Shown: one piece after another, positions 1 to 64,000 of the stretch
Layout: each line of letters opens with the position of its first letter
Numbering within the stretch: position 1 is the stretch's first letter
From: Bombyx mori
Lineage: Eukaryota; Arthropoda; Insecta; Lepidoptera; Bombycidae
Length of the DNA stretch: 64,000 nucleotides
Direction: 5' to 3'
Assembly: GCF_030269925.1 (NCBI RefSeq)
Contig: NC_085135.1
Location: 4,774,753 to 4,838,752, forward strand
The notes under the pieces: generated by a model
Databases searched by the model: none
Told to the model about the DNA's origin: nothing
Seen by the model: the letters and a program-made list of their open reading frames with translations, nothing else
Program-made: the position numbers and the translations under genes

Positions 1-470
1 GTTATTGATGACCAAGCTCGCGATGAGCTCATGGAATTGTTCTTGACAAGAAGTGCTAGAAGCCGTACATCTTTTTTAAATTGTTCTACCCAAAGAATAA
101 CAGAGGCGAGCTCCTTCGAATTCTTAATAGTTCGCGTGCCATATCCCTAAAGGTTTTTACTTAAAATGATACTGAAAGTAAGAGATTAACTTTGACGAGA
201 CCAGAACATTGGAAAGTTAGTAAAATTTGATATTGAATTTTGTTGAAATGAAGATAGATGGCTTTAACTGGTAATAGAACCTATGATTACATAAGGTTGC
301 CTCTGTAGTGCTACTGACGAGACTGATCAGTGAGGTGAGAGTATCTCCATCGATTGGTACAGCGGAGACCTGGGTCTCAATGGAGACTATTGTTGTGTTG
401 GTCTAGTAATGACCTTGACTCTATATTGTGAAGTGATGTGTATTGGTTTTATCATTTGTTTTAATGATAA
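1..470. other. unassigned sequence, no gene seen
   Basis: No ORF of useful length or recognisable domain is visible. The plus strand is open for 49 codons from the window edge to a stop near 150, but I do not recognise the peptide. It may be the 3' part of a mobile element entering the window from the left, since an LTR-like stretch follows directly. Confidence 0.5.
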
Positions 471-1647
471 TGTGGGTGGCAATGTCACTAGCTGCGCCGG
501 CAGCCAGGCCAGGAGCGTTCTATACGATTTTGTTGACACTAGTGATGTAGAAGATGTAGGATCAAATGACCACGATACAACTGACTGATTAAAGTAAGGA
601 TTTTGTTGTCCTATTTTGTGTGATTAGTAAAGAACAGTATTCGGTGTCATTTATGACTGGTAATTGAACACCTCGCTCGATTTAGGTGATGTGTTCGTTT
701 TATTGCCGGATGGAGGCATTGCGATGTGTTTTATGGTTGAAGTGGGTACTGGATGGAAGTTCCACTTGCGTGCCGGATGGAGGAATTAGTGTTTTGTGTT
801 GAAGTTGGGTACCGGATGGAGGTCCGACTTATTTGCCGGATGGAGGCAATAAGTAGTCAAGAGCTACTCGATGGAGGTGGCACTTGAATTGGGTTATCGT
901 CACTCGATATAGGTGGCATGAGTTACTCTCACTAGATGGAAGTAACTGTAACGATAGTTTGTGGTTGATACAGAATACTGATGAAATACTGCTCAGATTG
1001 AGTTGTTTTGTAATAACTCTGGTTTCTAATGCTTATTGATTAAGTTATCTACTCACACAGGTTAACATAGTCTGTTAAAGATCTTGTTGAGAGCTAACGT
1101 TATGGTTTGTAATGAAAGGAATCCCAATCCTCAATCGTGAATGTATCAGGATTGGCCGAGACGAAACCTGTTTGATATTGCAAAAGGTTGTTTTCCTTGC
1201 GTCACACAGGGACGTGTGACGTGTCAGAATGGTCGTGTCGTGGATAACGACTTTTAGTTGTCGTGGATAAAGACTTCTAGTAATATTAAGACGGTGGTTT
1301 TGATTATTATTTTAAATGATGAAATGTTGTTTTGATAAATATTACAAAATGAAGGGTAGACTCCGTAACGCCACAGTATAAAATGGCGGTACGTGGACAG
1401 AGTCGTGGCATTCCGTGTCAGACAGTCATTCCGTCCGTCTCAGTCAGTGAGTCTCTGGCAGTCAGTCAGTCGGTCTGTCGGTATGTGCAACGAAACTGTC
1501 GGCTTATCCTGTCATTGTGAAAGTTGTGTGTGTTGAGTTTCAATAATTATTATTCAAAAGGTTTTATTGACTTTTTATAAACTGAGGTCAACCAAATACG
1601 AGTGATGACGGAAACTACCGCTGAGCCATCCCTGACGTGTGCCAACA
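471..1647 (+). mobile_element. candidate solo LTR of an LTR retrotransposon
   Basis: The segment begins TGTGGGTGGC and ends GTGCCAACA, so it has the TG...CA termini of an LTR. It contains a TATA box (tataaaa at 1377) followed by a CAGTCAGT-rich stretch that resembles LTR transcription-start regions. From about 706 to 950 the motif CCGGATGGAGG or close variants recurs at least six times with irregular spacing. I see no flanking target duplication: the right flank is a TA tract that was later used by Gypsy-A. No second LTR copy occurs in the window, so it could be a solo LTR or a 3' LTR. The boundaries are tentative. Confidence 0.35.
1377..1383 (+). promoter_or_regulatory. TATA box inside candidate LTR
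   Basis: TATAAAA sits about 35 bases before cattccgtgtcag and a run of CAGT repeats, a spacing compatible with a pol II LTR promoter reading rightward. This is inference from position and motif only. Confidence 0.35.
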
Positions 1648-1666
1648 TATATATATATATATATAT
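1648..1666. repeat. (TA)n tract, target of Gypsy-A
   Basis: Alternating TA dinucleotides directly flank the left LTR of Gypsy-A. A matching TA tract resumes at 6907 on the other side, so the element appears to have integrated within a (TA)n run and its short target duplication cannot be delimited. Confidence 0.7.
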
Positions 1667-1997
1667 TATTAGGAATCGGAAGAAAAACCATTAAAAAAAA
1701 TAACAATTAGCACACATTTACAGAGACTTAAGACAATGACTCACACACACCATGTCCACGACTACCTTCTCCCACGAAGGCCGCCGATCGAATGAATGTT
1801 TCGAGCAAAGGCGTTGCTATTTATAAATAAATATATTTATATTTATATTTATAGGCAACATTATTATAAAATTCGTGTTTCGTAAATTAACACTTAAAGT
1901 CTTTGAACGATGTTTTCTCGACGAATGTCAACCGACAAATGCGCGGGTGACGGAGCTGCGCGCCGGTTTTATACCCTTTTTGTGGGGTATTCCTTAC
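1667..1997 (-). repeat. Gypsy-A 3' LTR
   Basis: Matches the right LTR (5022-5158 plus 6730-6906) through the TTCGAGCAAAGGCG block and the final TATACCC...CCTTAC block. Immediately beyond it (1999 on) lies cggcctctcctgac, a relative of the cggccatactgac motif found at the same place in Gypsy-B and Gypsy-C, which links the three elements. Confidence 0.8.
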
Positions 1998-2432
1998 TCG
2001 GCCTCTCCTGACTGTGGTTCGTCCTCGACCACATAACTGGGGTCCACTCGTAACGATGATGCGGAAGCGTGCGAAAGATCTTGTTAAGTCCGCGCCTCCC
2101 GAAAGTTCGGCAGGGCAGCCGTCCCAGCTCCAGTCTGCAACCACGATGTGAGGCTGCACCACGTGTGGCGGGCGTCCCGCTCGACCGTCCTGATAGATAA
2201 TCCTGAAAATGCAGGCAGAGCGCATAAGTAGCTCAGCAGGACTGCAAACGAACTACTCCTTACTCGTGACTCCCTGCGTCGGGCTTAGTAGACCAAAGGC
2301 ATCATAGTCCCCAACGAGTGAAGCAGCAGGCCACAGATCGAGCGACATCGCCCTCTGCGTCACTGCCAGTCGTACAGCACCGTGAAGTCGGCGGCTCGCG
2401 AGCATCACGTGCAGTGTGCACACGAGCAGCAC
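1998..2432. other. Gypsy-A 3' untranslated region, no gene
   Basis: This GC-rich stretch between the 3' LTR and the tandem repeats includes the LTR-adjacent motif and runs into the 59-bp repeat array. The ORFs crossing it have no recognisable domain and are repeat-driven. Confidence 0.45.
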
Positions 2433-2550
2433 TTGTTGTATGCACGCCAGAAACAGACGAGCGCGCGCAGGCAGCGGCACGCGAGCAGCACGTGTTGTAT
2501 GCACGCCAGAAACAGACGAGCGCGCGCAGGCAGCGGCACGCGAGCAGTGC
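2433..2550. repeat. 59-bp tandem repeat, about 2 copies
   Basis: The block tgttgtatgcacgccag followed by aaacagacgagcgcgcgc recurs with a 59-base period (2434 and 2493), and the next unit breaks off near 2550. Degenerate related sequence lies just upstream (2400-2430). It lies in the untranslated 3' part of Gypsy-A. Several overlapping ORFs here in three frames are products of the repeat. Confidence 0.85.
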
Positions 2551-2660
2551 GCGCAGTAGCACAATCATTCTTAATGCGCATATTCCTGTTATTATCCAAG
2601 GGCCAGTGTGCGTCGCCCTTCCTTAAGTGTCTTCTGCATTTGGTTACCAGTGATCCCTGT

Positions 2661-3258
2661 AAAATGGTCCCAGACCCACTCGTACGAAGATCGTATTAAA
2701 AACGTACAAGTGCATTCCACACGCAGAGCGTATTCAAACGTGTGAAGCTTCCCGACACGCTGACAGTACTCAAACGTGCCGAGGCTTCTCAATACGCCAG
2801 CCTAGGCCGATTGTATTGAGGCATCTCACCGTGTAGGATTAATCACACGAGTGAGGGATACGTAAAATGGTCCCAGGCCCACTCGTACGAAGATCGTATT
2901 AAAAACATACGAGTGCATTCCACACGCAGAGCGTATTCAAACGTGTGAAGCTTCCCGACACGCCGACCGTACTCAAACGTGCCGAGGCTTCTCAATACGC
3001 CAGCCTAGGCCGATTGTATTGAGGCATCTCACCGTGTAGGATTAATCACACGAGTGAGGGATACGTAAAATGGTCCCAGACCCACTCGTACGAAGATCGT
3101 ATTAAAAACGTACAAGTGCATTCCACACGCAGAGCGTATTCAAACGCGTGAAGCTTCCCGGCACGCCGACCGCACTCAAACGTGCCGAGGCTTCTCAATA
3201 CGCCAGCCTAGACCAATCGTATTGAGGCATCTCACCGTGACTCCGAGTGAGGGATACG
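2661..3258. repeat. 203-bp tandem repeat, three copies
   Basis: Units starting aaaatggtccca occur at 2661, 2864 and 3067, an exact 203-base spacing. Each contains CGTACGAAGATCGTATT, two blocks with CTCAATACG or ATTCAAACGTGTGAAGC, and GAGTGAGGGATACG. The third copy is slightly shortened near its end (about 3230-3245). The array sits between the pol remnant and the 3' LTR of Gypsy-A, the same position as the 107-bp repeats of Gypsy-B. Confidence 0.9.
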
Positions 3259-3342
3259 TAACTAGAGAGCAATCATCTATAGCTCACCCTTCAGGTTCAC
3301 CATAGGAATACGTATATTTGTAAACAATGATCATTATTAACT

Positions 3343-3540
3343 TTACTGACTCTCAAAGACGGCAGCACATGTCTCAGGGGTCCACTCGCCCCGCCACGAC
3401 ACCATATATTGTGCAGCTGCTTGCGTAGTTTTGCCATAACTGCCGTTGAGCAGCCGTAGGGTATAGCGTCCACTGGGTAGAATTTCGACAACCTTATACG
3501 GGCCACGCATGCCGGAATCAAGTTTACCTGCCGACCGATA
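3343..3540 (-). pseudogene. pol: Gypsy-A pol: integrase C-terminal remnant
   Basis: The minus strand reads in one frame through GKLDSGMRGPYKVVEILPSG and then RYTLRLLNGSYGK, ending ...AAVFESQ at a TAA (3343-3345). This is the GPY/F-type C-terminal tail of Ty3/gypsy integrases, which binds DNA during integration. A comparable tail ends the pol of Gypsy-B (RSRFKGPYEIQSILPNDRYT). Upstream of about 3540 the frame meets a stop and the remaining pol is not readable. It is probably a relic of an element once competent. Confidence 0.75.
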
Positions 3541-4189
3541 TTACGCAGCTACCGGCACGTCGCTTGCGTGCTACTGCCGCAGGAACCATCGAGGGGCCCG
3601 AGCTGGCGGCAATACCCGTGAGGCACCATCCTCACCATTCGGTAAGGTCCACGGATTGCCGGATCTACATTTCCTGTAGACTGTGAGTTATTACCCAAAC
3701 AAGATTATCGACATTAAAAACGGCTGCTGCTCGTCGGTGCCCGTCCACGCGAGCATCATGTCGCTTTTCACTCCGTGATACCAATTGATGAGCTCTACCT
3801 CGACCTAGTTCTCGACGAACTTAACGGCTCCGAAACACCTCAGTCGTGACATCACTAATTAGAGTCCTCACCACAGGTGTGGTGGCGTCTTTTCTACCAG
3901 AAGCTGCAGGGCGGATGTCTGTTGTCTTGCATTTTGTGATGTTCAGAATGAGCTGTAATCTCAAAAGTTGAATTGACCATTTTGCCAACATAGTCCCGAA
4001 TTCACCTTCGGAAGTATGCAGTCAACCTCAAGAATTATCTACCTGTGTGACATTACGAGTCACTGGTGACTGATTTAGTGCCTGAACCCTATGAGGACTC
4101 GGCCTAACCTGACCTCCACTAAAAATGAAATCAAATCGTGAGTAGATTAGTGTTCGCGGCTCTAACCTGAAGGCCCATTATGCCCCGTA
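3541..4189 (-). pseudogene. decayed Gypsy-A interior, pol largely missing
   Basis: Between the integrase tail and the gag remnant there are only about 650 bases where an intact gypsy would carry some 3 kb of protease, RT, RNase H and integrase. No RT or DDE motif is readable in any frame. I infer a large internal deletion plus point decay. Confidence 0.5.
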
Positions 4190-4512
4190 TCACTATTAAA
4201 GTTCAAAGTTCTATCAGAAGTAACCCATTCACTCAGCCAAACCCTAGCATCGTCCCTTAAACATGATGCCACTCGCGATAAGCATTCGTGGTCGTTCCAC
4301 CCGTTAACTTCTCTGGCGCGTTCTACTTCTTCGCACAAACTTCAATGTAATTATTAATCGATGGGTCAAAATACGATATGTAACAATTTTGCGACCTTGA
4401 GGGTTGCAAAGTTTTAATTGCTTCCATTAAAGCACTGGAGAGGGTAGACGCCTTAGAACCAGGGATACTAGATTCCACGTGGCCTTGTTGCGAACCAACG
4501 ATATTCGACATG
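4190..4512 (-). pseudogene. gag: Gypsy-A gag remnant, capsid-like
   Basis: One frame (ATG at 4511) gives ...SYFDPSINNYIEVCAKK. After a frame change near 4330 the minus strand reads AREVNGWNDHECLSRVASCL and then DDARVWLSEWVTSDRTLNF. The pattern of FDPS, a Trp-containing segment, then CL..A..WL resembles the capsid region of gypsy gag, and the Gypsy-B gag has a similar order (FDPAKSDLGAESWC ... ALLWFETWDP). It binds genomic RNA in intact relatives. The frameshift makes it a pseudogene. Confidence 0.65.
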
Positions 4513-5004
4513 GGAGTCGTAACTGTCCGTAGAATATCGGTGGTCTGTTCAGCGCGCGCCTTATCGTTAGAAGGTGTCGCGACAGGTTCAATCGTGCGCG
4601 AGCGCGATCTCGACCTCCACTACGAGCGCGACGGGCACTACGAGAGCGGTTCCTACTACGCGACCCGCGCCTAACCCGAGCACATGACCGACGCACATCA
4701 GTACTGCGAGAATTACGCTGGTCTCGGACCCGCAAGCCATCCCGTGAAGTACGACCTCTATCGTTCGTATCGCGATCCTGTCTATCATCTCTGTGATCGC
4801 GAAAGCATGTCGTTTTCGATTACGAGAATCATCTCGAGACGGTCGCCTCCGTGTACTAGAAGTTTCAGCATGTCTCATTATCACAGTTAAAATTTGCAAT
4901 CACACAATAAAAATAACAAATAAAGTATGAAAGCATCAAAGTAAGCAGTCATTGTAAAACAAAACAAAGTTCAGAGTTTTACGCTACTGTGGGCTATTTG
5001 AGTC
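4513..5004 (-). pseudogene. Gypsy-A gag N-terminal and leader, decayed
   Basis: Minus-strand frames here are arginine- and serine-rich (for example SRSRNRSRSARRARSG) and suit a basic gag N-terminus or leader. No start or continuous frame can be chosen. The last 100 bases before the primer-binding site are AT-rich leader without coding signal. Confidence 0.4.
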
Positions 5005-5006
5005 CT

Positions 5007-5021
5007 TTATCCCACTTCTGA
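5007..5021 (-). promoter_or_regulatory. Gypsy-A primer-binding site, tRNA-Leu type
   Basis: The plus-strand sequence ttatcccacttctga abuts the 5' LTR. It equals the 3' part of insect tRNA-Leu (TCGAATCCCACTTCTGA, known) except for small changes, so its minus-strand complement can pair with that tRNA. The match starts inside the tRNA, leaving out the terminal bases and CCA. Gypsy-B and Gypsy-C have the same arrangement. Confidence 0.7.
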
Positions 5022-5158
5022 TATTAGGAATCAGAAGAAAAACCATTAAAAAAAATAACAAGTAGTACACATTTACAGAGACTTTAGACAATGACTCACG
5101 CACACCATGTCCACGACTACCTTCTCCCACGAAGGCCGCCGATCGAATGAATGTTTCG
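5022..5158 (-). repeat. Gypsy-A 5' LTR, left part
   Basis: Homologous to 1667 onward. It is interrupted after aatgtttcg by a Jockey insertion and continues at 6730. The 9-base duplication aatgtttcg occurs at 5150-5158 and 6721-6729. Confidence 0.85.
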
Positions 5159-5497
5159 GACGGAGGGTCGTCGTATCCTTTTGCGGGGGCACGGAGCGGG
5201 CCTCGGGGAAACCCCTCTGCCCGGACATGTGGCTCCCTGCCTAATAAGACAGGGGTGATGCGCTACTGGATGGGGTATCAGGCAGGCGTGATGATATGTG
5301 TCCTATATGTTAGAGACATGGGATTATTATTTGGGGATCCGTGGGGTCGGCTTCTTTCTTCGTCACTCTTCTCTTCTCTTCTCTTCTTCTTCTTCTCTTC
5401 TTTCTTCCTTCTTCTTCTTCTTTCTTCTGGGGCGGCTGCCTCTCTCCTCCATTTCTTTTTTTTTTTTTTTTTTTTCCCTGTACTATTTACAATTTAA

Positions 5498-5665
5498 TCT
5501 TAACCTAACTTAACCTAAAATAAGCCTAACTTAGTTTAACTTACATCTAAGTGACAGCAGCGCGCCGTTCCTGCACTCCGTGGAGTGCCGGGACAGCGCG
5601 CGCCGTCACGCCTAAACCTAACCCTAATCTAACTTAACCTAACATAGCCTAATCTAACCTAATAT
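5498..5665. repeat. degenerate CCTAA/TTAGG-like repeats in Jockey 3' UTR
   Basis: Runs such as taacctaacttaacctaaa (about 5508) and cctaaacctaaccctaatc (about 5611) resemble the insect telomeric CCTAA unit but are imperfect. They lie within the 3' UTR of the Jockey fragment. The full-length copy has an AACTA-type run at the equivalent place (25385-25440). Confidence 0.6.
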
Positions 5666-5958
5666 GGGGGAGAGAGCAAGCCGCGCTCCTCGCTAGAGTC
5701 CTCCCCCCCTCTCCCCATTGTTACAATTTTTGATGGGAGGGAGGACTGTAGCGGGTGTGAATACCCCATCCCAAAAGGGGGTGGGGGGTGGGGTCAAAGC
5801 CCCTAATGGAAATGAGGCTGCACCTACGGGGTGCAGCCGCGGTCCCCTTACGGGGGAGCTGCCAAACGGGCAAGAGGCGTGGGACTAGAGGCTGGTGAAA
5901 CTCAGCTCCGAGAGGGGCGCTCATAGGTCCTCCCCGGCCTCACAGCCGGCGAGGAACT

Positions 5959-6717
5959 TTATCTCCGAACGATCGTCGGGGGTACCAATAGCTCCCGCGG
6001 CAACGCCGTACCATCCGGTGGTCTGGCGTGCAGCGGGGCTATGTTGTGGAGATGCTCATGGAGCCCGTTTTCGGCTCGCTCGTACATGTTACGGGCGAGC
6101 CTAGTCACAAACTCCACGAGCGACTCCACACCTAGGTCCCGGGCAATAACGTCATTTCTGACGTACTGCCCGGCCCCGACAATAATGCGGAGGGAAAGAC
6201 TCTGCTGGGCCTGCAACCCAGATCGCTGGGACGGCGACAACAGGTGATACCAGGCCTCAGCAGCGTATGTGAGGCGGGAACGGACGTATGTCTTGTAAAT
6301 GGCGAGTTTGGTCCTGGTCGGAAGCCCGGACGCAAACACCGGCCGCAACAAGAACATGGCCGCGCGAGCCTGACCGATGACTCGGTTGACATGCGCGACC
6401 ATGCTCAAAGAGTGGTCGATGTCGCATCCGAGATACCGGACCGTGGTCCTGAACTCGACATTCACACCTCGGAGGCTGAGTTTCTTTGGGACGACTCTGA
6501 TACGGACCGGACCGTAGAGTAAGGCCGCGGTCTTTCCCACATTGACCGCGACTCGCCAACGGTCCAGCCACTGGGGCAGTAAATCCAAAAGCCTCTGCAT
6601 CCTCATGATGGCTGCAGAGGGGAACGGAGAGGACGAGAAGTAGGCCGAGTCGTCAGCGAACAAGGCCAACTTCACGTCCTCCTCCCACGCCCGAAGGTGA
6701 CCCTCCAGGGTGGGGAT
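5959..6717 (-). pseudogene. Jockey ORF2 C-terminal fragment (RT palm/thumb)
   Basis: The reading frame starts at the 5' truncation with IPTLEGHLRAWEEDV and keeps the catalytic FADD box (LALFADDSAYF), then RWRVAVNVGKTAALL and a C-terminal thumb region ending at a stop. It closely parallels the C-terminal part of the intact protein encoded at 25762-28488 (IPTLEGNLEAWEADV, LALFADDSAYF). The endonuclease and the first RT motifs are missing, so it is not functional. The frame is otherwise uninterrupted, suggesting a fairly young insertion. Confidence 0.9.
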
Positions 6718-6720
6718 GTA

Positions 6721-6906
6721 AATGTTTCGAGCAAAGGCGTTGCTATTTATAGGCACTGTACCCTCAACATTATTATAAAATTCGTGTTTCCTAAATTAAC
6801 ACTTAAAGTCTTTGAACGATGTTTTCTCGACGAATGTCAACCGACAAATGCGCGGGTGACGGAGCTGCGCGCCGGTTTTATACCCTTTCTGTGGGGTATT
6901 CCTTAC
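6721..6906 (-). repeat. Gypsy-A 5' LTR, right part
   Basis: Continues the LTR from the duplicated aatgtttcg to ggtattccttac and then meets a TA tract. It aligns with 1790-1997, but lacks the TTTATA-rich insertion of the left LTR and has tataggcactgtaccctcaac instead. Confidence 0.85.
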
Positions 6907-7297
6907 TATATATATATAGTTCTGTCTCAATTTCTCATAAAACGCTAATAAGAGCGAAAAAGACAACCTAGGTAACTTTTTACAGCTTTCACTGCATATT
7001 AAAGCAAAATGGTTTTTTTTTCGGGTTGAAATTCTTCCGAAAAAATTTGGGGTACTCAATGACGCGCGCCAAGTACGATATTTTAATTTTTTTATTTTTA
7101 AATTTTCAAAAAAAAATTTTTAATTTTTTCGACATTATGACGGTTTCTCGGTATTTTTTTGTATTTCACATCTTTTTGTAGAGAATGAAAGTTATTGAAG
7201 TCTTATTTTTTTTGTAAAGTGCAAATGTCATTGAGATGAGTTTTATTTTTTTATAATTAATAATTAATTAATTTTTTACAGTGAAACTGTTTTTGTT
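6907..7297. other. AT-rich spacer, no gene
   Basis: Begins with the TA tract that flanks Gypsy-A and continues as AT-rich sequence with homopolymer A and T runs. No ORF or repeat family is recognised. It ends in the target site of the RTE-like LINE. Confidence 0.5.
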
Positions 7298-7310
7298 CGG
7301 ATCTCAGTTA

Positions 7311-7331
7311 ATAATAATAATAATAATAATA
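7311..7331 (-). repeat. (TAA)n 3' tail of RTE-like LINE
   Basis: A run of ATA/TAA units directly follows the left copy of the target duplication. RTE-clade elements end in short tandem repeats rather than poly(A), so this marks the 3' end. Confidence 0.8.
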
Positions 7332-7433
7332 AGCCCTTTATTTCTTGCTTTACAAAGTTTAAAAAAAAAAAAAGATATAATAAATATAAATGTATGTAGT
7401 ATGTAAAAGAGTTTTGTAATAAATCAGTAAAAT

Positions 7434-10415
7434 TTAGTTAGCAAGAACCCCGGATCGGGTAAAGGCCTCCTCCAAAGATGCCCAAGCGTCTCTATCCTGT
7501 GCTACGTCTATCCAGTTTGGGCCAGCTGTTCGTCTAAGATCGTCTTCCCATCTGGTTAGTGGTCTCCCTCGACTTCTCTTGCCCGTTGGGCCGCTCCAAG
7601 ATGTAACTTTCGCAGTCCATCTCTGGTCTGTATATCTCGCGACATGGCCAGCCCATTTCCATTTTAGTTTTAGCGCATAAGTCAGGGCGTCGGTCGCGTT
7701 AGTGGTTCTTCTTATCTTAGTATGCCTTACCTTATCCATCTTCCTTATTTTGAGCATACTCCTCTCCATCCCCCTTTGACAGGTCCTGATTTTATTTGTG
7801 GCTTTAGAGGAGAACTTCCACGTCTGGCACCCATACGTCAGGCATGGTAATAGACTTGAGTTCATAACTTTTGTTTTGATATCTGTGGGCATATTACTTT
7901 TGAAAATTTCCTTTAGGTTCCAAAATTTATTCCATGTCGATTGAACCCTTCTTTCCATTTCTAGTATGTCGCTGTTTTTGGCAAAACTTAGCAGTTTTCC
8001 CAAGTATATGTATTTCTCTACATATTCTAGTGGCTCTCCATTGATTTTTATAGGATTTTTCCATCTGTTGTTGGTCATTATCTTGGTTTTAGTAAGGTTC
8101 ATCTCGAGCCCCACCTTGATACTGGCTTGGTGTAGAGTCTCTATCATGTATTGCATCTGGCCGGCCGTCTCTGACAGAAGTGCTAGGTCGTCTGCGAACC
8201 TAAGATGACTTAAATATTCTCCTTTTATACAAAGTCCTATTTTGTGAAAGTCCAGCTTGCCAATGATGTTTTCCAGGATTGATATAAATAGTATTGGGGA
8301 AAGGGGGTCCCCCTGTCTTACTCCTCTTTGAATGGGAAACCGTGGGCCAATGGACTCGAGTTTGATCCTTCCTTTATTGTTATTGTATATATTTTGGATA
8401 GTCTTTATATATACTTCTTCAACTCCTTGCTCTGCCAAACTTTCCCATATGCTGTTGTGCGAAACGGTGTCGAAAGCTTTTTGGTAGTCAATAAAAGTTA
8501 TATATAGAGTTCTCTGGTGTTCTTGATATTTTTCTATTATTAACTCTATTGTATGGATGTGGTCAATTGTTGAAAAGCCTTTTCTAAAACCCGCTTGTTC
8601 TACTGGTTGTTTTGTTTCTAGTGTTTTACTTATTCGAGTTTTAATAACTGTAGAGAACAATTTGTATAGGCTAGGAAGTAGGCTGATTGGTCTATAGTTG
8701 CCAATATTTTTAGGGTCTCCTTTTTTATATAACAATATGATGTTTGCTTCCGACCACTGAGTGGGAGTTACAGAGTGTTGTAGTATCGAGTTAAAGAGTT
8801 TCGCTAACGGTGCAGCCAGAATTAATTGAGCAGCTTTCAGTGCTTCGTTTGTAATTTTGTCGGAGCCTGGGCTTTTTTCAAGTTTCAGTTTTTTTATTGT
8901 TTCTATGATTTCGTTTTCATTTATCTCTGTATATTTTTTAGATTGGTCTACTTTGCTGTTATTTGGCGTTGTTATATTGTTATTGTTGCTACTGTATAGA
9001 TTTCTATAAAACTCTGTAGCAGTATTGACAATATCTTTTCGTTTGTATATTTCTTTGTCCACATTTTTCAATCCTTTTATCCAGCACTTATTTGTTCGAA
9101 GCTCCTTAAATGGTTTCTTCGTGCTACCGCAAAGCTGTAGGTGTCTCAGTATAGTGTCTTGTTTGTATTTTAAATAATCTTTTTTTATATATTTGTTGAC
9201 TATTTTGTATAAGGCAGAGAGTTCGTTTCTCATGGAACGAGTTTTATTTTTGGTTGACTGTAGTACTTTTCTTCTTTGTAGCAATCTTTCAGTTCTTTCT
9301 TGTAGTATTTTATATTTATAATTTCTCTTGTTTATTTTTGAAATTTTTAGGCTTTCAGAAATAGCATTGCTAATTTTATCATAACAAGTATTTATCGTTT
9401 CGTTTGTTTGGTAGATAGCTGCCTCAGATAGTTTTAGTTTAAGGTTGTCCTTATATTTTTCTATTTCCTTTAGGCTTCTAAGTTGGTATTCTTGTTTATT
9501 TGTAAATCGGGCTCTGCTTAGTTTATGTTTAGAGAGCTTTACTGATCCTCTTATTGCACGATGATCAGATGGGTAGTTCAGGTTCAGAACTTCGAGGTTC
9601 TCAAATAATTTTGGTTGGTTTGTGAGAATGTAGTCAATCTCGTTTTTGTGAAGCCCATTCGGCGAAATCCAAGTCCATTTTCGGTTTGGGTGTTTCTTAA
9701 AACAGGTATTTATTATTGTCAACTTGTGTTCGAGCGCAAAGTTCACAAGTTTCTGGCCTCTGCTATTTCTTGTGCCGTGTCCATGTTTTTTCACGACTAA
9801 ATCTTCGTTTTCTTTAGGGGCTCCTACCTTAGCGTTGAAATCGCCCATAAGTATGATATGTGTGTGTGTAGTTGTTAGTGCTTTCTCAATTGACTCATAT
9901 AATTCTTCAATTTCAGTTTCTTTTGCTTCTGTCGTAGGGAAGTAGACTTGCAGAATGGATATCTTATGGTCTCCTATGTTTAAGTTGAGTATAGCTAAGC
10001 GCTCTGATATACCAATGAAGCTCTCGATATTGTTTTTTATTGTCTTGTTTATTATAAAGCCCACCCCATATTGTCCTGCTGTTTGTCCCTTGTAGCAGAG
10101 TATAAAGTTCTCATGTTCTTTAATTTCACAACCTTGACGTCTTACTTCTGAGATTCCCATAATGTCATATTTTATAGTACTTAAGCATTTTTCTAATTCC
10201 AATAAACGTTCATATGAAGATAGAGTCTTAACATTGTATGTTAATATTTTTAGTTGATGATTTTGTTTAGTGTTTGTGTTCGTAGGGATTGTGATTTTCT
10301 TTGGAGGGTTGTGGTCATAATCCTCCACGGTGACCAACCGGGTTGGGGGATTTGTTATGTTTTTTGTATTTGAATATTTCTTTGTTGGATCTGTGTGGAG
10401 AGGAGCAGCTAATTG
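7434..10415 (-). CDS. RTE-like ORF2: AP endonuclease + reverse transcriptase
   Basis: About 993 aa when counted from the codon after the UAG. The N-terminal third is an AP-like endonuclease: LKILTYNVKTL, ISEVRR, ILMGDFNAKVG, WTWISPNGLHKNEIDYIL and SDHRAI give the catalytic Asn, Glu, Asp/Asn and Asp-His residues. The RT follows, with LYKKGDPKNIGNYRPISLL, AGFRKGFST, FIDYQKAFDTV, QRGVRQGDPLSP and the catalytic HLRFADDLALL. The C-terminus carries GHVARYTDQRWT and RSRGRPLTRWEDDLR, usual for RTE. It nicks target DNA and primes reverse transcription. No ATG occurs between the UAG and the endonuclease core; the first Met is in YDIMGISEV, inside the domain. Translation therefore probably depends on ORF1. 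Confidence 0.92.
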   Translation of the reverse strand, partial: QLAAPLHTDPTKKYSNTKNITNPPTRLVTVEDYDHNPPKKITIPTNTNTKQNHQLKILTYNVKTLSSYERLLELEKCLSTIKYDIMGISEVRRQGCEIKEHENFILCYKGQTAGQYGVGFIINKTIKNNIESFIGISERLAILNLNIGDHKISILQVYFPTTEAKETEIEELYESIEKALTTTHTHIILMGDFNAKVGAPKENEDLVVKKHGHGTRNSRGQKLVNFALEHKLTIINTCFKKHPNRKWTWISPNGLHKNEIDYILTNQPKLFENLEVLNLNYPSDHRAIRGSVKLSKHKLSRARFTNKQEYQLRSLKEIEKYKDNLKLKLSEAAIYQTNETINTCYDKISNAISESLKISKINKRNYKYKILQERTERLLQRRKVLQSTKNKTRSMRNELSALYKIVNKYIKKDYLKYKQDTILRHLQLCGSTKKPFKELRTNKCWIKGLKNVDKEIYKRKDIVNTATEFYRNLYSSNNNNITTPNNSKVDQSKKYTEINENEIIETIKKLKLEKSPGSDKITNEALKAAQLILAAPLAKLFNSILQHSVTPTQWSEANIILLYKKGDPKNIGNYRPISLLPSLYKLFSTVIKTRISKTLETKQPVEQAGFRKGFSTIDHIHTIELIIEKYQEHQRTLYITFIDYQKAFDTVSHNSIWESLAEQGVEEVYIKTIQNIYNNNKGRIKLESIGPRFPIQRGVRQGDPLSPILFISILENIIGKLDFHKIGLCIKGEYLSHLRFADDLALLSETAGQMQYMIETLHQASIKVGLEMNLTKTKIMTNNRWKNPIKINGEPLEYVEKYIYLGKLLSFAKNSDILEMERRVQSTWNKFWNLKEIFKSNMPTDIKTKVMNSSLLPCLTYGCQTWKFSSKATNKIRTCQRGMERSMLKIRKMDKVRHTKIRRTTNATDALTYALKLKWKWAGHVARYTDQRWTAKVTSWSGPTGKRSRGRPLTRWEDDLRRTAGPNWIDVAQDRDAWASLEEAFTRSGVLAN

Positions 10416-10421
10416 CTATGC
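10407..10421 (-). promoter_or_regulatory. putative leaky stop: UAG CAA UUA between ORF1 and ORF2
   Basis: The minus strand reads AAG GCA TAG CAA TTA GCT. The TAG (10418-10416) ends ORF1, and the next codons continue in the same frame into ORF2 with no further stop. UAG followed by CAA UUA matches the CARYYA context known to promote stop-codon readthrough in tobamoviruses. Together with the missing ORF2 start codon, this suggests that an ORF1-ORF2 fusion is made by readthrough. The function is inferred. Confidence 0.65.
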
Positions 10422-11234
10422 CTTGTTTTTGGAGATTTCTTTATCAATTGTAGTGTTTTTATTTGTTAAGAAGTTTAGCATGCCCGGCTTAATTACTCTT
10501 TCTGAGGTACTGTGTGTTCTTCTCGCCATGGGATCGTGCTGTGATTGTGGTTTGTTCTTCTTTTTTGTTTGTGTGTTTATTTCCTTTGGCGTGTCCTCGG
10601 TAGGTTTTGTTGGTGAAGGAGAAAGCTTTCTTTTAGATGTTTGTTTAGGTATGACCAGTTTATCATATTTTAGGAAAGCCATGTTTCCTTTTTCTCTCTC
10701 TATTTTTAACTGTTCTTGTAGTTGTTTCCTCTTTTCTAAGACTTGTTTAGGGTAGTCTTCTTTCATATAGTAACCTGTGTCTTGCAGTGCTCTTTTTTGT
10801 TTAAAGATTTTGATCTTCATGTCCAGGTTTAAGAAAGATACCACTACTGGACGTGGTCTATCGTTTTTCTTTCCTAGTCTTTTAACTTCTTGTAGGTCGC
10901 TATAGGTTAGTTTGACTGAGAAATGTTGTTCTAACCATTTAAGCATATTTTTTCCTAGGATATCATATGAAGATTCCAGTTCTTCGATGCCGAAGAAAAC
11001 TATATTTCTTTGTCTGGCTTGCTTTTCTAGAAAGCTGATTCTTTTCTCCTGATTATCTACTATTTCTTTTAATTTTTCATGTTTCTCTTCTAGGGCAAAA
11101 AATTTTTCCTCTAATATTTTATTTATATTTTGTGTAACTTGTTGTGTCACGTTTTCACCACTTTCTCTAATAGCTTTTTTGTGATCGTCTAATTCCAGTT
11201 GGATTACTTTTAGAGCTTTCATAATTTCATCCAT
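10416..11234 (-). CDS. RTE-like ORF1: coiled-coil nucleic-acid-binding protein
   Basis: 272 aa from an ATG at 11234. Residues about 30-75 are rich in E, K and L heptads (KILEEKFFALEEKHEKLKEI), indicating a coiled coil. Next comes RNIVFFGIEELE and EVKRLGKKNDRPRPVVVSFL, the pattern of the RRM-like domain of L1-type ORF1 proteins. The C-terminal tail is basic (KRKLSPSPTKP, TKKKNKPQ). The predicted role is binding element RNA as a trimer or multimer. Many RTE elements have no such ORF1 or only a short one, so this is notable. It shares its frame with ORF2. Confidence 0.85.
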   Translation of the reverse strand: MDEIMKALKVIQLELDDHKKAIRESGENVTQQVTQNINKILEEKFFALEEKHEKLKEIVDNQEKRISFLEKQARQRNIVFFGIEELESSYDILGKNMLKWLEQHFSVKLTYSDLQEVKRLGKKNDRPRPVVVSFLNLDMKIKIFKQKRALQDTGYYMKEDYPKQVLEKRKQLQEQLKIEREKGNMAFLKYDKLVIPKQTSKRKLSPSPTKPTEDTPKEINTQTKKKNKPQSQHDPMARRTHSTSERVIKPGMLNFLTNKNTTIDKEISKNKA

Positions 11235-11806
11235 GATTGTTATTGTGGTTTATCAGTAGTAATTTGTTTACATGTATGTGTCGCCTTCTAGTGGCAAGTC
11301 TTGATATTTATTTCGAGCGGAACGTTAGATCGATGTGATTGTAAGCTGTTTCAGAACCCAAGTAGCTTTGTCGGACTTTGAAGTAGTACGTGCTTGTTTT
11401 AGCAGATGGCGTTGCTAGGGTCAGAGTATTTTAGATGATTTTGAAAAAAACGGTGCTTCTTATTATAAAAGAGGTTATGTTTTCACTAAGATGTATTTAT
11501 TATCACTTTTATTCATTCTTAAACACTCTTTAGCACCAAATAATGAACAAAGACCGTCCAAAAAGTCTTGTACTTGATTATAAACGCGAACAGTTCACAC
11601 AAAAAGGTTCACAAGTCACTAGTAACTTTTGGTCGTTTTACTTTCTTCGGATAGTGTCTTTGTTGGTATCTTCAATATATGACGTTATTTATCAAATTTC
11701 CTTCCACAATATCTCTTTATTTTGATGATATATACTTTTTAAATATTTTTATATGAATGTTTTTAACGGAGCCGATGCTAACTGTGGCACTATAGCGCCC
11801 TCTCTC
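11235..11806 (-). promoter_or_regulatory. 5' UTR of RTE-like LINE
   Basis: Non-coding 572 bases between the right target duplication and the ORF1 ATG. It should contain the internal promoter by analogy with other LINEs, but I see no defined core motif. A 60-codon plus-strand ORF here has no support. Confidence 0.5.
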
Positions 11807-12109
11807 CGGATCTCAGTTACCAGGTCATAAAATCCATTAAAAATGTAGGAATAATTCCAGCGCACCCTGGCGGCCGTAGATTACCATGTATTCTCGAAGT
11901 ATTTATAGTCTGTGGCATATCACTTTTTACATCGAAAAATACTTTTTGGCGGGAACGCGAGCAGTGAAGTTGTGTGATTTGTTTTATTTTGTCTATTTAG
12001 TGTTTCTTCAGGTTTAAATGTGTAATAACGGTGGTTTATTAACTGTTTAATATCTGTGAAAGTGCACAAATGTGGGAAAATGAAACAAAGCTGCTAGCAA
12101 CTAGCTGCT

Positions 12110-12151
12110 GGAACCCGAGAAGTTACGTCTAGACGTAACTTCTCGGGTTCC
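12110..12151. repeat. perfect 42-bp palindrome
   Basis: The half ggaacccgagaagttacgtct is followed immediately by its exact reverse complement, with no spacer and the centre between 12130 and 12131. The sister unit (13016-13040) has only one arm, gacgtaacttctcgggttcc. The palindrome therefore arose in or was lost from one copy. It could form a cruciform in DNA or a perfect hairpin in RNA. Confidence 0.97.
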
Positions 12152-12177
12152 TCCAAAAAGTCCACTGAAAAAATCTC

Positions 12178-12634
12178 AAATCAAATCAAATCAAAAAAAA
12201 TTTTATTCAACATAAATGAAAGTACATACTTGTTGAACGTCAAAAAAAAAACTACCGCCAATTCACAAGAACTAGCCTCCGTCCTGAGAAGAATTGGCAA
12301 GAAACTCAGCGGGCATGTCTTTTTTTTTTACATATGAAATTATTATTTATTTATTTTTTAATATTAGATTTTTTTTTAAATATGAATTTTTTACAATGAG
12401 TAATATAACGTAACAATTACTACAATATTGAAATGCCTGGAGCGAGCAACTCATTCCCACTTTGTGCAATCTTCTAGATAATCATTGACTTTATAGTAAG
12501 CTTTATTGCACAGATGTTCTTTATTAGTTTTCTTAAACCTATGTATATGTAGGTTCTGAACATCTTGTGGGATTTTGTTGTACAGGCGCACAGACAAACA
12601 CCCGAATGAATTTCGTATCTTAATCATCTCTATC
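12178..12634 (-). mobile_element. 5'-truncated LINE 3' end
   Basis: Begins with (AATC)n and an AT tract and contains the block gaattggcaagaaactcagc typical of lepidopteran LINE tails. On the minus strand, 12600-12430 reads VRLYNKIPQDVQNLHIHRFK and then KAYYKVNDYLEDCTKW, the C-terminus of CR1-like reverse transcriptase proteins. It interrupts unit 1 of the surrounding repeat at gaaaaaatctca / ctatctcagtaaat, with a short duplication near atctca. Confidence 0.7.
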
Positions 12635-13285
12635 TCAGTAAATGACCACCATTTTACTGCGATTATATTTCATCCCATATCATCTCATTTCATTAAATTT
12701 CATCCCAGTTGATTAATGTCTCAAATTAATCATCTTCATTTCATTTCACTCCATATTATCATTTTTCATAAAATTAAGAATATAAAGTAAAATAAGACAT
12801 GACTTAAAGGTCTTAGTTACCAGGTCATAAAATCTCTTAAAAAAAAAACATCGAAAAAGGACTTTTTGGCGGGAACGCGAGGAGTGAAGTTGTGTGATTT
12901 GTTTTATTTTGTCTATTTAGTGTTTCTTCAGGTTTAAATGTGTAATAATGGTGGTTTATTAACTGTTTAATATCTGTGAAAGTGCACAAATGTGGGATAA
13001 TGAAACAAAGCTGCTGGACGTAACTTCTCGGGTTCCTCCAAAAAGTCCACTGAAAAAATCTCAGTAAATGACCACCATTTTACTGCGATTATATTTCATC
13101 CCATATCATCTCATTTCATTAAATTTCATCCCAGTTGATTAATGTCTCAAATTAATCATCTTCATTTCATTTCACTCCATATTATCATTTTTCATAAAAT
13201 TAAGAAAATAAAGTAAAATAAGACATGACTTAAAGGTCTTAGTTACCAGGTCATAAAATCTCTTAAAAAAAAAATACATCTAAAA

Positions 13286-13430
13286 AAAGTCAGGATCGAA
13301 ATTTTTGAGCGAGCTATAGTTTGTGGTGATAAAATTAATAATTTCAAGTAGATTAATTGTTGTAATTGATATAACTAGTTAATATCAGTAAAATAAAGTT
13401 GTGAGTGATTGATATAATATACAATTTAGG
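13286..13430. repeat. module B, AT-rich repeat recurring at three loci
   Basis: The stretch from gtttgtggtgataaaatt to gatataatatacaatttagg occurs here, at 62669-62780, and truncated at 63176-63246. The preceding gtcaggatcgaaatttttgag is shared with 63145. Here it is followed directly by the TRIM LTR. It has no coding potential and its family is unknown. Confidence 0.75.
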
Positions 13431-13607
13431 TGTGGCGGGTAGCCATCATACAACGCAAGATAATTGACAGATGCCTGAATCTCGCTTATGACATTTTCAA
13501 GATAAAGCGCATATATACAAGTTCCGAACAACAACATTCGGACCGTCGGTCTACCGACCAAATATCACCCGCTCGGTGGAAGATCTTCCCTTTGTCGTAT
13601 ACCTACA
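13431..13607 (+). repeat. TRIM-1 5' LTR
   Basis: 177 bases from tgtggcgggtagcc to cctaca, nearly identical to both LTRs of TRIM-2 in opposite orientation. It contains cgcatatatacaagttcc, a possible TATA-like core. Confidence 0.88.
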
Positions 13608-13610
13608 AAC

Positions 13611-13630
13611 TGGTGACCTGCGACGAGATG
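13611..13630 (+). promoter_or_regulatory. TRIM-1 primer-binding site
   Basis: TGGTGACC begins three bases after the LTR and is followed by gatgtgaacacgcaacc. TRIM-2 has tggtgaccccaacgtga at the same place. A TGG start pairs with the CCA end of a tRNA. I do not assign the tRNA. Confidence 0.7.
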
Positions 13631-13928
13631 TGAACACGCAACCTTCTGATTCATCATCAGCGCATCAAGAACTTCGGCTACCATAATCCCCGCATTCTCG
13701 CAGATAAAAGCACGTCATTGACAGTCGTCCCACAGCAAGCCAGCATCGCAGCCTCAACAGGACCATCGCAGCCGACTCACCGCGCTTCCTGGTCCTACGG
13801 CACGCAACTTCACTGCCTCATCACGCCGCTGCAGTTCATCGCAGCCCACGACCGGATCATCAACGCTTGGGGTCACACATCTCCGCCGTGGCAGCTCTGC
13901 ATCACATGGACTACGCACGACACGCACG

Positions 13929-14526
13929 TAATAACAATTTTATCTAACAACAACCTAAGAATTAGCAATTTAGTAATTCTACACTATATATTTGTTGAAT
14001 TGCATATTGAAGCATAGTTCAAAACAGTTACTTCATCAGGAACATCTATCTATTGAGTAATAATAATACCATTATGTAATAATCATTGTATATTCATTTA
14101 TTTATGATAAATGGCAAATAGAAACATTTTACATACATAATAATATTTATTTAATAACGTAATAATTATACTTATCTTTTAATTCACAATGTCCACACTT
14201 ATACACAGTATCAAGCCAGAGAGAGAGCTCCGCACCGCCCGACGTCTCAACCGAGAATGAATCGAGATTGGTCGGCGCAGGGGCTTTTGTAGGCGGTGAC
14301 AAACAACTATGCGTCATACTTGTTTGTCATCGCTCGAACGTTGGCTTTAATTTAAAATTGTATTTACTGCAATTATTTATAAATATATTATTACTTAATT
14401 TATTAACATTATTTGCGTTATATTTCTATACCTATACATAGGCATAAACTATCAATATATTATTACTTAATTTACTAACATTATTTGTGTTATATATCTA
14501 TACCTATACATAGGCATAAGCTATCA
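13929..14526 (-). repeat. Gypsy-B 3' LTR
   Basis: 598 bases from taataacaattttatc to gcataagctatca, with the same sequence as 19325-19922. Within it, a block of about 70 bases around ctatacctatacataggcat is duplicated. Just inside the element lie cggccatactgac and cgtcctcgaag, whose complement includes the purine run gaggacgaag, a weak polypurine-tract candidate. Confidence 0.93.
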
Positions 14527-14729
14527 CGGCCATACTGACAGTACTTCGTCCTCGAAGTATTGTGTTACTATTTTATTTATAATATATGAGTAGGTATATG
14601 CGATTCATTAATCAACATAATATACATGGCACAGAAAAAAAAAGAAAGTAGTCAAAACATTTCAAACAAGTCGAATGAATCATTTGTATAGACACGATGG
14701 TCCCCTTTAAATAAGTAACAGAGTAATTT

Positions 14730-15127
14730 GCCAACTACATAGACATGTCGATCACATTCACCCGCTGCTTGTGAGATAATCGACACCAAATAGAAGGTCG
14801 ACCAGCGGTACTCTGACTTCGAGTAATGCCAACTACATAGACATGTCAATCACATTCACCCGCTGCTTGTGAGATAATTGACACCAAATAGTAGGCCGAC
14901 CAGCGGTACTCGGATTGAAAAATTATTGAGTAATGCCAACTACATAGACATGTCAATCACATTCACCCGCTGCCTGTGAGATAATTGACACCAAATAGAA
15001 GGCCGACCAGCGGTACTCGGATTGAAAAATTATTGAGTAATGCCAACTACATAGACATGTCAATCACATTCACCCGCTGCCTGTGAGATAATTGACACCA
15101 AATAGTAGGCCGACCAGCGGTACTCAG
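14730..15127 (-). repeat. 98/107-bp tandem repeats in Gypsy-B 3' UTR, four copies
   Basis: Units starting gccaactacatagacatg occur at 14730, 14828, 14935 and 15042, and each contains cattcacccgctgc, gataattgacaccaaatag and gaccagcggtactc. The first unit is 98 bases and more divergent, the next two are 107, and the last stops after ggtactc. Lying between the pol stop and the LTR, they form part of the transcript's 3' UTR. Confidence 0.93.
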
Positions 15128-15335
15128 ACAGATAAAATTTAAAGCCAAATATTTTTACTCATTCACAATATGACGTGAGTTTCTCAATTTCTTTTTGTAC
15201 CATGTATATATTTTTAGTAACATTTTATGTAGGTAACCCATGTTCTTAAAAAAAAAACTAATTTAAATACAAAACATTATATAGTTGAAAAATAAATATA
15301 ATCATCAAACAATTATAATCTTGAAATCTAAGAAA
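15128..15335 (-). other. Gypsy-B 3' UTR, proximal part
   Basis: AT-rich non-coding sequence directly after the pol stop. There is no env-like ORF between pol and LTR, so the element has gag-pol only. Confidence 0.6.
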
Positions 15336-18300
15336 TCACAAATTATCATCAACCCATTCTCCTGGCCAAAACCGTAATTTTTCCTTAGCGACAACTATAT
15401 TCCTAACATTACCGTTGCCTTTCAGAGTATAGCGATCATTTGGAAGGATAGACTGAATTTCGTAAGGGCCCTTAAATCTAGATCTTAATTTATCATTACG
15501 CCTATGATCTTGGCTGACATAGACCAAATCACCTATATTGTATTGTTTATTATTCCGCCTAACATGATCAAATCGTTGCTTAAATGTTTCTGCTATTTTT
15601 TGTAGTCTCTGTTTGGCTATTTCACGATCAGCTTGGACGTCAATATTCTGGTGTAAATCCTCATCATTAATAATTCCGTTTAGATGAGATTGTACTATAG
15701 GTATATTTGCTTCTATACCGGTTAGTAAACGTAAGGGGGTGAAACCAGTCGATTTTTGTACTGTCGTGTTAATTGACTGCTGTACTTTTGGCAATACGTT
15801 CGGCCACTCTGACGGCTCCTCGCACATAGTGTTTAACATATTGACTACAGTAGCCACATAACGCTCAACCTGACCATTGCCTCGAGGTGTACCAGTAGCT
15901 ATCATGTGGTGTTCGATATTCAGTTCTCTAAAAAGGTCTTTGATTTGATTAGAGCTAAAATTCGTACCACGATCAGTTATTACCAATGATGGTGTACCAA
16001 ATAGTGTAACAGTTTCTCGGATAATTGGTATTAATTCTCCCGCACTTAGTGTTTTAAGGGGTTTTAAGAGACAAAATTTTGTGAAACCATCAACTAATAA
16101 TAGTATGTGCTTAAAGCCTTCCGTGGTTGTTGGAAAAGGCCCTGTGCAATCTAAATGTATGGTATGGAATGGTACAGCAACTTTATCGATCGGATGTAAT
16201 AACCCTTGTTTAGGACCAGAGACTCCCTTTTTCTTAACGCAAGTAAGACAATGGTTAATATATTTTTTGATAAAAGATGTTATCCCTGGGAACCAAAAAT
16301 ATTGTCGGATTTTATGTAAAACTTTATCGAACCCCACATGACAATTTTCATCATGAAATAGTTTTAAGATTTTTAATCTACATCCCTTCGGCACAAACAA
16401 CCTCGGCTCAGCATCAGGACTAGTTTTATAATGTAATAAATTATTTTTAATTACATATTGGTTAGTGTCTAAGTTACCGGCTTGTAATTGCGACATTAGG
16501 GTCTGGGTTTCGGGGTCATTTGTTTGCGAGATTTTTAACCAAGACTCGGGACTTATATTATCGGCTTCAATAAGATTAACTTTAAAATAATGCTGCCGTT
16601 CTGAAGGAGCGGAAACAGGATTGCGACTTAGAAAATCAACATGACTGATGAATTTACCTTTTTTATACTGGATATCAAACTGAAAATCCTGCATAAAGGT
16701 CCACCAACGTGCTACCCTAGGTGACAAATCTTTTTTAGTCATGGTTGATTTTATTGCATTGCAATCAGTAATTATTGTAAATTTAATGCCAAGAAGGTAT
16801 ACTCGAAAGTGTTTTAATGCATTAAAAATGGCAAGTGTTTCTAGGTCATAAGAGCAGTACTTGGATTCTGCTGGACTTGTCCGTTTACTATAATAAGCGA
16901 CCACCTTATTCACGTTGTCTGACTTTTGTAATAATATTGCTCCATAACCTATAGCACTAGCATCGGTGTGTAACTCTGTTGGACGCTGAGGGTCAAATAT
17001 TGTCAAAAGAGGTTTGGAGGTAAGACGATCAATTACATACTTTCGTGCTCTATCTTGTTCAATGCCCCATTCCCATTTTTCGTTGTTTCTAGTCAATTTT
17101 GTTATACAAGCTGTCTTCGAGGCAAAATCGGGTATAAATTTCCTAAAATAACTACATAAGCCCATAAATTGTCGGACTTGTTTAACATTAGAGGGTGTTG
17201 GTGAATTTGCTAAAGCATTGGTTTTAGATTCACCCGGCCTAACACCTTCACGAGATATTTGTCTCCCCAAATACTCGATGCTATCTAGGAAGAATTTGCA
17301 TTTCTTAAGATTAACTGTAAAGCCACAAGAGCTAAGTGCCGAAATTGTTTGTTCCAAATAAGATAAACCTTCTTCAATTGTATTAAACGGGATCAAAATG
17401 TCATCAATATACACCAAAAGAAATGGTAAATGGCCTACTGCCTTAGTGATAGCTCTTTGAAACACCGACGGGCCATTACAAATTCCAAAAGGCATTTTCG
17501 TAAATTCGTAATGTCCGTCTGGTGTTACAAAGGCGGTGTATTTAGTGGAGTTACTGGAAATAGGGATTTGATAAAAGCCATTTTTCATATCTATGGATAT
17601 ATAATACGTTGAATTTCCCAATTTATCTATTTGATCTTCAATGAGCGGGAGAGGATATCGATCCTTTTCTATTATCTTATTTAACGCTCTATAATCAATG
17701 CACATTCTATCGCTTCCATCTTTTTTTTTAACTAAAATCATGGGACTAGCGAAAGATGAATTACTTTCTTTGATTATTTTTTTATTCAATAAATCTTCCA
17801 CTAATTCTTTAACCTTCTCTCTTTCTATCGGGGCTAATCGGTATGGCCTGTAATAGATTACCTCATCTCTTTTTAATTTTATTTCAAGTTCACCAGTCTT
17901 TACATGACCAATATTGTCCAAAACAGAGGGGTATTTTTGAAAAATAGCCCTTATCCTATCCTGCAGCTGATGATCTAGACTGTTTATCGCACCTGAGAGT
18001 TCCATTATACTATTAAGGTTAACGTTTTGTATCAAATTTACGTTATAACTAGATTTCGTAATACTTTTTCGCACTAATCGAGAACCTAAATAGTCGGTCA
18101 CTAATGCAATGTCGGGATGTTGGATAGCATTTCTGCCAATCAACAGACCGTATTCAAAATCGGTATCCGTAATGACAAAAATATCTAGTTCGATACACAA
18201 TTCATCAAATTTAACAGGAACTGTAATTTTGGCAAATACTTTCAAGGTACCTTTGCCTATCCCGCAAAGAGATAAATAACATGGGTTAAAGTGGACGCCA

Positions 18301-18419
18301 AGACGTTCTGCTATAGATTGTTTGATTATACTACAGCTTGATCCTGTATCAATAAGTGACTGAATTAAGACATTATTAATATGTACTGGTGTTAAAACTA
18401 ATTCGCTTTGTCTAAAAAA
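15336..18419 (-). CDS. pol: Gypsy-B Pol polyprotein (PR-RT-RNase H-integrase)
   Basis: About 1,027 aa from the frameshift site; it has no needed ATG of its own. Domains in order: aspartic protease LIDTGSSCSII (about residues 20-110); RT with MCIDYRALNKI, KMPFGICNGPSVFQ and catalytic LLVYIDDILIPF; RNase H with LHTDASAIGYGAILLQ and YDLETLAIFNALKHFR; integrase with the HHCC finger (HDENCHVGF ... HCLTCVKKKG), then DDE residues in HLDCTGPF, VITDRGTNFSS and GTPRGNGQVER; and a GPY/F tail RSRFKGPYEIQSILPNDRY. All catalytic residues are present and there is no internal stop, so the enzyme set is predicted functional. Confidence 0.94.
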   Translation of the reverse strand, partial: FFRQSELVLTPVHINNVLIQSLIDTGSSCSIIKQSIAERLGVHFNPCYLSLCGIGKGTLKVFAKITVPVKFDELCIELDIFVITDTDFEYGLLIGRNAIQHPDIALVTDYLGSRLVRKSITKSSYNVNLIQNVNLNSIMELSGAINSLDHQLQDRIRAIFQKYPSVLDNIGHVKTGELEIKLKRDEVIYYRPYRLAPIEREKVKELVEDLLNKKIIKESNSSFASPMILVKKKDGSDRMCIDYRALNKIIEKDRYPLPLIEDQIDKLGNSTYYISIDMKNGFYQIPISSNSTKYTAFVTPDGHYEFTKMPFGICNGPSVFQRAITKAVGHLPFLLVYIDDILIPFNTIEEGLSYLEQTISALSSCGFTVNLKKCKFFLDSIEYLGRQISREGVRPGESKTNALANSPTPSNVKQVRQFMGLCSYFRKFIPDFASKTACITKLTRNNEKWEWGIEQDRARKYVIDRLTSKPLLTIFDPQRPTELHTDASAIGYGAILLQKSDNVNKVVAYYSKRTSPAESKYCSYDLETLAIFNALKHFRVYLLGIKFTIITDCNAIKSTMTKKDLSPRVARWWTFMQDFQFDIQYKKGKFISHVDFLSRNPVSAPSERQHYFKVNLIEADNISPESWLKISQTNDPETQTLMSQLQAGNLDTNQYVIKNNLLHYKTSPDAEPRLFVPKGCRLKILKLFHDENCHVGFDKVLHKIRQYFWFPGITSFIKKYINHCLTCVKKKGVSGPKQGLLHPIDKVAVPFHTIHLDCTGPFPTTTEGFKHILLLVDGFTKFCLLKPLKTLSAGELIPIIRETVTLFGTPSLVITDRGTNFSSNQIKDLFRELNIEHHMIATGTPRGNGQVERYVATVVNMLNTMCEEPSEWPNVLPKVQQSINTTVQKSTGFTPLRLLTGIEANIPIVQSHLNGIINDEDLHQNIDVQADREIAKQRLQKIAETFKQRFDHVRRNNKQYNIGDLVYVSQDHRRNDKLRSRFKGPYEIQSILPNDRYTLKGNGNVRNIVVAKEKLRFWPGEWVDDNL

Positions 18420-19264
18420 TTTACTTCGTTATCAATTTTAGAAGGGTCCGTTTTGGGTTTATATCTACAGTAAGAATCTAAATGCCCGGGTTTTTTGCAA
18501 TAAGTACAAAATTTTCTTTTTTCATTATTTGATCCTTGTTCTGAATTAGGTTTATTATCTTGGGTACTTTTTTTACTGTAACATTGTTGTTTGGTGTGAC
18601 CGATTTTACCACAGTTAAAACACCTTGTGTCATCGGGTTTAGAATCAGTCTTAAAGCGCTTAGAGGGTTGCGCATTGTAAGAGTCTTTACTGTCTATTGG
18701 CCTTTTTTTTGTTTTCGCGTAAGAAGTAAATAGGGCAATTAATTCTGAAGTAGTTTTAACATTGCTGTTAAACGAAGCCATTTTTACATTAACATCGCAT
18801 ATACTACCACAGACTAATTCAATCAATTGTAATTCCGTAAATGTAATTTTTGTATTCTTTAGTAACCTAATTTTTTCCCTTGCGTACTCGCAATAAGAAT
18901 CTGCAGTTTCCGACGTGTATAGTACTGCCTTATGAAGTTTTTCTGCTAGATTCTTTTTCTCAGGGTATAAAGCTACCAGCTCTAAACGTAAATTGTCCCA
19001 CGAACGACCCTCAGCCGGGTCCCATGTTTCAAACCACAATAAGGCGGATCCCTTAAGGGCCTTACCAGCTTTGGCGACTGTTGCGATGTTACTCCATCCA
19101 AACTCTTTGGAGAGGGTTTCAATATTGTTGCACCATGATTCAGCACCAAGGTCACTTTTAGCAGGATCAAATACGGGCAGGGCGACCTCGCTGTCGTTCT
19201 GGCGGGAACCGGAAACTGCGTCTTTGATGGCCTTCAGAAGCTCTTGTAAGATAGGTAAATCCAT
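18398..19264 (-). CDS. gag: Gypsy-B Gag (capsid and nucleocapsid)
   Basis: 288 aa from the ATG at 19264 (MDLPILQELLKAIKD). A longer open frame runs into the primer-binding site but has no ATG. The centre has the gag capsid pattern FDPAKSDLGAESWC ... GSALLWFETWDP ... LVALYPEKKNLAEKL. Two zinc knuckles follow: CFNCGKIGHTKQQC and CTYCKKPGHLDSYC, both CCHC and both intact, which bind genomic RNA. It ends NFLDKAN at TAG, overlapping pol in the -1 frame at a slippery heptamer. Confidence 0.92.
   Translation of the reverse strand: MDLPILQELLKAIKDAVSGSRQNDSEVALPVFDPAKSDLGAESWCNNIETLSKEFGWSNIATVAKAGKALKGSALLWFETWDPAEGRSWDNLRLELVALYPEKKNLAEKLHKAVLYTSETADSYCEYAREKIRLLKNTKITFTELQLIELVCGSICDVNVKMASFNSNVKTTSELIALFTSYAKTKKRPIDSKDSYNAQPSKRFKTDSKPDDTRCFNCGKIGHTKQQCYSKKSTQDNKPNSEQGSNNEKRKFCTYCKKPGHLDSYCRYKPKTDPSKIDNEVNFLDKAN
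18413..18419 (-). promoter_or_regulatory. -1 ribosomal frameshift site U UUU UUA
   Basis: In the gag frame the codons are AAT TTT TTA, giving the heptamer T TTT TTA in the correct X XXY YYZ phase. A -1 slip enters the pol frame (TTT TTT AGA CAA). Gag ends five codons later. This is the same heptamer used by HIV-1 gag-pol (known). I have not assessed a downstream stem-loop or pseudoknot. Confidence 0.8.
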
Positions 19265-19306
19265 CTGGAGTTTTAAAAGAAAAATATTAATCAACAAGCT
19301 AGGATT

Positions 19307-19324
19307 ATCGAATCCCACTTCTGA
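19307..19324 (-). promoter_or_regulatory. Gypsy-B primer-binding site, tRNA-Leu type
   Basis: The plus strand reads atcgaatcccacttctga next to the 5' LTR, equal to the T-arm/acceptor part of insect tRNA-Leu (TTCGAATCCCACTTCTGACA, known). Pairing would therefore exclude the last tRNA bases and CCA. The same offset is seen in Gypsy-A and Gypsy-C. Confidence 0.78.
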
Positions 19325-19922
19325 TAATAACAATTTTATCTAACAACAACCTAAGAATTAGCAATTTAGTAATTCTACACTATATATTTGTTGAATTGCA
19401 TATTGAAGCATAGTTCAAAACAGTTACTTCATCAGGAACATCTATCTATTGAGTAATAATAATACCATTATGTAATAATCATTGTATATTCATTTATTTA
19501 TGATAAATGGCAAATAGAAACATTTTACATACATAATAATATTTATTTAATAACGTAATAATTATACTTATCTTTTAATTCACAATGTCCACACTTATAC
19601 ACAGTATCAAGCCAGAGAGAGAGCTCCGCACCGCCCGACGTCTCAACCGAGAATGAATCGAGATTGGTCGGCGCAGGGGCTTTTGTAGGCGGTGACAAAC
19701 AACTATGCGTCATACTTGTTTGTCATCGCTCGAACGTTGGCTTTAATTTAAAATTGTATTTACTGCAATTATTTATAAATATATTATTACTTAATTTATT
19801 AACATTATTTGCGTTATATTTCTATACCTATACATAGGCATAAACTATCAATATATTATTACTTAATTTACTAACATTATTTGTGTTATATATCTATACC
19901 TATACATAGGCATAAGCTATCA
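19325..19922 (-). repeat. Gypsy-B 5' LTR
   Basis: Same 598-base sequence as 13929-14526. It is followed by the target duplication CACG and the resumed TRIM-1 interior. Confidence 0.93.
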
Positions 19923-20097
19923 CACGCAACATTCAAGCTCAGTCTCGACTCACCGCAGACTTCGAGCAGCCCTGACGACATCCACGCAGCATTCAGCTCA
20001 GTTTCGACTCACTGCAAACTTCGAGCAGCACTGGCGACACGCACGCAGCATTCAAGCTCAGCCTCGACTCACCGCAAGCTTCGAGCAGCACTGGCCC
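19923..20097 (+). repeat. TRIM-1 internal tandem repeats, three copies
   Basis: About 57-base units contain cgcagcattcaagctcag, tcgactcaccgca and cttcgagcagcactgg. The same three-copy block occurs in TRIM-2 (about 60025-60195). The repeats occupy the place where gag-pol would lie and create small ORFs in several frames that I do not consider genes. Confidence 0.88.
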
Positions 20098-20167
20098 TTG
20101 CAAGCTAATCTCAGCACGGAGAACGCTAACTAAAAATGACACGACCTCCAGTCTCGGAGGGGAGTGA

Positions 20168-20322
20168 TGTGGCGGGTAGCCATCATACAACGCAAGATAA
20201 TTGACAGATGCCTGAATCTCGCTTACGACATTTTCAAGATAAAGCGCATATATACGAGTTCCAAACAACAACATTCGGACCGTCGCCGCGTCGGTCTACC
20301 GAGCAATATCACCCGCTCGGTG
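20168..20322 (+). repeat. TRIM-1 3' LTR, truncated
   Basis: Starts tgtggcgggtagcc after the purine tract ggaggggagtga (20156-20167) and ends at gctcggtg, missing the last 20 or so bases of the LTR. It has an insertion (cgccgcg) relative to the other copies. Confidence 0.85.
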
Positions 20323-20800
20323 CATAGATTATACAATTAATATATTCGAGATAGATGCGCAACTCTCATTTTTATTTTTGCTTTAGTTAAAGCCCGGTCC
20401 AGCAGGCGTCGCTACGGTCGATTATTAGTCTCCCTACCCCCCACCAGGTGGCTTTTTTAGTAATTTTAATATTTTTAATAACTCTCTTTATGAAAAAATC
20501 TTATCGTTTAGAATCGCTGAAATTCCCGGTAGTACTTATGAGATATTAAGGAATGTTTGATTGTGTTCAGCATTCTAATCGATAAGATCTTTTCATACAG
20601 AGAGAAAACAGTTTTTTAAAATAAAAAGCTGTAATTCTCTGTAAGCTATTTAATTTCCCTATATTACAAACAATTTTCTGTTAAAAGATTGTATGAACGT
20701 ACAATTTTATAAAATTTCGAATAACAATAACTCCTCTAGATTAATCCTACTAGCGTACTTATTAACATTAAATCGAAAGTTATCTAAAAGTTAATTATTT
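20323..20800. other. non-coding spacer with a long imperfect hairpin
   Basis: No ORF or known repeat is recognised. Within it, 20482-20521 and 20566-20605 are near-perfect inverted repeats: ctctctttatgaaaa pairs with the complement of ttttcatacagagag, and cttatcg with cgataag. The loop is about 44 bases. Two further features are cccggtccagcaggcgtcgc and a C-rich run near 20438. Confidence 0.6.
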
Positions 20801-21010
20801 CTTTATTCTTTATTTGTACACACTGTTAATAAAATACAGTAATTGGGATAAGATATAAAAAATGGCGAGCTTAACTCAACAATTGAGTTATCTACCAGCT
20901 AACCGTTCTCAAAGAAGGAAAGCTTTACATTAGTGGGTAGATGAGTACAATCTAATTAGCAATAAAAATAACAAAAATAAACACTAATACATAATATCAA
21001 ACTATATACA

Positions 21011-21377
21011 TGTAAGGTTGAGGGTAGACATTATTTTGTTAAACACCAAGTAAAAGGAGGTCACTTTTTGATTCCTGATTTAATCAACAATATGATAACT
21101 TAATTCACTTTCACTTATCCAATCTTTAACCAGTACGTACAACAGTCACTGAATCACACAACGTAACAACGTAGTAAGTGCACCGGGCAAACGCAGTCGA
21201 ACGAATGTTCATTTCAAGGCACGTTCCGCCTTTTTATACTAGCCGGCGCAGCTGGCTTATGAGTCACTTCTGTTGCAGCTGTTGTTTACGAGTGGAACGA
21301 CACGGCCGGCGCACCTTGCTTGTGTGAGTCACTCCTATTGCACGTGCTATATAACATAAATATCGTTAACGCCGTCA
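21011..21377 (-). repeat. Gypsy-C 3' LTR
   Basis: 367 bases, tgtaaggttgaggg to aacgccgtca. It is followed internally by cggccatactgac and ctcgtcctcg, the same LTR-adjacent motif as in Gypsy-B and Gypsy-A. Confidence 0.93.
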
Positions 21378-21781
21378 CGGCCATACTGACGTGCGCTCGT
21401 CCTCGTGCGCGCATTCTTATGGTATGTCTGTGAACAACAAACGTGTTCGTTCATCCTGACATTAACGGATGCTACTTAAAACGTGGTCTATGGTATTAAC
21501 AATCTAGTAGGGTTCGGTTCGCATAATTCTTCAGAAAATCCTATACTGGCTATAAATAACCTTCAGACTGCTTACATACCTGGGCCAGTTCATTTAAAAC
21601 TCTTCAGGTATGTAAGTATGCCCCTTTTAACTTAGACCGGAATTGTTATCCCTTCAGTTTTTCGAACTAGACCGGATAATGCTAGACCGAATCGCAATCC
21701 CTGTAGCTAATTGTTGTGGCTAATCTGGATGAAAATCCCTATAGCCAAGCCATTGGACCGGACAGACCATTCAATGACTTC

Positions 21782-21813
<32 letters not shown>

Positions 21814-22067
21814 CTCTTTTTTTTTGCTAGTCCGGATTAACATCTCTCTAGCCACATACAATTCTCTTTTTTTTTTCTTCTTTTTTTTTTAATCTGCATG
21901 TACGGTAGCTTTTGTTAAAACATTTCTTAAACCAGAACATTTATACGGAATTTCTTCAGAAATAGTGCGAGACCGACCATCGTTTTCTACATTTCCAACA
22001 CCTGCACCTGAGGTGCCTGAGCTTACAGACATTGTATCACTACCCACAGACTATGTTTGCTGTATCG
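21378..22067 (-). other. Gypsy-C 3' untranslated region
   Basis: Non-coding, with two long poly-T tracts (21787-21813 and around 21867-21889). No gene is seen. Short near-repeats of tagaccgga / gaccggataa type occur at 21640-21780. Confidence 0.5.
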
Positions 22068-22690
22068 CTATTTGCGGACAAAAATGTCGCTTCTATTGTC
22101 AGTGATAGAGTCGTCATCATTAAGATCAGTTTCATGAACAAGATTAATTAACCCATCTGTGTACGCCGTCACGTCATCGTCACTATAATTTTCAGAAATT
22201 TCTAGTAGGCCTGACGGGCCTCGAGGTATTTCACGTAAGTTTTCATGGGGAAATTTGTACACTCTATTAGAACTATTTACATGTCTCAATTTATACCTAT
22301 CGTTTTCCATAACTGCAGTAATGTTGAAGGGACCTTTACATTTTCGGTCAACTTACGAAAACAAAATCCCCAGCGGAAAAAAGTTTGACTTTAGCTTTGC
22401 CTCGACTAAACCAAGGGATTATCACTCTGTTGAAACTTTAGATATTTCAAGTGAACTACCCTGAACGGTAAACATCTATTCTATTGGAGTAAACCCTGTT
22501 ACTTGACAACGTGTACTATTAAGGGCGAGTTGAATATCCCCTAACTGCTCTTGCCATGATTGGTCCGAGTTACTTTCAGATCAAAGAGTGACTTGTTCAT
22601 GAAACCTCTTACCATTGAATAAATTACTATGGCTTTGTTTTATAAGACTACATTCGGACCCTCAATGGAACATAAAGGGGAAGCCAAAAC
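22068..22690 (-). pseudogene. pol: Gypsy-C pol remnant: integrase C-terminal pieces
   Basis: Minus-strand fragments in shifting frames give, about 22560-22440, a segment like SWQEQLGDIQLALNSTRCQV followed by TGFTPIE, the end of an integrase core. About 22345-22068 gives CKGPFNITAVMENDRYKLRH and an acidic tail, the GPY/F module and C-terminus. Stops and frame changes separate them. Protease, RT, RNase H and the DDE core are missing between gag and these pieces, so this is a deletion derivative. Confidence 0.65.
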
Positions 22691-22693
22691 CAC

Positions 22694-23288
22694 TTATCTG
22701 TAACACACTGAAGCTCTGGAACACACGTTGACGTCTCTGGTTGCACCTGCCACAGCACCTGGAGCAGTGTCGTTTTTCTTCTTGTAGCGCATGGAACACC
22801 CAGAAGCTACATGACTCGCATCACCGCACACGTAACAGCTGACTTGCAGGCGAGAGCCGGGCGCCCACGGATGAGGAGGTTGTTCAGGTTTTGCTGGAAT
22901 ATCGAAAAAAGTTTGAGAGCAGTATCTGTCGCAACACCCTTCGGCACGATGCCCAGGTTTTCCGCAGAAATGGCAGCTTCCACGGAAAAAAACTTCGAGA
23001 GCGTTTTGGTTCTTTATCAGGATCTTCGTTTTTTCTTTTGAGGGTAAAGCCACGTAATGTGTGAAATAGACGATTTTTTGTGGTAATAACGACAGAGTTC
23101 AATTCCCGACGGATTCTTTCATCACACTGCGACAGTATTGATATAACAAATCCGGTGGCTATTTGTTCTGGCACATTAGCGTCGGGAATCTTCTTTATAA
23201 GTTGCCATAGCCGGATACCGGCTTCAGCTGGTCCCTTTTTGCTTTCCATTTCAAATTTAATAACCAGGTCGAAGTGGTCTTGCATCAT
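22694..23288 (-). pseudogene. gag: Gypsy-C gag remnant with zinc knuckles
   Basis: Two minus-strand frames cover it. The first (ATG near 23288) has FDLVIKFEMESKKGP and LIKKIPDANVPEQIATGF, a helical capsid-like segment. The second gives CHFCGKPGHRAEGC and CYVCGDASHVASGC, two CCHC knuckles. A frameshift near 23000 separates them. Gag packages the transcript, and a defective copy like this would rely on Gag from another element. Confidence 0.75.
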
Positions 23289-23484
23289 TAGATAATTTTG
23301 TCAGCATCTCTTTAATAGTAGACCAGGATATCTTACCAGGCTGTATTTTTGTGAGGCAAGTAGCAGCTCGAGCCTTAAGCGAATGTGTGAGAGTCAAAAT
23401 TAAATCGACACCATCCAATACTTCAACTACTTTAAACGGCCCTTTAAACTTCGTATCTAATTTCGTTTGATTATGCTCTTCGTA

Positions 23485-24260
23485 TTAATGTGTGGACGAG
23501 CTCACAGCCCACCTTGTGTTAAGTGGTTACTGGAACCCATAGACATCCACAGCGTAAACGCACCACACACCTTGAGATAGAAGTTCTAAGGTCTCAGTAT
23601 AGTTACAATCGCTGCCCCACCCTTCAAACCGAAATACACCACTGCTTCACGGTAGAAATAGGCAGGGTGATGGTACCCGTGTGGTCGATGGCACTATACG
23701 GAGCACCCGTCTGGTGCCACGTCCTTACCCACGAGAACGTCGCCGCGCTGCGACGCCGGCAGCGCGCGATCGCAGTCAGAGTTATTCAATGATACCTCAC
23801 AGTCTCCTACGAGGCGGCGCGCCCTAGCGCAAGTGCAGCCGGAGCACGGGGGCTCCAATATCGGCAGTCCGTGCTGGAGGCGTGGTCTCGTCGTTTGGCA
23901 GACCCGTCGGCCGGCCTCCGTACCGTCGAGGCGATCTGCCCGGTTCTCGCGGACTGGGTGGGCCGCGACCGCGGAAGTCTCACCTCCGGCTACCTGTGCA
24001 GACTCACAAGACATTTTACCACCATGCAAACTTCTTACCGCAACAAATCTTACCAGCCACCACGCAAACTACAATTTTACGGGTTCCACCTCTCTTACAC
24101 GATGTTACTCCCACACTGAGGAAGCCAACCGCGAACACTTGTCAAGCACGCACAAGCACGCACTTCACCGGAAAAACCTGCATACGCCAGCGGAACCCGA
24201 ACACCGCCGCATCGCCAGACACGAACGCACCGGACGTCTTATCTTACAGGTCACGACGAC
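23485..24260 (-). mobile_element. tRNA-headed lepidopteran SINE, split by R1 fragment
   Basis: The body at 23490-23690 (gacgagctcacagccc, gtgttaagtggttactgg, ttctaaggtctcagtatag) matches the second copy at 50205-50345. The other end (24180-24255), read on the minus strand, contains gtcgtcgtgacctgtaag, gacgtccggtgc and ggtgttcgggttcc, which resemble the A and B boxes of a tRNA-derived pol III promoter. I recall this repeat as very common in silkworm sequence. The R1 piece at about 23690-24005 interrupts it. Confidence 0.75.
23690..24005 (+). pseudogene. R1-clade ORF2 fragment
   Basis: The plus strand reads LYGAPVWCHVLTHENVAALR and RRQRAIAVRVIQ, a stop, then VLEAWSRRLADPSAGLRTVE and DWVGRDRGSLTSGYLCRLT. 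These match the thumb and post-RT region of the other R1-like pieces here (VRSMALYGAPVWGQ; RTISFEAAC). An internal deletion removed the part between YEAA and the LEAWSRRLAD segment. It has no start or RT core and is dead. Confidence 0.75.
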
Positions 24261-24829
24261 TTCAGATGTGTCAATTTTTCTTCCCCACGGAAACTTGCTT
24301 GCTTTCTTGTTTGCTTGCTTGCTTGTATCGTATGTATGTATCGAACGTGTAGTGTTATTGGTATTGAATCGAGTAGATTCTAAAATTTCAGCGACAATTC
24401 ACAGTCTCATGTCCTGGTTTACTGTACTAGTGCCATGTAACTCTAGCAGTAGTCATTGGCTTAAAAACGATTCGTGTCGGAACTACCCACTCGTCATGAC
24501 AGATCCATTATTGCGATCGAAGTTTCACTTGAGATTTGCACTTGCCTTAATTTCTTGCAATAGCTTGTTACGTGTTGTATTTCCGTTAGTAAATGCCATG
24601 TGATGAAGTCGACAGTCAAACTGGGCAACATGAGCCAGAACGTAAGATGTGACGATTTCTTCGTGGCTCAGATCTTCCATCGAGGTAACAGAGACGTTAT
24701 TACACGACTTACGTATGCTGCATTCACGCTCTTGTGGCGTACCACTACTAGTATTCTGATCTGCATCATGTTTTTTTTTGCTGTACTTCGAACATGTTCA
24801 AACACGTCACGCCAGTGAGAGTAGAGTCC
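24261..24829 (-). other. Gypsy-C leader region, no intact gene
   Basis: This stretch lies between the SINE and the primer-binding site, where the 5' leader and gag start should be. A plus-strand ORF crosses it but has no recognisable domain. I see only decayed sequence. Confidence 0.4.
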
Positions 24830-24844
24830 TGATCTCACTTCTGA
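24830..24844 (-). promoter_or_regulatory. Gypsy-C primer-binding site, tRNA-Leu type
   Basis: gatctcacttctga precedes the 5' LTR; the matching tRNA-Leu segment is AATCCCACTTCTGA. It has two differences from the tRNA and keeps the same offset as in Gypsy-A and Gypsy-B. Confidence 0.65.
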
Positions 24845-25052
24845 TGTAAGGTTGAGGGTAGACATTATTTTGTTAAACACCAAGTAAAAGGAGGTCACTT
24901 TTTGATTCCTGATTTAATCAACAATATGATAACTTAATTCACTTTCACTTATCCAATCTTTAACCAGTACGTACAACAGTCACTGAATCACACAACGTAA
25001 CAACGTAGTAAGTGCACCGGGCAAACGCAGTCGAACGAATGTTCATTTCAAG
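24845..25052 (-). repeat. Gypsy-C 5' LTR, first part
   Basis: 208 bases identical by eye to 21011-21218. It breaks at tgttcatttcaag, the target site of the full-length Jockey, and resumes at 32081. Confidence 0.93.
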
Positions 25053-25326
25053 AAGAAGAAGGGGTCGTCGTACCCCCTTTCGGGGGCACGGAACGGGCCT
25101 CGGGGCAAACCCCACTGCCCGGGACGAGCTCCCTGCCACATAGGGCAGGGGTGGTATGGATGCAGGAAGAACTAGGGTGAGGTACGCTGTTCGCAGCGCG
25201 CACGGCTGCACTACATCGACAAAACATATATACTTATACATAATACGATGGGCTGGTCTGCTGACGGCTCGATGCCCGTGGCGAAGTCACCCCGGCTCCG
25301 GCCGCTGTCCTCTGCTTCCTAATTGT

Positions 25327-25328
<2 letters not shown>

Positions 25329-25379
<51 letters not shown>
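25329..25379. repeat. internal poly-T/poly-A tract in Jockey 3' UTR
   Basis: About 50 consecutive T on the plus strand (A in the element's RNA), some 275 bases upstream of the element's 3' end. The truncated copy has a shorter T run at the equivalent position (5456-5476). Its placement inside the UTR rather than at the end is a family trait. Phenylalanine-only ORFs across it are artefacts. Confidence 0.9.
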
Positions 25380-25761
25380 CCTTACGACTAACTACTAACT
25401 AAACTAACTAAACTAACTAAAAACTAACTACTCTACTATATACATAAGCCAGGACAACAGTCAGCAGCCGTGGGGCCCGCCACCGGCCCCATGCCGCGGC
25501 CCCGCCTCTACAAATCAGAGGGGGAGCCGCGGCACTAGTAAAGCGCTCACCCGCTCCGGGCTCCCCAAAAGGGGAAGACCATCGCGGGGAGGGACCGATT
25601 TAAACACTCCCCAGACGGGGGAGTGGTCCACCCAACGGGGGTGGGAAATGGGTCCCCATAAGGGGGCACCCCGACGATGTGGGGGAAATGACGAGTGTGG
25701 ACAGCTCAGTCCCATGGGGGCACTCATTATGAGCACTCCCATATCACTCCGATTAAGCCGA

Positions 25762-28488
25762 CTATCTTACCATAGCCGGGGGTTCCAGTAGCTCCCTTGG
25801 TAGCGCCAGACCATCAGGTGGTCTAGCGTGCAAGGGAGCTAAGTTGTGGAGATGCTCGTGGGGTCCACCGTCAGCCCGCTCGTAAAGATTACGAGCTAGC
25901 CTCCGGATGAACTCCTCGAGCGACTCCACATCCAGATCCCGGGCGATTACGGCATTACTGACGTAACGCCCTGCTCCGACTATCGTGCGAAGAGCCAGAT
26001 TCTGCTGGGCCTGTAACTTCACCCGCGTGACCTGCGGGATGAGGTGATACCAGGCCGCAGCTGCGTACGTGATACGGGAACGGACATACGTCTTATAAAT
26101 GCCGAGCTTAGTCCTGACCGGCAACCTGGAGGCCAACACCGGCCGGAGGAGGAATCTCGCGTAGCGAGCGGCCGCCAACGCCTTATTGGCGTGGGCGGTC
26201 ATCCTCAAACTCCGGTCGATATCGACCCCCAAGTACCGGACGCTGGATCTAAACTCGACATTAGCGCCACGGAGACTGAGCTGTCCCGGGACGACTCTTG
26301 TGCGGACTGGACCGAAGAGAATAGCCGCGGTCTTCCCCACGTTGACCGCGACCCTCCATCGGTCCAGCCACTGGGGCAGTAAGTCCAATAACCTCTGCAT
26401 CCTCGAAATGGCCGCAGAGGGGAAGTTGGATGACGCGAAGTAGGCGCTGTCGTCGGCAAACAGCGCCAACTTCACGTCGGCTTCCCACGCTTCGAGGTTG
26501 CCCTCGAGCGTGGGAATGTCGTTGGTGTAGAGAGCGTAGAGGAATGGTGCCAGGACGCTCCCCTGCGGAACTCCGGCCGTGACTGGGCGCACCGACGACT
26601 TGGCGCCCTCGACCGCGACAAGGAAGGATCTTCCCTCCAGGTACGACCCCAGCAGTCGCACGTAGGCGTGCTGGAGGTCCGTGTTCTGCAACAGCTTGTG
26701 GATCAGTCCCGCATGCCAGACACGGTCGAAGGCCTTCTCGATGTCGAGAAAGACTGCGGCCGTGTACTGGCGCGCGTTGGTCCGATCCGCCAAGTGATGC
26801 ATGACGCGGACCAATTGCAGCGTTGTCGAGTGACCGCTACGAAACCCGAATTGCTCGGGTCTGAGAAGGATGTGCGGCGACACCCTTCTCAGCAGCAGCC
26901 GCTCGAACAACTTGCCCACGTGCGACAGCAGCCTGATCGGACGGTAACTGGAGGGATTTCTCCTGTCCTTGCCGGGTTTGGGCAAGGCGATAACCTTGCC
27001 CAATTTCCAAATTCCCGGGAAGTGGCCTGTGGACAGAATGGAGTTGAACAGCCGTGTCATATATGACACGACCGTTTCAGGGAAGTGGAAAAAAGCGAGG
27101 GAGGGAATACCGTCCTCGCCCGGCGCCTTGCGCCTCTTCATCCGCTTGATGATGAGGCGCAATTCGCTGGGAGTGATGAGATCACCATCTCCCAACGGCG
27201 GCATCGGGGAGGAGAGTAGGCTTGCTACGCTCTCTTCCACCGATTGGTGGAATGCGGCCTCTGAGGGTGCAGAGTCATTAGGAGCGAACTGCCGCTCCAG
27301 CATTTCGGCCAGGATATCGGCGCGGGCCTGAGCCGAGAAGCATCGGTTGCCCCTCTCGTCCACGAGTGGACAAGTCGGGGCAGGCCGATTTGAGAGCTGG
27401 CGACAAAGCCGGTGGAGGGATACTGAGGAGGGGTCCTCGCGGGCCTCCTCGATCCTCTCCTGCCAGGCATAGCCCCTAAAGGTGCTAATCTTTGTCGCCA
27501 GCTCCGCTTCCAGCTCATTAAGCTCGCGCTTTATCCTGGGACAACGAGTTGTCGCCCAGAGTCTCCTCAGGCCCCTCTTCCGGCGAATAATCGCCTTCAG
27601 ATGGGCCGGGAGTATACCTCTGGGCCCGCCGCTGGGCACAAGAGTCGTCGCCTGGTCGATCGCTCCCCTGATGGAGTCAACAAGGCGGGTTGCCGCATCG
27701 TCGACCCCATCAGGGGTGTTGGGGTTCTGAATCACGGGAAGGTCGACTAGTCCTCTCTTGAAGAGCTCCCAGTCGACCTTCGGTCGTAGGGGCGAGGTCG
27801 CAACCCGGGTGAGCCCCATTCCCAGTGTCACCAGGACAGGGAGATGTGGGGTACCCAGGTCGTACAGTGCCTCGATCGTTACGGGGCACCGTAGCCCCTT
27901 GTACACACACACATCCAGCACATCGGGCTGATAGCGCGCGGCGGTCGGGATGTGTGTGGGTTCGTCGGGGCCGACCACAGAGTAGTCGCCCCTATCGGCA
28001 TCTTCTAACAGCCGCCTGCCCACTGCTGAGTTAAGTCGGGAGCCCCACGCGACGTGCTTCGCGTTGAGGTCCCCGACCAGCAGAGCTGGGCGGCCGTCGT
28101 GATTCAGGGCCCGTCTTATGTCCTCAGGGTGAAATTCAGGCCCCGGGGGTCTATACGCGGCATAAATCCGCATATCTCCCCCCGAGGTGTGTACCCTCAC
28201 ACCGACTGACCTTGTCGATGTGAAGGACAGCAAATCCAACTGATCATGCACCACGTCCCGCCTGACGAGGGCCGCAGTGCCCCTGAACGGCCGCCCGGCA
28301 GGGGTAAGCTCGTCACGTCGGTACATGAAATAGTCAGGAATCCTGAACGCATCCTGAGGACGAAGCTTGGTCTCGCCCAGGAGAACAACCTCTGGGTTGT
28401 ACTCCCGGGCGAGAACAAGCAGGTCGTTTTTTCGGGATCTTATCCCATCGGGGTTCCAGTAGATGATGCAAAGCTCCTGGCTAGCCAT
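25762..28488 (-). CDS. Jockey ORF2: AP endonuclease + reverse transcriptase
   Basis: 908 aa. Endonuclease (about 1-225): LCIIYWNPDGIRSRK, LLGETKLRP, LLVGDLNAKHVAWGS, and PDVLDVCVYKG, matching Jockey-type catalytic motifs; the usual SDH is TPH here. RT (about 440-720): MKRRKAPGEDGIPSLAFFHF, LPKPGKDRRNPSSYRPIRLL, EQFGFRSGHST, FLDIEKAFDRVWH, TAGVPQGSVLAPFLY and catalytic LALFADDSAYF, then a thumb domain. There is no RNase H. It nicks target DNA and copies the RNA. The ATG lies 8 bases inside the end of ORF1 (ATGGCTAG), so ORF2 may be translated by termination-reinitiation. Confidence 0.94.
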   Translation of the reverse strand: MASQELCIIYWNPDGIRSRKNDLLVLAREYNPEVVLLGETKLRPQDAFRIPDYFMYRRDELTPAGRPFRGTAALVRRDVVHDQLDLLSFTSTRSVGVRVHTSGGDMRIYAAYRPPGPEFHPEDIRRALNHDGRPALLVGDLNAKHVAWGSRLNSAVGRRLLEDADRGDYSVVGPDEPTHIPTAARYQPDVLDVCVYKGLRCPVTIEALYDLGTPHLPVLVTLGMGLTRVATSPLRPKVDWELFKRGLVDLPVIQNPNTPDGVDDAATRLVDSIRGAIDQATTLVPSGGPRGILPAHLKAIIRRKRGLRRLWATTRCPRIKRELNELEAELATKISTFRGYAWQERIEEAREDPSSVSLHRLCRQLSNRPAPTCPLVDERGNRCFSAQARADILAEMLERQFAPNDSAPSEAAFHQSVEESVASLLSSPMPPLGDGDLITPSELRLIIKRMKRRKAPGEDGIPSLAFFHFPETVVSYMTRLFNSILSTGHFPGIWKLGKVIALPKPGKDRRNPSSYRPIRLLSHVGKLFERLLLRRVSPHILLRPEQFGFRSGHSTTLQLVRVMHHLADRTNARQYTAAVFLDIEKAFDRVWHAGLIHKLLQNTDLQHAYVRLLGSYLEGRSFLVAVEGAKSSVRPVTAGVPQGSVLAPFLYALYTNDIPTLEGNLEAWEADVKLALFADDSAYFASSNFPSAAISRMQRLLDLLPQWLDRWRVAVNVGKTAAILFGPVRTRVVPGQLSLRGANVEFRSSVRYLGVDIDRSLRMTAHANKALAAARYARFLLRPVLASRLPVRTKLGIYKTYVRSRITYAAAAWYHLIPQVTRVKLQAQQNLALRTIVGAGRYVSNAVIARDLDVESLEEFIRRLARNLYERADGGPHEHLHNLAPLHARPPDGLALPRELLEPPAMVR

Positions 28489-30670
28489 TGAGCCTCGCTA
28501 TCAACTGGTAGAACCCCGACAGGATAGCCCCGATAGGGCTAGCGCCGGAGGCGATCTCGCGGATGACTCCGGAGATCACCTCGGCCAAGTTCTCCCAGAG
28601 TGCCAGCAGCCATGCAGCAAAACCGGCAGGCTGAGAGGCCTGTCGACCGCTGCGGCGCTCGCGCTGAGGGCGGGGGGGGAGGGGGGGCTGACTATTTAAG
28701 TTATCTAAATTACCTTCGGCCGGATGGGCCGAAGGCAATTGCGGGCTTGTTGTCGATAATTGGGTTGGTGGGGAGGCCTCAGAGACCTCCATGGTTTCAA
28801 CATGGGCTCTCGATGGGGGATCCGGCACTATAGGCTCTGGTATGCCCCTTCTTGCTTTTTCTTCCTTTTTCCTTGCCTTTTTTTTCAATTTTTTGCGTCT
28901 ATTCTTTTCCCTGTTTTTTGTTGTCGTAAGACCGCTAGTCGGGCAAGGTGTTTGTTGTGGCAATGGAGCAGCAGTAGTTCGACCACGGGGAGCAGGAGTA
29001 GGCTTGGATTTGGTTGTCTGCCGTGGTGGGTTGGCCTGTGCCATCAGTGTAGACGCCGATGGCGACGCCTCCACCACCACAGCAGACGGAGCGGAGTGGG
29101 AAGGGGGAGGGGGCTGGGAAGATTTCCCTTTCCCCTTCCCCTTCCATTTTGCTACTGGTTCGGATGCCGGAAGAGCTGCACTCCCGGCTCGAGGCGCCTG
29201 AGGTGCAGGAGGAGGGACGGTTACTCCCATCATCCTGGCCCGTTTGCGGTAGACCGCACACCGTCTGTCGACGGCGGAATGGTCCTTCCCGCAATTGGCA
29301 CAGGAGAATGGGCCGTCTCTCGGCCTCGGGCAGTCCGCTACGATGTGCTCCCCGGCACACCTTACGCAACGGACCGCGCGATGACAGTTGTAGGAGGCGT
29401 GTCCGAAGGCCTGGCAGCGATGACACTGCGCAGGTCCTCGGGTTGGACGCCATCCTTCAACCGTCACCCCCGGCAGGTACAGCAGTTCGTTGACTGCGTA
29501 CAAGCGGGCGAGACCGTCCTTCGAGAGGTGATCCAGGGCTACGTGAAACACGCAGCCCGGACGCCCTCTCTGGGACCTAATGCACCTGGCATATCGAGCC
29601 GGGAATCCCAGCTCCTTCAGGGCATTGACGATTTCTGCCTCGTCGGTGTCGGCAGGGAGGCCCCGGACCGCCACCTTCGAAGGCATCTCCTCCGCCAGGG
29701 CGTAACAGTACCATTTAATGGCACCGTCCCTGGCAGAGGCCTCCGACAGGTAGGCCTGGACCGCCCTATACTCCTCCACCGACGTCGGCAGGAATCTAAA
29801 GCCGGCGCCGAAGGGTCGCACCGAGGGGGCGCGGCCTAGGCGCTCCCTTATGGCCGCCATGTGGCGGGACCAATTTGGAAGGGCCTCCACCATAATTGGC
29901 GGGTGTCGGCGCAGTACCTCCTGGGCACGACCCTTCGGCCTCGGGGGAGGGACTTGTGAGGATTGGGAAGTCCTCTGGGTGGTGGGAGCACCTGGCCTAG
30001 CTGCCATGGCAGCATAGGAGGTAGAAGGGATGGGATTGGGCTTTGGGACGTGTGGTCTGGTAGACTCGAGGTCCATATACCTGGTCGAATCCAGGTTACC
30101 CGCCGTGCCGCTTAGGGCGGGGGCACCTCGGGTTGAGTCTACCGGGATAGGGGAAAGCGTTGGGGAGGGAGAACGAGGAGGGGATCGTTGTTGCCTTAGG
30201 GCTATCCCTGTCCTGGCGGGAGCCCTAGGTTTCGGAATGGGTTTAGCTGGGATTGGACTCCCAGAGGGGGACGAAGATCTGGACGAAGAGGGAGTGACTG
30301 ATTCTGTCGAGGAATGAGCTGAGGACGTGGTCGAACCATCCTCCCCCTCCGATCTGGAGGAAGGGCCTAGTCTGGGACGCTTGTCCTTATCGCTCGATGA
30401 ACCTCGGTCAGACTCGGACCTGGCCTTCTTCCGCGGCCGAGAGGGCCCAGAGGGATCGGTCAACGAGGGAAGATTACCTTCCTCCGGTTCGATCCTCAGA
30501 GTCCTCTGGGCCGCGACCGAAGGCCCGGGCAGACTGTCCGTCCCGAGTCCCATCGAGCCTATACGAGCTGCTGGCGTTGGTTGGTATCTGCTTGATTGAG
30601 GCATCACCTGTCGTCCCTTGTGAGACGGGCCGGGAGTGCTGATGAGCGGGGGTGAATTTCCCCCAGACAT
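28481..30670 (-). CDS. Jockey ORF1: Gag-like RNA-binding protein
   Basis: 729 aa from ATG at 30670. The N-terminal 250 residues are low-complexity, rich in S, P, R and K. The centre has a domain with KWYCYALAEEMPSKVAVRGL, typical of the RRM-like region preceding the knuckles. Three zinc knuckles follow: CHRCQAFGHASYNC, CVRCAGEHIVADC and CANCGKDHSAVDRRC. A lysine/arginine-rich stretch (NREKNRRKKLKKKARKKEEK) could act as a nuclear localisation signal. It ends LIARLNG at TAG, overlapping the ORF2 ATG. Predicted to bind element RNA. Confidence 0.92.
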   Translation of the reverse strand: MSGGNSPPLISTPGPSHKGRQVMPQSSRYQPTPAARIGSMGLGTDSLPGPSVAAQRTLRIEPEEGNLPSLTDPSGPSRPRKKARSESDRGSSSDKDKRPRLGPSSRSEGEDGSTTSSAHSSTESVTPSSSRSSSPSGSPIPAKPIPKPRAPARTGIALRQQRSPPRSPSPTLSPIPVDSTRGAPALSGTAGNLDSTRYMDLESTRPHVPKPNPIPSTSYAAMAARPGAPTTQRTSQSSQVPPPRPKGRAQEVLRRHPPIMVEALPNWSRHMAAIRERLGRAPSVRPFGAGFRFLPTSVEEYRAVQAYLSEASARDGAIKWYCYALAEEMPSKVAVRGLPADTDEAEIVNALKELGFPARYARCIRSQRGRPGCVFHVALDHLSKDGLARLYAVNELLYLPGVTVEGWRPTRGPAQCHRCQAFGHASYNCHRAVRCVRCAGEHIVADCPRPRDGPFSCANCGKDHSAVDRRCAVYRKRARMMGVTVPPPAPQAPRAGSAALPASEPVAKWKGKGKGKSSQPPPPSHSAPSAVVVEASPSASTLMAQANPPRQTTKSKPTPAPRGRTTAAPLPQQTPCPTSGLTTTKNREKNRRKKLKKKARKKEEKARRGIPEPIVPDPPSRAHVETMEVSEASPPTQLSTTSPQLPSAHPAEGNLDNLNSQPPLPPRPQRERRSGRQASQPAGFAAWLLALWENLAEVISGVIREIASGASPIGAILSGFYQLIARLNG

Positions 30671-32067
30671 GATATTAAGGTCTAGCAGGCTTAATTGGTC
30701 ATTGGATCCCCAGGGAAATCAATTCGGTCAAACTGAATGTTTTTGTTAGTTACCGACCGACCATAAAGTTGTCGGTATTCAAAATAAATTGGTAACAATA
30801 AACAAAACTTGAATTTTTATATTATTGGAATAACTAAATTTTAATATTAAATAATAAGATAAAAGACTGTAATTTAAATGGATTAATAACTATTTATGGG
30901 TAATGATAATCAAATGTACATTAAAAGATATGGAGCAATAGTGGGGTCAGTGAGTATCCACCGCTATATACAATAATAATAAATGAATTCAAAAACTAAA
31001 TATAATACTACTAATAATACTAATAATACCAATTCTATAAAACAACATTTAATTAAGTTACTATCAATCAATAAATGAATGAGAAGTATAATGTGTGTAA
31101 ATATATATGTAATTATATCTATTCCTCTTTCCGGCCAACACGGACTACCCCAGCGTATGTCGACAGACCGGTGGCCCCAGATTTGACGGTTCCGAAAAAA
31201 ATATTCGGGACCGTGAAATCCCCACCTTCCGGTCAGCCAAACCACACCCCGCAGCAACCCAGTCAACCAAGTAATTAAAATAGAATATAATTAAAATAAA
31301 CTATAACCTAAACAAAATTTCATGAAACTTGAAGAACCTGTAAACAAAAGGATGGCGGGAACACCCTACCAGAACCCTACTAAAACTACAAAAATAACAA
31401 AAGGAAAACTAAATAATTAACTGTATCTAATAAGAGACCACTTAAGAAGGTCGGCCGGTATACCAGAATTTACTATCTACGTAAAATTAAATGCTAAAAA
31501 AAAATATTATGCTAAAAGTGGGTAGATATGAAAAAATTTTTATAAAGCTACAGCAGCGCCAATTATTTACACAGTACTATATTACAAAAATCTAAATTAA
31601 TTTAATTTAATTTAATCTAAATTGTAAAAAAATAATGAATGAAACTAATCTAAACTATTCTAAATTTTAACTGAGCTAAACTGGTATTATAGGGGTTCCA
31701 GCGCCATCAAACCTTAATAACTAGACCAATTTACCGGGTTTAGCGACCGCCCCGCCTAACCCCGAGGGGTAGGAGAGGACTGGGAGTGACACAGGGAGGC
31801 CAGACTCGATGGCGCTAACGTTCGCCGGTTTTATATCCAAATAAAACGGCGACGCAGCTTTCACAGGCTGGTCGACACCTACCCGTATTAAACTGGTGTT
31901 TAAAGAAAGAAGTGTCGATCCACTTACCTGGTCCCGGGTCCCGCGTTTCACTGCTCGGAATGTCTCCACCCCGAAACAGCACCGCTAGATTCAACACACG
32001 CACTTTGGGCACACACTGACCGCACAGCACAACACAGCAAGGGGCCACTTAGCCTGGTATCCCGGGG
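30671..32067 (-). promoter_or_regulatory. Jockey 5' UTR
   Basis: 1.4 kb without credible ORFs. Its right end (5' end of the element) should contain the downstream-type internal promoter known for Jockey elements. A small inverted repeat around 31187-31213 (acggttccgaa / ttcgggaccgt) could form a 12-bp stem. The rest is AT-rich. Confidence 0.5.
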
Positions 32068-32080
32068 TGTTCATTTCAAG

Positions 32081-32239
32081 GCACGTTCCGCCTTTTTATA
32101 CTAGCCGGCGCAGCTGGCTTATGAGTCACTTCTGTTGCAGCTGTTGTTTACGAGTGGAACGACACGGCCGGCGCACCTTGCTTGTGTGAGTCACTCCTAT
32201 TGCACGTGCTATATAACATAAATATCGTTAACGCCGTCA
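32081..32239 (-). repeat. Gypsy-C 5' LTR, second part
   Basis: gcacgttccgcc to aacgccgtca, identical by eye to 21219-21377. It is followed by the TACA duplication and the resumed CR1-like LINE. Confidence 0.93.
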
Positions 32240-32330
32240 TACATACACAATTACACACATAAATAACATAAACATATACATACACGTACATATATAATGA
32301 AATACATAAAATAAATACATATAAGTAATA

Positions 32331-35281
32331 CTAAATTGATAGATAGTGCTCCTTTAATGCCTTCCTGAATACTTCAAGTGAGGAACTTGCACGGATTGAG
32401 TGTGGAACTGAGTTCCACAGACGCACAGAGTGCACAGTGAACGAACCACCGTAGCGGCTGGAAGAGTGAGGGGGAAAATTAAGGAGAAGGGATCTACTTG
32501 TACGACAGGGTACACCACGGGGCATCTGGTACCCGAAGCGCTCACGGAGGTACTGGGGAACAGCTGGGTTATTGAGGATGTTGAACAGCATACATAAAAC
32601 ATGTACATCACGGCGAAGTCGGATAGGCAACCAATTAAGTTGTGATCTGTACTGCGAGACATGATCATATTTGCGTAAACCAAAAATAAAGCGTATGCAT
32701 AAATTTTGTAACCTTTCCAGTTTGTTCCATAGCCCCTCCGCGGCGTCGAGGAAGCAGACATCCGCATAGTCAAGGAGAGGAAGCATAAGGGATTGGGCCA
32801 GGGTGACTTTAGCTTCAAAGGGCAAGAAACGCTGAAGACGCTTGAGACTGAAACGTGCAATGCACTTTCCTGCTAACTAAATTTATCTGACTGGACCAAG
32901 AGAGATGACAATCAAGAACGATACCTAGGTTTTTTGCTGTTTTAGAATAAGCGATTGGAATTCCATCTAGCGTCACAGGGGGCAAATTAATGTGGTCAAT
33001 CGTGTTGTACCTATAGGAACTACCAATTACTATGACCTGTGATTTTGATGGATTCACAAGAAGTCCAAAAGATTTAGCCCAAGCACTAATTCTACCAAGA
33101 TCTCCATTGATTTCAGCAATAGCTAGAGCAACATCATCAGATATAAAATGTCTATAAATCTGCAAATCGTCAGCGTAGAGGTGGTAGTGAGAAGTCAGTA
33201 CCTGAGTGATTTCATTAATGAAAATAGAGAAAAGGAGAGGATATAGTACGCCACCTTGAGGTACACCCACAGTTAAATCACACCATTTCGATGTAGCATC
33301 ATCAGAGCGGACACATTGCGAGCGTCCCCGAAGATAAGAGTCAAACCAGGTTAGAGCAAGTGGAGATACATTAAGAGATCCAAGGATACTTAGAAGGATG
33401 TCAAAGTCTACTGAGTTAAAAGCACTGCTGAAGTCCAATAAGGTCAACACGGTTAACTGCCCTACATCAAACGCGTGGCGAATGTCGTCGGTGACCTTGA
33501 GCAATGCAGTGACCGTGCTGTGGCCTTGGCGGAAACAAGACTGAAGAGTTGAGGAGATTATTTTTATTAAGATAGACAGTGAGCTGTCTTTGGACTAAAC
33601 CCACCAAGACTTTAGAGAGAATGGGAAGTATTGAGATTGGACGAAACTGAGAAAAAGAGGAAGGATTAGGGACCTTAGGAAGTGGGAGAACATGAGCCTT
33701 TCTCCAGCTACTTGAGAATGAGCCTTTTGAGAGAGAGAAGTTAAGAATATATGTAATGATAGGGACAAGCTCATCCACAAGCAGAAGGATCATCTGAAGG
33801 TGAATCCCATCCTCACCCACAGCCCTAGTGGAAATAGAAAGGATGGATCTCTTAACGTCACACTCTGTAACCGGAGTGAAAGTAAAAGGAGTGCACATGG
33901 GTAAAGGCCTTTTGGAAAGTTGTAATAGTGTAGATGACTTTGTACTGTCATTAAGAATAATGGGAGCTTGAGAGAAATGCTTATTTAAAGCGTCGAGGTT
34001 AATAGTAAAGGAAGTTTCGTTTAACTGTTTGCCAATGCCTAGTGAATTAAGGAATTTCCAGATTTGGCATGTGTTCAGACCCTCTAGGGAGCTATGAATA
34101 TGGCGTCTTTTGGCATCTCTACACATCCGATTGCAACGATTACGAAGTTTCTTGTAAGTTGTAAGATTGTCTTCCGTTGGGAGCTTTCTGTATCTGCGTT
34201 TAGCCTTATCTCTCCTGGCCATCATCTGTCTAATTGAGTCGGATAACCAAGGTGAGGGTAACTGTTTAACTCTGACACGTCTGATGGGAGCATGACTATC
34301 ATAAAGAAGCGAGATATTTTTATTAAAAGAAAAAACCATGTCATCGATCGTGTCAGAGCCGAAGACAGTCGACCAGTCAGTCCTCGCGTCAGCCCGCAAT
34401 CGCTTCACGCCTATACCCTTGAAGCTACGAAGGAAAATGTATTTGGGTTTGGGTTTAGGAGGACGAATCTTTTAGGAGAGATAAATTAAATCATGATAGG
34501 AAAAAGGAGCCGATAGTCGTCCGTGTGTAGCAACCATGTTGGATTCAGAAACAATAATTAAATCCAGAAGGGAGTGGTCTTGATATTGAGGTGCACAGTG
34601 TGTAGCTGCAAGAGGGAGGATATTTAAGTTGAGAGAAGTAACTACCGCACGAAGTTTCTCAGCACGGCTGTCAGATTTCAGAAGGCAGGTGTTAAAATCA
34701 CCAAGAATTATTGTATGATCATAAAGGGGGGGAAAGAGATTCAAGTTTAGATTCGAAAGAGGGTGTATATAAGAGGAATAGTCAACATGAGAAGAGGGGC
34801 TATAAAGAACGCCTAGAAGAAGCTTAGTATGGTGAAAGGAGATTTCAATAAATAGGTTTTCTGCGGACTGCGTATATTCACCTGGGGACGCATCAATAAC
34901 TTTAGAAGGAATATCAGAACGAAGATAAATCGCTACGCCACTTCCTCCTTTCGCTGTTCTGTCGTTGCGTAATAAGCGATACCCAGGTAGAGAGTACTGA
35001 GTAGAGGGAAGAGCAGGTTTAAGAAAGGATTCAGAGATGAGTACTGCATGGACGACACTGGAATCGAAAGAGGATAAGAGATCGGGATAGTGGGCTGGGA
35101 CACTCTGTGCGTTTATGTGAACGATGTTGAGGAACTTAGGAAACGGCGAAAATTTTGCTTGAATCAAGTCTCGCAAATGAGTTGAGTCATCATCCTCACT
35201 AAATGCACTACCATAGCTTATGTCAGACGAGCTTGAGGAAGTGCATGAGAAGAAGGCATCATTAATATCTAAATTTGACAT
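32331..35281 (-). pseudogene. CR1-like copy 1 ORF2 (endonuclease + RT), broken
   Basis: Closely parallels the intact ORF2 of copy 2 (54256-57207). The ATG at 35281 starts with DINDAFFSCTSSSSSD and an endonuclease (IVHINAQSVPAHY, LISESFLKPAL, ILGDFNTCL, SYHDLIYLS). An in-frame stop at about 34472 replaces a residue after IYLS. The frame then continues through PSPWLSDSIRQMMARRDKAK and RT motifs PLPKVPNPSSFSQFRPISIL. A frameshift near 33520 leads to LKVTDDIRHAF, LLDFSSAFNSVD, VGVPQGGVL and catalytic HLYADDLQIYR. Another frameshift near 32830 precedes the C-terminus. One nonsense and two frameshifts make it inactive. Confidence 0.92.
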
Positions 35282-35792
35282 ACTAAGATAATATAATATA
35301 AATATATACTAAACAAAAATACAGTAAAATAGTAAAAAACACTAAAAAAATAAATAAAGCTAACGTAAAACTAAAATCTAAAGATTTACAACTGTAACTT
35401 ACTTCACAAACGCTCCTTTCGAGATTGGCAAAGCACTTTAATCTAAGTCAGAAAATGTACATATTAAAAACAAAACGCAAATCCTATTGTCGTTGTCACA
35501 AAATAATAAGTAAATGTATAATCTATATTGACAATATAAAACTTAAGAGTTGGCTGTATGGCATAGTTCCTTTGCCTTTCTCTTCGAGAAAAACCCTACT
35601 GCTGCTTCTACTAAGAGCATAATCTATGATTATCACTTATCTATCTGTCAGTTCTATTACAATCAAAATTTTTATAGGTTGGTAATTTTGAAAGTTGATC
35701 GAAATAATGTTCAAAAACGCATTACAACTACCTCGAATAGATAACTAAGTTTTTAGTGTATCATCTATGAATAAGTTCAAGATACAGCCATA
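35282..35792 (-). other. CR1-like copy 1 spacer between ORF1 and ORF2
   Basis: 511 AT-rich bases without a credible gene. Copy 2 has a 785-base spacer at the same place (57208-57992), so a long spacer is a family trait. Small plus-strand ORFs here have no support. Confidence 0.6.
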
Positions 35793-36545
35793 CTACTTTC
35801 GACGAGTCGTCCTCTTGCCGATTTCTCGCTCTGCCGCTGATTTTGGTGCCGTCTTGGGTTCGTCATGAGATTTCCCAGATGACTGAGAAGCTCCTTGCGC
35901 CGAGGGAAACTTGGTTTTCAGACGCTGAAGTTCAAACATCTGTTCAATCTTACTGCGTTTATTATCCGGGAGAAGAACGACTATTTTCCCATTTGTTGTC
36001 CAGCAGCGCTTAACGCCGAAATGAGAGCGGGCCTCCAAAAAGACATCATGACGTGATTTGGTCAGAAATTCTGAAATGATGACCCTAGACCCCTTCAGGA
36101 GTGTCTTGTTCTTCCACACTTCATTGCATCGCCTCAAACTCTGGAACCTGACTAATATAGGCCTAGGCTTATTGGTGTTGGAGCCTAATCGATAGCAAGC
36201 AGTTAAATCCTCTTCTGTGCAATCAGCCACCTTCATTTGGTTGGTTAATATACCCACAATTGCTGTTGCTGGGTCTGTGGCATCTGACTCCGGGATTCCA
36301 TGAAACAAAAGGACCTTACGACGCGACGCCATCTCATGCCTGTCCAACCCCAAGAGAACAAGCTCCATCTGTGACCTCAGCATGTTGAGTGTTTGTAGTG
36401 TGAGATTCCGGAATGCGATGAAATCTTGTGACAACTTGTCTAGGTCCGTGTGTGGTGACTGGTGACTGCTCAGCATTGTTTCAAACTCGGTCATCCTCTG
36501 CACAATGCTTGATTCCACCTCTTGTAACTTAGTGTACAGATCCAT
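35793..36545 (-). CDS. CR1-like copy 1 ORF1: coiled-coil/RRM-like protein
   Basis: 250 aa from an ATG at 36545. The N-terminal helical region (KLQEVESSIVQRMTEFETML ... LNMLRSQMELVLLGLDRHEM) suggests a coiled coil. The centre has RRKVLLFHGIPESD and RPILVRFQSLRRCNEVW, the RRM-like part of this ORF1 type, then a basic tail GKRTTRRK. It matches the ORF1 of copy 2 in order and motifs (RRKVLLLHGIPENK; RPVLVRFCSMEHRNVVW). It is open although its partner ORF2 is dead. Role: binding element RNA. Confidence 0.85.
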   Translation of the reverse strand: MDLYTKLQEVESSIVQRMTEFETMLSSHQSPHTDLDKLSQDFIAFRNLTLQTLNMLRSQMELVLLGLDRHEMASRRKVLLFHGIPESDATDPATAIVGILTNQMKVADCTEEDLTACYRLGSNTNKPRPILVRFQSLRRCNEVWKNKTLLKGSRVIISEFLTKSRHDVFLEARSHFGVKRCWTTNGKIVVLLPDNKRSKIEQMFELQRLKTKFPSAQGASQSSGKSHDEPKTAPKSAAEREIGKRTTRRK

Positions 36546-36808
36546 GATGCGGCGCTATTGATGATGTGGCAGTAGTGATGATGTGAAGTGATATTAATAG
36601 AGAGAACTTCTTCTTCTTCTTTTAGGTAATTTGGCTCCAACGCCTTTGGCATTGATTTTGCCAATGTCAAAGTATTTACAAAAATGACAGGTGCTTAGAG
36701 AGGGAAAAAATTACTAAATCTAAATACAAATAAATTTGGTCGGTTTTTCCATACGCGAATCTGTGGTTTTAAGAACAGCACAAACAAATATATGTTAGAC
36801 TAACTACT

Positions 36809-39800
36809 TTAGAGATAAATATTATTAGCAGATAAAAATTTACACAGAATATTTACATGTTTAGAATAGACTAAAGTTAATAAACAATTAATATTAATAG
36901 GCCGGGGAATGTCATTGGGAAGGATATCATAAAGAGGGGATACGATATTGGGGCAGTCGAAGAAAATGTGATCCAGGGTACCCTCATCTAATCCACACTC
37001 ACAAAGAGAATGGTCACGGACTCTAATTTTGGCAAGAAAAACAGGGGAGCAAACATGGCCAAGTCTAAGACGGATTATAGCGGAAACAATTTTTTTAGGA
37101 AGATGGCAGTGGGAGGAAAACCAAGGCTTAGAGGGCAGGGTCGGTTGCAAGTTACCATAATGCTTACCTACTGACTGACGAGAAATCTGCCAGCTTTCAT
37201 TCCAAGATTGAAGCATATCAGATTTTGCCAGAGAATGTAAATCTCGAGGAAAAATTTTGTTATACTTGTTACAGCCCATAACAACAGCCTCCTTGGCACA
37301 GGAGTCAGCAAGCTCATTCCCACAAATTCCGCTATGACTTGGGATCCAGACGAGAGTGACATCAAGTCCGGAGCAGTGACATTGAAACAGAGTTTCTTTA
37401 ATTTTTAATATAATTTCAAAATTGACTTTTGAATGCGATGGAAATTTAGTTATGTCTTGAAGACAGCTTAAGGAGTCCGAAAAAATTACCGATTTACTTA
37501 GACCGCGGGTTTTAATAAAAAGAGCTGCTTCTAAAAGAGCAACAGCTTCACCAGAGTACACAGAGGAAGTCTGAGGGAGTTTGTATTTTAAGGAGATTTT
37601 AAACTTGGGGATCCATACCGCAGCACCTACAGGACCATTTTGGGATAGTTTAGATGCATCAGTGAATAGGTGATAATGATTAGGCCATTGTAGTTGTACT
37701 ATGTTCTGAAATTGTAAATTTGCTCCTGGGGAGTCTTTATGGATCCCAATATTCAAGAAGGTAGTGGGACGAAATAAAAGACAGTCAAAAGAGAAAAGAA
37801 AGAGGGGGAATTTATCATATTGAGAAATTGGAGAAGCTAAATTTTGCAGTTTCTTATACGAGTTGACAAGAGGAGGTACAGATTTATGACGCCAGTATCT
37901 AGAGGTTTCAGTCAGTTGAGCTAGTTGAGAAAGTAGAGCTAAAAGGGGGTGGTTTGAGAGAGAAATTACTTTGTAGAAAAATCTATCAGCTAGAAACTGT
38001 CTACGCAAGGCTAAAGGAGGTTCAAAACATTCAACTTGTAGGGCATTTATAGGGGAAGATTTCATGGCGCCAGAGATGATTCTGAGGCATTTTGATTGAA
38101 TACGATTTAGTTTTGTAAGTGCCATTTTATTACAAGGCTCCAAAACAAAGCAACCATAGTCAAAGTGACTTCTAATTAGAGCATTATAAAGAAGCTTCTG
38201 GCTGTAAGGATGTGAACCCCACCTAACACCGGAGAGTGCGCGTAGAACATTGATGCTCTTCTCAACTTTATTGCAGATATAGTTTAAATGGTGAACACCG
38301 GAGAGTTTAGAATCCAAGAGAATGCCCAAAAACTTAACTTTACTCAAGACTGGAATAAATTGGTTACAAATTTCAATATTTATTTCAGGGATAACTCTCT
38401 TACGGGAGAAAGCGACCGCAGAACATTTAGGGATGGACAGGGATAAGCAGTGATCATTCAACCAAGAATTCAGATTAAACAAAGCAGAATTTAGACAATT
38501 ACAAGCTTGTGAGAAAGAATTAGATATGGTATAGAGGGCAATATCGTCAGCATATTGAAGGATACGGCAAAAACGGTTCACAGTAGTATCTAAAATAGCA
38601 GTGTAAATATTATAAAGCAGAGGACTGAGAACAGAACCCTGAGGCAGACCTTTCCAGGTCCGATGAGAAGAATTTTCACCTAAGATGCGAACTATAATAG
38701 ATCTGTCATAAAACAAATTGAAGATAAAATTCACAATTCTAGGAGGCATATTCAGGTTAATAAGTTTTTGTCTAAGTAAATGAAGGTCGACATTGTCGTA
38801 TGCAGAGGAAATATCTAGAAAAACTGCTATAACATGACGATTTTGAGAGAATGCAACACGAATATCTGAAGTGAGGAGGCTCAGGCTGTCCAATGTTCCG
38901 TAACCTCGTCTAAAGCCAAACTGACTATTAGGGATAATAGACCTGTTTTCAACAATCCATTCTAGACGATTTTTTATCAAATGTTCCATAATTTTAGCTA
39001 GCACACTCGAGAGAGCAATAGGTCTATATGAACAAGATTGAGCTGGATCCTTGCCTGGTTTTAAAATTGGGATTATCAATTGAGTTTTCCATGAGGCTGG
39101 AATAGAACTGGAGAGAAATATATGATTTAAAAGATTTAGAAAGATTTTTTTAGAAGAGTCAGATAATTTTTTTATAAAAGAGTACGGGAAGCCATCTATA
39201 CCTGGGGCTGAATCTCGGAGGTTGTCAAGAACACAGCATAGTTCTGCAAATGAGAAGCTGGAATTCATGGGGTCATTAGAGCCGGAGGAGGGAATTAAGG
39301 GACAAGGTTTAAAAGGCACAAAGGGTGGGCAGAGTTTGGAGATAAAATCAGGAAGCCAAGACAAGGAATTAGAATTAATATTATTATCAGATTGGGATTA
39401 ACGAAATGCTTTTATTTTTTTCCAAATCAAGGAGGCAGGAGTTCTTGGGGAGAGAGACTCGCAAAAATTACGCCAAGCAAGAGATTTCTTTTGTCGCAAA
39501 AATCTTTTAGAGATGGCCGAAACTTTCTGAAATTCTAGGAAATTCTCTAAAGAGAGAATTTTAGAAAATTCAGACTCAGCCTCCTTGCGTTTTTGGACTA
39601 TTTGGGAGCATTCAGCATCCCACCATGCTGGTGAGGGAATTTTATTTGAAGCTGAATTCTTTAAGGGAATGGTTAGTTCGGCAGCGGAGGATAAAATGGA
39701 ACAAAATTCTAGGTACAAAAATAGAGTATTTTCATCATTTGCATCAGGAAGAGATTCAAGATTATTTTGAACTAAAGATGAATACTTTTGCCAGTCGGCC

Positions 39801-40498
39801 TTGTTAAGTCCGAATTTCAAAAGGGGTTCATATGGAATTGAAGATGGGATGGAAGAATCGGCTAGAGTTAGTAATATTGGAAGATGATCACTGCCATGGG
39901 AGTTAGACAGAACAGACCAAGAAATCGAGTTAACTAAAGAGGGAGAGGACAAGGACAGGTCTGGGGCACTTGGACTTTGGGATGGGGATACTCTACGGGT
40001 GGGAGTTCCATCATTAAGTAGACACAAATTTAATTCATCAAGTTTATCAAGAAATAATGAGGAATTTGAGTCACATAACTCAGAACCCCACATTGTATGG
40101 CGTATATTAAAATCTCCTAAGACTAAGAGAGGACATGGAAGAGAGGTTAAGAGTGTCGAAAATTCTTGAATAAGGTTACTATTAGGGTGAGGGATGTACA
40201 CTGAGACCACTGTGATGTTAAAGCAGCGAACTGCCACAATGTTAATTGCTGAGGAATGAGGAGGAAGGGTAATGCGAGAAAAAGATATATTTCTTCTGAC
40301 CAAGATAGCAGTTCCTGCCCAGCCGTCGTCTCTGTCATCGCGGAGACACGAGAACCCGGGCACCCTAAGCAGAGTATCCGGTCTCAACCATGACTCCGCA
40401 ACAGCAAAGAGGACAGGGTTATATTGATTAGATAGATAAATTATTTCTTGTTTTTTATTTCTGATACTACGACAGTTCCATTGTAGGACCTTCGTCAT
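36809..40498 (-). pseudogene. I-like ORF2: endonuclease, RT and RNase H, one in-frame stop
   Basis: The ATG at 40498 starts MTKVLQWNCRSIRNKKQEI. Endonuclease motifs are FAVAESWLRP, LLVLGDFNIRHTMWGS and NSHGSDHLPILLTL. A single TAA at 39398-39400 follows KIKAFR; the same frame continues SQSDNNINSNSLSWLPDF for 860 more residues. RT motifs are IPILKPGKDPAQSCSYRPIA, SQFGFRRGYGT, FLDISSAYDNV, GLPQGSVLSPLLY and LQYADDIALY. RNase H follows with HLFTDASKLSQNGPVGAAVW, SGEAVALLEAALF, FSDSLSCL and WIPSHSGICGNELAD. All catalytic residues are kept, so only the one stop separates it from an intact frame. Confidence 0.92.
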
Positions 40499-41915
40499 TA
40501 TGCTTTGGTTGAGAGTTAACGAGACTAGAGATTAAAGCGTGAATCTGAATCAAGACGTTGTTCGGTAGTATATCATTGAATTTTGATAAAATATTTAGAA
40601 GCAGCATTGACATTAATTCCGCGAGATTATCATTTGTAGCAGGGGCACAGGGGGTGGGAGTGCTAAGAGCACAACCATTGGGTAAACAAGAGTTAGGAGG
40701 GCTAATAATATCGTTGTGAGCATGACGATCATAAGACTTGGAAAGTATTGGTTTAGACGATTTTTCAATAAAAACAGTTTTTTTGTATGAAGTTGACGGA
40801 GTATGACGAGAAGATGAGGGGGAGGAAGACGGGAGGGTATTCGAAGATGGAGCTGATCGGCTCAGGAAGATAGGTTTTTGGGGAAGAGAAGAATTGGCAA
40901 TATCGGCATAGGAGGTGCGGACTGAAGGAAATCTGCGAGCTGCCTCAATATAATTAATATTTTCTTCAGACATAACCATCTTAATTGATCTTTGACGGGC
41001 ATGTTCGGGGCATTTCGGGTCAGAGGCGGGATGACAACCAGAGCAGAACAAGCAGGTTATGTTATTTTCTGGAACACTACAAGAATTACCTTCATGGGGG
41101 CCTGCGCATCGAGAGCAGCGGGCTTGCGATCGACATTGATCACGAATGTGCCCAAAACGACAACACTTTAAACACTGAATAGTGGGAAGAGTATATATGT
41201 TTACAGGGAGGGAAACGCTGCAACAATATACATGTTTAGGAAGAACTTGCCCAAGAAAAGAGAGGACAACTGTACCCGTCGGTTCCCATACTGTATTTCC
41301 ATCTATTTTCTTTTTCTTATTCATTCTTCTGGCTTTAATGACGGTGGTTGAAACAGACCGACACTCAATCCATGAGACTAGGTCCTCAAGAGACCACTCT
41401 ACAGGAATTTGTCTCACGACACCCATCCTGGTAACTTGAAAGCGTGGAATAATTGCTGACAATTTGTTAGATGAAAGTAATGGGTTTGTTAAAAATGAAT
41501 TCGCTTCGTTATATGTTTTAAAAATAATAGCAGCCCTATTTCTACCCATGTTTTTAATTTCATTGTAGATAATTTGAGCAATTTTAAGGGTACGGGTGTG
41601 GTTCGAAACTGGGGCAAAGTCACCATCTGAACGAGATACATGGACAACAAAAGGGCCAGAGTCAGTTTCAGAGTAATTAAGAACTGAATTGTTATCAAAA
41701 CCTGGCCGGGTGTAGGTATGTTGATTAGAGGCAGCTGCCGGTAAATGTGGAGCTGATCTTTTTTCTGGGACGCTTAATACGTCTTCCGCAGGGCGTTTTT
41801 GTGAAGCTTTTACAGGAGAATTAAGCATTAGAGAAAGATCGTCCATCTCTGAATCTAAAGAAGACCTCCCTCTGTCCGGCGGGACGTTTTCGCCCACCGA
41901 GGACGACATTGACAT
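40467..41915 (-). CDS. I-like ORF1: Gag-like zinc-knuckle protein
   Basis: 482 aa from ATG at 41915 (MSMSSSVGENVPPDRGRS). The N-terminal region is low-complexity, then a folded region with FVVHVSRSDGDF and KIAQIIYNEIKNMGRNRAAI, followed by VEWSLEDLVSWIECR. Zinc-knuckle cluster: CLKCCRFGHIRDQC, CSRCAGPHEGNSC and CLFCSGCHPASDPKC. The C-terminus is serine-rich. Its end overlaps the ORF2 start by 32 bases in a different frame. It is predicted to bind element RNA; the frame is uninterrupted. Confidence 0.9.
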   Translation of the reverse strand: MSMSSSVGENVPPDRGRSSLDSEMDDLSLMLNSPVKASQKRPAEDVLSVPEKRSAPHLPAAASNQHTYTRPGFDNNSVLNYSETDSGPFVVHVSRSDGDFAPVSNHTRTLKIAQIIYNEIKNMGRNRAAIIFKTYNEANSFLTNPLLSSNKLSAIIPRFQVTRMGVVRQIPVEWSLEDLVSWIECRSVSTTVIKARRMNKKKKIDGNTVWEPTGTVVLSFLGQVLPKHVYCCSVSLPVNIYTLPTIQCLKCCRFGHIRDQCRSQARCSRCAGPHEGNSCSVPENNITCLFCSGCHPASDPKCPEHARQRSIKMVMSEENINYIEAARRFPSVRTSYADIANSSLPQKPIFLSRSAPSSNTLPSSSPSSSRHTPSTSYKKTVFIEKSSKPILSKSYDRHAHNDIISPPNSCLPNGCALSTPTPCAPATNDNLAELMSMLLLNILSKFNDILPNNVLIQIHALISSLVNSQPKHNDEGPTMELS

Positions 41916-42284
41916 AAAAAATACACTTACCAGTTAAATGAAACTTAAACTAATCCACCACCAACAAAAATAGGGCAACACAATTCTTAAAAACACAGAA
42001 AAAACGGGAAAAACACTAAAAATAATCGAAACGCGTGTGATCTTTTTTTTTTTTTTTTGCTTGAAGGATTACTGGTGGCCCGGAGGCCTTTCCAGTTTCA
42101 CCAGGACAGGTGGGCGAGCAAAGGCTCAGCCAGGAGGGGTGGGATTTGCTAACAGCTGCCCGAGCGCCTCCGAAGGAGACCTAACAACTCAAGAGTAGCT
42201 GCTTCGCGAATGAATCTACTACCGGATCGGAATCGCGACCCGCTGAGAAGATCCGGCGAGAAACTCAGCGAGCTGATTCATGGG

Positions 42285-45162
42285 TTAGGTTGCACGGCGA
42301 ACTCTTTGTCGAGTTCGACGAGTACGGTTACCGAGGTCCCTAAGTCTGCTCCTAGAGCTGAAGGCGTCTAGTGCAAAGGTTATTGGATCTGATGGATCCG
42401 TAAGGACGTGTCTAGGGCGTCGACGGTGACTGGCTCCTGCATGATCAGGATTCGGGGAGTAGTCAGCGGCGGCTACGATAAGGCGATTATCATGACGCAT
42501 AGCCTTATCGAAGTACCGTTTCGACGCTGACTTCATGTATTTCTGTATAGATTCGAGGCCCAGGTCGTCGTGTAGGTCAACGTTCCTCACGAACCACGGA
42601 GCTCCGACGGCTAACCTGCAAAAGCGGGATTGTAGAGATTGAAGGGTGTCTATGTGTGTGCGGGCCGCGTGAGCGAACACCACACTCGCGTAAGTCATGA
42701 CGGGCCTTATGCAAGTTTTGTAAAGTGTCACCTTGTTCCGAAGGGACATTTTACTCCGCTTACAGATCATGGGGTAGAGTCTACCGAGAATAAACGCGGG
42801 CACGGTCACGGACTGATTTTATATGCGGGCGGAATGTCATCGATGCATCCAGGGTAACGCCCAGGTACTTGACCTTCCTGGCCCAGGGTATGGATTGACT
42901 AAAGAGAGTAATCGGGGGTGTGAGATTCCTCCTCCTAATACGGGAGGAAATCCGTGTGGAGCTTCCCCTCTGAAATAGCACCGCAGTACTTTTCACTGGG
43001 TTGATGTCTATGCGCCATTTTCGGAACCACTGTCCTAGGGCTAGGGCTGCGCTCTGAAGCTTCTTCGCGATTAGGGACTTGTTTCTACTGGAATAGTAAA
43101 CAGTCGTGTCGTCGGCGAATAAAGCTAAATGGGTCGGCGGCGACCGGGGAATATCGTTAACGAATAAGCTAAATAGGAGGGGTGAAAGGACAGAGCCTTG
43201 CGGGACTCCAGCTGTGAGAGGTCGTGGGGAGGAGCGGGTTCCCTCGACTCGATATCGAAAAGAGCGGTTCGACAAGAAGTCCCGTATGATGAGCACGAAA
43301 CTATCCGGCACACCCATGTTGAATAGTTTGAAAATCAAACCGTTGTGCCAGACTTTGTCGAACGCTTTTGCGACGTCGAAGAAGAGAGCTCCCGTGTATA
43401 ACGGTTTTGGTCGATTAAGCCCCACAAGAATGTGCTCCGTGAGGCGGTACACCTGTTGAACGCATGAGTGATTTGTACGGAATCCGAATTGTTCATCGAT
43501 GAGAATGCCCTTGGATGAGACGAAGTCTCTGAGGCGTTTGTAGAGCAGACGCTCATACAGTTTGCCTAGAGACATGAGGAGGCTAATCGGGCGGTAGCTC
43601 GTCGGATGATTTTTTGGTTTACCGGGTTTATGTATGCCGATAACGTCCGCTTCTTTCCACACCGCGGGAAAGATACAGTTCGCCATAGCGGCATTGAAAA
43701 TAGATGCCAACATCACGATGAGTTGGACGGGTAGAAGTTTAATAACGCGGTTAGATATACCGTCGGAACCGGGAGCCTTGCGAGGACGTAGGTCTTTGAT
43801 CAAGTCTTTAACTTCCATCGGGGTGACGGGTGGTAACGCATCCGAGGGTGGCAAGGAGGCTCTGCGTTCTACCTCACTGTCTACTAATTCTACATGAACA
43901 GGGTCCACGGATTGAGTGCTGGGCGTGCACTGGGTTTGCAATGTATCGGCCAGCAACTCTGCTTTTTCGTCATCATCAAACGCCGCGAGTCGGCCTGAGG
44001 GGCCTACGAGGGGGGGCATAGTTACTACCGTATCCGATTTGAGAGTACGAGCTAAGCGGTAGTAAGACCTTTGGGAGGGCGCGAGTCCTTCTAAGAAATC
44101 AGACCATCTGGCATCTCGGACTTCGGCGATGCGAGACTTTACGTCGCGTTGTAGGGCACGCATTCGAATACGATTTTCCGCGGTAGGATACCTGTCGTAG
44201 GCGCGTATCGAGGCGTTCTTAGCTCTAAGGAGTTCCCTAATATCATCGGACAATTTGAAGCGGTGAAGGAAATCCTCCGCTACAACTTGTTTCGATGATC
44301 TATCTAATGTTGAGGTGATGTGTGACGTTAAGATGTCTATGGCTTCAGCGGTATCCTGAGGAGACGGGATAGAGTCCGGGTTAAACGGGAGCGATGGTGG
44401 ATCAGATTCAGCCAGGCTGATGCCCAGCGTGTGCCAATCCACCACAGTCCTCGTGACGGGAACGGAAACGGGAGCGCGACCGAGCTTCATAACGACGGGA
44501 CGGTGGTCTGAATCTAACTCTGAAACTACTTCGATCGAGTGTAAGCGCAGAGTTACGTTTTTTAATAACGCTATGTCGAGTATATCCGGGCGATGCGCGA
44601 TATTTAGCGGGTAGTGAGTCGGGGTTAGCGGAGCGACGATATCGAAGGCGAGATCATCGACTAACGCGTCAAGCCGCCTGCCATTCGGGGTTGTGGTGTG
44701 TGAGTTCCACCTGATGTGTTTACAATTTAGGTCGCCCGCCAGAATGACAGAGCTCCCCATACCGAGCAGCGCCTCGATATCACTGCTTAGAACGATCTTA
44801 TCCGGTGGAAGATAAACGGACGCGATAACGATCGGCGCGTGTCCCGTCAGTGAGATTCGGCACACTGATGCTTCGATATTAGCGAGCGCGGGCGGATCGA
44901 GCGGGACGCAATGCAGGGCTCTTCTATAGTAAATGACGGTACCACCACCACGAGCAGAGAGCCTGTCGTTCCTGACCATGTTATAGTTCGCGATTTTAGG
45001 GTCACGGCGCGCGGGCTTAAGTAGGGTCTCCTGCACTAAAAAGATATCAATTTGATGGTCACGCAAAAAGTCAGAAACCTGATCACGTTGATTTGCGAGA
45101 CCGTAAGCGTTAAAAAATCCTATCGTTACGGATAGGGGCTTTATTCTACTTATATACGCCAT
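42285..45162 (-). pseudogene. BMC1-like ORF2: endonuclease + RT, one frameshift
   Basis: ATG at 45162. Endonuclease: VTIGFFNAYGLANQRDQV, FLVQETLLKPA, VILAGDLNCKHIRWNS, PDILDIALLKN and LDSDHRPVVMKL. RT: LRPRKAPGSDGISNRVIKLL, IHKPGKPKNHPTSYRPISLL, EQFGFRTNHSCVQQ, FFDVAKAFDKVWH, TAGVPQGSVLSPLLF and catalytic LALFADDTTVYYS. A frameshift near 42800 (after HIKSVRDRA) moves the thumb region (ILGRLYPMICKRSKMSLRNK) into another frame, which runs to 42285. ORF2 begins three bases after the ORF1 stop (TAA TCA ATG), fitting reinitiation. Confidence 0.9.
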
Positions 45163-45165
45163 TGA

Positions 45166-46787
45166 TTACCGGCGGAGTGAGGGGAGGACGTACGTATTTA
45201 ATGACGCGTATACGTCGGCGTATTCTTGCACAACGGCGATAAAGTGTTGTGCAGTGGAGGCAGCGCGAATGGCGTCGCCCAAAGCGTTAACGCGCTCAAA
45301 GTTGATCGACTGAAAGAAGTCGATCGCTAAAGCGAGATTGTCGGACGCGGTCGGAGGGCAAGTCGCGGGAGAGGGACGAGTTGCGGGGGCGGGACGAATC
45401 GCGGAGGAGGGAGTTGTAACCGTGTTCGTGTACGGCAGCGGTTTCGCCCAAGCCGAGACACTGGGCACCGGCGCCGGAACGAACGCTGGCTTAGCCTGCG
45501 ACACAGAGGGTGCCGAGGCTTTGATGTCTGGGCCGGAAGCTCGGAGGCGGTTTTGGCGGGCGACGCGACGATTTATTTTCGGGGCTCGTGGGCATCCGCG
45601 GTAATTTGCGGGGTGACCCTGTGTACGACACAGGACGCAGCTAGGCGGTTCCGTCGCGGTTTTTTGATCGCGAGTGCAGAGGGCCGTGGCGTGATCTCCT
45701 AAGCACTTGACGCATCGGGGGCGCGCGTGACAGTTACGGGAAGAATGCCCGTATAATTGGCAGTTATGGCACTGGCTAGGTGTGCCTTTCTTGTGTGGGG
45801 TTTCGACGGCGATTCCGGAAAGGCTACAGACCGTTCGGATGTTGAATATTTGCTTACCCTCGGGGGTAGGCTGGAGGGCGACGAGAACCATGTTATATGG
45901 CTCCCTTCCGCGACCTGTGTGCATGCGGTGTACGGAGTTAACCGGTAGGCCTTGTTCGAGAAGGTCGGCCTTGACTAGCTCGGCATCCAACTCTTTAGGG
46001 ATGCCACGTATGACGACACGGAGTTCGCGCTCCTCCTGGAGCGTATACGTGTGGAAACTTATACGCTCCTTACGGAGGTAAGAAGAGAGGGCCCTATGGT
46101 CGTCGGGTGTTCGAACCTTAATTTGAATGCCGTTCGCGAGGTTACGGGCATTCGTGAAGTTGATATTTTTGGCCTTAAGGGCCAGGGAAACTCGATCCCA
46201 AGCTGCCTTCTCTTGGAGGATTACCGGGGGAGGGGTCTGGGTTTTATTTTGTGCCACCGGACGCGGCGACGGGGTGGCACGGGCTGGAGGCGCAACGGGA
46301 GTCTGAGGGCGGGGGCGCGACGCGTTCGCGGCTTTGCTAATTTTAGCGGCCGCGGGAGCTCGAGACTCCGCGGCACGCTTCTTACCCTTTTGTACCAGGG
46401 TGAATCCATCCGTCGATGAGGTGGGAGCGAGGTCGACCTCCATCTCCGAGTCAGAGTCGGAGGACGAGGAGGCGGGCGCCGGTGACCTACGAGCAGGTGT
46501 TTTGGAGGGCACGACGGAGGCTGCGGATGATCGCGCTGCTGGAACGGTGGCCACGGCGGACGACGCAGCAGTTTTACTCGCCAGTATAGGCGACGCGGGA
46601 ACGGCAGGCACGACGGAGGCTGCGGTGCTCGATGCAGAAGCTTTGCACGCAGGTACAGGCGACGCAGGAGCAGCGAGCTCGCGGAGTCCACGAGAGAGCT
46701 CGCGATGTGATCGGCCTTGAAGGCCAGAAACTCTGAGGCGAGCTGTGGGTGGCGAAGTCGGAGGAATTCCGCGAATACAGCGTCCAT
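45166..46787 (-). pseudogene. BMC1-like ORF1: Gag-like zinc-knuckle protein, frameshifted
   Basis: The likely start is the ATG at 46787 (MDAVFAEFLRLRHPQLASEF), in a different frame from the rest; a frameshift near 46680 joins it to the long frame. The long frame has an alanine/serine/proline-rich stretch, DGFTLVQKGKKRAAE, an RRM-like LRVVIRGIPKELDAELVKAD and knuckles CHNCQLYGHSSRNC, CVKCLGDHATALC and CVLCRTQGHPANYRGC. An upstream open stretch to 47037 lacks an ATG. Its role is RNA binding and particle formation with ORF2. Confidence 0.85.
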
Positions 46788-47340
46788 GATCGCTGAGTGC
46801 CCAGGTGGGGCGGCCCCGGGTCTTGAAAACACTCGCCTTGCGGCGAGGCCCCAACTTCTCGGACCTGAGCGGTTCTATTGAACACAGGTGGCGATGCGGC
46901 ACGATTACTACAGGACAAAGAAAAAACACAACAAAACGGAAATAACAAAAAGAAACAGAACAATTAACCACTTCCAGGAAAACAGTTTGTCGGCAGATGT
47001 ACCACGAACACAGAAACAACAAAAGGAAACAAAACAATTAAAAAGTTCCAGGAAGAGCACTTAGTCGGCAGATGTATCACGAACACAGGCCGCGCGAACA
47101 ATGGCCGGGCTAACAAAAGCCGGGCGAACAAAGACCGGGCGATCGAGTGGTCGATGAGCACGTCCGCACGTGACGGGTGCCTCTATCGGAATGCGTGTGA
47201 TCTGACAGATGTTCAACTACCCTCTCTAGAGAGAACTTGTTATGAGCTGTTGTGAAGCAAGTTTTGGAACCCAAATTATAGCATTTAGATATGAATAGGT
47301 AAAAATATATATTTTTTAACAATTAAAAACACTGAGAGCT

Positions 47341-48190
47341 CAACAAACTAGTGTATACACTTCAACTACCCACAGTAGAAAGTACCACAGTACCCACAGT
47401 AGAAGTAATTAAGTCTAGATAATCAAATCAGTCAATGTCCATTAAGTCATTTGTGCGAAATATAAACATGTCAGCTTTCCATTACAAACATAGTAGACAA
47501 TTTGAATTAAATTTAATAAATTTGTTTCTTAACGTTAGCAGTTCTTGCTTAAAGTTGATCGTGACAGATCATGACCTTGTACGAAAATCTTACATCTATA
47601 AACACTACCTATGCTTCGTCATACAATAATTGTCATTTAAACTAGCATTGTAGAGATAATACACACACTAAAGTGAATACTAAATTATTCTTAGCATTCT
47701 TATAAACATTTAGAAATTTAAGAAACGATTAACCCACAATCATGTTCATAACATATGACATTTTGTTCTGCACAAACGTTTTGTTACATGATTTGAAAAA
47801 CAAAAAAAAAAACAAAAAATGTAATGATGATTTAAAGTACTCTTAAATATTGATAGTTTGTACTTAATGACGCTTATAGTAATCTTAGACATGATTACAT
47901 TAGTTATACTTTTATTCCCTATCTAAATTATTTCTATTCTGACGTTTCTGATGCTTTAGCTTTGGTAATACTAGATGAAACAAACAGCAGATTGAACGAA
48001 AATCATCTTAAAGTTAATTACATTCATTACAAACCATTAGTTTGCATTTTGTTACAAAAGAAACTGATGTTCGTTACATGCAAATGAATTATAAACATAC
48101 ACATGCAAACATAAAATGTAAATTTATCTTTTAATCCAAATTAAATGTACATTAATATTACATCTAAATAATAGAAAGGGTTTCGAAAAT
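47341..48190. other. AT-rich sequence, no gene
   Basis: Only short ORFs in AT-rich DNA. A small direct repeat (acccacagtagaa) occurs twice near 47370-47402. The 5' end of CR1-like copy 1 probably lies near its left edge, but I cannot define it. Confidence 0.45.
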
Positions 48191-48300
48191 TTTTATTGCA
48201 CTCAACAGCAGACGAGCACGCAACCCGGCTCATGATAAGTGGTCACCAGTGCTTATAAACTTCAGCAGTGCCATAGGGGTTGCTGTCTATCACTTAAGTT
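48190..48300. repeat. degenerate lepidopteran interspersed repeat
   Basis: gcagacgagcac, catgataagtggtcacc and gccataggggttgctg resemble a widespread lepidopteran repeat whose usual form has gacgagcatacggc and gatggtaagtggtcacc. The match is from memory and the copy is weathered. Confidence 0.4.
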
Positions 48301-48980
48301 TTAATAAATTATTAATATACTCAGTCACAAGCATATTGATTTCACATAATGAAAATGTAAGAAACATAATCATGTTTGGGCATTTTCATTTATATCTGCT
48401 CATACAGAAAACACAACTTAGCAAATATATTCCACAGTTAATCTAAATAATTGCAAATAATGCTTTTGAAGACCGTTGACTTTTGATCATTAATTAAAAT
48501 CATCTTCTCGTAGAATTTACAAAAGAATTTTCATATATTACTAACTTACTAATTACAACTATTCAAACGTAATACTATAACTATAAGAACTAAACAACCT
48601 ATTTTAAAACAAAATTGGCATCAATTTAGTTCTTATGAACTATTTCAATTATTAATTTATAAATTATAAACATATTTAAAAAAAATTAAGATCCTTGAGA
48701 GTTCACGTTCCTTGCTGAATCAGTTTCTCTTCTGAAACGGAGAAACAAAGTATCTTAAGTATGTAACAAATATTGAAAAAATACGACCATGAAAAATTTA
48801 GTGTTAATGTAATCATACTTACAAATTAATATATTACATAACACGTTCTGGTTCAAATATAGTGCATCAATCTTTTCATGTTTCAGACATTTTTGTGCTC
48901 CTTATAATTTTTCCATAAAATTTTGTCATCATCAAACCTTTGTCTACAAAAATAAAAACATTATTTTATATTGGGTAGAA
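48301..48980. other. AT-rich sequence, no gene
   Basis: No domain, repeat or RNA gene is recognised. Short plus-strand ORFs look random for this base composition. Confidence 0.4.
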
Positions 48981-48984
48981 GTAT

Positions 48985-49100
48985 GAACGTGGTCACAGGC
49001 CACTTGGTGTAACTTGGTTATCAAACACCAGGAAACAAAACGTGAATGCCATCATCTAACTTTGGATGTGAGATCAATTGTGCTGTATTTTATTTAAACA
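48985..49100 (-). repeat. degenerate SINE fragment
   Basis: gtggtcacaggccacttggtg, caaacaccagg and aacgtgaatgccatcatc line up in order with the SINE body at 50210-50290 (gagctcacagcccacctggtg ... aacgtaaatgcgcc). It is strongly diverged, so an old copy. Confidence 0.45.
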
Positions 49101-49620
49101 GGAAAGCATGACTGATTGATCATTCCAAAAAACTAGTTCGGGCCCACTTGACAATAACCATATAATACGCTGAGTTGCAGAACATAAATACTTCCACCCA
49201 CTCGAGACAATTTTATTATCTGAGGTGTGTGTGTGATAGTACGAGACTTAATACCGACTGTTTTGATCAAAACTTAACATATATGATAGCTAGGCAGCAG
49301 AAATAGGAAGGACCATTAGTTGGTGCTAATTCATTTAATTATATTATGAATAATAATTCTGTTAGCAAATAATATACCGGGAAAATAGTGTAAACTCACC
49401 GTTATCAAGGCATCCGAAATAGCATTTCATTTTCGATCTTCGAGGCATGCTGATTTTTAATAATAAACTTTATGTAAGAAATGAAAATAGTTACACAGGC
49501 TTGCGAAACGCTAACGAAGAAAAGAGTATTGGAGCCAAGTTATATCTAAAGAGAATTCAAAACAGAGTTTCTCAATGTCTAATCGTCTAATATTCTCATA
49601 AAGCTAAAAGTTGCTCTAAA
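49101..49620. other. AT-rich sequence, no gene
   Basis: Nothing recognisable is seen up to the start of the hAT-like terminus at 49621. Confidence 0.4.
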
Positions 49621-50187
49621 TCAGTCTTTCTCAAAGTGGGCGATAACGCCCCCTGGGGGGCGTTAGAAACCTAGAGGGGGGCGTTAAGAGGCCCACGAAA
49701 AAATGGGGGGCGTTGATGTGGGGTAGGGGGGCGCTGTAAAATTTGTAATTTCATTTATTTTATAGTATTTTAAATTTTACTAAAATTAAAACTCACCTAC
49801 TACACAATAACGAATAATTAGTTTATATTCCTACCCTGTATGATGTTATAAAAACTTAAAATAATTAACATACATTTCGTAGGATAGCCCACACACCGTA
49901 CGCAATCAAGTTGTAACAAGTTTCTGCGGAACATGATCAATGATAGTTAAAAAATTAGAGCAATGTTACCTTAATTACATTGCACCAGAAATTATTTTAA
50001 ACATTAGAAAAAAAAAACTACCATGCAGTTTTAAAATAACACAAATTGAGGTTTTCTTTACTTTCTTTCTTGTTTTTAACATAAGGGCATTTTAAAGCAT
50101 TTTCCTAGCATTTTATAAGAAATTACTGATGTAAGAATCATAATTTTTATATAAAATGGAAATGCGTATATAATTATTGTTAACTTT

Positions 50188-50350
50188 TTTTTTTTTTTTT
50201 TTTGCTTAGATGGATGGACGAGCTCACAGCCCACCTGGTGTTAAGTGGTTACTGGAGCCCATAGACATCTACAACGTAAATGCGCCACCCACCTCGGTGG
50301 TGGTACCTACCCGTGCGGACTCCCAAGAGGTCCTACCACCAGTGAAAACT
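50188..50350 (-). mobile_element. truncated SINE copy
   Basis: Poly-T (50188-50205) precedes tggacgagctcacagccc, gtgttaagtggttactgg and gtcctaccaccagtg. The same family is at 23485-24260. This copy lacks the middle block and the tRNA-like head, so it is truncated at its 5' end. Confidence 0.8.
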
Positions 50351-50481
50351 TGTCTTAGATTATTATTTTTTACAATTTACCTATTACCGTCCAATGTCAA
50401 ATAGTATAGTATAGTATAGTAAGCCTAAACAGCTCACTTATTGTAAACATTATTTACTATTTTATTTCTATATAATAATAG

Positions 50482-51722
50482 GTTGGGGAAAAAGTTTCTT
50501 CGCATTTTTTAAGAAATATCACAACATTTTTTAATATAGCTTATTCTCATTTAACTAAAGTATGTCGGTACCATTTTGTTCGATAACTTTCTGCCATCTT
50601 TTAGGTAGGGACATGATCCCATTGCTATAGAAATTTTGGGGCTTCGGATCAAAATACCGCGACAATTGGTTTTGGCAGTCCTCTCGTGAAGTTAACCTGA
50701 CACCGCCTAAAGAATTCTGAAGAGACCGAAACAGGTAGTAATCTGAAGGTGCAAGGTCAGAACTATACGGCGGATGCATTAACACCTCCCAGCCAAGCTC
50801 TCTAAATTTTTGGCTGAGTGGCTAAAGATCTGTGAGGTCTAGCGTTATTGTGAGGAAAAACCACACCCCTTCTGTTGATTAATTCCGGCCGCTTTCTCTC
50901 AACTTCTTGGTTTAATCTCATCAGTTGTTCGCAATAGAGTTCAGAATTGATGGTCCTGCCTGGTGGTAACAGCTCATAATGTATAATGCCCTTCCAATCC
51001 CACCACACACACCTTGTTGCGAGTCAACCCGGGTTTCGCCAGAGTCTGTGAAGCCTGATCCGCCTTTGACCACAACCTTTCTCGTACGTTCTTGTCGTAC
51101 GTGATCCACTTTTCATCACCAGCTATTAGCTTCTTCAAAAATGGTTTGGTTTCATTACGTCGTAATAAAGAATCACAAATGAGTACACGGTTCATTAGGT
51201 TTCTTTCAGTGAGCTTTTTTATGGAACCCAGTTTTTTTCAAATGCGCCATAACTATTTTGTGGTCAATTCCCAGTTCTTCAGTTACGTTGTAACTACTGA
51301 TATGCCGATCTTGCCCCACTTTTTCAAAAATGGCATCGATTTTATCCGTAATAGGACGACCAGAGCGACGTGCATTTTTGACATCAAAATTTCCGGATTG
51401 AAAACGCTTAAACCAAATTTGTGCTACTCTCACAGACACGGCACTAGGTCCATAAACATCGCAAATTTTTTTCACGGCTTGCGTTGCTTTTTTACCTTTT
51501 TTGTAGTAAAATTTTAAAATGTATAGGATATCTTCATTAGATTCACTCATCTTGACAGTACGAAAAATAAATAAAAATCACACATCTTCCTAATTTTAAT
51601 TTGGAATTGTGTTCTTTCGAATTTAAACTTATAATGATACTAAAACCAGCCAGATACAAATAGTATAGCCAAAGAGATTTTATTACAAGTTCATACATTT
51701 TTAAGCTTTTATCCGACCGAAT
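50482..51722 (-). mobile_element. mariner-family transposon, degenerate
   Basis: The left end ggttggggaaaaagtttcttcg is preceded by TA (last bases shown in part) and matches mariner termini. At the right end, the complement of 51698-51722 reads cggtcggataaaagctt, a weathered counterpart. About 1.24 kb long, it has one transposase gene on the minus strand broken by several frameshifts. Confidence 0.85.
50555..51550 (-). pseudogene. mariner transposase, frameshifted and missing a catalytic Asp
   Basis: ATG at 51550. The first segment has the paired helix-turn-helix region (VRVAQIWFKRFQSGNFDVKN, RSGRPITD). After frame changes come ICDSLLRRNETKPFLKKLIA and GDEKWITYDK (first Asp), VWWDWKGIIHYELLPPGRTI, VVFPHNNARPH, and PPYSSDLAPSDYYLFRSLQN (third Asp). 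The family motif at the second position is DNARPH; here Asp is replaced by Asn. With at least three frameshifts this is clearly dead. Confidence 0.9.
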
Positions 51723-52083
51723 CATGAAACCGAATCATGAAATTCCGTAACGAAAAAAGCCTAACACACCTCACTCCGCCTACCATGTAGCTCGCGTTCA
51801 ACACATTCACCCGTTGCGCTTGTGTAGTGTTTGTGAATAAGCGCGTGGCGTGATGTCACACTGCATGCGAATCATGAAAAGTCTGCCCATCTCTCTCTCG
51901 CGCGGTTTAGCTTATGAGTGTGAAGGGGACAGTTAAGGTTTTGCCTTTATTAAGGTTTAATATAGCGTGGTCTTGTTTTATTATTGTTTTAATATTAAAT
52001 TATCATTGTCTAATTATAATGTCATAAGTTGATAAAAAATTCTATGCAATAGCTTTACCGCCGCAGTTCCCGAGTGCCACACG
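51723..52083. other. no gene seen
   Basis: Repeats of gaatcatgaa occur at about 51718, 51730 and 51868. The remainder is unrecognised and ends at the T run that begins the R1 fragment. Confidence 0.4.
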
Positions 52084-53630
52084 TTTTTTTTTTGTCAGGT
52101 GGAAATCGCCGGACTTCCGCCTTTCACTGGGGATGGAGGGCGGGGCATGTCGGAATCGAACCGACTAAAACCTCCTGTCGCTCAACAACCAGCATCCAAA
52201 CCTCGCATGAGACAGAGCTCATGAAAAGGCAAAGGGGGGAAAGTGAAGCGTTTAGTGTGGAGCACATCTCTCCCATCACTCTCCCCCTCGGGATGCCCGA
52301 CTGGCGGTCGTCGGCGCCACGACCACCAGCCCTCTCGGTCGGCAGGCTGTCCGAAGTCCGGCTAGATGGCGCCGGTTAGAATGGTCTATCCTACGGAATA
52401 CCCCGCTGGGTCAGAACCAGGGTGGGTTGGGGATAGCCGGCCTTCCATCACCCGGATACTCATACGTAAAACGTATGCAGAGCAGCTTGCACGTCGTCTT
52501 CTTAGGCCCCCTTCGCCGGTCCCCAGGCCGACATGTGAGGGAGACCCGAAACACTTAGAAGGCCAGGGCTTATGCGAGATCCGTCTCCCTGGACCCCGCT
52601 CGACGGGGGCGGTCCTGTGCATCTCTCACGCGCCCCGCCGCCTCCTTTTGCGAGATGGTACACTCGCAGAAGTCGAGCATCGCCTTCCACGACTCGTCGT
52701 CACCGAGCATCGATGCCAGAACACTCGGCAACGACAAGTCGTTTCCTATTTTTGCGACCAGGACACGCCGTCACCCCTCCCATGCGGGGCAGGCGACGAG
52801 CGTATGCTCTGCCGTGTCCAAGTCGCAACCACAATGGTGGCACTCTGCCGTCGGCTAAGCTCCGATCCAGTGTAGGAACTCACCGAAGCAACCATGCCCA
52901 GTGAGTACCTGCGTGAGCCGAAAAGTGAGGCGTCCTCAGTCACGATTCACCCAGTTCACAAGAACCGGGCGAATCGCCTCGACGGTCCTACGACCAGCCG
53001 AAGGGATCGGCCAGCCGCCTGGACCATGACTCCAGCACGGACCGCCAAGATTGGGCCCTCCGCGCTCTGACCACACTGGGGCCGGGACGCGCCACGAAGC
53101 ACGCAGAACCGGCCACGAAGAACCGGGCACGAAGGTTAGCCCGCCACTGATAGTCAGCGGCGAGCGCCTCCGCCTCCAGGACCCAAGGCGGCGTCCCAGC
53201 CAGTACACACGCCGCCTCGAAAGAGATGGTGTGATAAACACGGATGATCCTTACCACGATGGTGCGTTGCGGCCTTTGCAGCAACTTCGCTACCCCCATG
53301 GCCAGTGACTGGGCCCACGCGGGCGCCTCGTGTAAGGTCATTGGCCGCACCACCCCCGTATAGAGACGGCGCGTCACCTGGGGCGGCGCGTCACAAACGA
53401 GGGACCAGGTTCTGAAAGTGAACACGGAAGGTCCAACGACTGTCATACCCGATATTCCACAAAAGGGGGCCGAGCACCGACCCCTGTGGAACATCGCGCA
53501 CGAAGGAGCCTGTGCACGATCCCACCGTGTCCAGTACACGTGACCGATCTGTCCTACAAGTAGGAAGCCACCAGTCGGTGAAGGTAGGGGGGCACTCCGT
53601 GTCTTACCAGGGGCATTTTTTTTAAATAAA
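52084..53630 (-). mobile_element. 5'-truncated R1-clade LINE
   Basis: A T run at 52084-52093 (the element's tail) begins a GC-rich block. The minus strand encodes the C-terminal part of an R1-like ORF2, and about 300 bases of 3' UTR follow it. The right end lies in a T-rich boundary near 53625. The flanks are not 28S rDNA. Related pieces are at 23690 and 63246. No target duplication could be defined. Confidence 0.75.
52600..53590 (-). pseudogene. R1-like ORF2 C-terminal region, RT palm deleted
   Basis: Minus-strand frames give VRDVPQGSVLGPLLWNIGYD and then directly SRWTFRVHFQNLVPR, skipping the segment that carries YADD in the copy at 63246. Next are VTRRLYTGVVRPM, APAWAQSLAMGVAKLLQRPQ and ACVLAGTPPWVLEAEALAAD. 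The end has the zinc-finger-like ECHHCGCDLDTAEHTLVACP and ESWKAMLDFCECTISQKEAA, typical of R1 ORF2. Several stops and frame changes occur. Confidence 0.78.
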
Positions 53631-53972
53631 AGAACACTTATTGCAGCATAACTATAATAGTTAGATATGCTGTCGCGACACTTTTTGAAAATAATGTTTT
53701 CTACAAAATCGTAGTACATTATTTTATTCTATCATCAATAGTTTTCGTAGGTACGCGACGTAAAGAATATTTTAGGAAATTTTTTTTACACCTTGGGTTA
53801 AATTATTGGAGTTTTAGTAAGGATACCTAATTTTTTTCAAAAAAGATTATAGCCTATGTCACTCGGGAATAGTGAAGCTTCCAAACAGTGAAAGAATTTT
53901 TCAAATCGGCTCAGTAGTTTCGGAGCCTATTGAATACAAACAAACAAACAAATCTTTCCTCTTTATAATATT
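53631..53972 (+). repeat. lepidopteran LINE-like 3' tail, split by CR1-like copy 2
   Basis: gtgaaagaatttttcaaatc, ggctcagtagtttcggagcc and (caaa)n, then tctttcctctttataatatt, form a tail I recall as very common in Lepidoptera, usually continuing agtatagat. That continuation appears at 58956, after CR1-like copy 2, supporting insertion of the latter at this point. Confidence 0.65.
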
Positions 53973-54255
53973 TATTTTTATTTATTTATTTATTTATGTA
54001 CACACAGAAAACAAGACACAGTACAGAGTAATAGGAAAATTATGTACAAAGGCACTGCTTATTTCTTTGAGAAATCTCTTCCAGCAGACCTGCGAGAGGA
54101 TAATGAGAATAATAATAAAAAGTGATAAGTGTGTGTAGAACAAATAACACATAACTAAAATAACAAATACAACATGAGAATTATAGCACATACACATAGC
54201 AAATATTATAAGTAACACAGTAACACTCGTATATACGAAGAGTATAGAACCATGA

Positions 54256-57207
54256 TCATTCGGTTGATGAGAGATAAAATTGTTTGACCTTGTATTTAAA
54301 AACAGAAACAGACTTGCAAACTCGGATGTCAGCCGGCAACGAATTCCACAGTCTGACCGCGTGCACAGTAAAGGAGTGAGAATAGAAATTGGTTTTGTGG
54401 GAAGGGAATAACAAAACAGAACGTTGGTTGGACCTGCAGGGAGCATCAGGAGAACGAATGAAAGAGAATCGCTCACGTAAATATAAGGGAGAAGTGGGCT
54501 TATGTAGGATATTGAATAGGAGACATAATATTCGAGTATTCCTACGAAGGCGTATAGGGAGCCATTTAAGTTCTTTGCGAAAATGAGAAACATGATCGAA
54601 TTTTCTGAGATTGTATATAAAACGGATACATAGATTTTGCATCCTCTCAAGCTTGTTTGAGAGCTCCTCAGTGGCATCCAAGTAGCAGGCATCGGCGTAA
54701 TCAATTATGGGTAGAATGAGAGCTTGGACGAGAGATATTTTTGTATGCTGAGGTAAGAAGCCCTGCAGACATCTCAACGAGTGCAAGGCAAAGTGCACCT
54801 TCCTACTAATCTCAGCAACGTGAGAACTCCACGAAAGATGTCGATCTACAATAACACCCAGGTTTTTAACTGAATCGGTTAGAGTTATTTGAGTCCCATC
54901 CAAATAAATTGGGGGGAGTATAGGATCGCTGAGTCTACTGCGCAGTTGTTTACCCCCTATAATGATAGCCTGTGATTTTCCCGGATTAATGTGCAGACCG
55001 TAGGCTTTTGCCCATTCACTGATAGACTTCAGATCATTGTTCATCGCAGCAATAGCCGATTCAACTTCAGGCTCCGAGAAGTGGCGATATAGCTGGAGAT
55101 CGTCTGCGTAGAGGTGGAATTTAGAAGATATAAGCCTAGTGACAGAGTTTATAAATACAGAAAACAGAAGAGGAGAAAGAACACCACCTTGGGGAACGCC
55201 CGCACTGACGTTCTGCCAATCCGAGAAAGTCTCGTCAAGACGGACACATTGCGAGCGCCCCCGAAGGTAACTATCAAACCAGTTAATAGCAGACGAGGAG
55301 ATATTGTTTGATTTGAGTATTTCGAGCAGAACATCGAAGTCAACAGAGTTAAAAGCGCTGCTGAAATCTAACAACACTAATAAAGTTAGTTGTTTGTTTT
55401 CCATGGCCCAGCGAATGTCATCAGTCACTTTTAGAAGAGCTGTAACCGTGCTGTGGCCCTTGCGAAAACCAGATTGGAAGGAGCTAAGAAGATTGTGGGA
55501 GAGGAGAAAAGACGACAGCTGACGGTGGACAATGTGCTCAAGGACTTTGGAAAGAAAAGGAAGTATAGATATAGGCCGGAACTGAGATGGCAAAATAGGA
55601 TTAGGGCTTTTTGGGATAGGAACAACGTAGGCTTGTTTCCAAGAATCGGGAAAGTTGCTAGAGGTAAAGGAAAAATTGAAAATATGGGTAAGTATAGGAG
55701 CTACCGTTGGAAGAATTAGGGCAATCATTTTAGAGCATACGTTATCAATTCCAACAGCCGTGGATGAGATGGAGAAAAAGGAATTACGGACATCAGCAAC
55801 CGAGACAGGACTTAAGTCAAAAATAGGGATCTGGGGTACGGATAGACTAGAAATCTTAAGCAACGTGGCCGTCTTTGACGAATCACTGAGTGACACAGGA
55901 GGGAGAGAAAAATGCTTATTGAGGGCGCACAAGTCAGTATCCTTGACAGAAGAGACGGGAGTTTTGCCAATGCCGACAGATTTAAGGAATCTCCAAGTAT
56001 GAGCAGGGCTGCGATTTTCAAGTGATTTGTGAAAGTAAAGTCTTTTAGCATCTCTGCACAAACGGTTGCACCGGTTGCGCAGTGCTTTGTACATGGCCAG
56101 GCTGTGTTCAGTGGGGCAACGTTTGTATCTTCTTTTGGCTTTGTCCCTGCGAGCCATCAGAGTTTTAATATCCGGCGTTAACCACGGTGCAGGTTTATGT
56201 TTAATTCGAACTCGACGGACGGGGGCATGCTGATCAAACAAACTGATTACCTTATAATTAAAAGAATTGACCATGTCGTTAATGTTATGGTGTTCAAGAA
56301 TACACGACCAGTCGGTATTATTTACATCCCGTCGCAACGCTCCCAGATCAATTCCCTTGTAATTGCGAAGTAGGAGAAATTGTGAATTACGTTTAGGGGG
56401 TCGAACACGATAGGAGAGATAAATCAAGTCATGATAAGAAAAGGAAGCGGAGAGTTGACCATGAGTGATAACATTATCAGGAGAAGATACTATCATGAGA
56501 TCAAGTAAAGAAGGAGTACAATTAGGAGAAAAATGAGTAGCAGAAGATGGTAAGACCTGAAGGTTAAAAGAAGACAGTAAAGATAGAAGTTGACGAGATC
56601 GGTAGTTGTTTTTGATGAGGCAAGTGTTGAAGTCTCCCATAATGATTACATGATTGTAATTTGAGCAGAGTTCGAGCAAAACAGAATCAAGAGAATTGAA
56701 ATAATCAATATTGAGGTTAGGGCTATAGAAAACACCAAGTAGGAGTTTAGAGTGAAATATGGAGATCTCAAGAAAAAGAAATTCAGCGGATTCGGAATAA
56801 GGAGAGGGTGACGCATTTATAACCTTAAATGGAATTTCAGCACGCAGGTAGATAGCCACGCCACCGCCCCCCTTCTCGGTTCGGTCATTTCTGATCAGTA
56901 CGAATCCAGGGAGTGAAAAAAATGAAGAAGGAAGAGAGGGTTTTAAAAAAGATTCAGTAATAAGTATGACGTCAAGCGGAGAGTTGCTAAATGAGGACAG
57001 AAGGTCAGTATAATGACTAGGAACACTTTGAGCATTAATGTGGGCTATATTAAGATTATTGGAATAAGTAGAAAAACATTGGGCGATCCGATCATGTAGG
57101 GTCAGAACTGTGGAAGAGCTACTATTCACACTGACAAAACTATCAGATGAAGAGGTACACGAAAAGAAACTATCATTGAGATCAAGTAAATCATCAGTTT
57201 CATACAT
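54256..57207 (-). CDS. CR1-like ORF2: endonuclease + reverse transcriptase, intact
   Basis: 983 aa from ATG at 57207. Endonuclease (about 50-275): NLNIAHINAQSVPSHY, VILITESFLKPSL, IIMGDFNTCL, LLDLMIVSSPDN and FSYHDLIYLSYRVR. A basic linker follows (MARRDKAKRRYKRC, RNRCNRLCRDAKRLYF). RT (about 490-760): VPIPKSPNPILPSQFRPISI, FQSGFRKGHSTVTALLKV, LLVLLDFSSAFNSVDFDVLL, SAGVPQGGVLSPLLFS and catalytic KFHLYADDLQLYRHF. The C-terminal thumb ends LWNSLPADIRVCKSV. There is no RNase H. All motifs are present and no stop interrupts, so it is predicted active. Confidence 0.94.
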   Translation of the reverse strand: MYETDDLLDLNDSFFSCTSSSDSFVSVNSSSSTVLTLHDRIAQCFSTYSNNLNIAHINAQSVPSHYTDLLSSFSNSPLDVILITESFLKPSLPSSFFSLPGFVLIRNDRTEKGGGGVAIYLRAEIPFKVINASPSPYSESAEFLFLEISIFHSKLLLGVFYSPNLNIDYFNSLDSVLLELCSNYNHVIIMGDFNTCLIKNNYRSRQLLSLLSSFNLQVLPSSATHFSPNCTPSLLDLMIVSSPDNVITHGQLSASFSYHDLIYLSYRVRPPKRNSQFLLLRNYKGIDLGALRRDVNNTDWSCILEHHNINDMVNSFNYKVISLFDQHAPVRRVRIKHKPAPWLTPDIKTLMARRDKAKRRYKRCPTEHSLAMYKALRNRCNRLCRDAKRLYFHKSLENRSPAHTWRFLKSVGIGKTPVSSVKDTDLCALNKHFSLPPVSLSDSSKTATLLKISSLSVPQIPIFDLSPVSVADVRNSFFSISSTAVGIDNVCSKMIALILPTVAPILTHIFNFSFTSSNFPDSWKQAYVVPIPKSPNPILPSQFRPISILPFLSKVLEHIVHRQLSSFLLSHNLLSSFQSGFRKGHSTVTALLKVTDDIRWAMENKQLTLLVLLDFSSAFNSVDFDVLLEILKSNNISSSAINWFDSYLRGRSQCVRLDETFSDWQNVSAGVPQGGVLSPLLFSVFINSVTRLISSKFHLYADDLQLYRHFSEPEVESAIAAMNNDLKSISEWAKAYGLHINPGKSQAIIIGGKQLRSRLSDPILPPIYLDGTQITLTDSVKNLGVIVDRHLSWSSHVAEISRKVHFALHSLRCLQGFLPQHTKISLVQALILPIIDYADACYLDATEELSNKLERMQNLCIRFIYNLRKFDHVSHFRKELKWLPIRLRRNTRILCLLFNILHKPTSPLYLRERFSFIRSPDAPCRSNQRSVLLFPSHKTNFYSHSFTVHAVRLWNSLPADIRVCKSVSVFKYKVKQFYLSSTE

Positions 57208-57992
57208 TGATATGTTAACAGATTTCAGACGTGCACAATTAAGACGTGTATGTGTATATGCAGAAGATCCAAAGTGGAACTTAAATAAAATAAAAAATAA
57301 AACAAATTAATCAATTACCCAGTGGATTACCTTACCAACTCGCTGGTTTAGTGGCAGAGATTGAACAGAGAAAAATTAAAGACAACTTAAATTATATGCT
57401 TGCTAGACACAAAAGAAATTAGCATTTAAAAAAAAAAAAAGTACGTAAATTATAAAGTACATAGTAAAAGGACATGTTTTAAAAAAAAAAAAAAAAGTTT
57501 TATGACCACACAGCACCACACAGATTTTTTGGCAAAGAACACGAATAAAACGCAAATCACAAAGTATGTTTTGTCAACTAACAGCAAGAACAAAACGCAA
57601 AAGACAGTTTAGTTGAAAGCAAAATGTCAATGTCAAGTCGATGTCAAATAATGTAAACATATTATTCAGAAAAAAATTCTCTCGACATTAACTAGTATTT
57701 GATCCGTGATACATAAACCAACCAAACAGTAACTATATAATTACAATATAAATATAAGCATATAAAGAAAAATTAGAATACATGAAACATATTATTATCA
57801 CCGACTACCGACAATTTAAAACACATGCATGTATGACAATTCTTATTTTTATTTTTAATAAAACTTTGTACGTAATAAAGTAGATACCTCCATAGTGTTT
57901 CAAACTACCATTGCACACTACATATTAATTTATTTTAAGATGTGCTGTGTGGAAGTCCAGCAAAGCATTTTAAAAAGCGCCGATATAGGTGC
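57208..57992 (-). other. CR1-like copy 2 spacer between ORF1 and ORF2
   Basis: 785 bases of AT-rich sequence with A runs and no credible ORF. The length makes simple reinitiation unlikely and suggests separate initiation or an internal element for ORF2. I see no splice or IRES-like signal that I can defend. Confidence 0.6.
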
Positions 57993-58769
57993 CTAAACGC
58001 GGCGCCGACTTGATTTGGTAACTTTTGGCTGAGATTTGGCAGTCTCGCGGTCATCATTGGTCCGTGGAGAATTATGGATGGCCGCAGCAGCAGGGTATCG
58101 GGATGTTAAGGCGTCCAGTTCGGACTTACACTCAATTTTATGACGAGTTTTGTCAGGTGTTAGAATGACAATTTTTCCTTCCACTGACCAGCAGTTACCG
58201 ACACTAAAATGTTGTCGGGCAGCAGTGAAGATCTTGTGTCTCGTTTTGGTGAGGAATTCAGAGACAGTGATTCCAGAGCCTTTCAGATTGGTTTTATTAT
58301 CCCATACAACATTGCGATGCTCCATGCTGCAGAAACGCACTAGGACAGGTCTGACTTTACCCTGAGAATTGCCGAGCCGATGACAATTGTTGATATGTTC
58401 TATGCAAATTTCAGGGAGTTTCATGTTTCTAGTGAAAACTTCAACAATAGATTTGTGCAATTTTTCATTTTTATTTTCAGGAATACCATGTAGAAGTAGA
58501 ACTTTTCTTCTCATCATGGTCTCATGCCTATCCAACCCGAGGCTGAGAAGCTCAATCTGGGTCTTCATCTGAGAAAGTGTTTGCCACACAAAAGCTTTAA
58601 AATCATTAAACTCACGCGATAAAGTTGAAATATCGACATGTGCTGGAACAGCTCCGGTAGATGCCTTCTGCAGCTTCAGGTCATAGTCGTTCATACGTGT
58701 TTGGAAAAGCTTCTCGAGGCTTTCTAGAGTTTCAGATCCATGATGTGTGCAAGTAAAGTTTATGGCCAA
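57993..58769 (-). CDS. CR1-like copy 2 ORF1: coiled-coil/RRM-like protein
   Basis: The open frame is 258 aa from the upstream limit at 58769; an ATG at 58742 (MDLKL... region by homology with copy 1) is the likelier start. It has helical N-terminal heptads (LEKLFQTRMNDYDLKLQKA; LSQMKTQIELLSLGLDRHET), RRKVLLLHGIPENK, HRLGNSQGKVRPVLVRFCSM and a basic C-terminus KSSRRRV. The order matches ORF1 of copy 1. Predicted RNA-binding partner of ORF2. No zinc knuckles are present. Confidence 0.85.
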   Translation of the reverse strand: MAINFTCTHHGSETLESLEKLFQTRMNDYDLKLQKASTGAVPAHVDISTLSREFNDFKAFVWQTLSQMKTQIELLSLGLDRHETMMRRKVLLLHGIPENKNEKLHKSIVEVFTRNMKLPEICIEHINNCHRLGNSQGKVRPVLVRFCSMEHRNVVWDNKTNLKGSGITVSEFLTKTRHKIFTAARQHFSVGNCWSVEGKIVILTPDKTRHKIECKSELDALTSRYPAAAAIHNSPRTNDDRETAKSQPKVTKSSRRRV

Positions 58770-58955
58770 AACAAGTGTGTTTTATTGTCGCTAAAAGTTG
58801 TAAAACACTAAACAGCGAGAATAGGTAAGATTAAGACACAATTACAGCATTAAACAATCACTAATTTATCCTTTTTATAATTTTAATCTAATTAATATTA
58901 GCAGGGGCGAAAAATTTGCGTGTGTATTGCTCGCCTACCCACACTAAATAATATT

Positions 58956-59130
58956 AGTATAGATATTAATTATTACAAATAATAAAAACGCTGACTTAAA
59001 TGGCTGTTTTTATTTGAACCAGTTCTAAATTATAAACTAAAATTCTATGAAAAATTACCCATATTTATCTATAATACAAAATGATATTAATTTATTTTTC
59101 GTAGTTTCCTTCCTTTCCTTGCGTCGATAA
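58956..59130. other. AT-rich spacer
   Basis: Resumes the interrupted tail (agtatagat) and continues to the RTE fragment; it probably includes the 3' UTR of that fragment. No gene is seen. Confidence 0.45.
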
Positions 59131-59757
59131 TCCTCAGTGCTGAGGGTTGTGGCCTCCTCTAATAACTTTCTCCTGCATCTTCTTGCGCCATTCCTGCCTG
59201 TCCTCGGCTGTGTGGATAGCAACGTGGACTGAGATATTGAGAGTGGAGCGTATTTGGTCCGACCAGCACATTGGATTTCTGCCTCTGTGCCTTCTCCCGC
59301 ATACCTTGCCTGTTACCAGCAGCTTTTCCAGATTGGCACCTCTCTTTCTGGCGATATGTCCAAAGATCTCGAAACTTCTCCGCGCGCATGTAGTGCTGAG
59401 GCGCATTGGAATCTTGAGCTCGGTAAGAATGGATTCGTTGGTTCTGTGTTCTATCCAACGAATCCCGAGCATGTCCTCCAGCACCACATCTCAAACGCGT
59501 CGATGCGTTGGCGATCGGCTTTCTTGAGGGTCCCAGTCTCTGCGCCGTAGAGAAAAATGGAAAAGACGAGGGAGGTGACGAGCTGCTTTTTGGTATTCCT
59601 CGAGATGTTTCTGTCCGCCCAAACACGGTCCATTTGGGACATAGCTCTCTTTGCTATACTGATTCGCCTTCTGAGGTCCTTTTCGGAGGATCCATTACTA
59701 GCTATGACGGAGCCCAGATAAATGAAATCCTCTACGACTTCCAGGCTTAGCTTATTC
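59131..59757 (-). pseudogene. RTE-clade ORF2 C-terminal fragment
   Basis: The minus strand reads SLEVVEDFIYLGSVIASNGS, then SQMDRVWADRNISRNTKKQL, SLVFSIFLYGAETGTLKK, DRQRIDAFEMWCW, a frame change, MLGIRWIEHRTNESILTEL, RSFEIFGHIARKRGANLEKL and a final RGGHNPQH stop. This is the usual C-terminus after the RT core in RTE elements. The endonuclease and FADD motif are missing (5' truncation) and one frameshift is present. It differs clearly from the RTE-like element at 7311-11806. Confidence 0.85.
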
Positions 59758-59772
59758 GTAGTTTAATAAGTT

Positions 59773-59950
59773 TGTAGGAATATATGACAAAGGGAAGATC
59801 TTCCACCGAGCGGGTGATATTTGCTCGGTAGACCGACGGTCCGAATGTTGTTGTTCGGAACTTGTATATATGCGCTTTATCTTGAAAATGCCGTAAGCGA
59901 GATTCAGGCATCTGTCAATTATCTTGCGTTGTGTGATGGCTACCGCCACA
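59773..59950 (-). repeat. TRIM-2 3' LTR
   Basis: tgtagg ... ccgccaca on the plus strand (TGTGGCGG ... CCTACA on the element strand). It differs from the other LTR at roughly nine positions, mostly in the first 50 plus-strand bases. Confidence 0.92.
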
Positions 59951-60019
59951 CTACTCCCCTCCGAGACTGGAGGTCGTGTCATTTAGTAAGCGTTGTCCGT
60001 GCTGAGATTAGCTTGCAAG

Positions 60020-60200
60020 GGCCAGTGCTGCTCGAAGTCTGCGGTGAGTCGAGACTGAGTTTGAATGCTGCGTGAGTGTCGCCAGTGCTGCTCGAAGTTT
60101 GCGGTGAGTCGAAACTGAGCTGAATGCTGCGTGATTGTCGCCAGTGCTGCTCGAAGTCTGCAGTGAGTCGAGACTGAGCTTGAATGTTGCGTGCGCGTCG
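60020..60200 (-). repeat. TRIM-2 internal tandem repeats, three copies
   Basis: Blocks ccagtgctgctcgaagt and tgagtcgagactgag with gaatgctgcgtg recur three times with a period near 58. They are homologous to 19923-20097 in TRIM-1. Confidence 0.9.
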
Positions 60201-60509
60201 TGCGTAGTCCATGTGATGCAGACCTGCCACGACGGAGATGTATGACCCCAAGCGTTGATGATCCGCTCGTGGGCTGCGATGAACTGTAGCGGCTTGATGA
60301 GGCAGTGAAGCTGCGTGCCGTAGGATCAGGGAGCGCGGTGAGTCGGCTGCGATGGTCCTGTTGAGGCTGCGATGCTGGCTTGCTGTGGGACGACTGTCAA
60401 TGACGTGCTTTTATCTGCGAGAATGCGGGGATTGTGGTAGCCGAAATTCTTGATGCGCTGATGATGAATCAGAAGGTTGCGTGTTCATATCACGTTGGGG
60501 TCACCAGTT

Positions 60510-60687
60510 TGTAGGCATATACGACAAAAGGAAGATCTTCCACCAAGCTGGTGATATTTGTTCGGTAGACCGACGGTCCGAATGTTGTTGTTCGGAACTT
60601 GTATATATGCGCTTTATCTTGAAAATGTCGTAAGCGAGATTCAGGCATCTGTCAATTATCTTGCGTTGTGTGATGGCTACCGCCACA
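60510..60687 (-). repeat. TRIM-2 5' LTR
   Basis: 178 bases, followed inward by aac and the TGGTGACC primer-binding site. It contains a TATATA-like core at about 60602 (tatatatgcgc). Confidence 0.92.
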
Positions 60688-60691
60688 AGTT

Positions 60692-61080
60692 ATTATTGTT
60701 AGTAGTATTATTTACTAGTCGAAATATAAATTTTTAATTATCTTATGATGGGAATCGTATATTAATGAGAAAGATATTCAACAAAAATAGTTTCGTTCTA
60801 ATAAATTAGCATAGTAATAGTACAGTGAACTAGCAATTTATTTTGGTGATTCTGAATTTAAACAAACATATTGATGAGAAAAATTCATTTTTACTTTGCA
60901 AATTTGTAAATACACGCTCTGTAGCAATGTACGGACATAATAATATAATGATATGAAGAAACAATAACAGCATCTACAAATACATACTTATGTACTACGT
61001 GGTACTACATTTACTGAAATTAGTACAACATTTTTTAATTAAATTAATGAAATTGTGGTTTTAAAGTGTTAGGGGTGTAT
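60692..61080. other. AT-rich sequence, no gene
   Basis: Nothing recognisable before the right terminus of the tentative hAT-like element. Confidence 0.4.
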
Positions 61081-61364
61081 AAAAAATGGGGGACGCTGAA
61101 AAATAATTGATTTTCAAAGGGGGCGGTAAAAGAAATAAGTTTGATAATCACTGCTCTAATATATTTGTACACACAGCTGTTAGAAAAGAAACGTCAATAA
61201 GGATAGAAACGTCAATAAGGATCTAAATTAATACTACAACGTAAAATAACTCACACCAAGACCAAAAAAAAAACGATTTAAAAAATTTAAGCGTTACGAC
61301 ATTTTGAAAACTTTTTTTTTTTTTGAGATTGTTTTACGGCCCTGGAATTTTGAAAACTTCAAAG

Positions 61365-62303
61365 CAGTGTTTCCACTTACGTTTTTTTACCACATTTTAC
61401 CCTAGTTTCTTTTGAATTTATCCCTAAAATTTCCTAAACAACTTTCATAAATCCTTTATATAGAAAGCATAAATAAAATACAGAAAATAAACCACAGCAT
61501 ATTATTTAATGTAGGTATATATAATATAAACGCCCCCAGAAGATCATAGATCTATAGGATTAGAATTTTCAAGGAAGTCGACGCATTGCTTTTATATTCT
61601 TTTGCTGCACGTAACCTAACACTGTTCGGTTCTAAAATTGAGCAATTGTTTGCTGGCAAAGTTGGGAACTTTCTATGAAGCAAGCCGTTCAGAGTTTCAT
61701 TAGAAAGCCTGTTTCTTTTGTCAGTTTTTACATTTGAGAACACTGAATAATCTTTCAACCTCAGTCTTTGAAGAAGGAACTGCTAGCAAAAGTGAAATGA
61801 CAATTACAAGGTTTTCGTAAATGAAATTACCATGATAATCTTTCATGGTACATGAAGTACCTGTATATTACAATGCAAGTAAGTTCTGGTGACATCAACG
61901 AAAATAGGTACAATGTAATGAAGGAAAATAGGTAAAAAATTTGGCGGATTATACTTATTGGGATTCTGGGGAATCCCTAAGAAAAAAGCAGTGGCTTAAT
62001 CTATGATTTACTTTACTAGAGGGTTACTGTTGAATCAAACCTTCTTTATAGTTTTTATACACAACTCTGTTTTATTCTTTTACTTGTCAACTCGACTTAA
62101 TGTCATTCTCTCCATAAAATAAAATGTTCATTGTTTTACTTTAATTATCGTTTATTTTAAAATTCACAACAGTTACTAGTATAGGCTTTGCTTTTTACCC
62201 CGAAATATCCTAAATCCTGGTATTTTTTAAATTGTCTTTATCATCCAAAATATCAGCTATTTTTCCCTATAAAAGGGAGAATTCCCTAAAAGTGGAAGCA
62301 CTG
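61365..62303 (-). mobile_element. small hAT element with perfect 8-bp target duplication
   Basis: cttcaaag at 61357-61364 and 62304-62311 flanks inverted ends cagtgtttccacttacg and, reversed from the right, cagtgcttccacttttag. The 8-bp duplication and CAGTG termini are hAT hallmarks. The 939-base interior keeps only the C-terminal end of a transposase gene (61552-61790), so it is an internal deletion derivative. Confidence 0.88.
61552..61790 (-). pseudogene. hAT transposase C-terminal dimerisation remnant
   Basis: The minus strand reads SSKTEVERLFSV in one frame, then FSNVKTDKRNRLSNETLNGL and LHRKF in the next. ERxFS...KT..RNRL...L..L is the signature of the hAT C-terminal dimerisation region. 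A frameshift lies at about 61740. It sits inside the small hAT element in the orientation expected for its own gene. Confidence 0.75.
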
Positions 62304-62311
62304 CTTCAAAG

Positions 62312-62469
62312 TACGCTAACATTTTTTTTTATTGAGTCAGAACTCGTATCTGCCATCTAGTGAGTTTATTAGTTCATTAAGGCCAAAACGTTTCAAAAAT
62401 GACCTCGCCGGTTCCTAAAGATGACGCTAGTTGAATGTTCTTTTCCTTTGTATGGGAGTTGCACCCCCC
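62312..62469. other. no gene seen
   Basis: Short AT-rich stretch between the hAT and the LTR-like end. Confidence 0.4.
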
Positions 62470-62508
62470 TGGCTCGGTGGAAGTTCTTCCCTTCGTCGTA
62501 TATTCATA
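62470..62508 (+). repeat. LTR-end fragment related to the TRIM family
   Basis: ggctcggtggaagttcttcc and cttcgtcgtatattcataca parallel the last 40 bases of the TRIM LTR (gctcggtggaagatcttccc, tttgtcgtatacctaca). It probably belongs to a related Pao-like element whose interior begins ggaaccagaag. Confidence 0.6.
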
Positions 62509-62510
62509 CA

Positions 62511-62937
62511 TAGGAACCAGAAGTACCGTAGAATTAAATAAAATTTCGCAACCTCAAAAAACCGTTCTGCTTACAGTAAACACAGTCGGTAGTCTGGCAC
62601 TCCGTTTACAACGGGATTTTTGAACGGAACTTGGCGCCAGATTCTACCGAATCTGTGGATCAAATTAATGTTTGTGGTGATAAAATTAATAATTTCAAGT
62701 AGATTAATTGTTGTAATTGATATGACTAGTTAATATCAGTAAAATAAAGTTGTGAGTGATTGATATAATGTACAATTTAGGAACCAGAAGTACCGTAGAA
62801 TTAAATAAAATTTCGCATCCTCAAAAAACCGTTCTGCTTATAGTAAACACAGTCGGTAGTCTGGCGATCCGTTTACAACGAGATTTTTGAACGGAACTTG
62901 GCGCCAGATTCTACCGAATCTGTGGATCAAATTAATC
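62511..62937. repeat. A-B-A' module duplication
   Basis: Module A (ggaaccagaagtaccgtag ... gtggatcaaattaat, 158 bases) occurs at 62511-62668 and 62780-62937 with few differences. Between them is module B (62669-62780), which also occurs at 13318-13430 and 63176-63246. A contains cttggcgccagattctacc. It could be a dimerised LTR-element leader or a satellite-like array. No coding capacity. Confidence 0.8.
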
Positions 62938-63245
62938 ATCTTCATTTCATTTCATTCCATAATATCATTTTTCATAAAAATATGAATATAAATTAAAATA
63001 AGACATGACTTAAAGGTCTCAGTTACCAGGTCATGAAATCCATTAAAAATGTAGGAATAATTCCAGCGCACCTGGCGGCCGTAGATTACCATGTATTCTG
63101 GAATTATTTATAGTCTGTGGCATGTCACTTTTTACATCGAAAAAAAGTCAGGATCGAAATTTTTGAGCGAGCTATAGTTTGTGGTGATAAAATTAATAAT
63201 TTCAAGTAGATTAATTGTTGTAATTGATATGACTAGTTAATATCA
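62938..63245. repeat. copy of the 11.8-13.3 kb repeat tail plus module B
   Basis: catcttcatttcatttcatt, cttaaaggtctcagttacc and gtaggaataattccagcgc repeat the order at 11811-11935 and 12720-12845. Then gtcaggatcgaaattt and truncated module B follow, as at 13286-13390, until R1 sequence cuts in after ttaatatcag. Confidence 0.75.
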
Positions 63246-63865
63246 GTCGGTGCTCGGCCCCCTTTTGTGGAATATCGGGTATGACTGGGTACTGAGGGGT
63301 GCCCTCCTCCCGGGCCTAAGCGTAATCTGTTACGCAGACGGCACGCTGGTCGTGGCCCGGGGGGGGAGTTTTGCTGAGTCTGCTCGTCTTGCCACCGCTG
63401 GGGTGGCGCATGTCGTCGGCAAAATCAGGAGATTGGGCCTCGACGTGGCGCTCAGTAAATCCGAGGCCATGTGGTTCCACAGGCCCCGGAGAGTGCCACC
63501 TGTCGATGCCCATATCATCGTTGGAGGCGTCCGTATCGAGGTCGGGGTGCAGTTGAAGTACCTCGGCCTCATTCTGGACAGTCGTTGGACCTTCCGTGCT
63601 CACTTTCTGAACCTGGTCCCTCATTTGTTGGGGGTGGCCGGCGCGTTAAGCCGGCTTCTGCCCAACGTGGGGGGGCCTGACCAGGTGACGCGCCGTCTCT
63701 ATACGGGGGTGGTGCGATCAATGGCCCTATACGGGGCGCCCGTGTGGGGCCAGTCCCTGGCCGTGGGGGTAGCGAAGCTGCTGCAACGGCCGCAACGCAC
63801 CATCGCGGTCAGGGTCATCCGTGGCTATCGCACCATCTCCTTCGAGGCGGCGTGTATACTGTGCA
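63246..63865 (+). pseudogene. R1-clade ORF2 fragment, catalytic YADD changed to YADG
   Basis: The plus strand reads SVLGPLLWNIGYDWVLRGAL, then LSVICYADGTLVVARGGSFA, LGLDVALSKSEAMWFHR, VQLKYLGLILDSRWTFRAHF, VTRRLYTGVVRSMALYGAPV, LLQRPQRTIAVRVIRGYRTI and SFEAACIL. This is the RT palm-to-thumb segment of an R1-like element. The catalytic box is YADG in place of YADD, so it would be inactive even if whole. It breaks near 63865 into inverted sequence. Confidence 0.85.
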
Positions 63866-64000
63866 CCTGCGTGAGCCGGAAAGTGAGGCGTCCTCTGTCA
63901 CGATTCACCCAGTTCACAAGAACCGGGCGAATCGCCTCGACGGTCCTACGACTAGCCGAAGGATCGGCCAGCCGTCTGGACCATGACTCCAGCACGGACC
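63866..64000 (-). pseudogene. R1-like fragment in inverted orientation, runs off window
   Basis: cacctgcgtgagccggaaagt onward repeats 52905-53040 almost base for base (last bases shown in part). On the minus strand it encodes the LESWSRRLADP ... LRTVEAIRPVLV part of the R1 post-RT region. It directly abuts the plus-strand R1 fragment, forming an opposite-orientation junction. The remainder lies beyond the window. Confidence 0.82.

Follow-up and report, generated by a model that had tools for sequence, protein, structure and literature searches.

The window, a 64,000-nucleotide stretch of the Bombyx mori genome (contig C29), contains a full-length LINE with two open reading frames (ORFs), flanked by target-site duplications and ending in a simple-repeat tail. 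Its parts are listed here by their positions in the window.

7298-7310 and 11807-11819, no strand assigned: target-site duplications CGGATCTCAGTTA, 13 bp and identical, at the 3′ end and the 5′ end of the element, respectively
7311..11806, minus strand: full-length two-ORF LINE, 4,496 bp, with 13-bp target-site duplications and a 5′ limit that matches a copy on contig C17
11235..11806, minus strand: 5′ untranslated region, the stretch between the target-site duplication and the ORF1 ATG
10416..11234, minus strand: ORF1, 272 aa plus stop (ATG at 11234-11232, TAG at 10418-10416), L1 ORF1p-like, with a predicted coiled coil at residues 2-74 and an RRM at residues 77-159
10416..10418, minus strand: candidate leaky stop UAG (61 TAG and 18 TAA in 79 aligned loci)
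10410..10415, minus strand: CAAUUA, a readthrough context of the CARYYA type (CAA at 10415-10413, TTA at 10412-10410)
7434..10415, minus strand: ORF2 frame, 993 codons plus stop (7436-7434), with no ATG ahead of the endonuclease (EN) core
9561..10244, minus strand: endonuclease domain PF03372, ORF2 residues 58-285
8043..8714, minus strand: reverse transcriptase (RT) domain PF00078, ORF2 residues 568-791
7311..7332, minus strand: (TTA)n simple-repeat tail, read from the sequence

ORF1 is L1 ORF1p-like by sequence and by predicted fold (Foldseek, best 1,000 chains). It has the coiled coil, RRM and C-terminal domain of an L1-type ORF1p and differs at one residue from a protein attributed to Bombyx mori. 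ORF2 matches Exo_endo_phos, Exo_endo_phos_2 and RVT_1 in Pfam, and its homologues include P0196, a Bombyx endonuclease-reverse transcriptase. In the ORF2 tree, three rows that we labelled RTE form the outgroup (100/100). Elements of the RTE group generally have a single ORF, according to a passage in PMC13295347, and the present element departs from this in having a full ORF1 upstream of ORF2. The label "RTE-like" of the preliminary description appears apt for ORF2; ORF1 is L1-like.

Two near copies of the element are present in the genome, and both retain TAG CAA TTA. One lies 77 kb away on C29 and differs by one mismatch in 3,714 compared bases; the other, on C17, is 98.8% identical, its homology beginning at 11807. 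Between the C29 and C17 copies, dN/dS is 0.33 for ORF1 (3 synonymous and 4 nonsynonymous changes) and 0.24 for ORF2 over 738 codons (11 synonymous and 10 nonsynonymous), so that both ORFs look to be under constraint. Codons 1-58 of ORF2 carry no synonymous and three nonsynonymous changes in the same comparison, which counts against the readthrough reading developed below.

The ORF1-ORF2 junction in related clusters

In the window, ORF1 ends in TAG and is followed in frame by an open stretch of 993 codons that begins with CAA TTA. The preliminary description reported this continuation with correct coordinates, but it gave no indication that the element is on the minus strand. UAG CARYYA is the type I readthrough context of the tobamovirus replicase. 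Relatives were collected from the same genome (461.7-Mb assembly) with residues 1-238 of ORF2 as query, which gave 652 candidates and 150 scored places. Sequences for 110 of these were obtained (20 were short ones picked as representatives), and 109 loci were analyzed, forming 29 clusters at 80% identity. The loci were sampled through ORF2 alone, and the DNA evidence is limited to one genome because relatives sought in viral and genome contig collections were not found there. Cluster figures refer to one representative each, the near-identical copy L009 standing for the window element's cluster. F10b and F11b are counted together with F10 and F11; L114 (no ORF2 match) and F28 and F29 (ORF1 absent or broken) were left out of the cluster counts.

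In 21 of the 29 clusters, a single stop is all that interrupts a frame common to ORF1 and ORF2. An in-phase BLAST match to ORF1 establishes this for 19; F13 and F18, each a single and decayed copy, are included solely for their in-frame ORF1-like tail. The stop is TAG in 16 representatives and TAA in 5, with no TGA, so that the predicted conservation of UAG holds for most clusters but not for all. CAA directly follows in 18 clusters; the exceptions are GAA in F15 (5 loci), CCA in F03 and CGA in F18. The strict CARYYA is found at 12 of the 21 junctions versus 30 of 7,993 in-frame codon pairs of the same elements, and CARYYR at 15 junctions versus 38 of those pairs; an A precedes the stop in 19 clusters. 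The earlier expectation of a conserved CARYYA is therefore borne out in strict form by 12 clusters. UAG or UAA with CARYYA, the signature of type I readthrough, is exact in the window. The resemblance to the tobamovirus replicase lies in the UAG CAA UUA of the window and in the strict context of those 12 clusters; the junction differs in sitting in a LINE between ORF1p and EN-RT, in using UAA as well and in tolerating the looser CARYYR.

The junctions are related by descent, and the binomial values for their context overstate the case and are no true probabilities because clusters share ancestry. A better argument is offered by the second codon after the stop, which is TTA, TCA, CGA, CTA, TTG, TCG or CCA across the 21 clusters. 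It may encode Leu, Ser, Pro or Arg, yet it is YNR every time; the amino acid varies but the nucleotide pattern is kept, which indicates selection on nucleotides.

The same picture is obtained locus by locus when junctions are read from the alignment. Among the 91 loci of the 21 clusters, 12 are truncated or unalignable at the junction, and all 79 others carry a stop (TAG in 61, TAA in 18), which is followed by CAA in 72. A sense codon at this position, which the preliminary description regarded as contrary evidence, was found in none of the 79; F08 includes both TAG and TAA loci. ORF1 is in phase with ORF2 in 67 loci and out of phase in 9, and 15 have no ORF1 match; the nine, of 76 with a match, are single copies that are decayed in appearance. 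The claim of a conserved common frame thus applies to 21 of 29 clusters and 67 of 76 loci, but it fails for six sister clusters with offset frames, described below, and for these nine loci.

Beyond the stop, the frame is open and leads to the EN-RT domains, as in-frame extension by type I readthrough requires. From the stop to the EN core, the 21 clusters have no stop in 1,126 codons of frame 0 (the core of F27 being set at 55 codons for this count), the two alternative frames being interrupted 57 and 58 times. The first methionine of the ORF2 frame in the window lies within the endonuclease domain, in YDIMGISEV, which agrees with the initial observation, and L009 has no in-frame ATG within the 56 codons preceding the EN core. 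The proposed absence of an ORF2 ATG extends to 18 of the 21 clusters but not to F18, F25 and F27, which have one or two in-frame ATG ahead of the core, 3′ of the hairpin described below. The linker between stop and hairpin ranges from 8 to 27 codons across clusters, and its pN/pS is about 0.8 in the two pairs divergent enough for an estimate, which indicates weak protein constraint. The N-terminal part of ORF2 is mostly just 40-56% identical to the window in other clusters. The signal is therefore not a one-copy accident; it persists over diverged subfamilies of this genome.

A conserved hairpin-pseudoknot

Downstream of the stop lies a block of 58 nt that can form a 7-bp stem, a 3-bp stem and a pseudoknot between the loop UGGUC and a downstream GACCA. 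Its pairing regions in the window are the following.

10344..10350 (5′ side) with 10321..10327 (3′ side), minus strand: RNA stem 1, with one C.A mismatch in the window
10338..10340 (CGG, 5′ side) with 10328..10330 (CCG, 3′ side), minus strand: RNA stem 2
10332..10336 (loop UGGUC, 5′ side) with 10312..10316 (GACCA, 3′ side), minus strand: pseudoknot helix

In representatives of the readthrough clusters the block starts 19-76 nt 3′ of the stop. Pairing holds in 93.3% of 434 cells over 29 sequences, and 7 of the 15 pairs have changed on both sides (30 cells). None of 500 shuffles matched the pairing, the two-sided changes or the covariation score, although the structure was drawn from the tested sequences and the shuffles ignore relatedness, so that these controls lean in its favor. 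The 14 further pair types are not exceptional, a count that 214 of 500 shuffles reach. Pairing falls to 41-55% when the partner is slid along, and RNAalifold by itself recovers 7 of the stem pairs. Compensation is seen, for instance, in UAGUC with GACUA (F22) and in UUGUC with GACAA (F24).

F15 has the block in a different frame of ORF2 but keeps ORF1 and ORF2 in phase. Because of this shift, the block appears to be kept as RNA, at least in part, and for the same reason a reading of the block as the protein motif PSRLVTVEDYDHNPP was dropped. A model of the block was searched in the window and in 57 of 118 loci, many of which are its training rows, and it matched 54 of these 58 sources, with two matches each in L057 and L101 and none in L052, L093, L113 and L118. 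L112, a single-ORF RTE-like locus, has the block immediately before the AUG of its ORF, and L113 has the same letters there despite the lack of a model match. A search of Rfam gave no match at the hairpin and two matches elsewhere in 7000-12000, both below the gathering score; for six loci, no Rfam match up to E 1 was obtained at the block.

Probable frameshift clusters and a proposed exchange of modules

In six sister clusters, ORF1 and ORF2 overlap briefly in different frames. ORF2 is in the -1 frame in F14, F19, F22, F24 and F26, and each of these five has an in-phase A AAA AAC or A AAA AAU ending 0-12 nt ahead of the ORF1 stop. The X XXY YYZ form of a -1 slippery site is thereby present in five of the six offset clusters; in the sixth, F23, the two copies read differ in the length of an A-run and hence in frame. 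As background, A AAA AAY occurs at 19 of 5,141 codons in ORF1 of the readthrough clusters and at 1 of 210 within its last 11 codons. An in-frame ATG precedes the core in F14, F23 and F24. To judge from these sites, the sister group probably obtains the same ORF1-ORF2 fusion through -1 frameshifting at A AAA AAC/U. The gene model P0169 from Ostrinia has ...HPKKQL... at the corresponding place (matched by eye), which would fit such a frameshift site, though indirectly.

Structures that stimulate frameshifting are found 5-9 nt downstream of the slippery site. In the five clusters the pseudoknot block begins 63-96 nt 3′ of it, and both here and in the readthrough clusters the distance is too great for a classical stimulator. 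The conserved pseudoknot could serve initiation rather than recoding.

The ORF1 tree joins five of the six frameshift clusters (99/98), and all six as one clade receive an AU p of 0.0175. Four of the six can be placed in the ORF2 tree, two of them through the stand-in proteins P0164 and P0168, and they fall in three places. Both results make it doubtful that frameshifting arose just once.

The two trees conflict in further places as well. F11 and F11b are 91% identical over 180 residues of ORF1 and 84% in the linker, and this falls to 56% in the protein downstream of the pseudoknot; for F10 and F10b the figures are 72% in the linker and 43% downstream of the pseudoknot. In the ORF2 tree, F11 is grouped apart from F11b, and F10 apart from F10b. 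From these sequences we infer that ORF2 modules have been swapped at or near the hairpin, the recoding signal being carried by each ORF1 module. F09 and F13 were also considered as recombinants from an ungapped comparison, and this was dropped when they proved to be sisters in the ORF2 tree.

Translation of ORF2 and alternative explanations

For the window element and its 20 related clusters, programmed readthrough that yields an ORF1-ORF2 fusion is, with good confidence, the best explanation of the junction. Under this reading, ORF1p, an L1-type RNA-binding protein, would be the main product; some ribosomes would pass the ORF1 stop in its tobamovirus-type UAG-CAA-YYR context, and the minor product would be a fusion of ORF1 and ORF2 with endonuclease and reverse transcriptase. 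In this manner the element would set a ratio like that of gag to gag-pol. Passage of ribosomes through the stop, its rate and the role of the fusion as the working enzyme are matters that we infer from sequence. The fusion by readthrough proposed at the outset thus gains support within this genome, whereas readthrough as a uniform strategy of such elements does not.

The covarying hairpin-pseudoknot might instead recruit ribosomes for a separate start of ORF2, in an IRES-like manner or by termination-reinitiation, at a non-AUG codon nearby. Its position 3′ of the stop and its presence just ahead of an AUG in L112, with the same letters in L113, are in keeping with this, and termination-reinitiation is among the mechanisms reported for SART1 and L1 in a section of PMC5972666. 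A separate start leaves unexplained the common frame, the stop-CAA-YYR context and the slippery sites of the sister clusters, as well as F15, where the hairpin has changed frame against ORF2 and the ORF1-ORF2 frame has been kept. Moreover, no CTG, GTG, TTG, ACG or ATH occurs in frame between stop and hairpin in 6 of the 21 clusters, and the GTG of the hairpin is GTG in 14 of 21, for which reason the GTG of VTVED was abandoned as a start codon. We consider a separate start improbable, if less so than the two alternatives that follow. A 2A/StopGo reading of ...DYDHNPP was also dropped, by eye, NPGP being absent.

Removal of the stop by splicing, with the spliced mRNA encoding the fusion, could account for gene models such as P0126 (Choristoneura) and P0169, which join ORF1 to ORF2, presumably via predicted introns, and the UAG can be read as a 3′ splice AG. 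In 5 of the 21 clusters, however, the stop is UAA, without AG, and the 9 nt preceding the stops are mostly A-rich, with no pyrimidine tract. A LINE copied from spliced RNA would also drop the segment, whereas the open frames listed for the 150 scored places do not go beyond 1,082 aa and the fusion would be about 1,270 aa; splicing is accordingly very unlikely. It is just as hard to credit that this is an ordinary bicistronic LINE, with the ORFs in frame by chance and without function. The clusters are all related, and both frame and CAA could have come down by descent; yet the stop and CAA have been kept while the N-terminal part of ORF2 and the length of the linker diverged as described, and frame 0 alone has remained free of stops.

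Programmed readthrough is also compatible with the Choristoneura model, which joins ORF1 to ...QLPCLSPN...LPSRLVTVEDHDQNPP and groups with F03 in the ORF2 tree, although its Gln-Leu was assigned to the matching junction site by eye and was not placed there by the aligner. A wider proposal would cover the whole lineage: EN-RT would be made only as a recoded ORF1p fusion, each ORF1 module would bring along its recoding signal, either signal (UAR-CAA-YYR readthrough or -1 frameshifting at A AAA AAC) could take the place of the other, and ORF2 modules, beginning at an old RTE pseudoknot that was once ahead of an ORF's own AUG, would be exchanged between ORF1 modules by recombination near it. We regard this proposal as evenly balanced between being right and wrong.

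Known systems offer partial parallels. In MuLV, gag-pol is expressed by in-frame UAG readthrough with a pseudoknot downstream, as stated in part of PMC5009743. The present junction resembles that of gammaretroviruses in having an in-frame UAG ahead of the polymerase frame and a pseudoknot downstream; it differs in belonging to a non-LTR element, in its CAA YYR context and in a block that lies 19-76 nt from the stop and is common to the frameshift clusters. Among LINEs, excerpts of PMC5972666 and PMC5009743 describe separate ORF2p made by stop-restart at UAAUG in SART1 and by reinitiation in L1, and frameshifting in HeT-A that concerns its Gag-like protein. All of these make LINE ORFs by unusual translation, but SART1 and L1 yield a separate ORF2p where a fusion is proposed here. 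BmRTE has a single ORF, and in-frame stops near RTE 5′ ends are mentioned in passing in the relevant portion of its description (Tay et al., 2010; PMC2887409). It shares with the present element a simple-repeat tail and a presumably related EN-RT, and it differs in that here a full L1-type ORF1 comes first and the stop stands in a conserved recoding context. Among the open-access papers listed, judged by titles and abstract openings, none was recognized as describing programmed readthrough in a LINE.

If readthrough is confirmed, it would provide a gag-pol-like answer in LINEs to how ORF2 is kept low, for which stop-restart, reinitiation and 2A (StopGo) are among the reported answers (PMC5972666, in part). 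A genome in which two recoding signals can replace each other would offer a natural experiment on the evolution of recoding, and the ratio of ORF1p to ORF2p could be tested with short reporters. It would also account for gene models in which such elements are split or oddly joined. Insect R1 LINEs have acquired tobamovirus-like helicases, according to excerpts of PMC4686597, a curious parallel and not evidence of origin.

The hairpin-pseudoknot at the start of ORF2

In the element under study, the N-terminal part of ORF2 encloses a covarying hairpin-pseudoknot, which is common to readthrough, frameshift and single-ORF elements:

window 10297-10354, minus strand: hairpin-pseudoknot (alignment A2, covariation)

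The same pseudoknot occurs in two single-ORF RTE-like loci, in each directly 5' of the ORF's AUG; the two-ORF elements have CCCTCCA or a similar sequence, with no ATG, at the place of this AUG.

L112, 415-471: pseudoknot
L113, about 418-473: pseudoknot

Two further loci carry two hairpin copies within a single element, which suggests recombination or template switching at the hairpin. Both are built as though elements had been joined hairpin to hairpin.

L057, 1649-1706 and 1776-1832: hairpin copies
L101, 75-126 and 162-219: hairpin copies

Probable frameshift relatives and decayed relatives

The sister clusters of loci L075, L092, L099, L103, L110 and their relatives, in which the ORF1 stop is preceded by A AAA AAC/U and ORF2 lies in the -1 frame, are likely to constitute a -1 frameshift LINE group. 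Decayed copies of an additional subfamily (L004 and L005), in which ORF1 is followed by TAA CAA CTA, are left out of the count of 21 readthrough clusters.

Other features of the window

A long open frame looks by eye like an LTR retrotransposon pol, and three sets of repeats are present.

15336-18428, minus strand: open frame, 1,030 codons stop to stop
2659-3267: three repeat units of 203 bp
14723-15141: four repeat units of 107 bp
12632-13274: two 217-bp repeat copies, 426 bp apart
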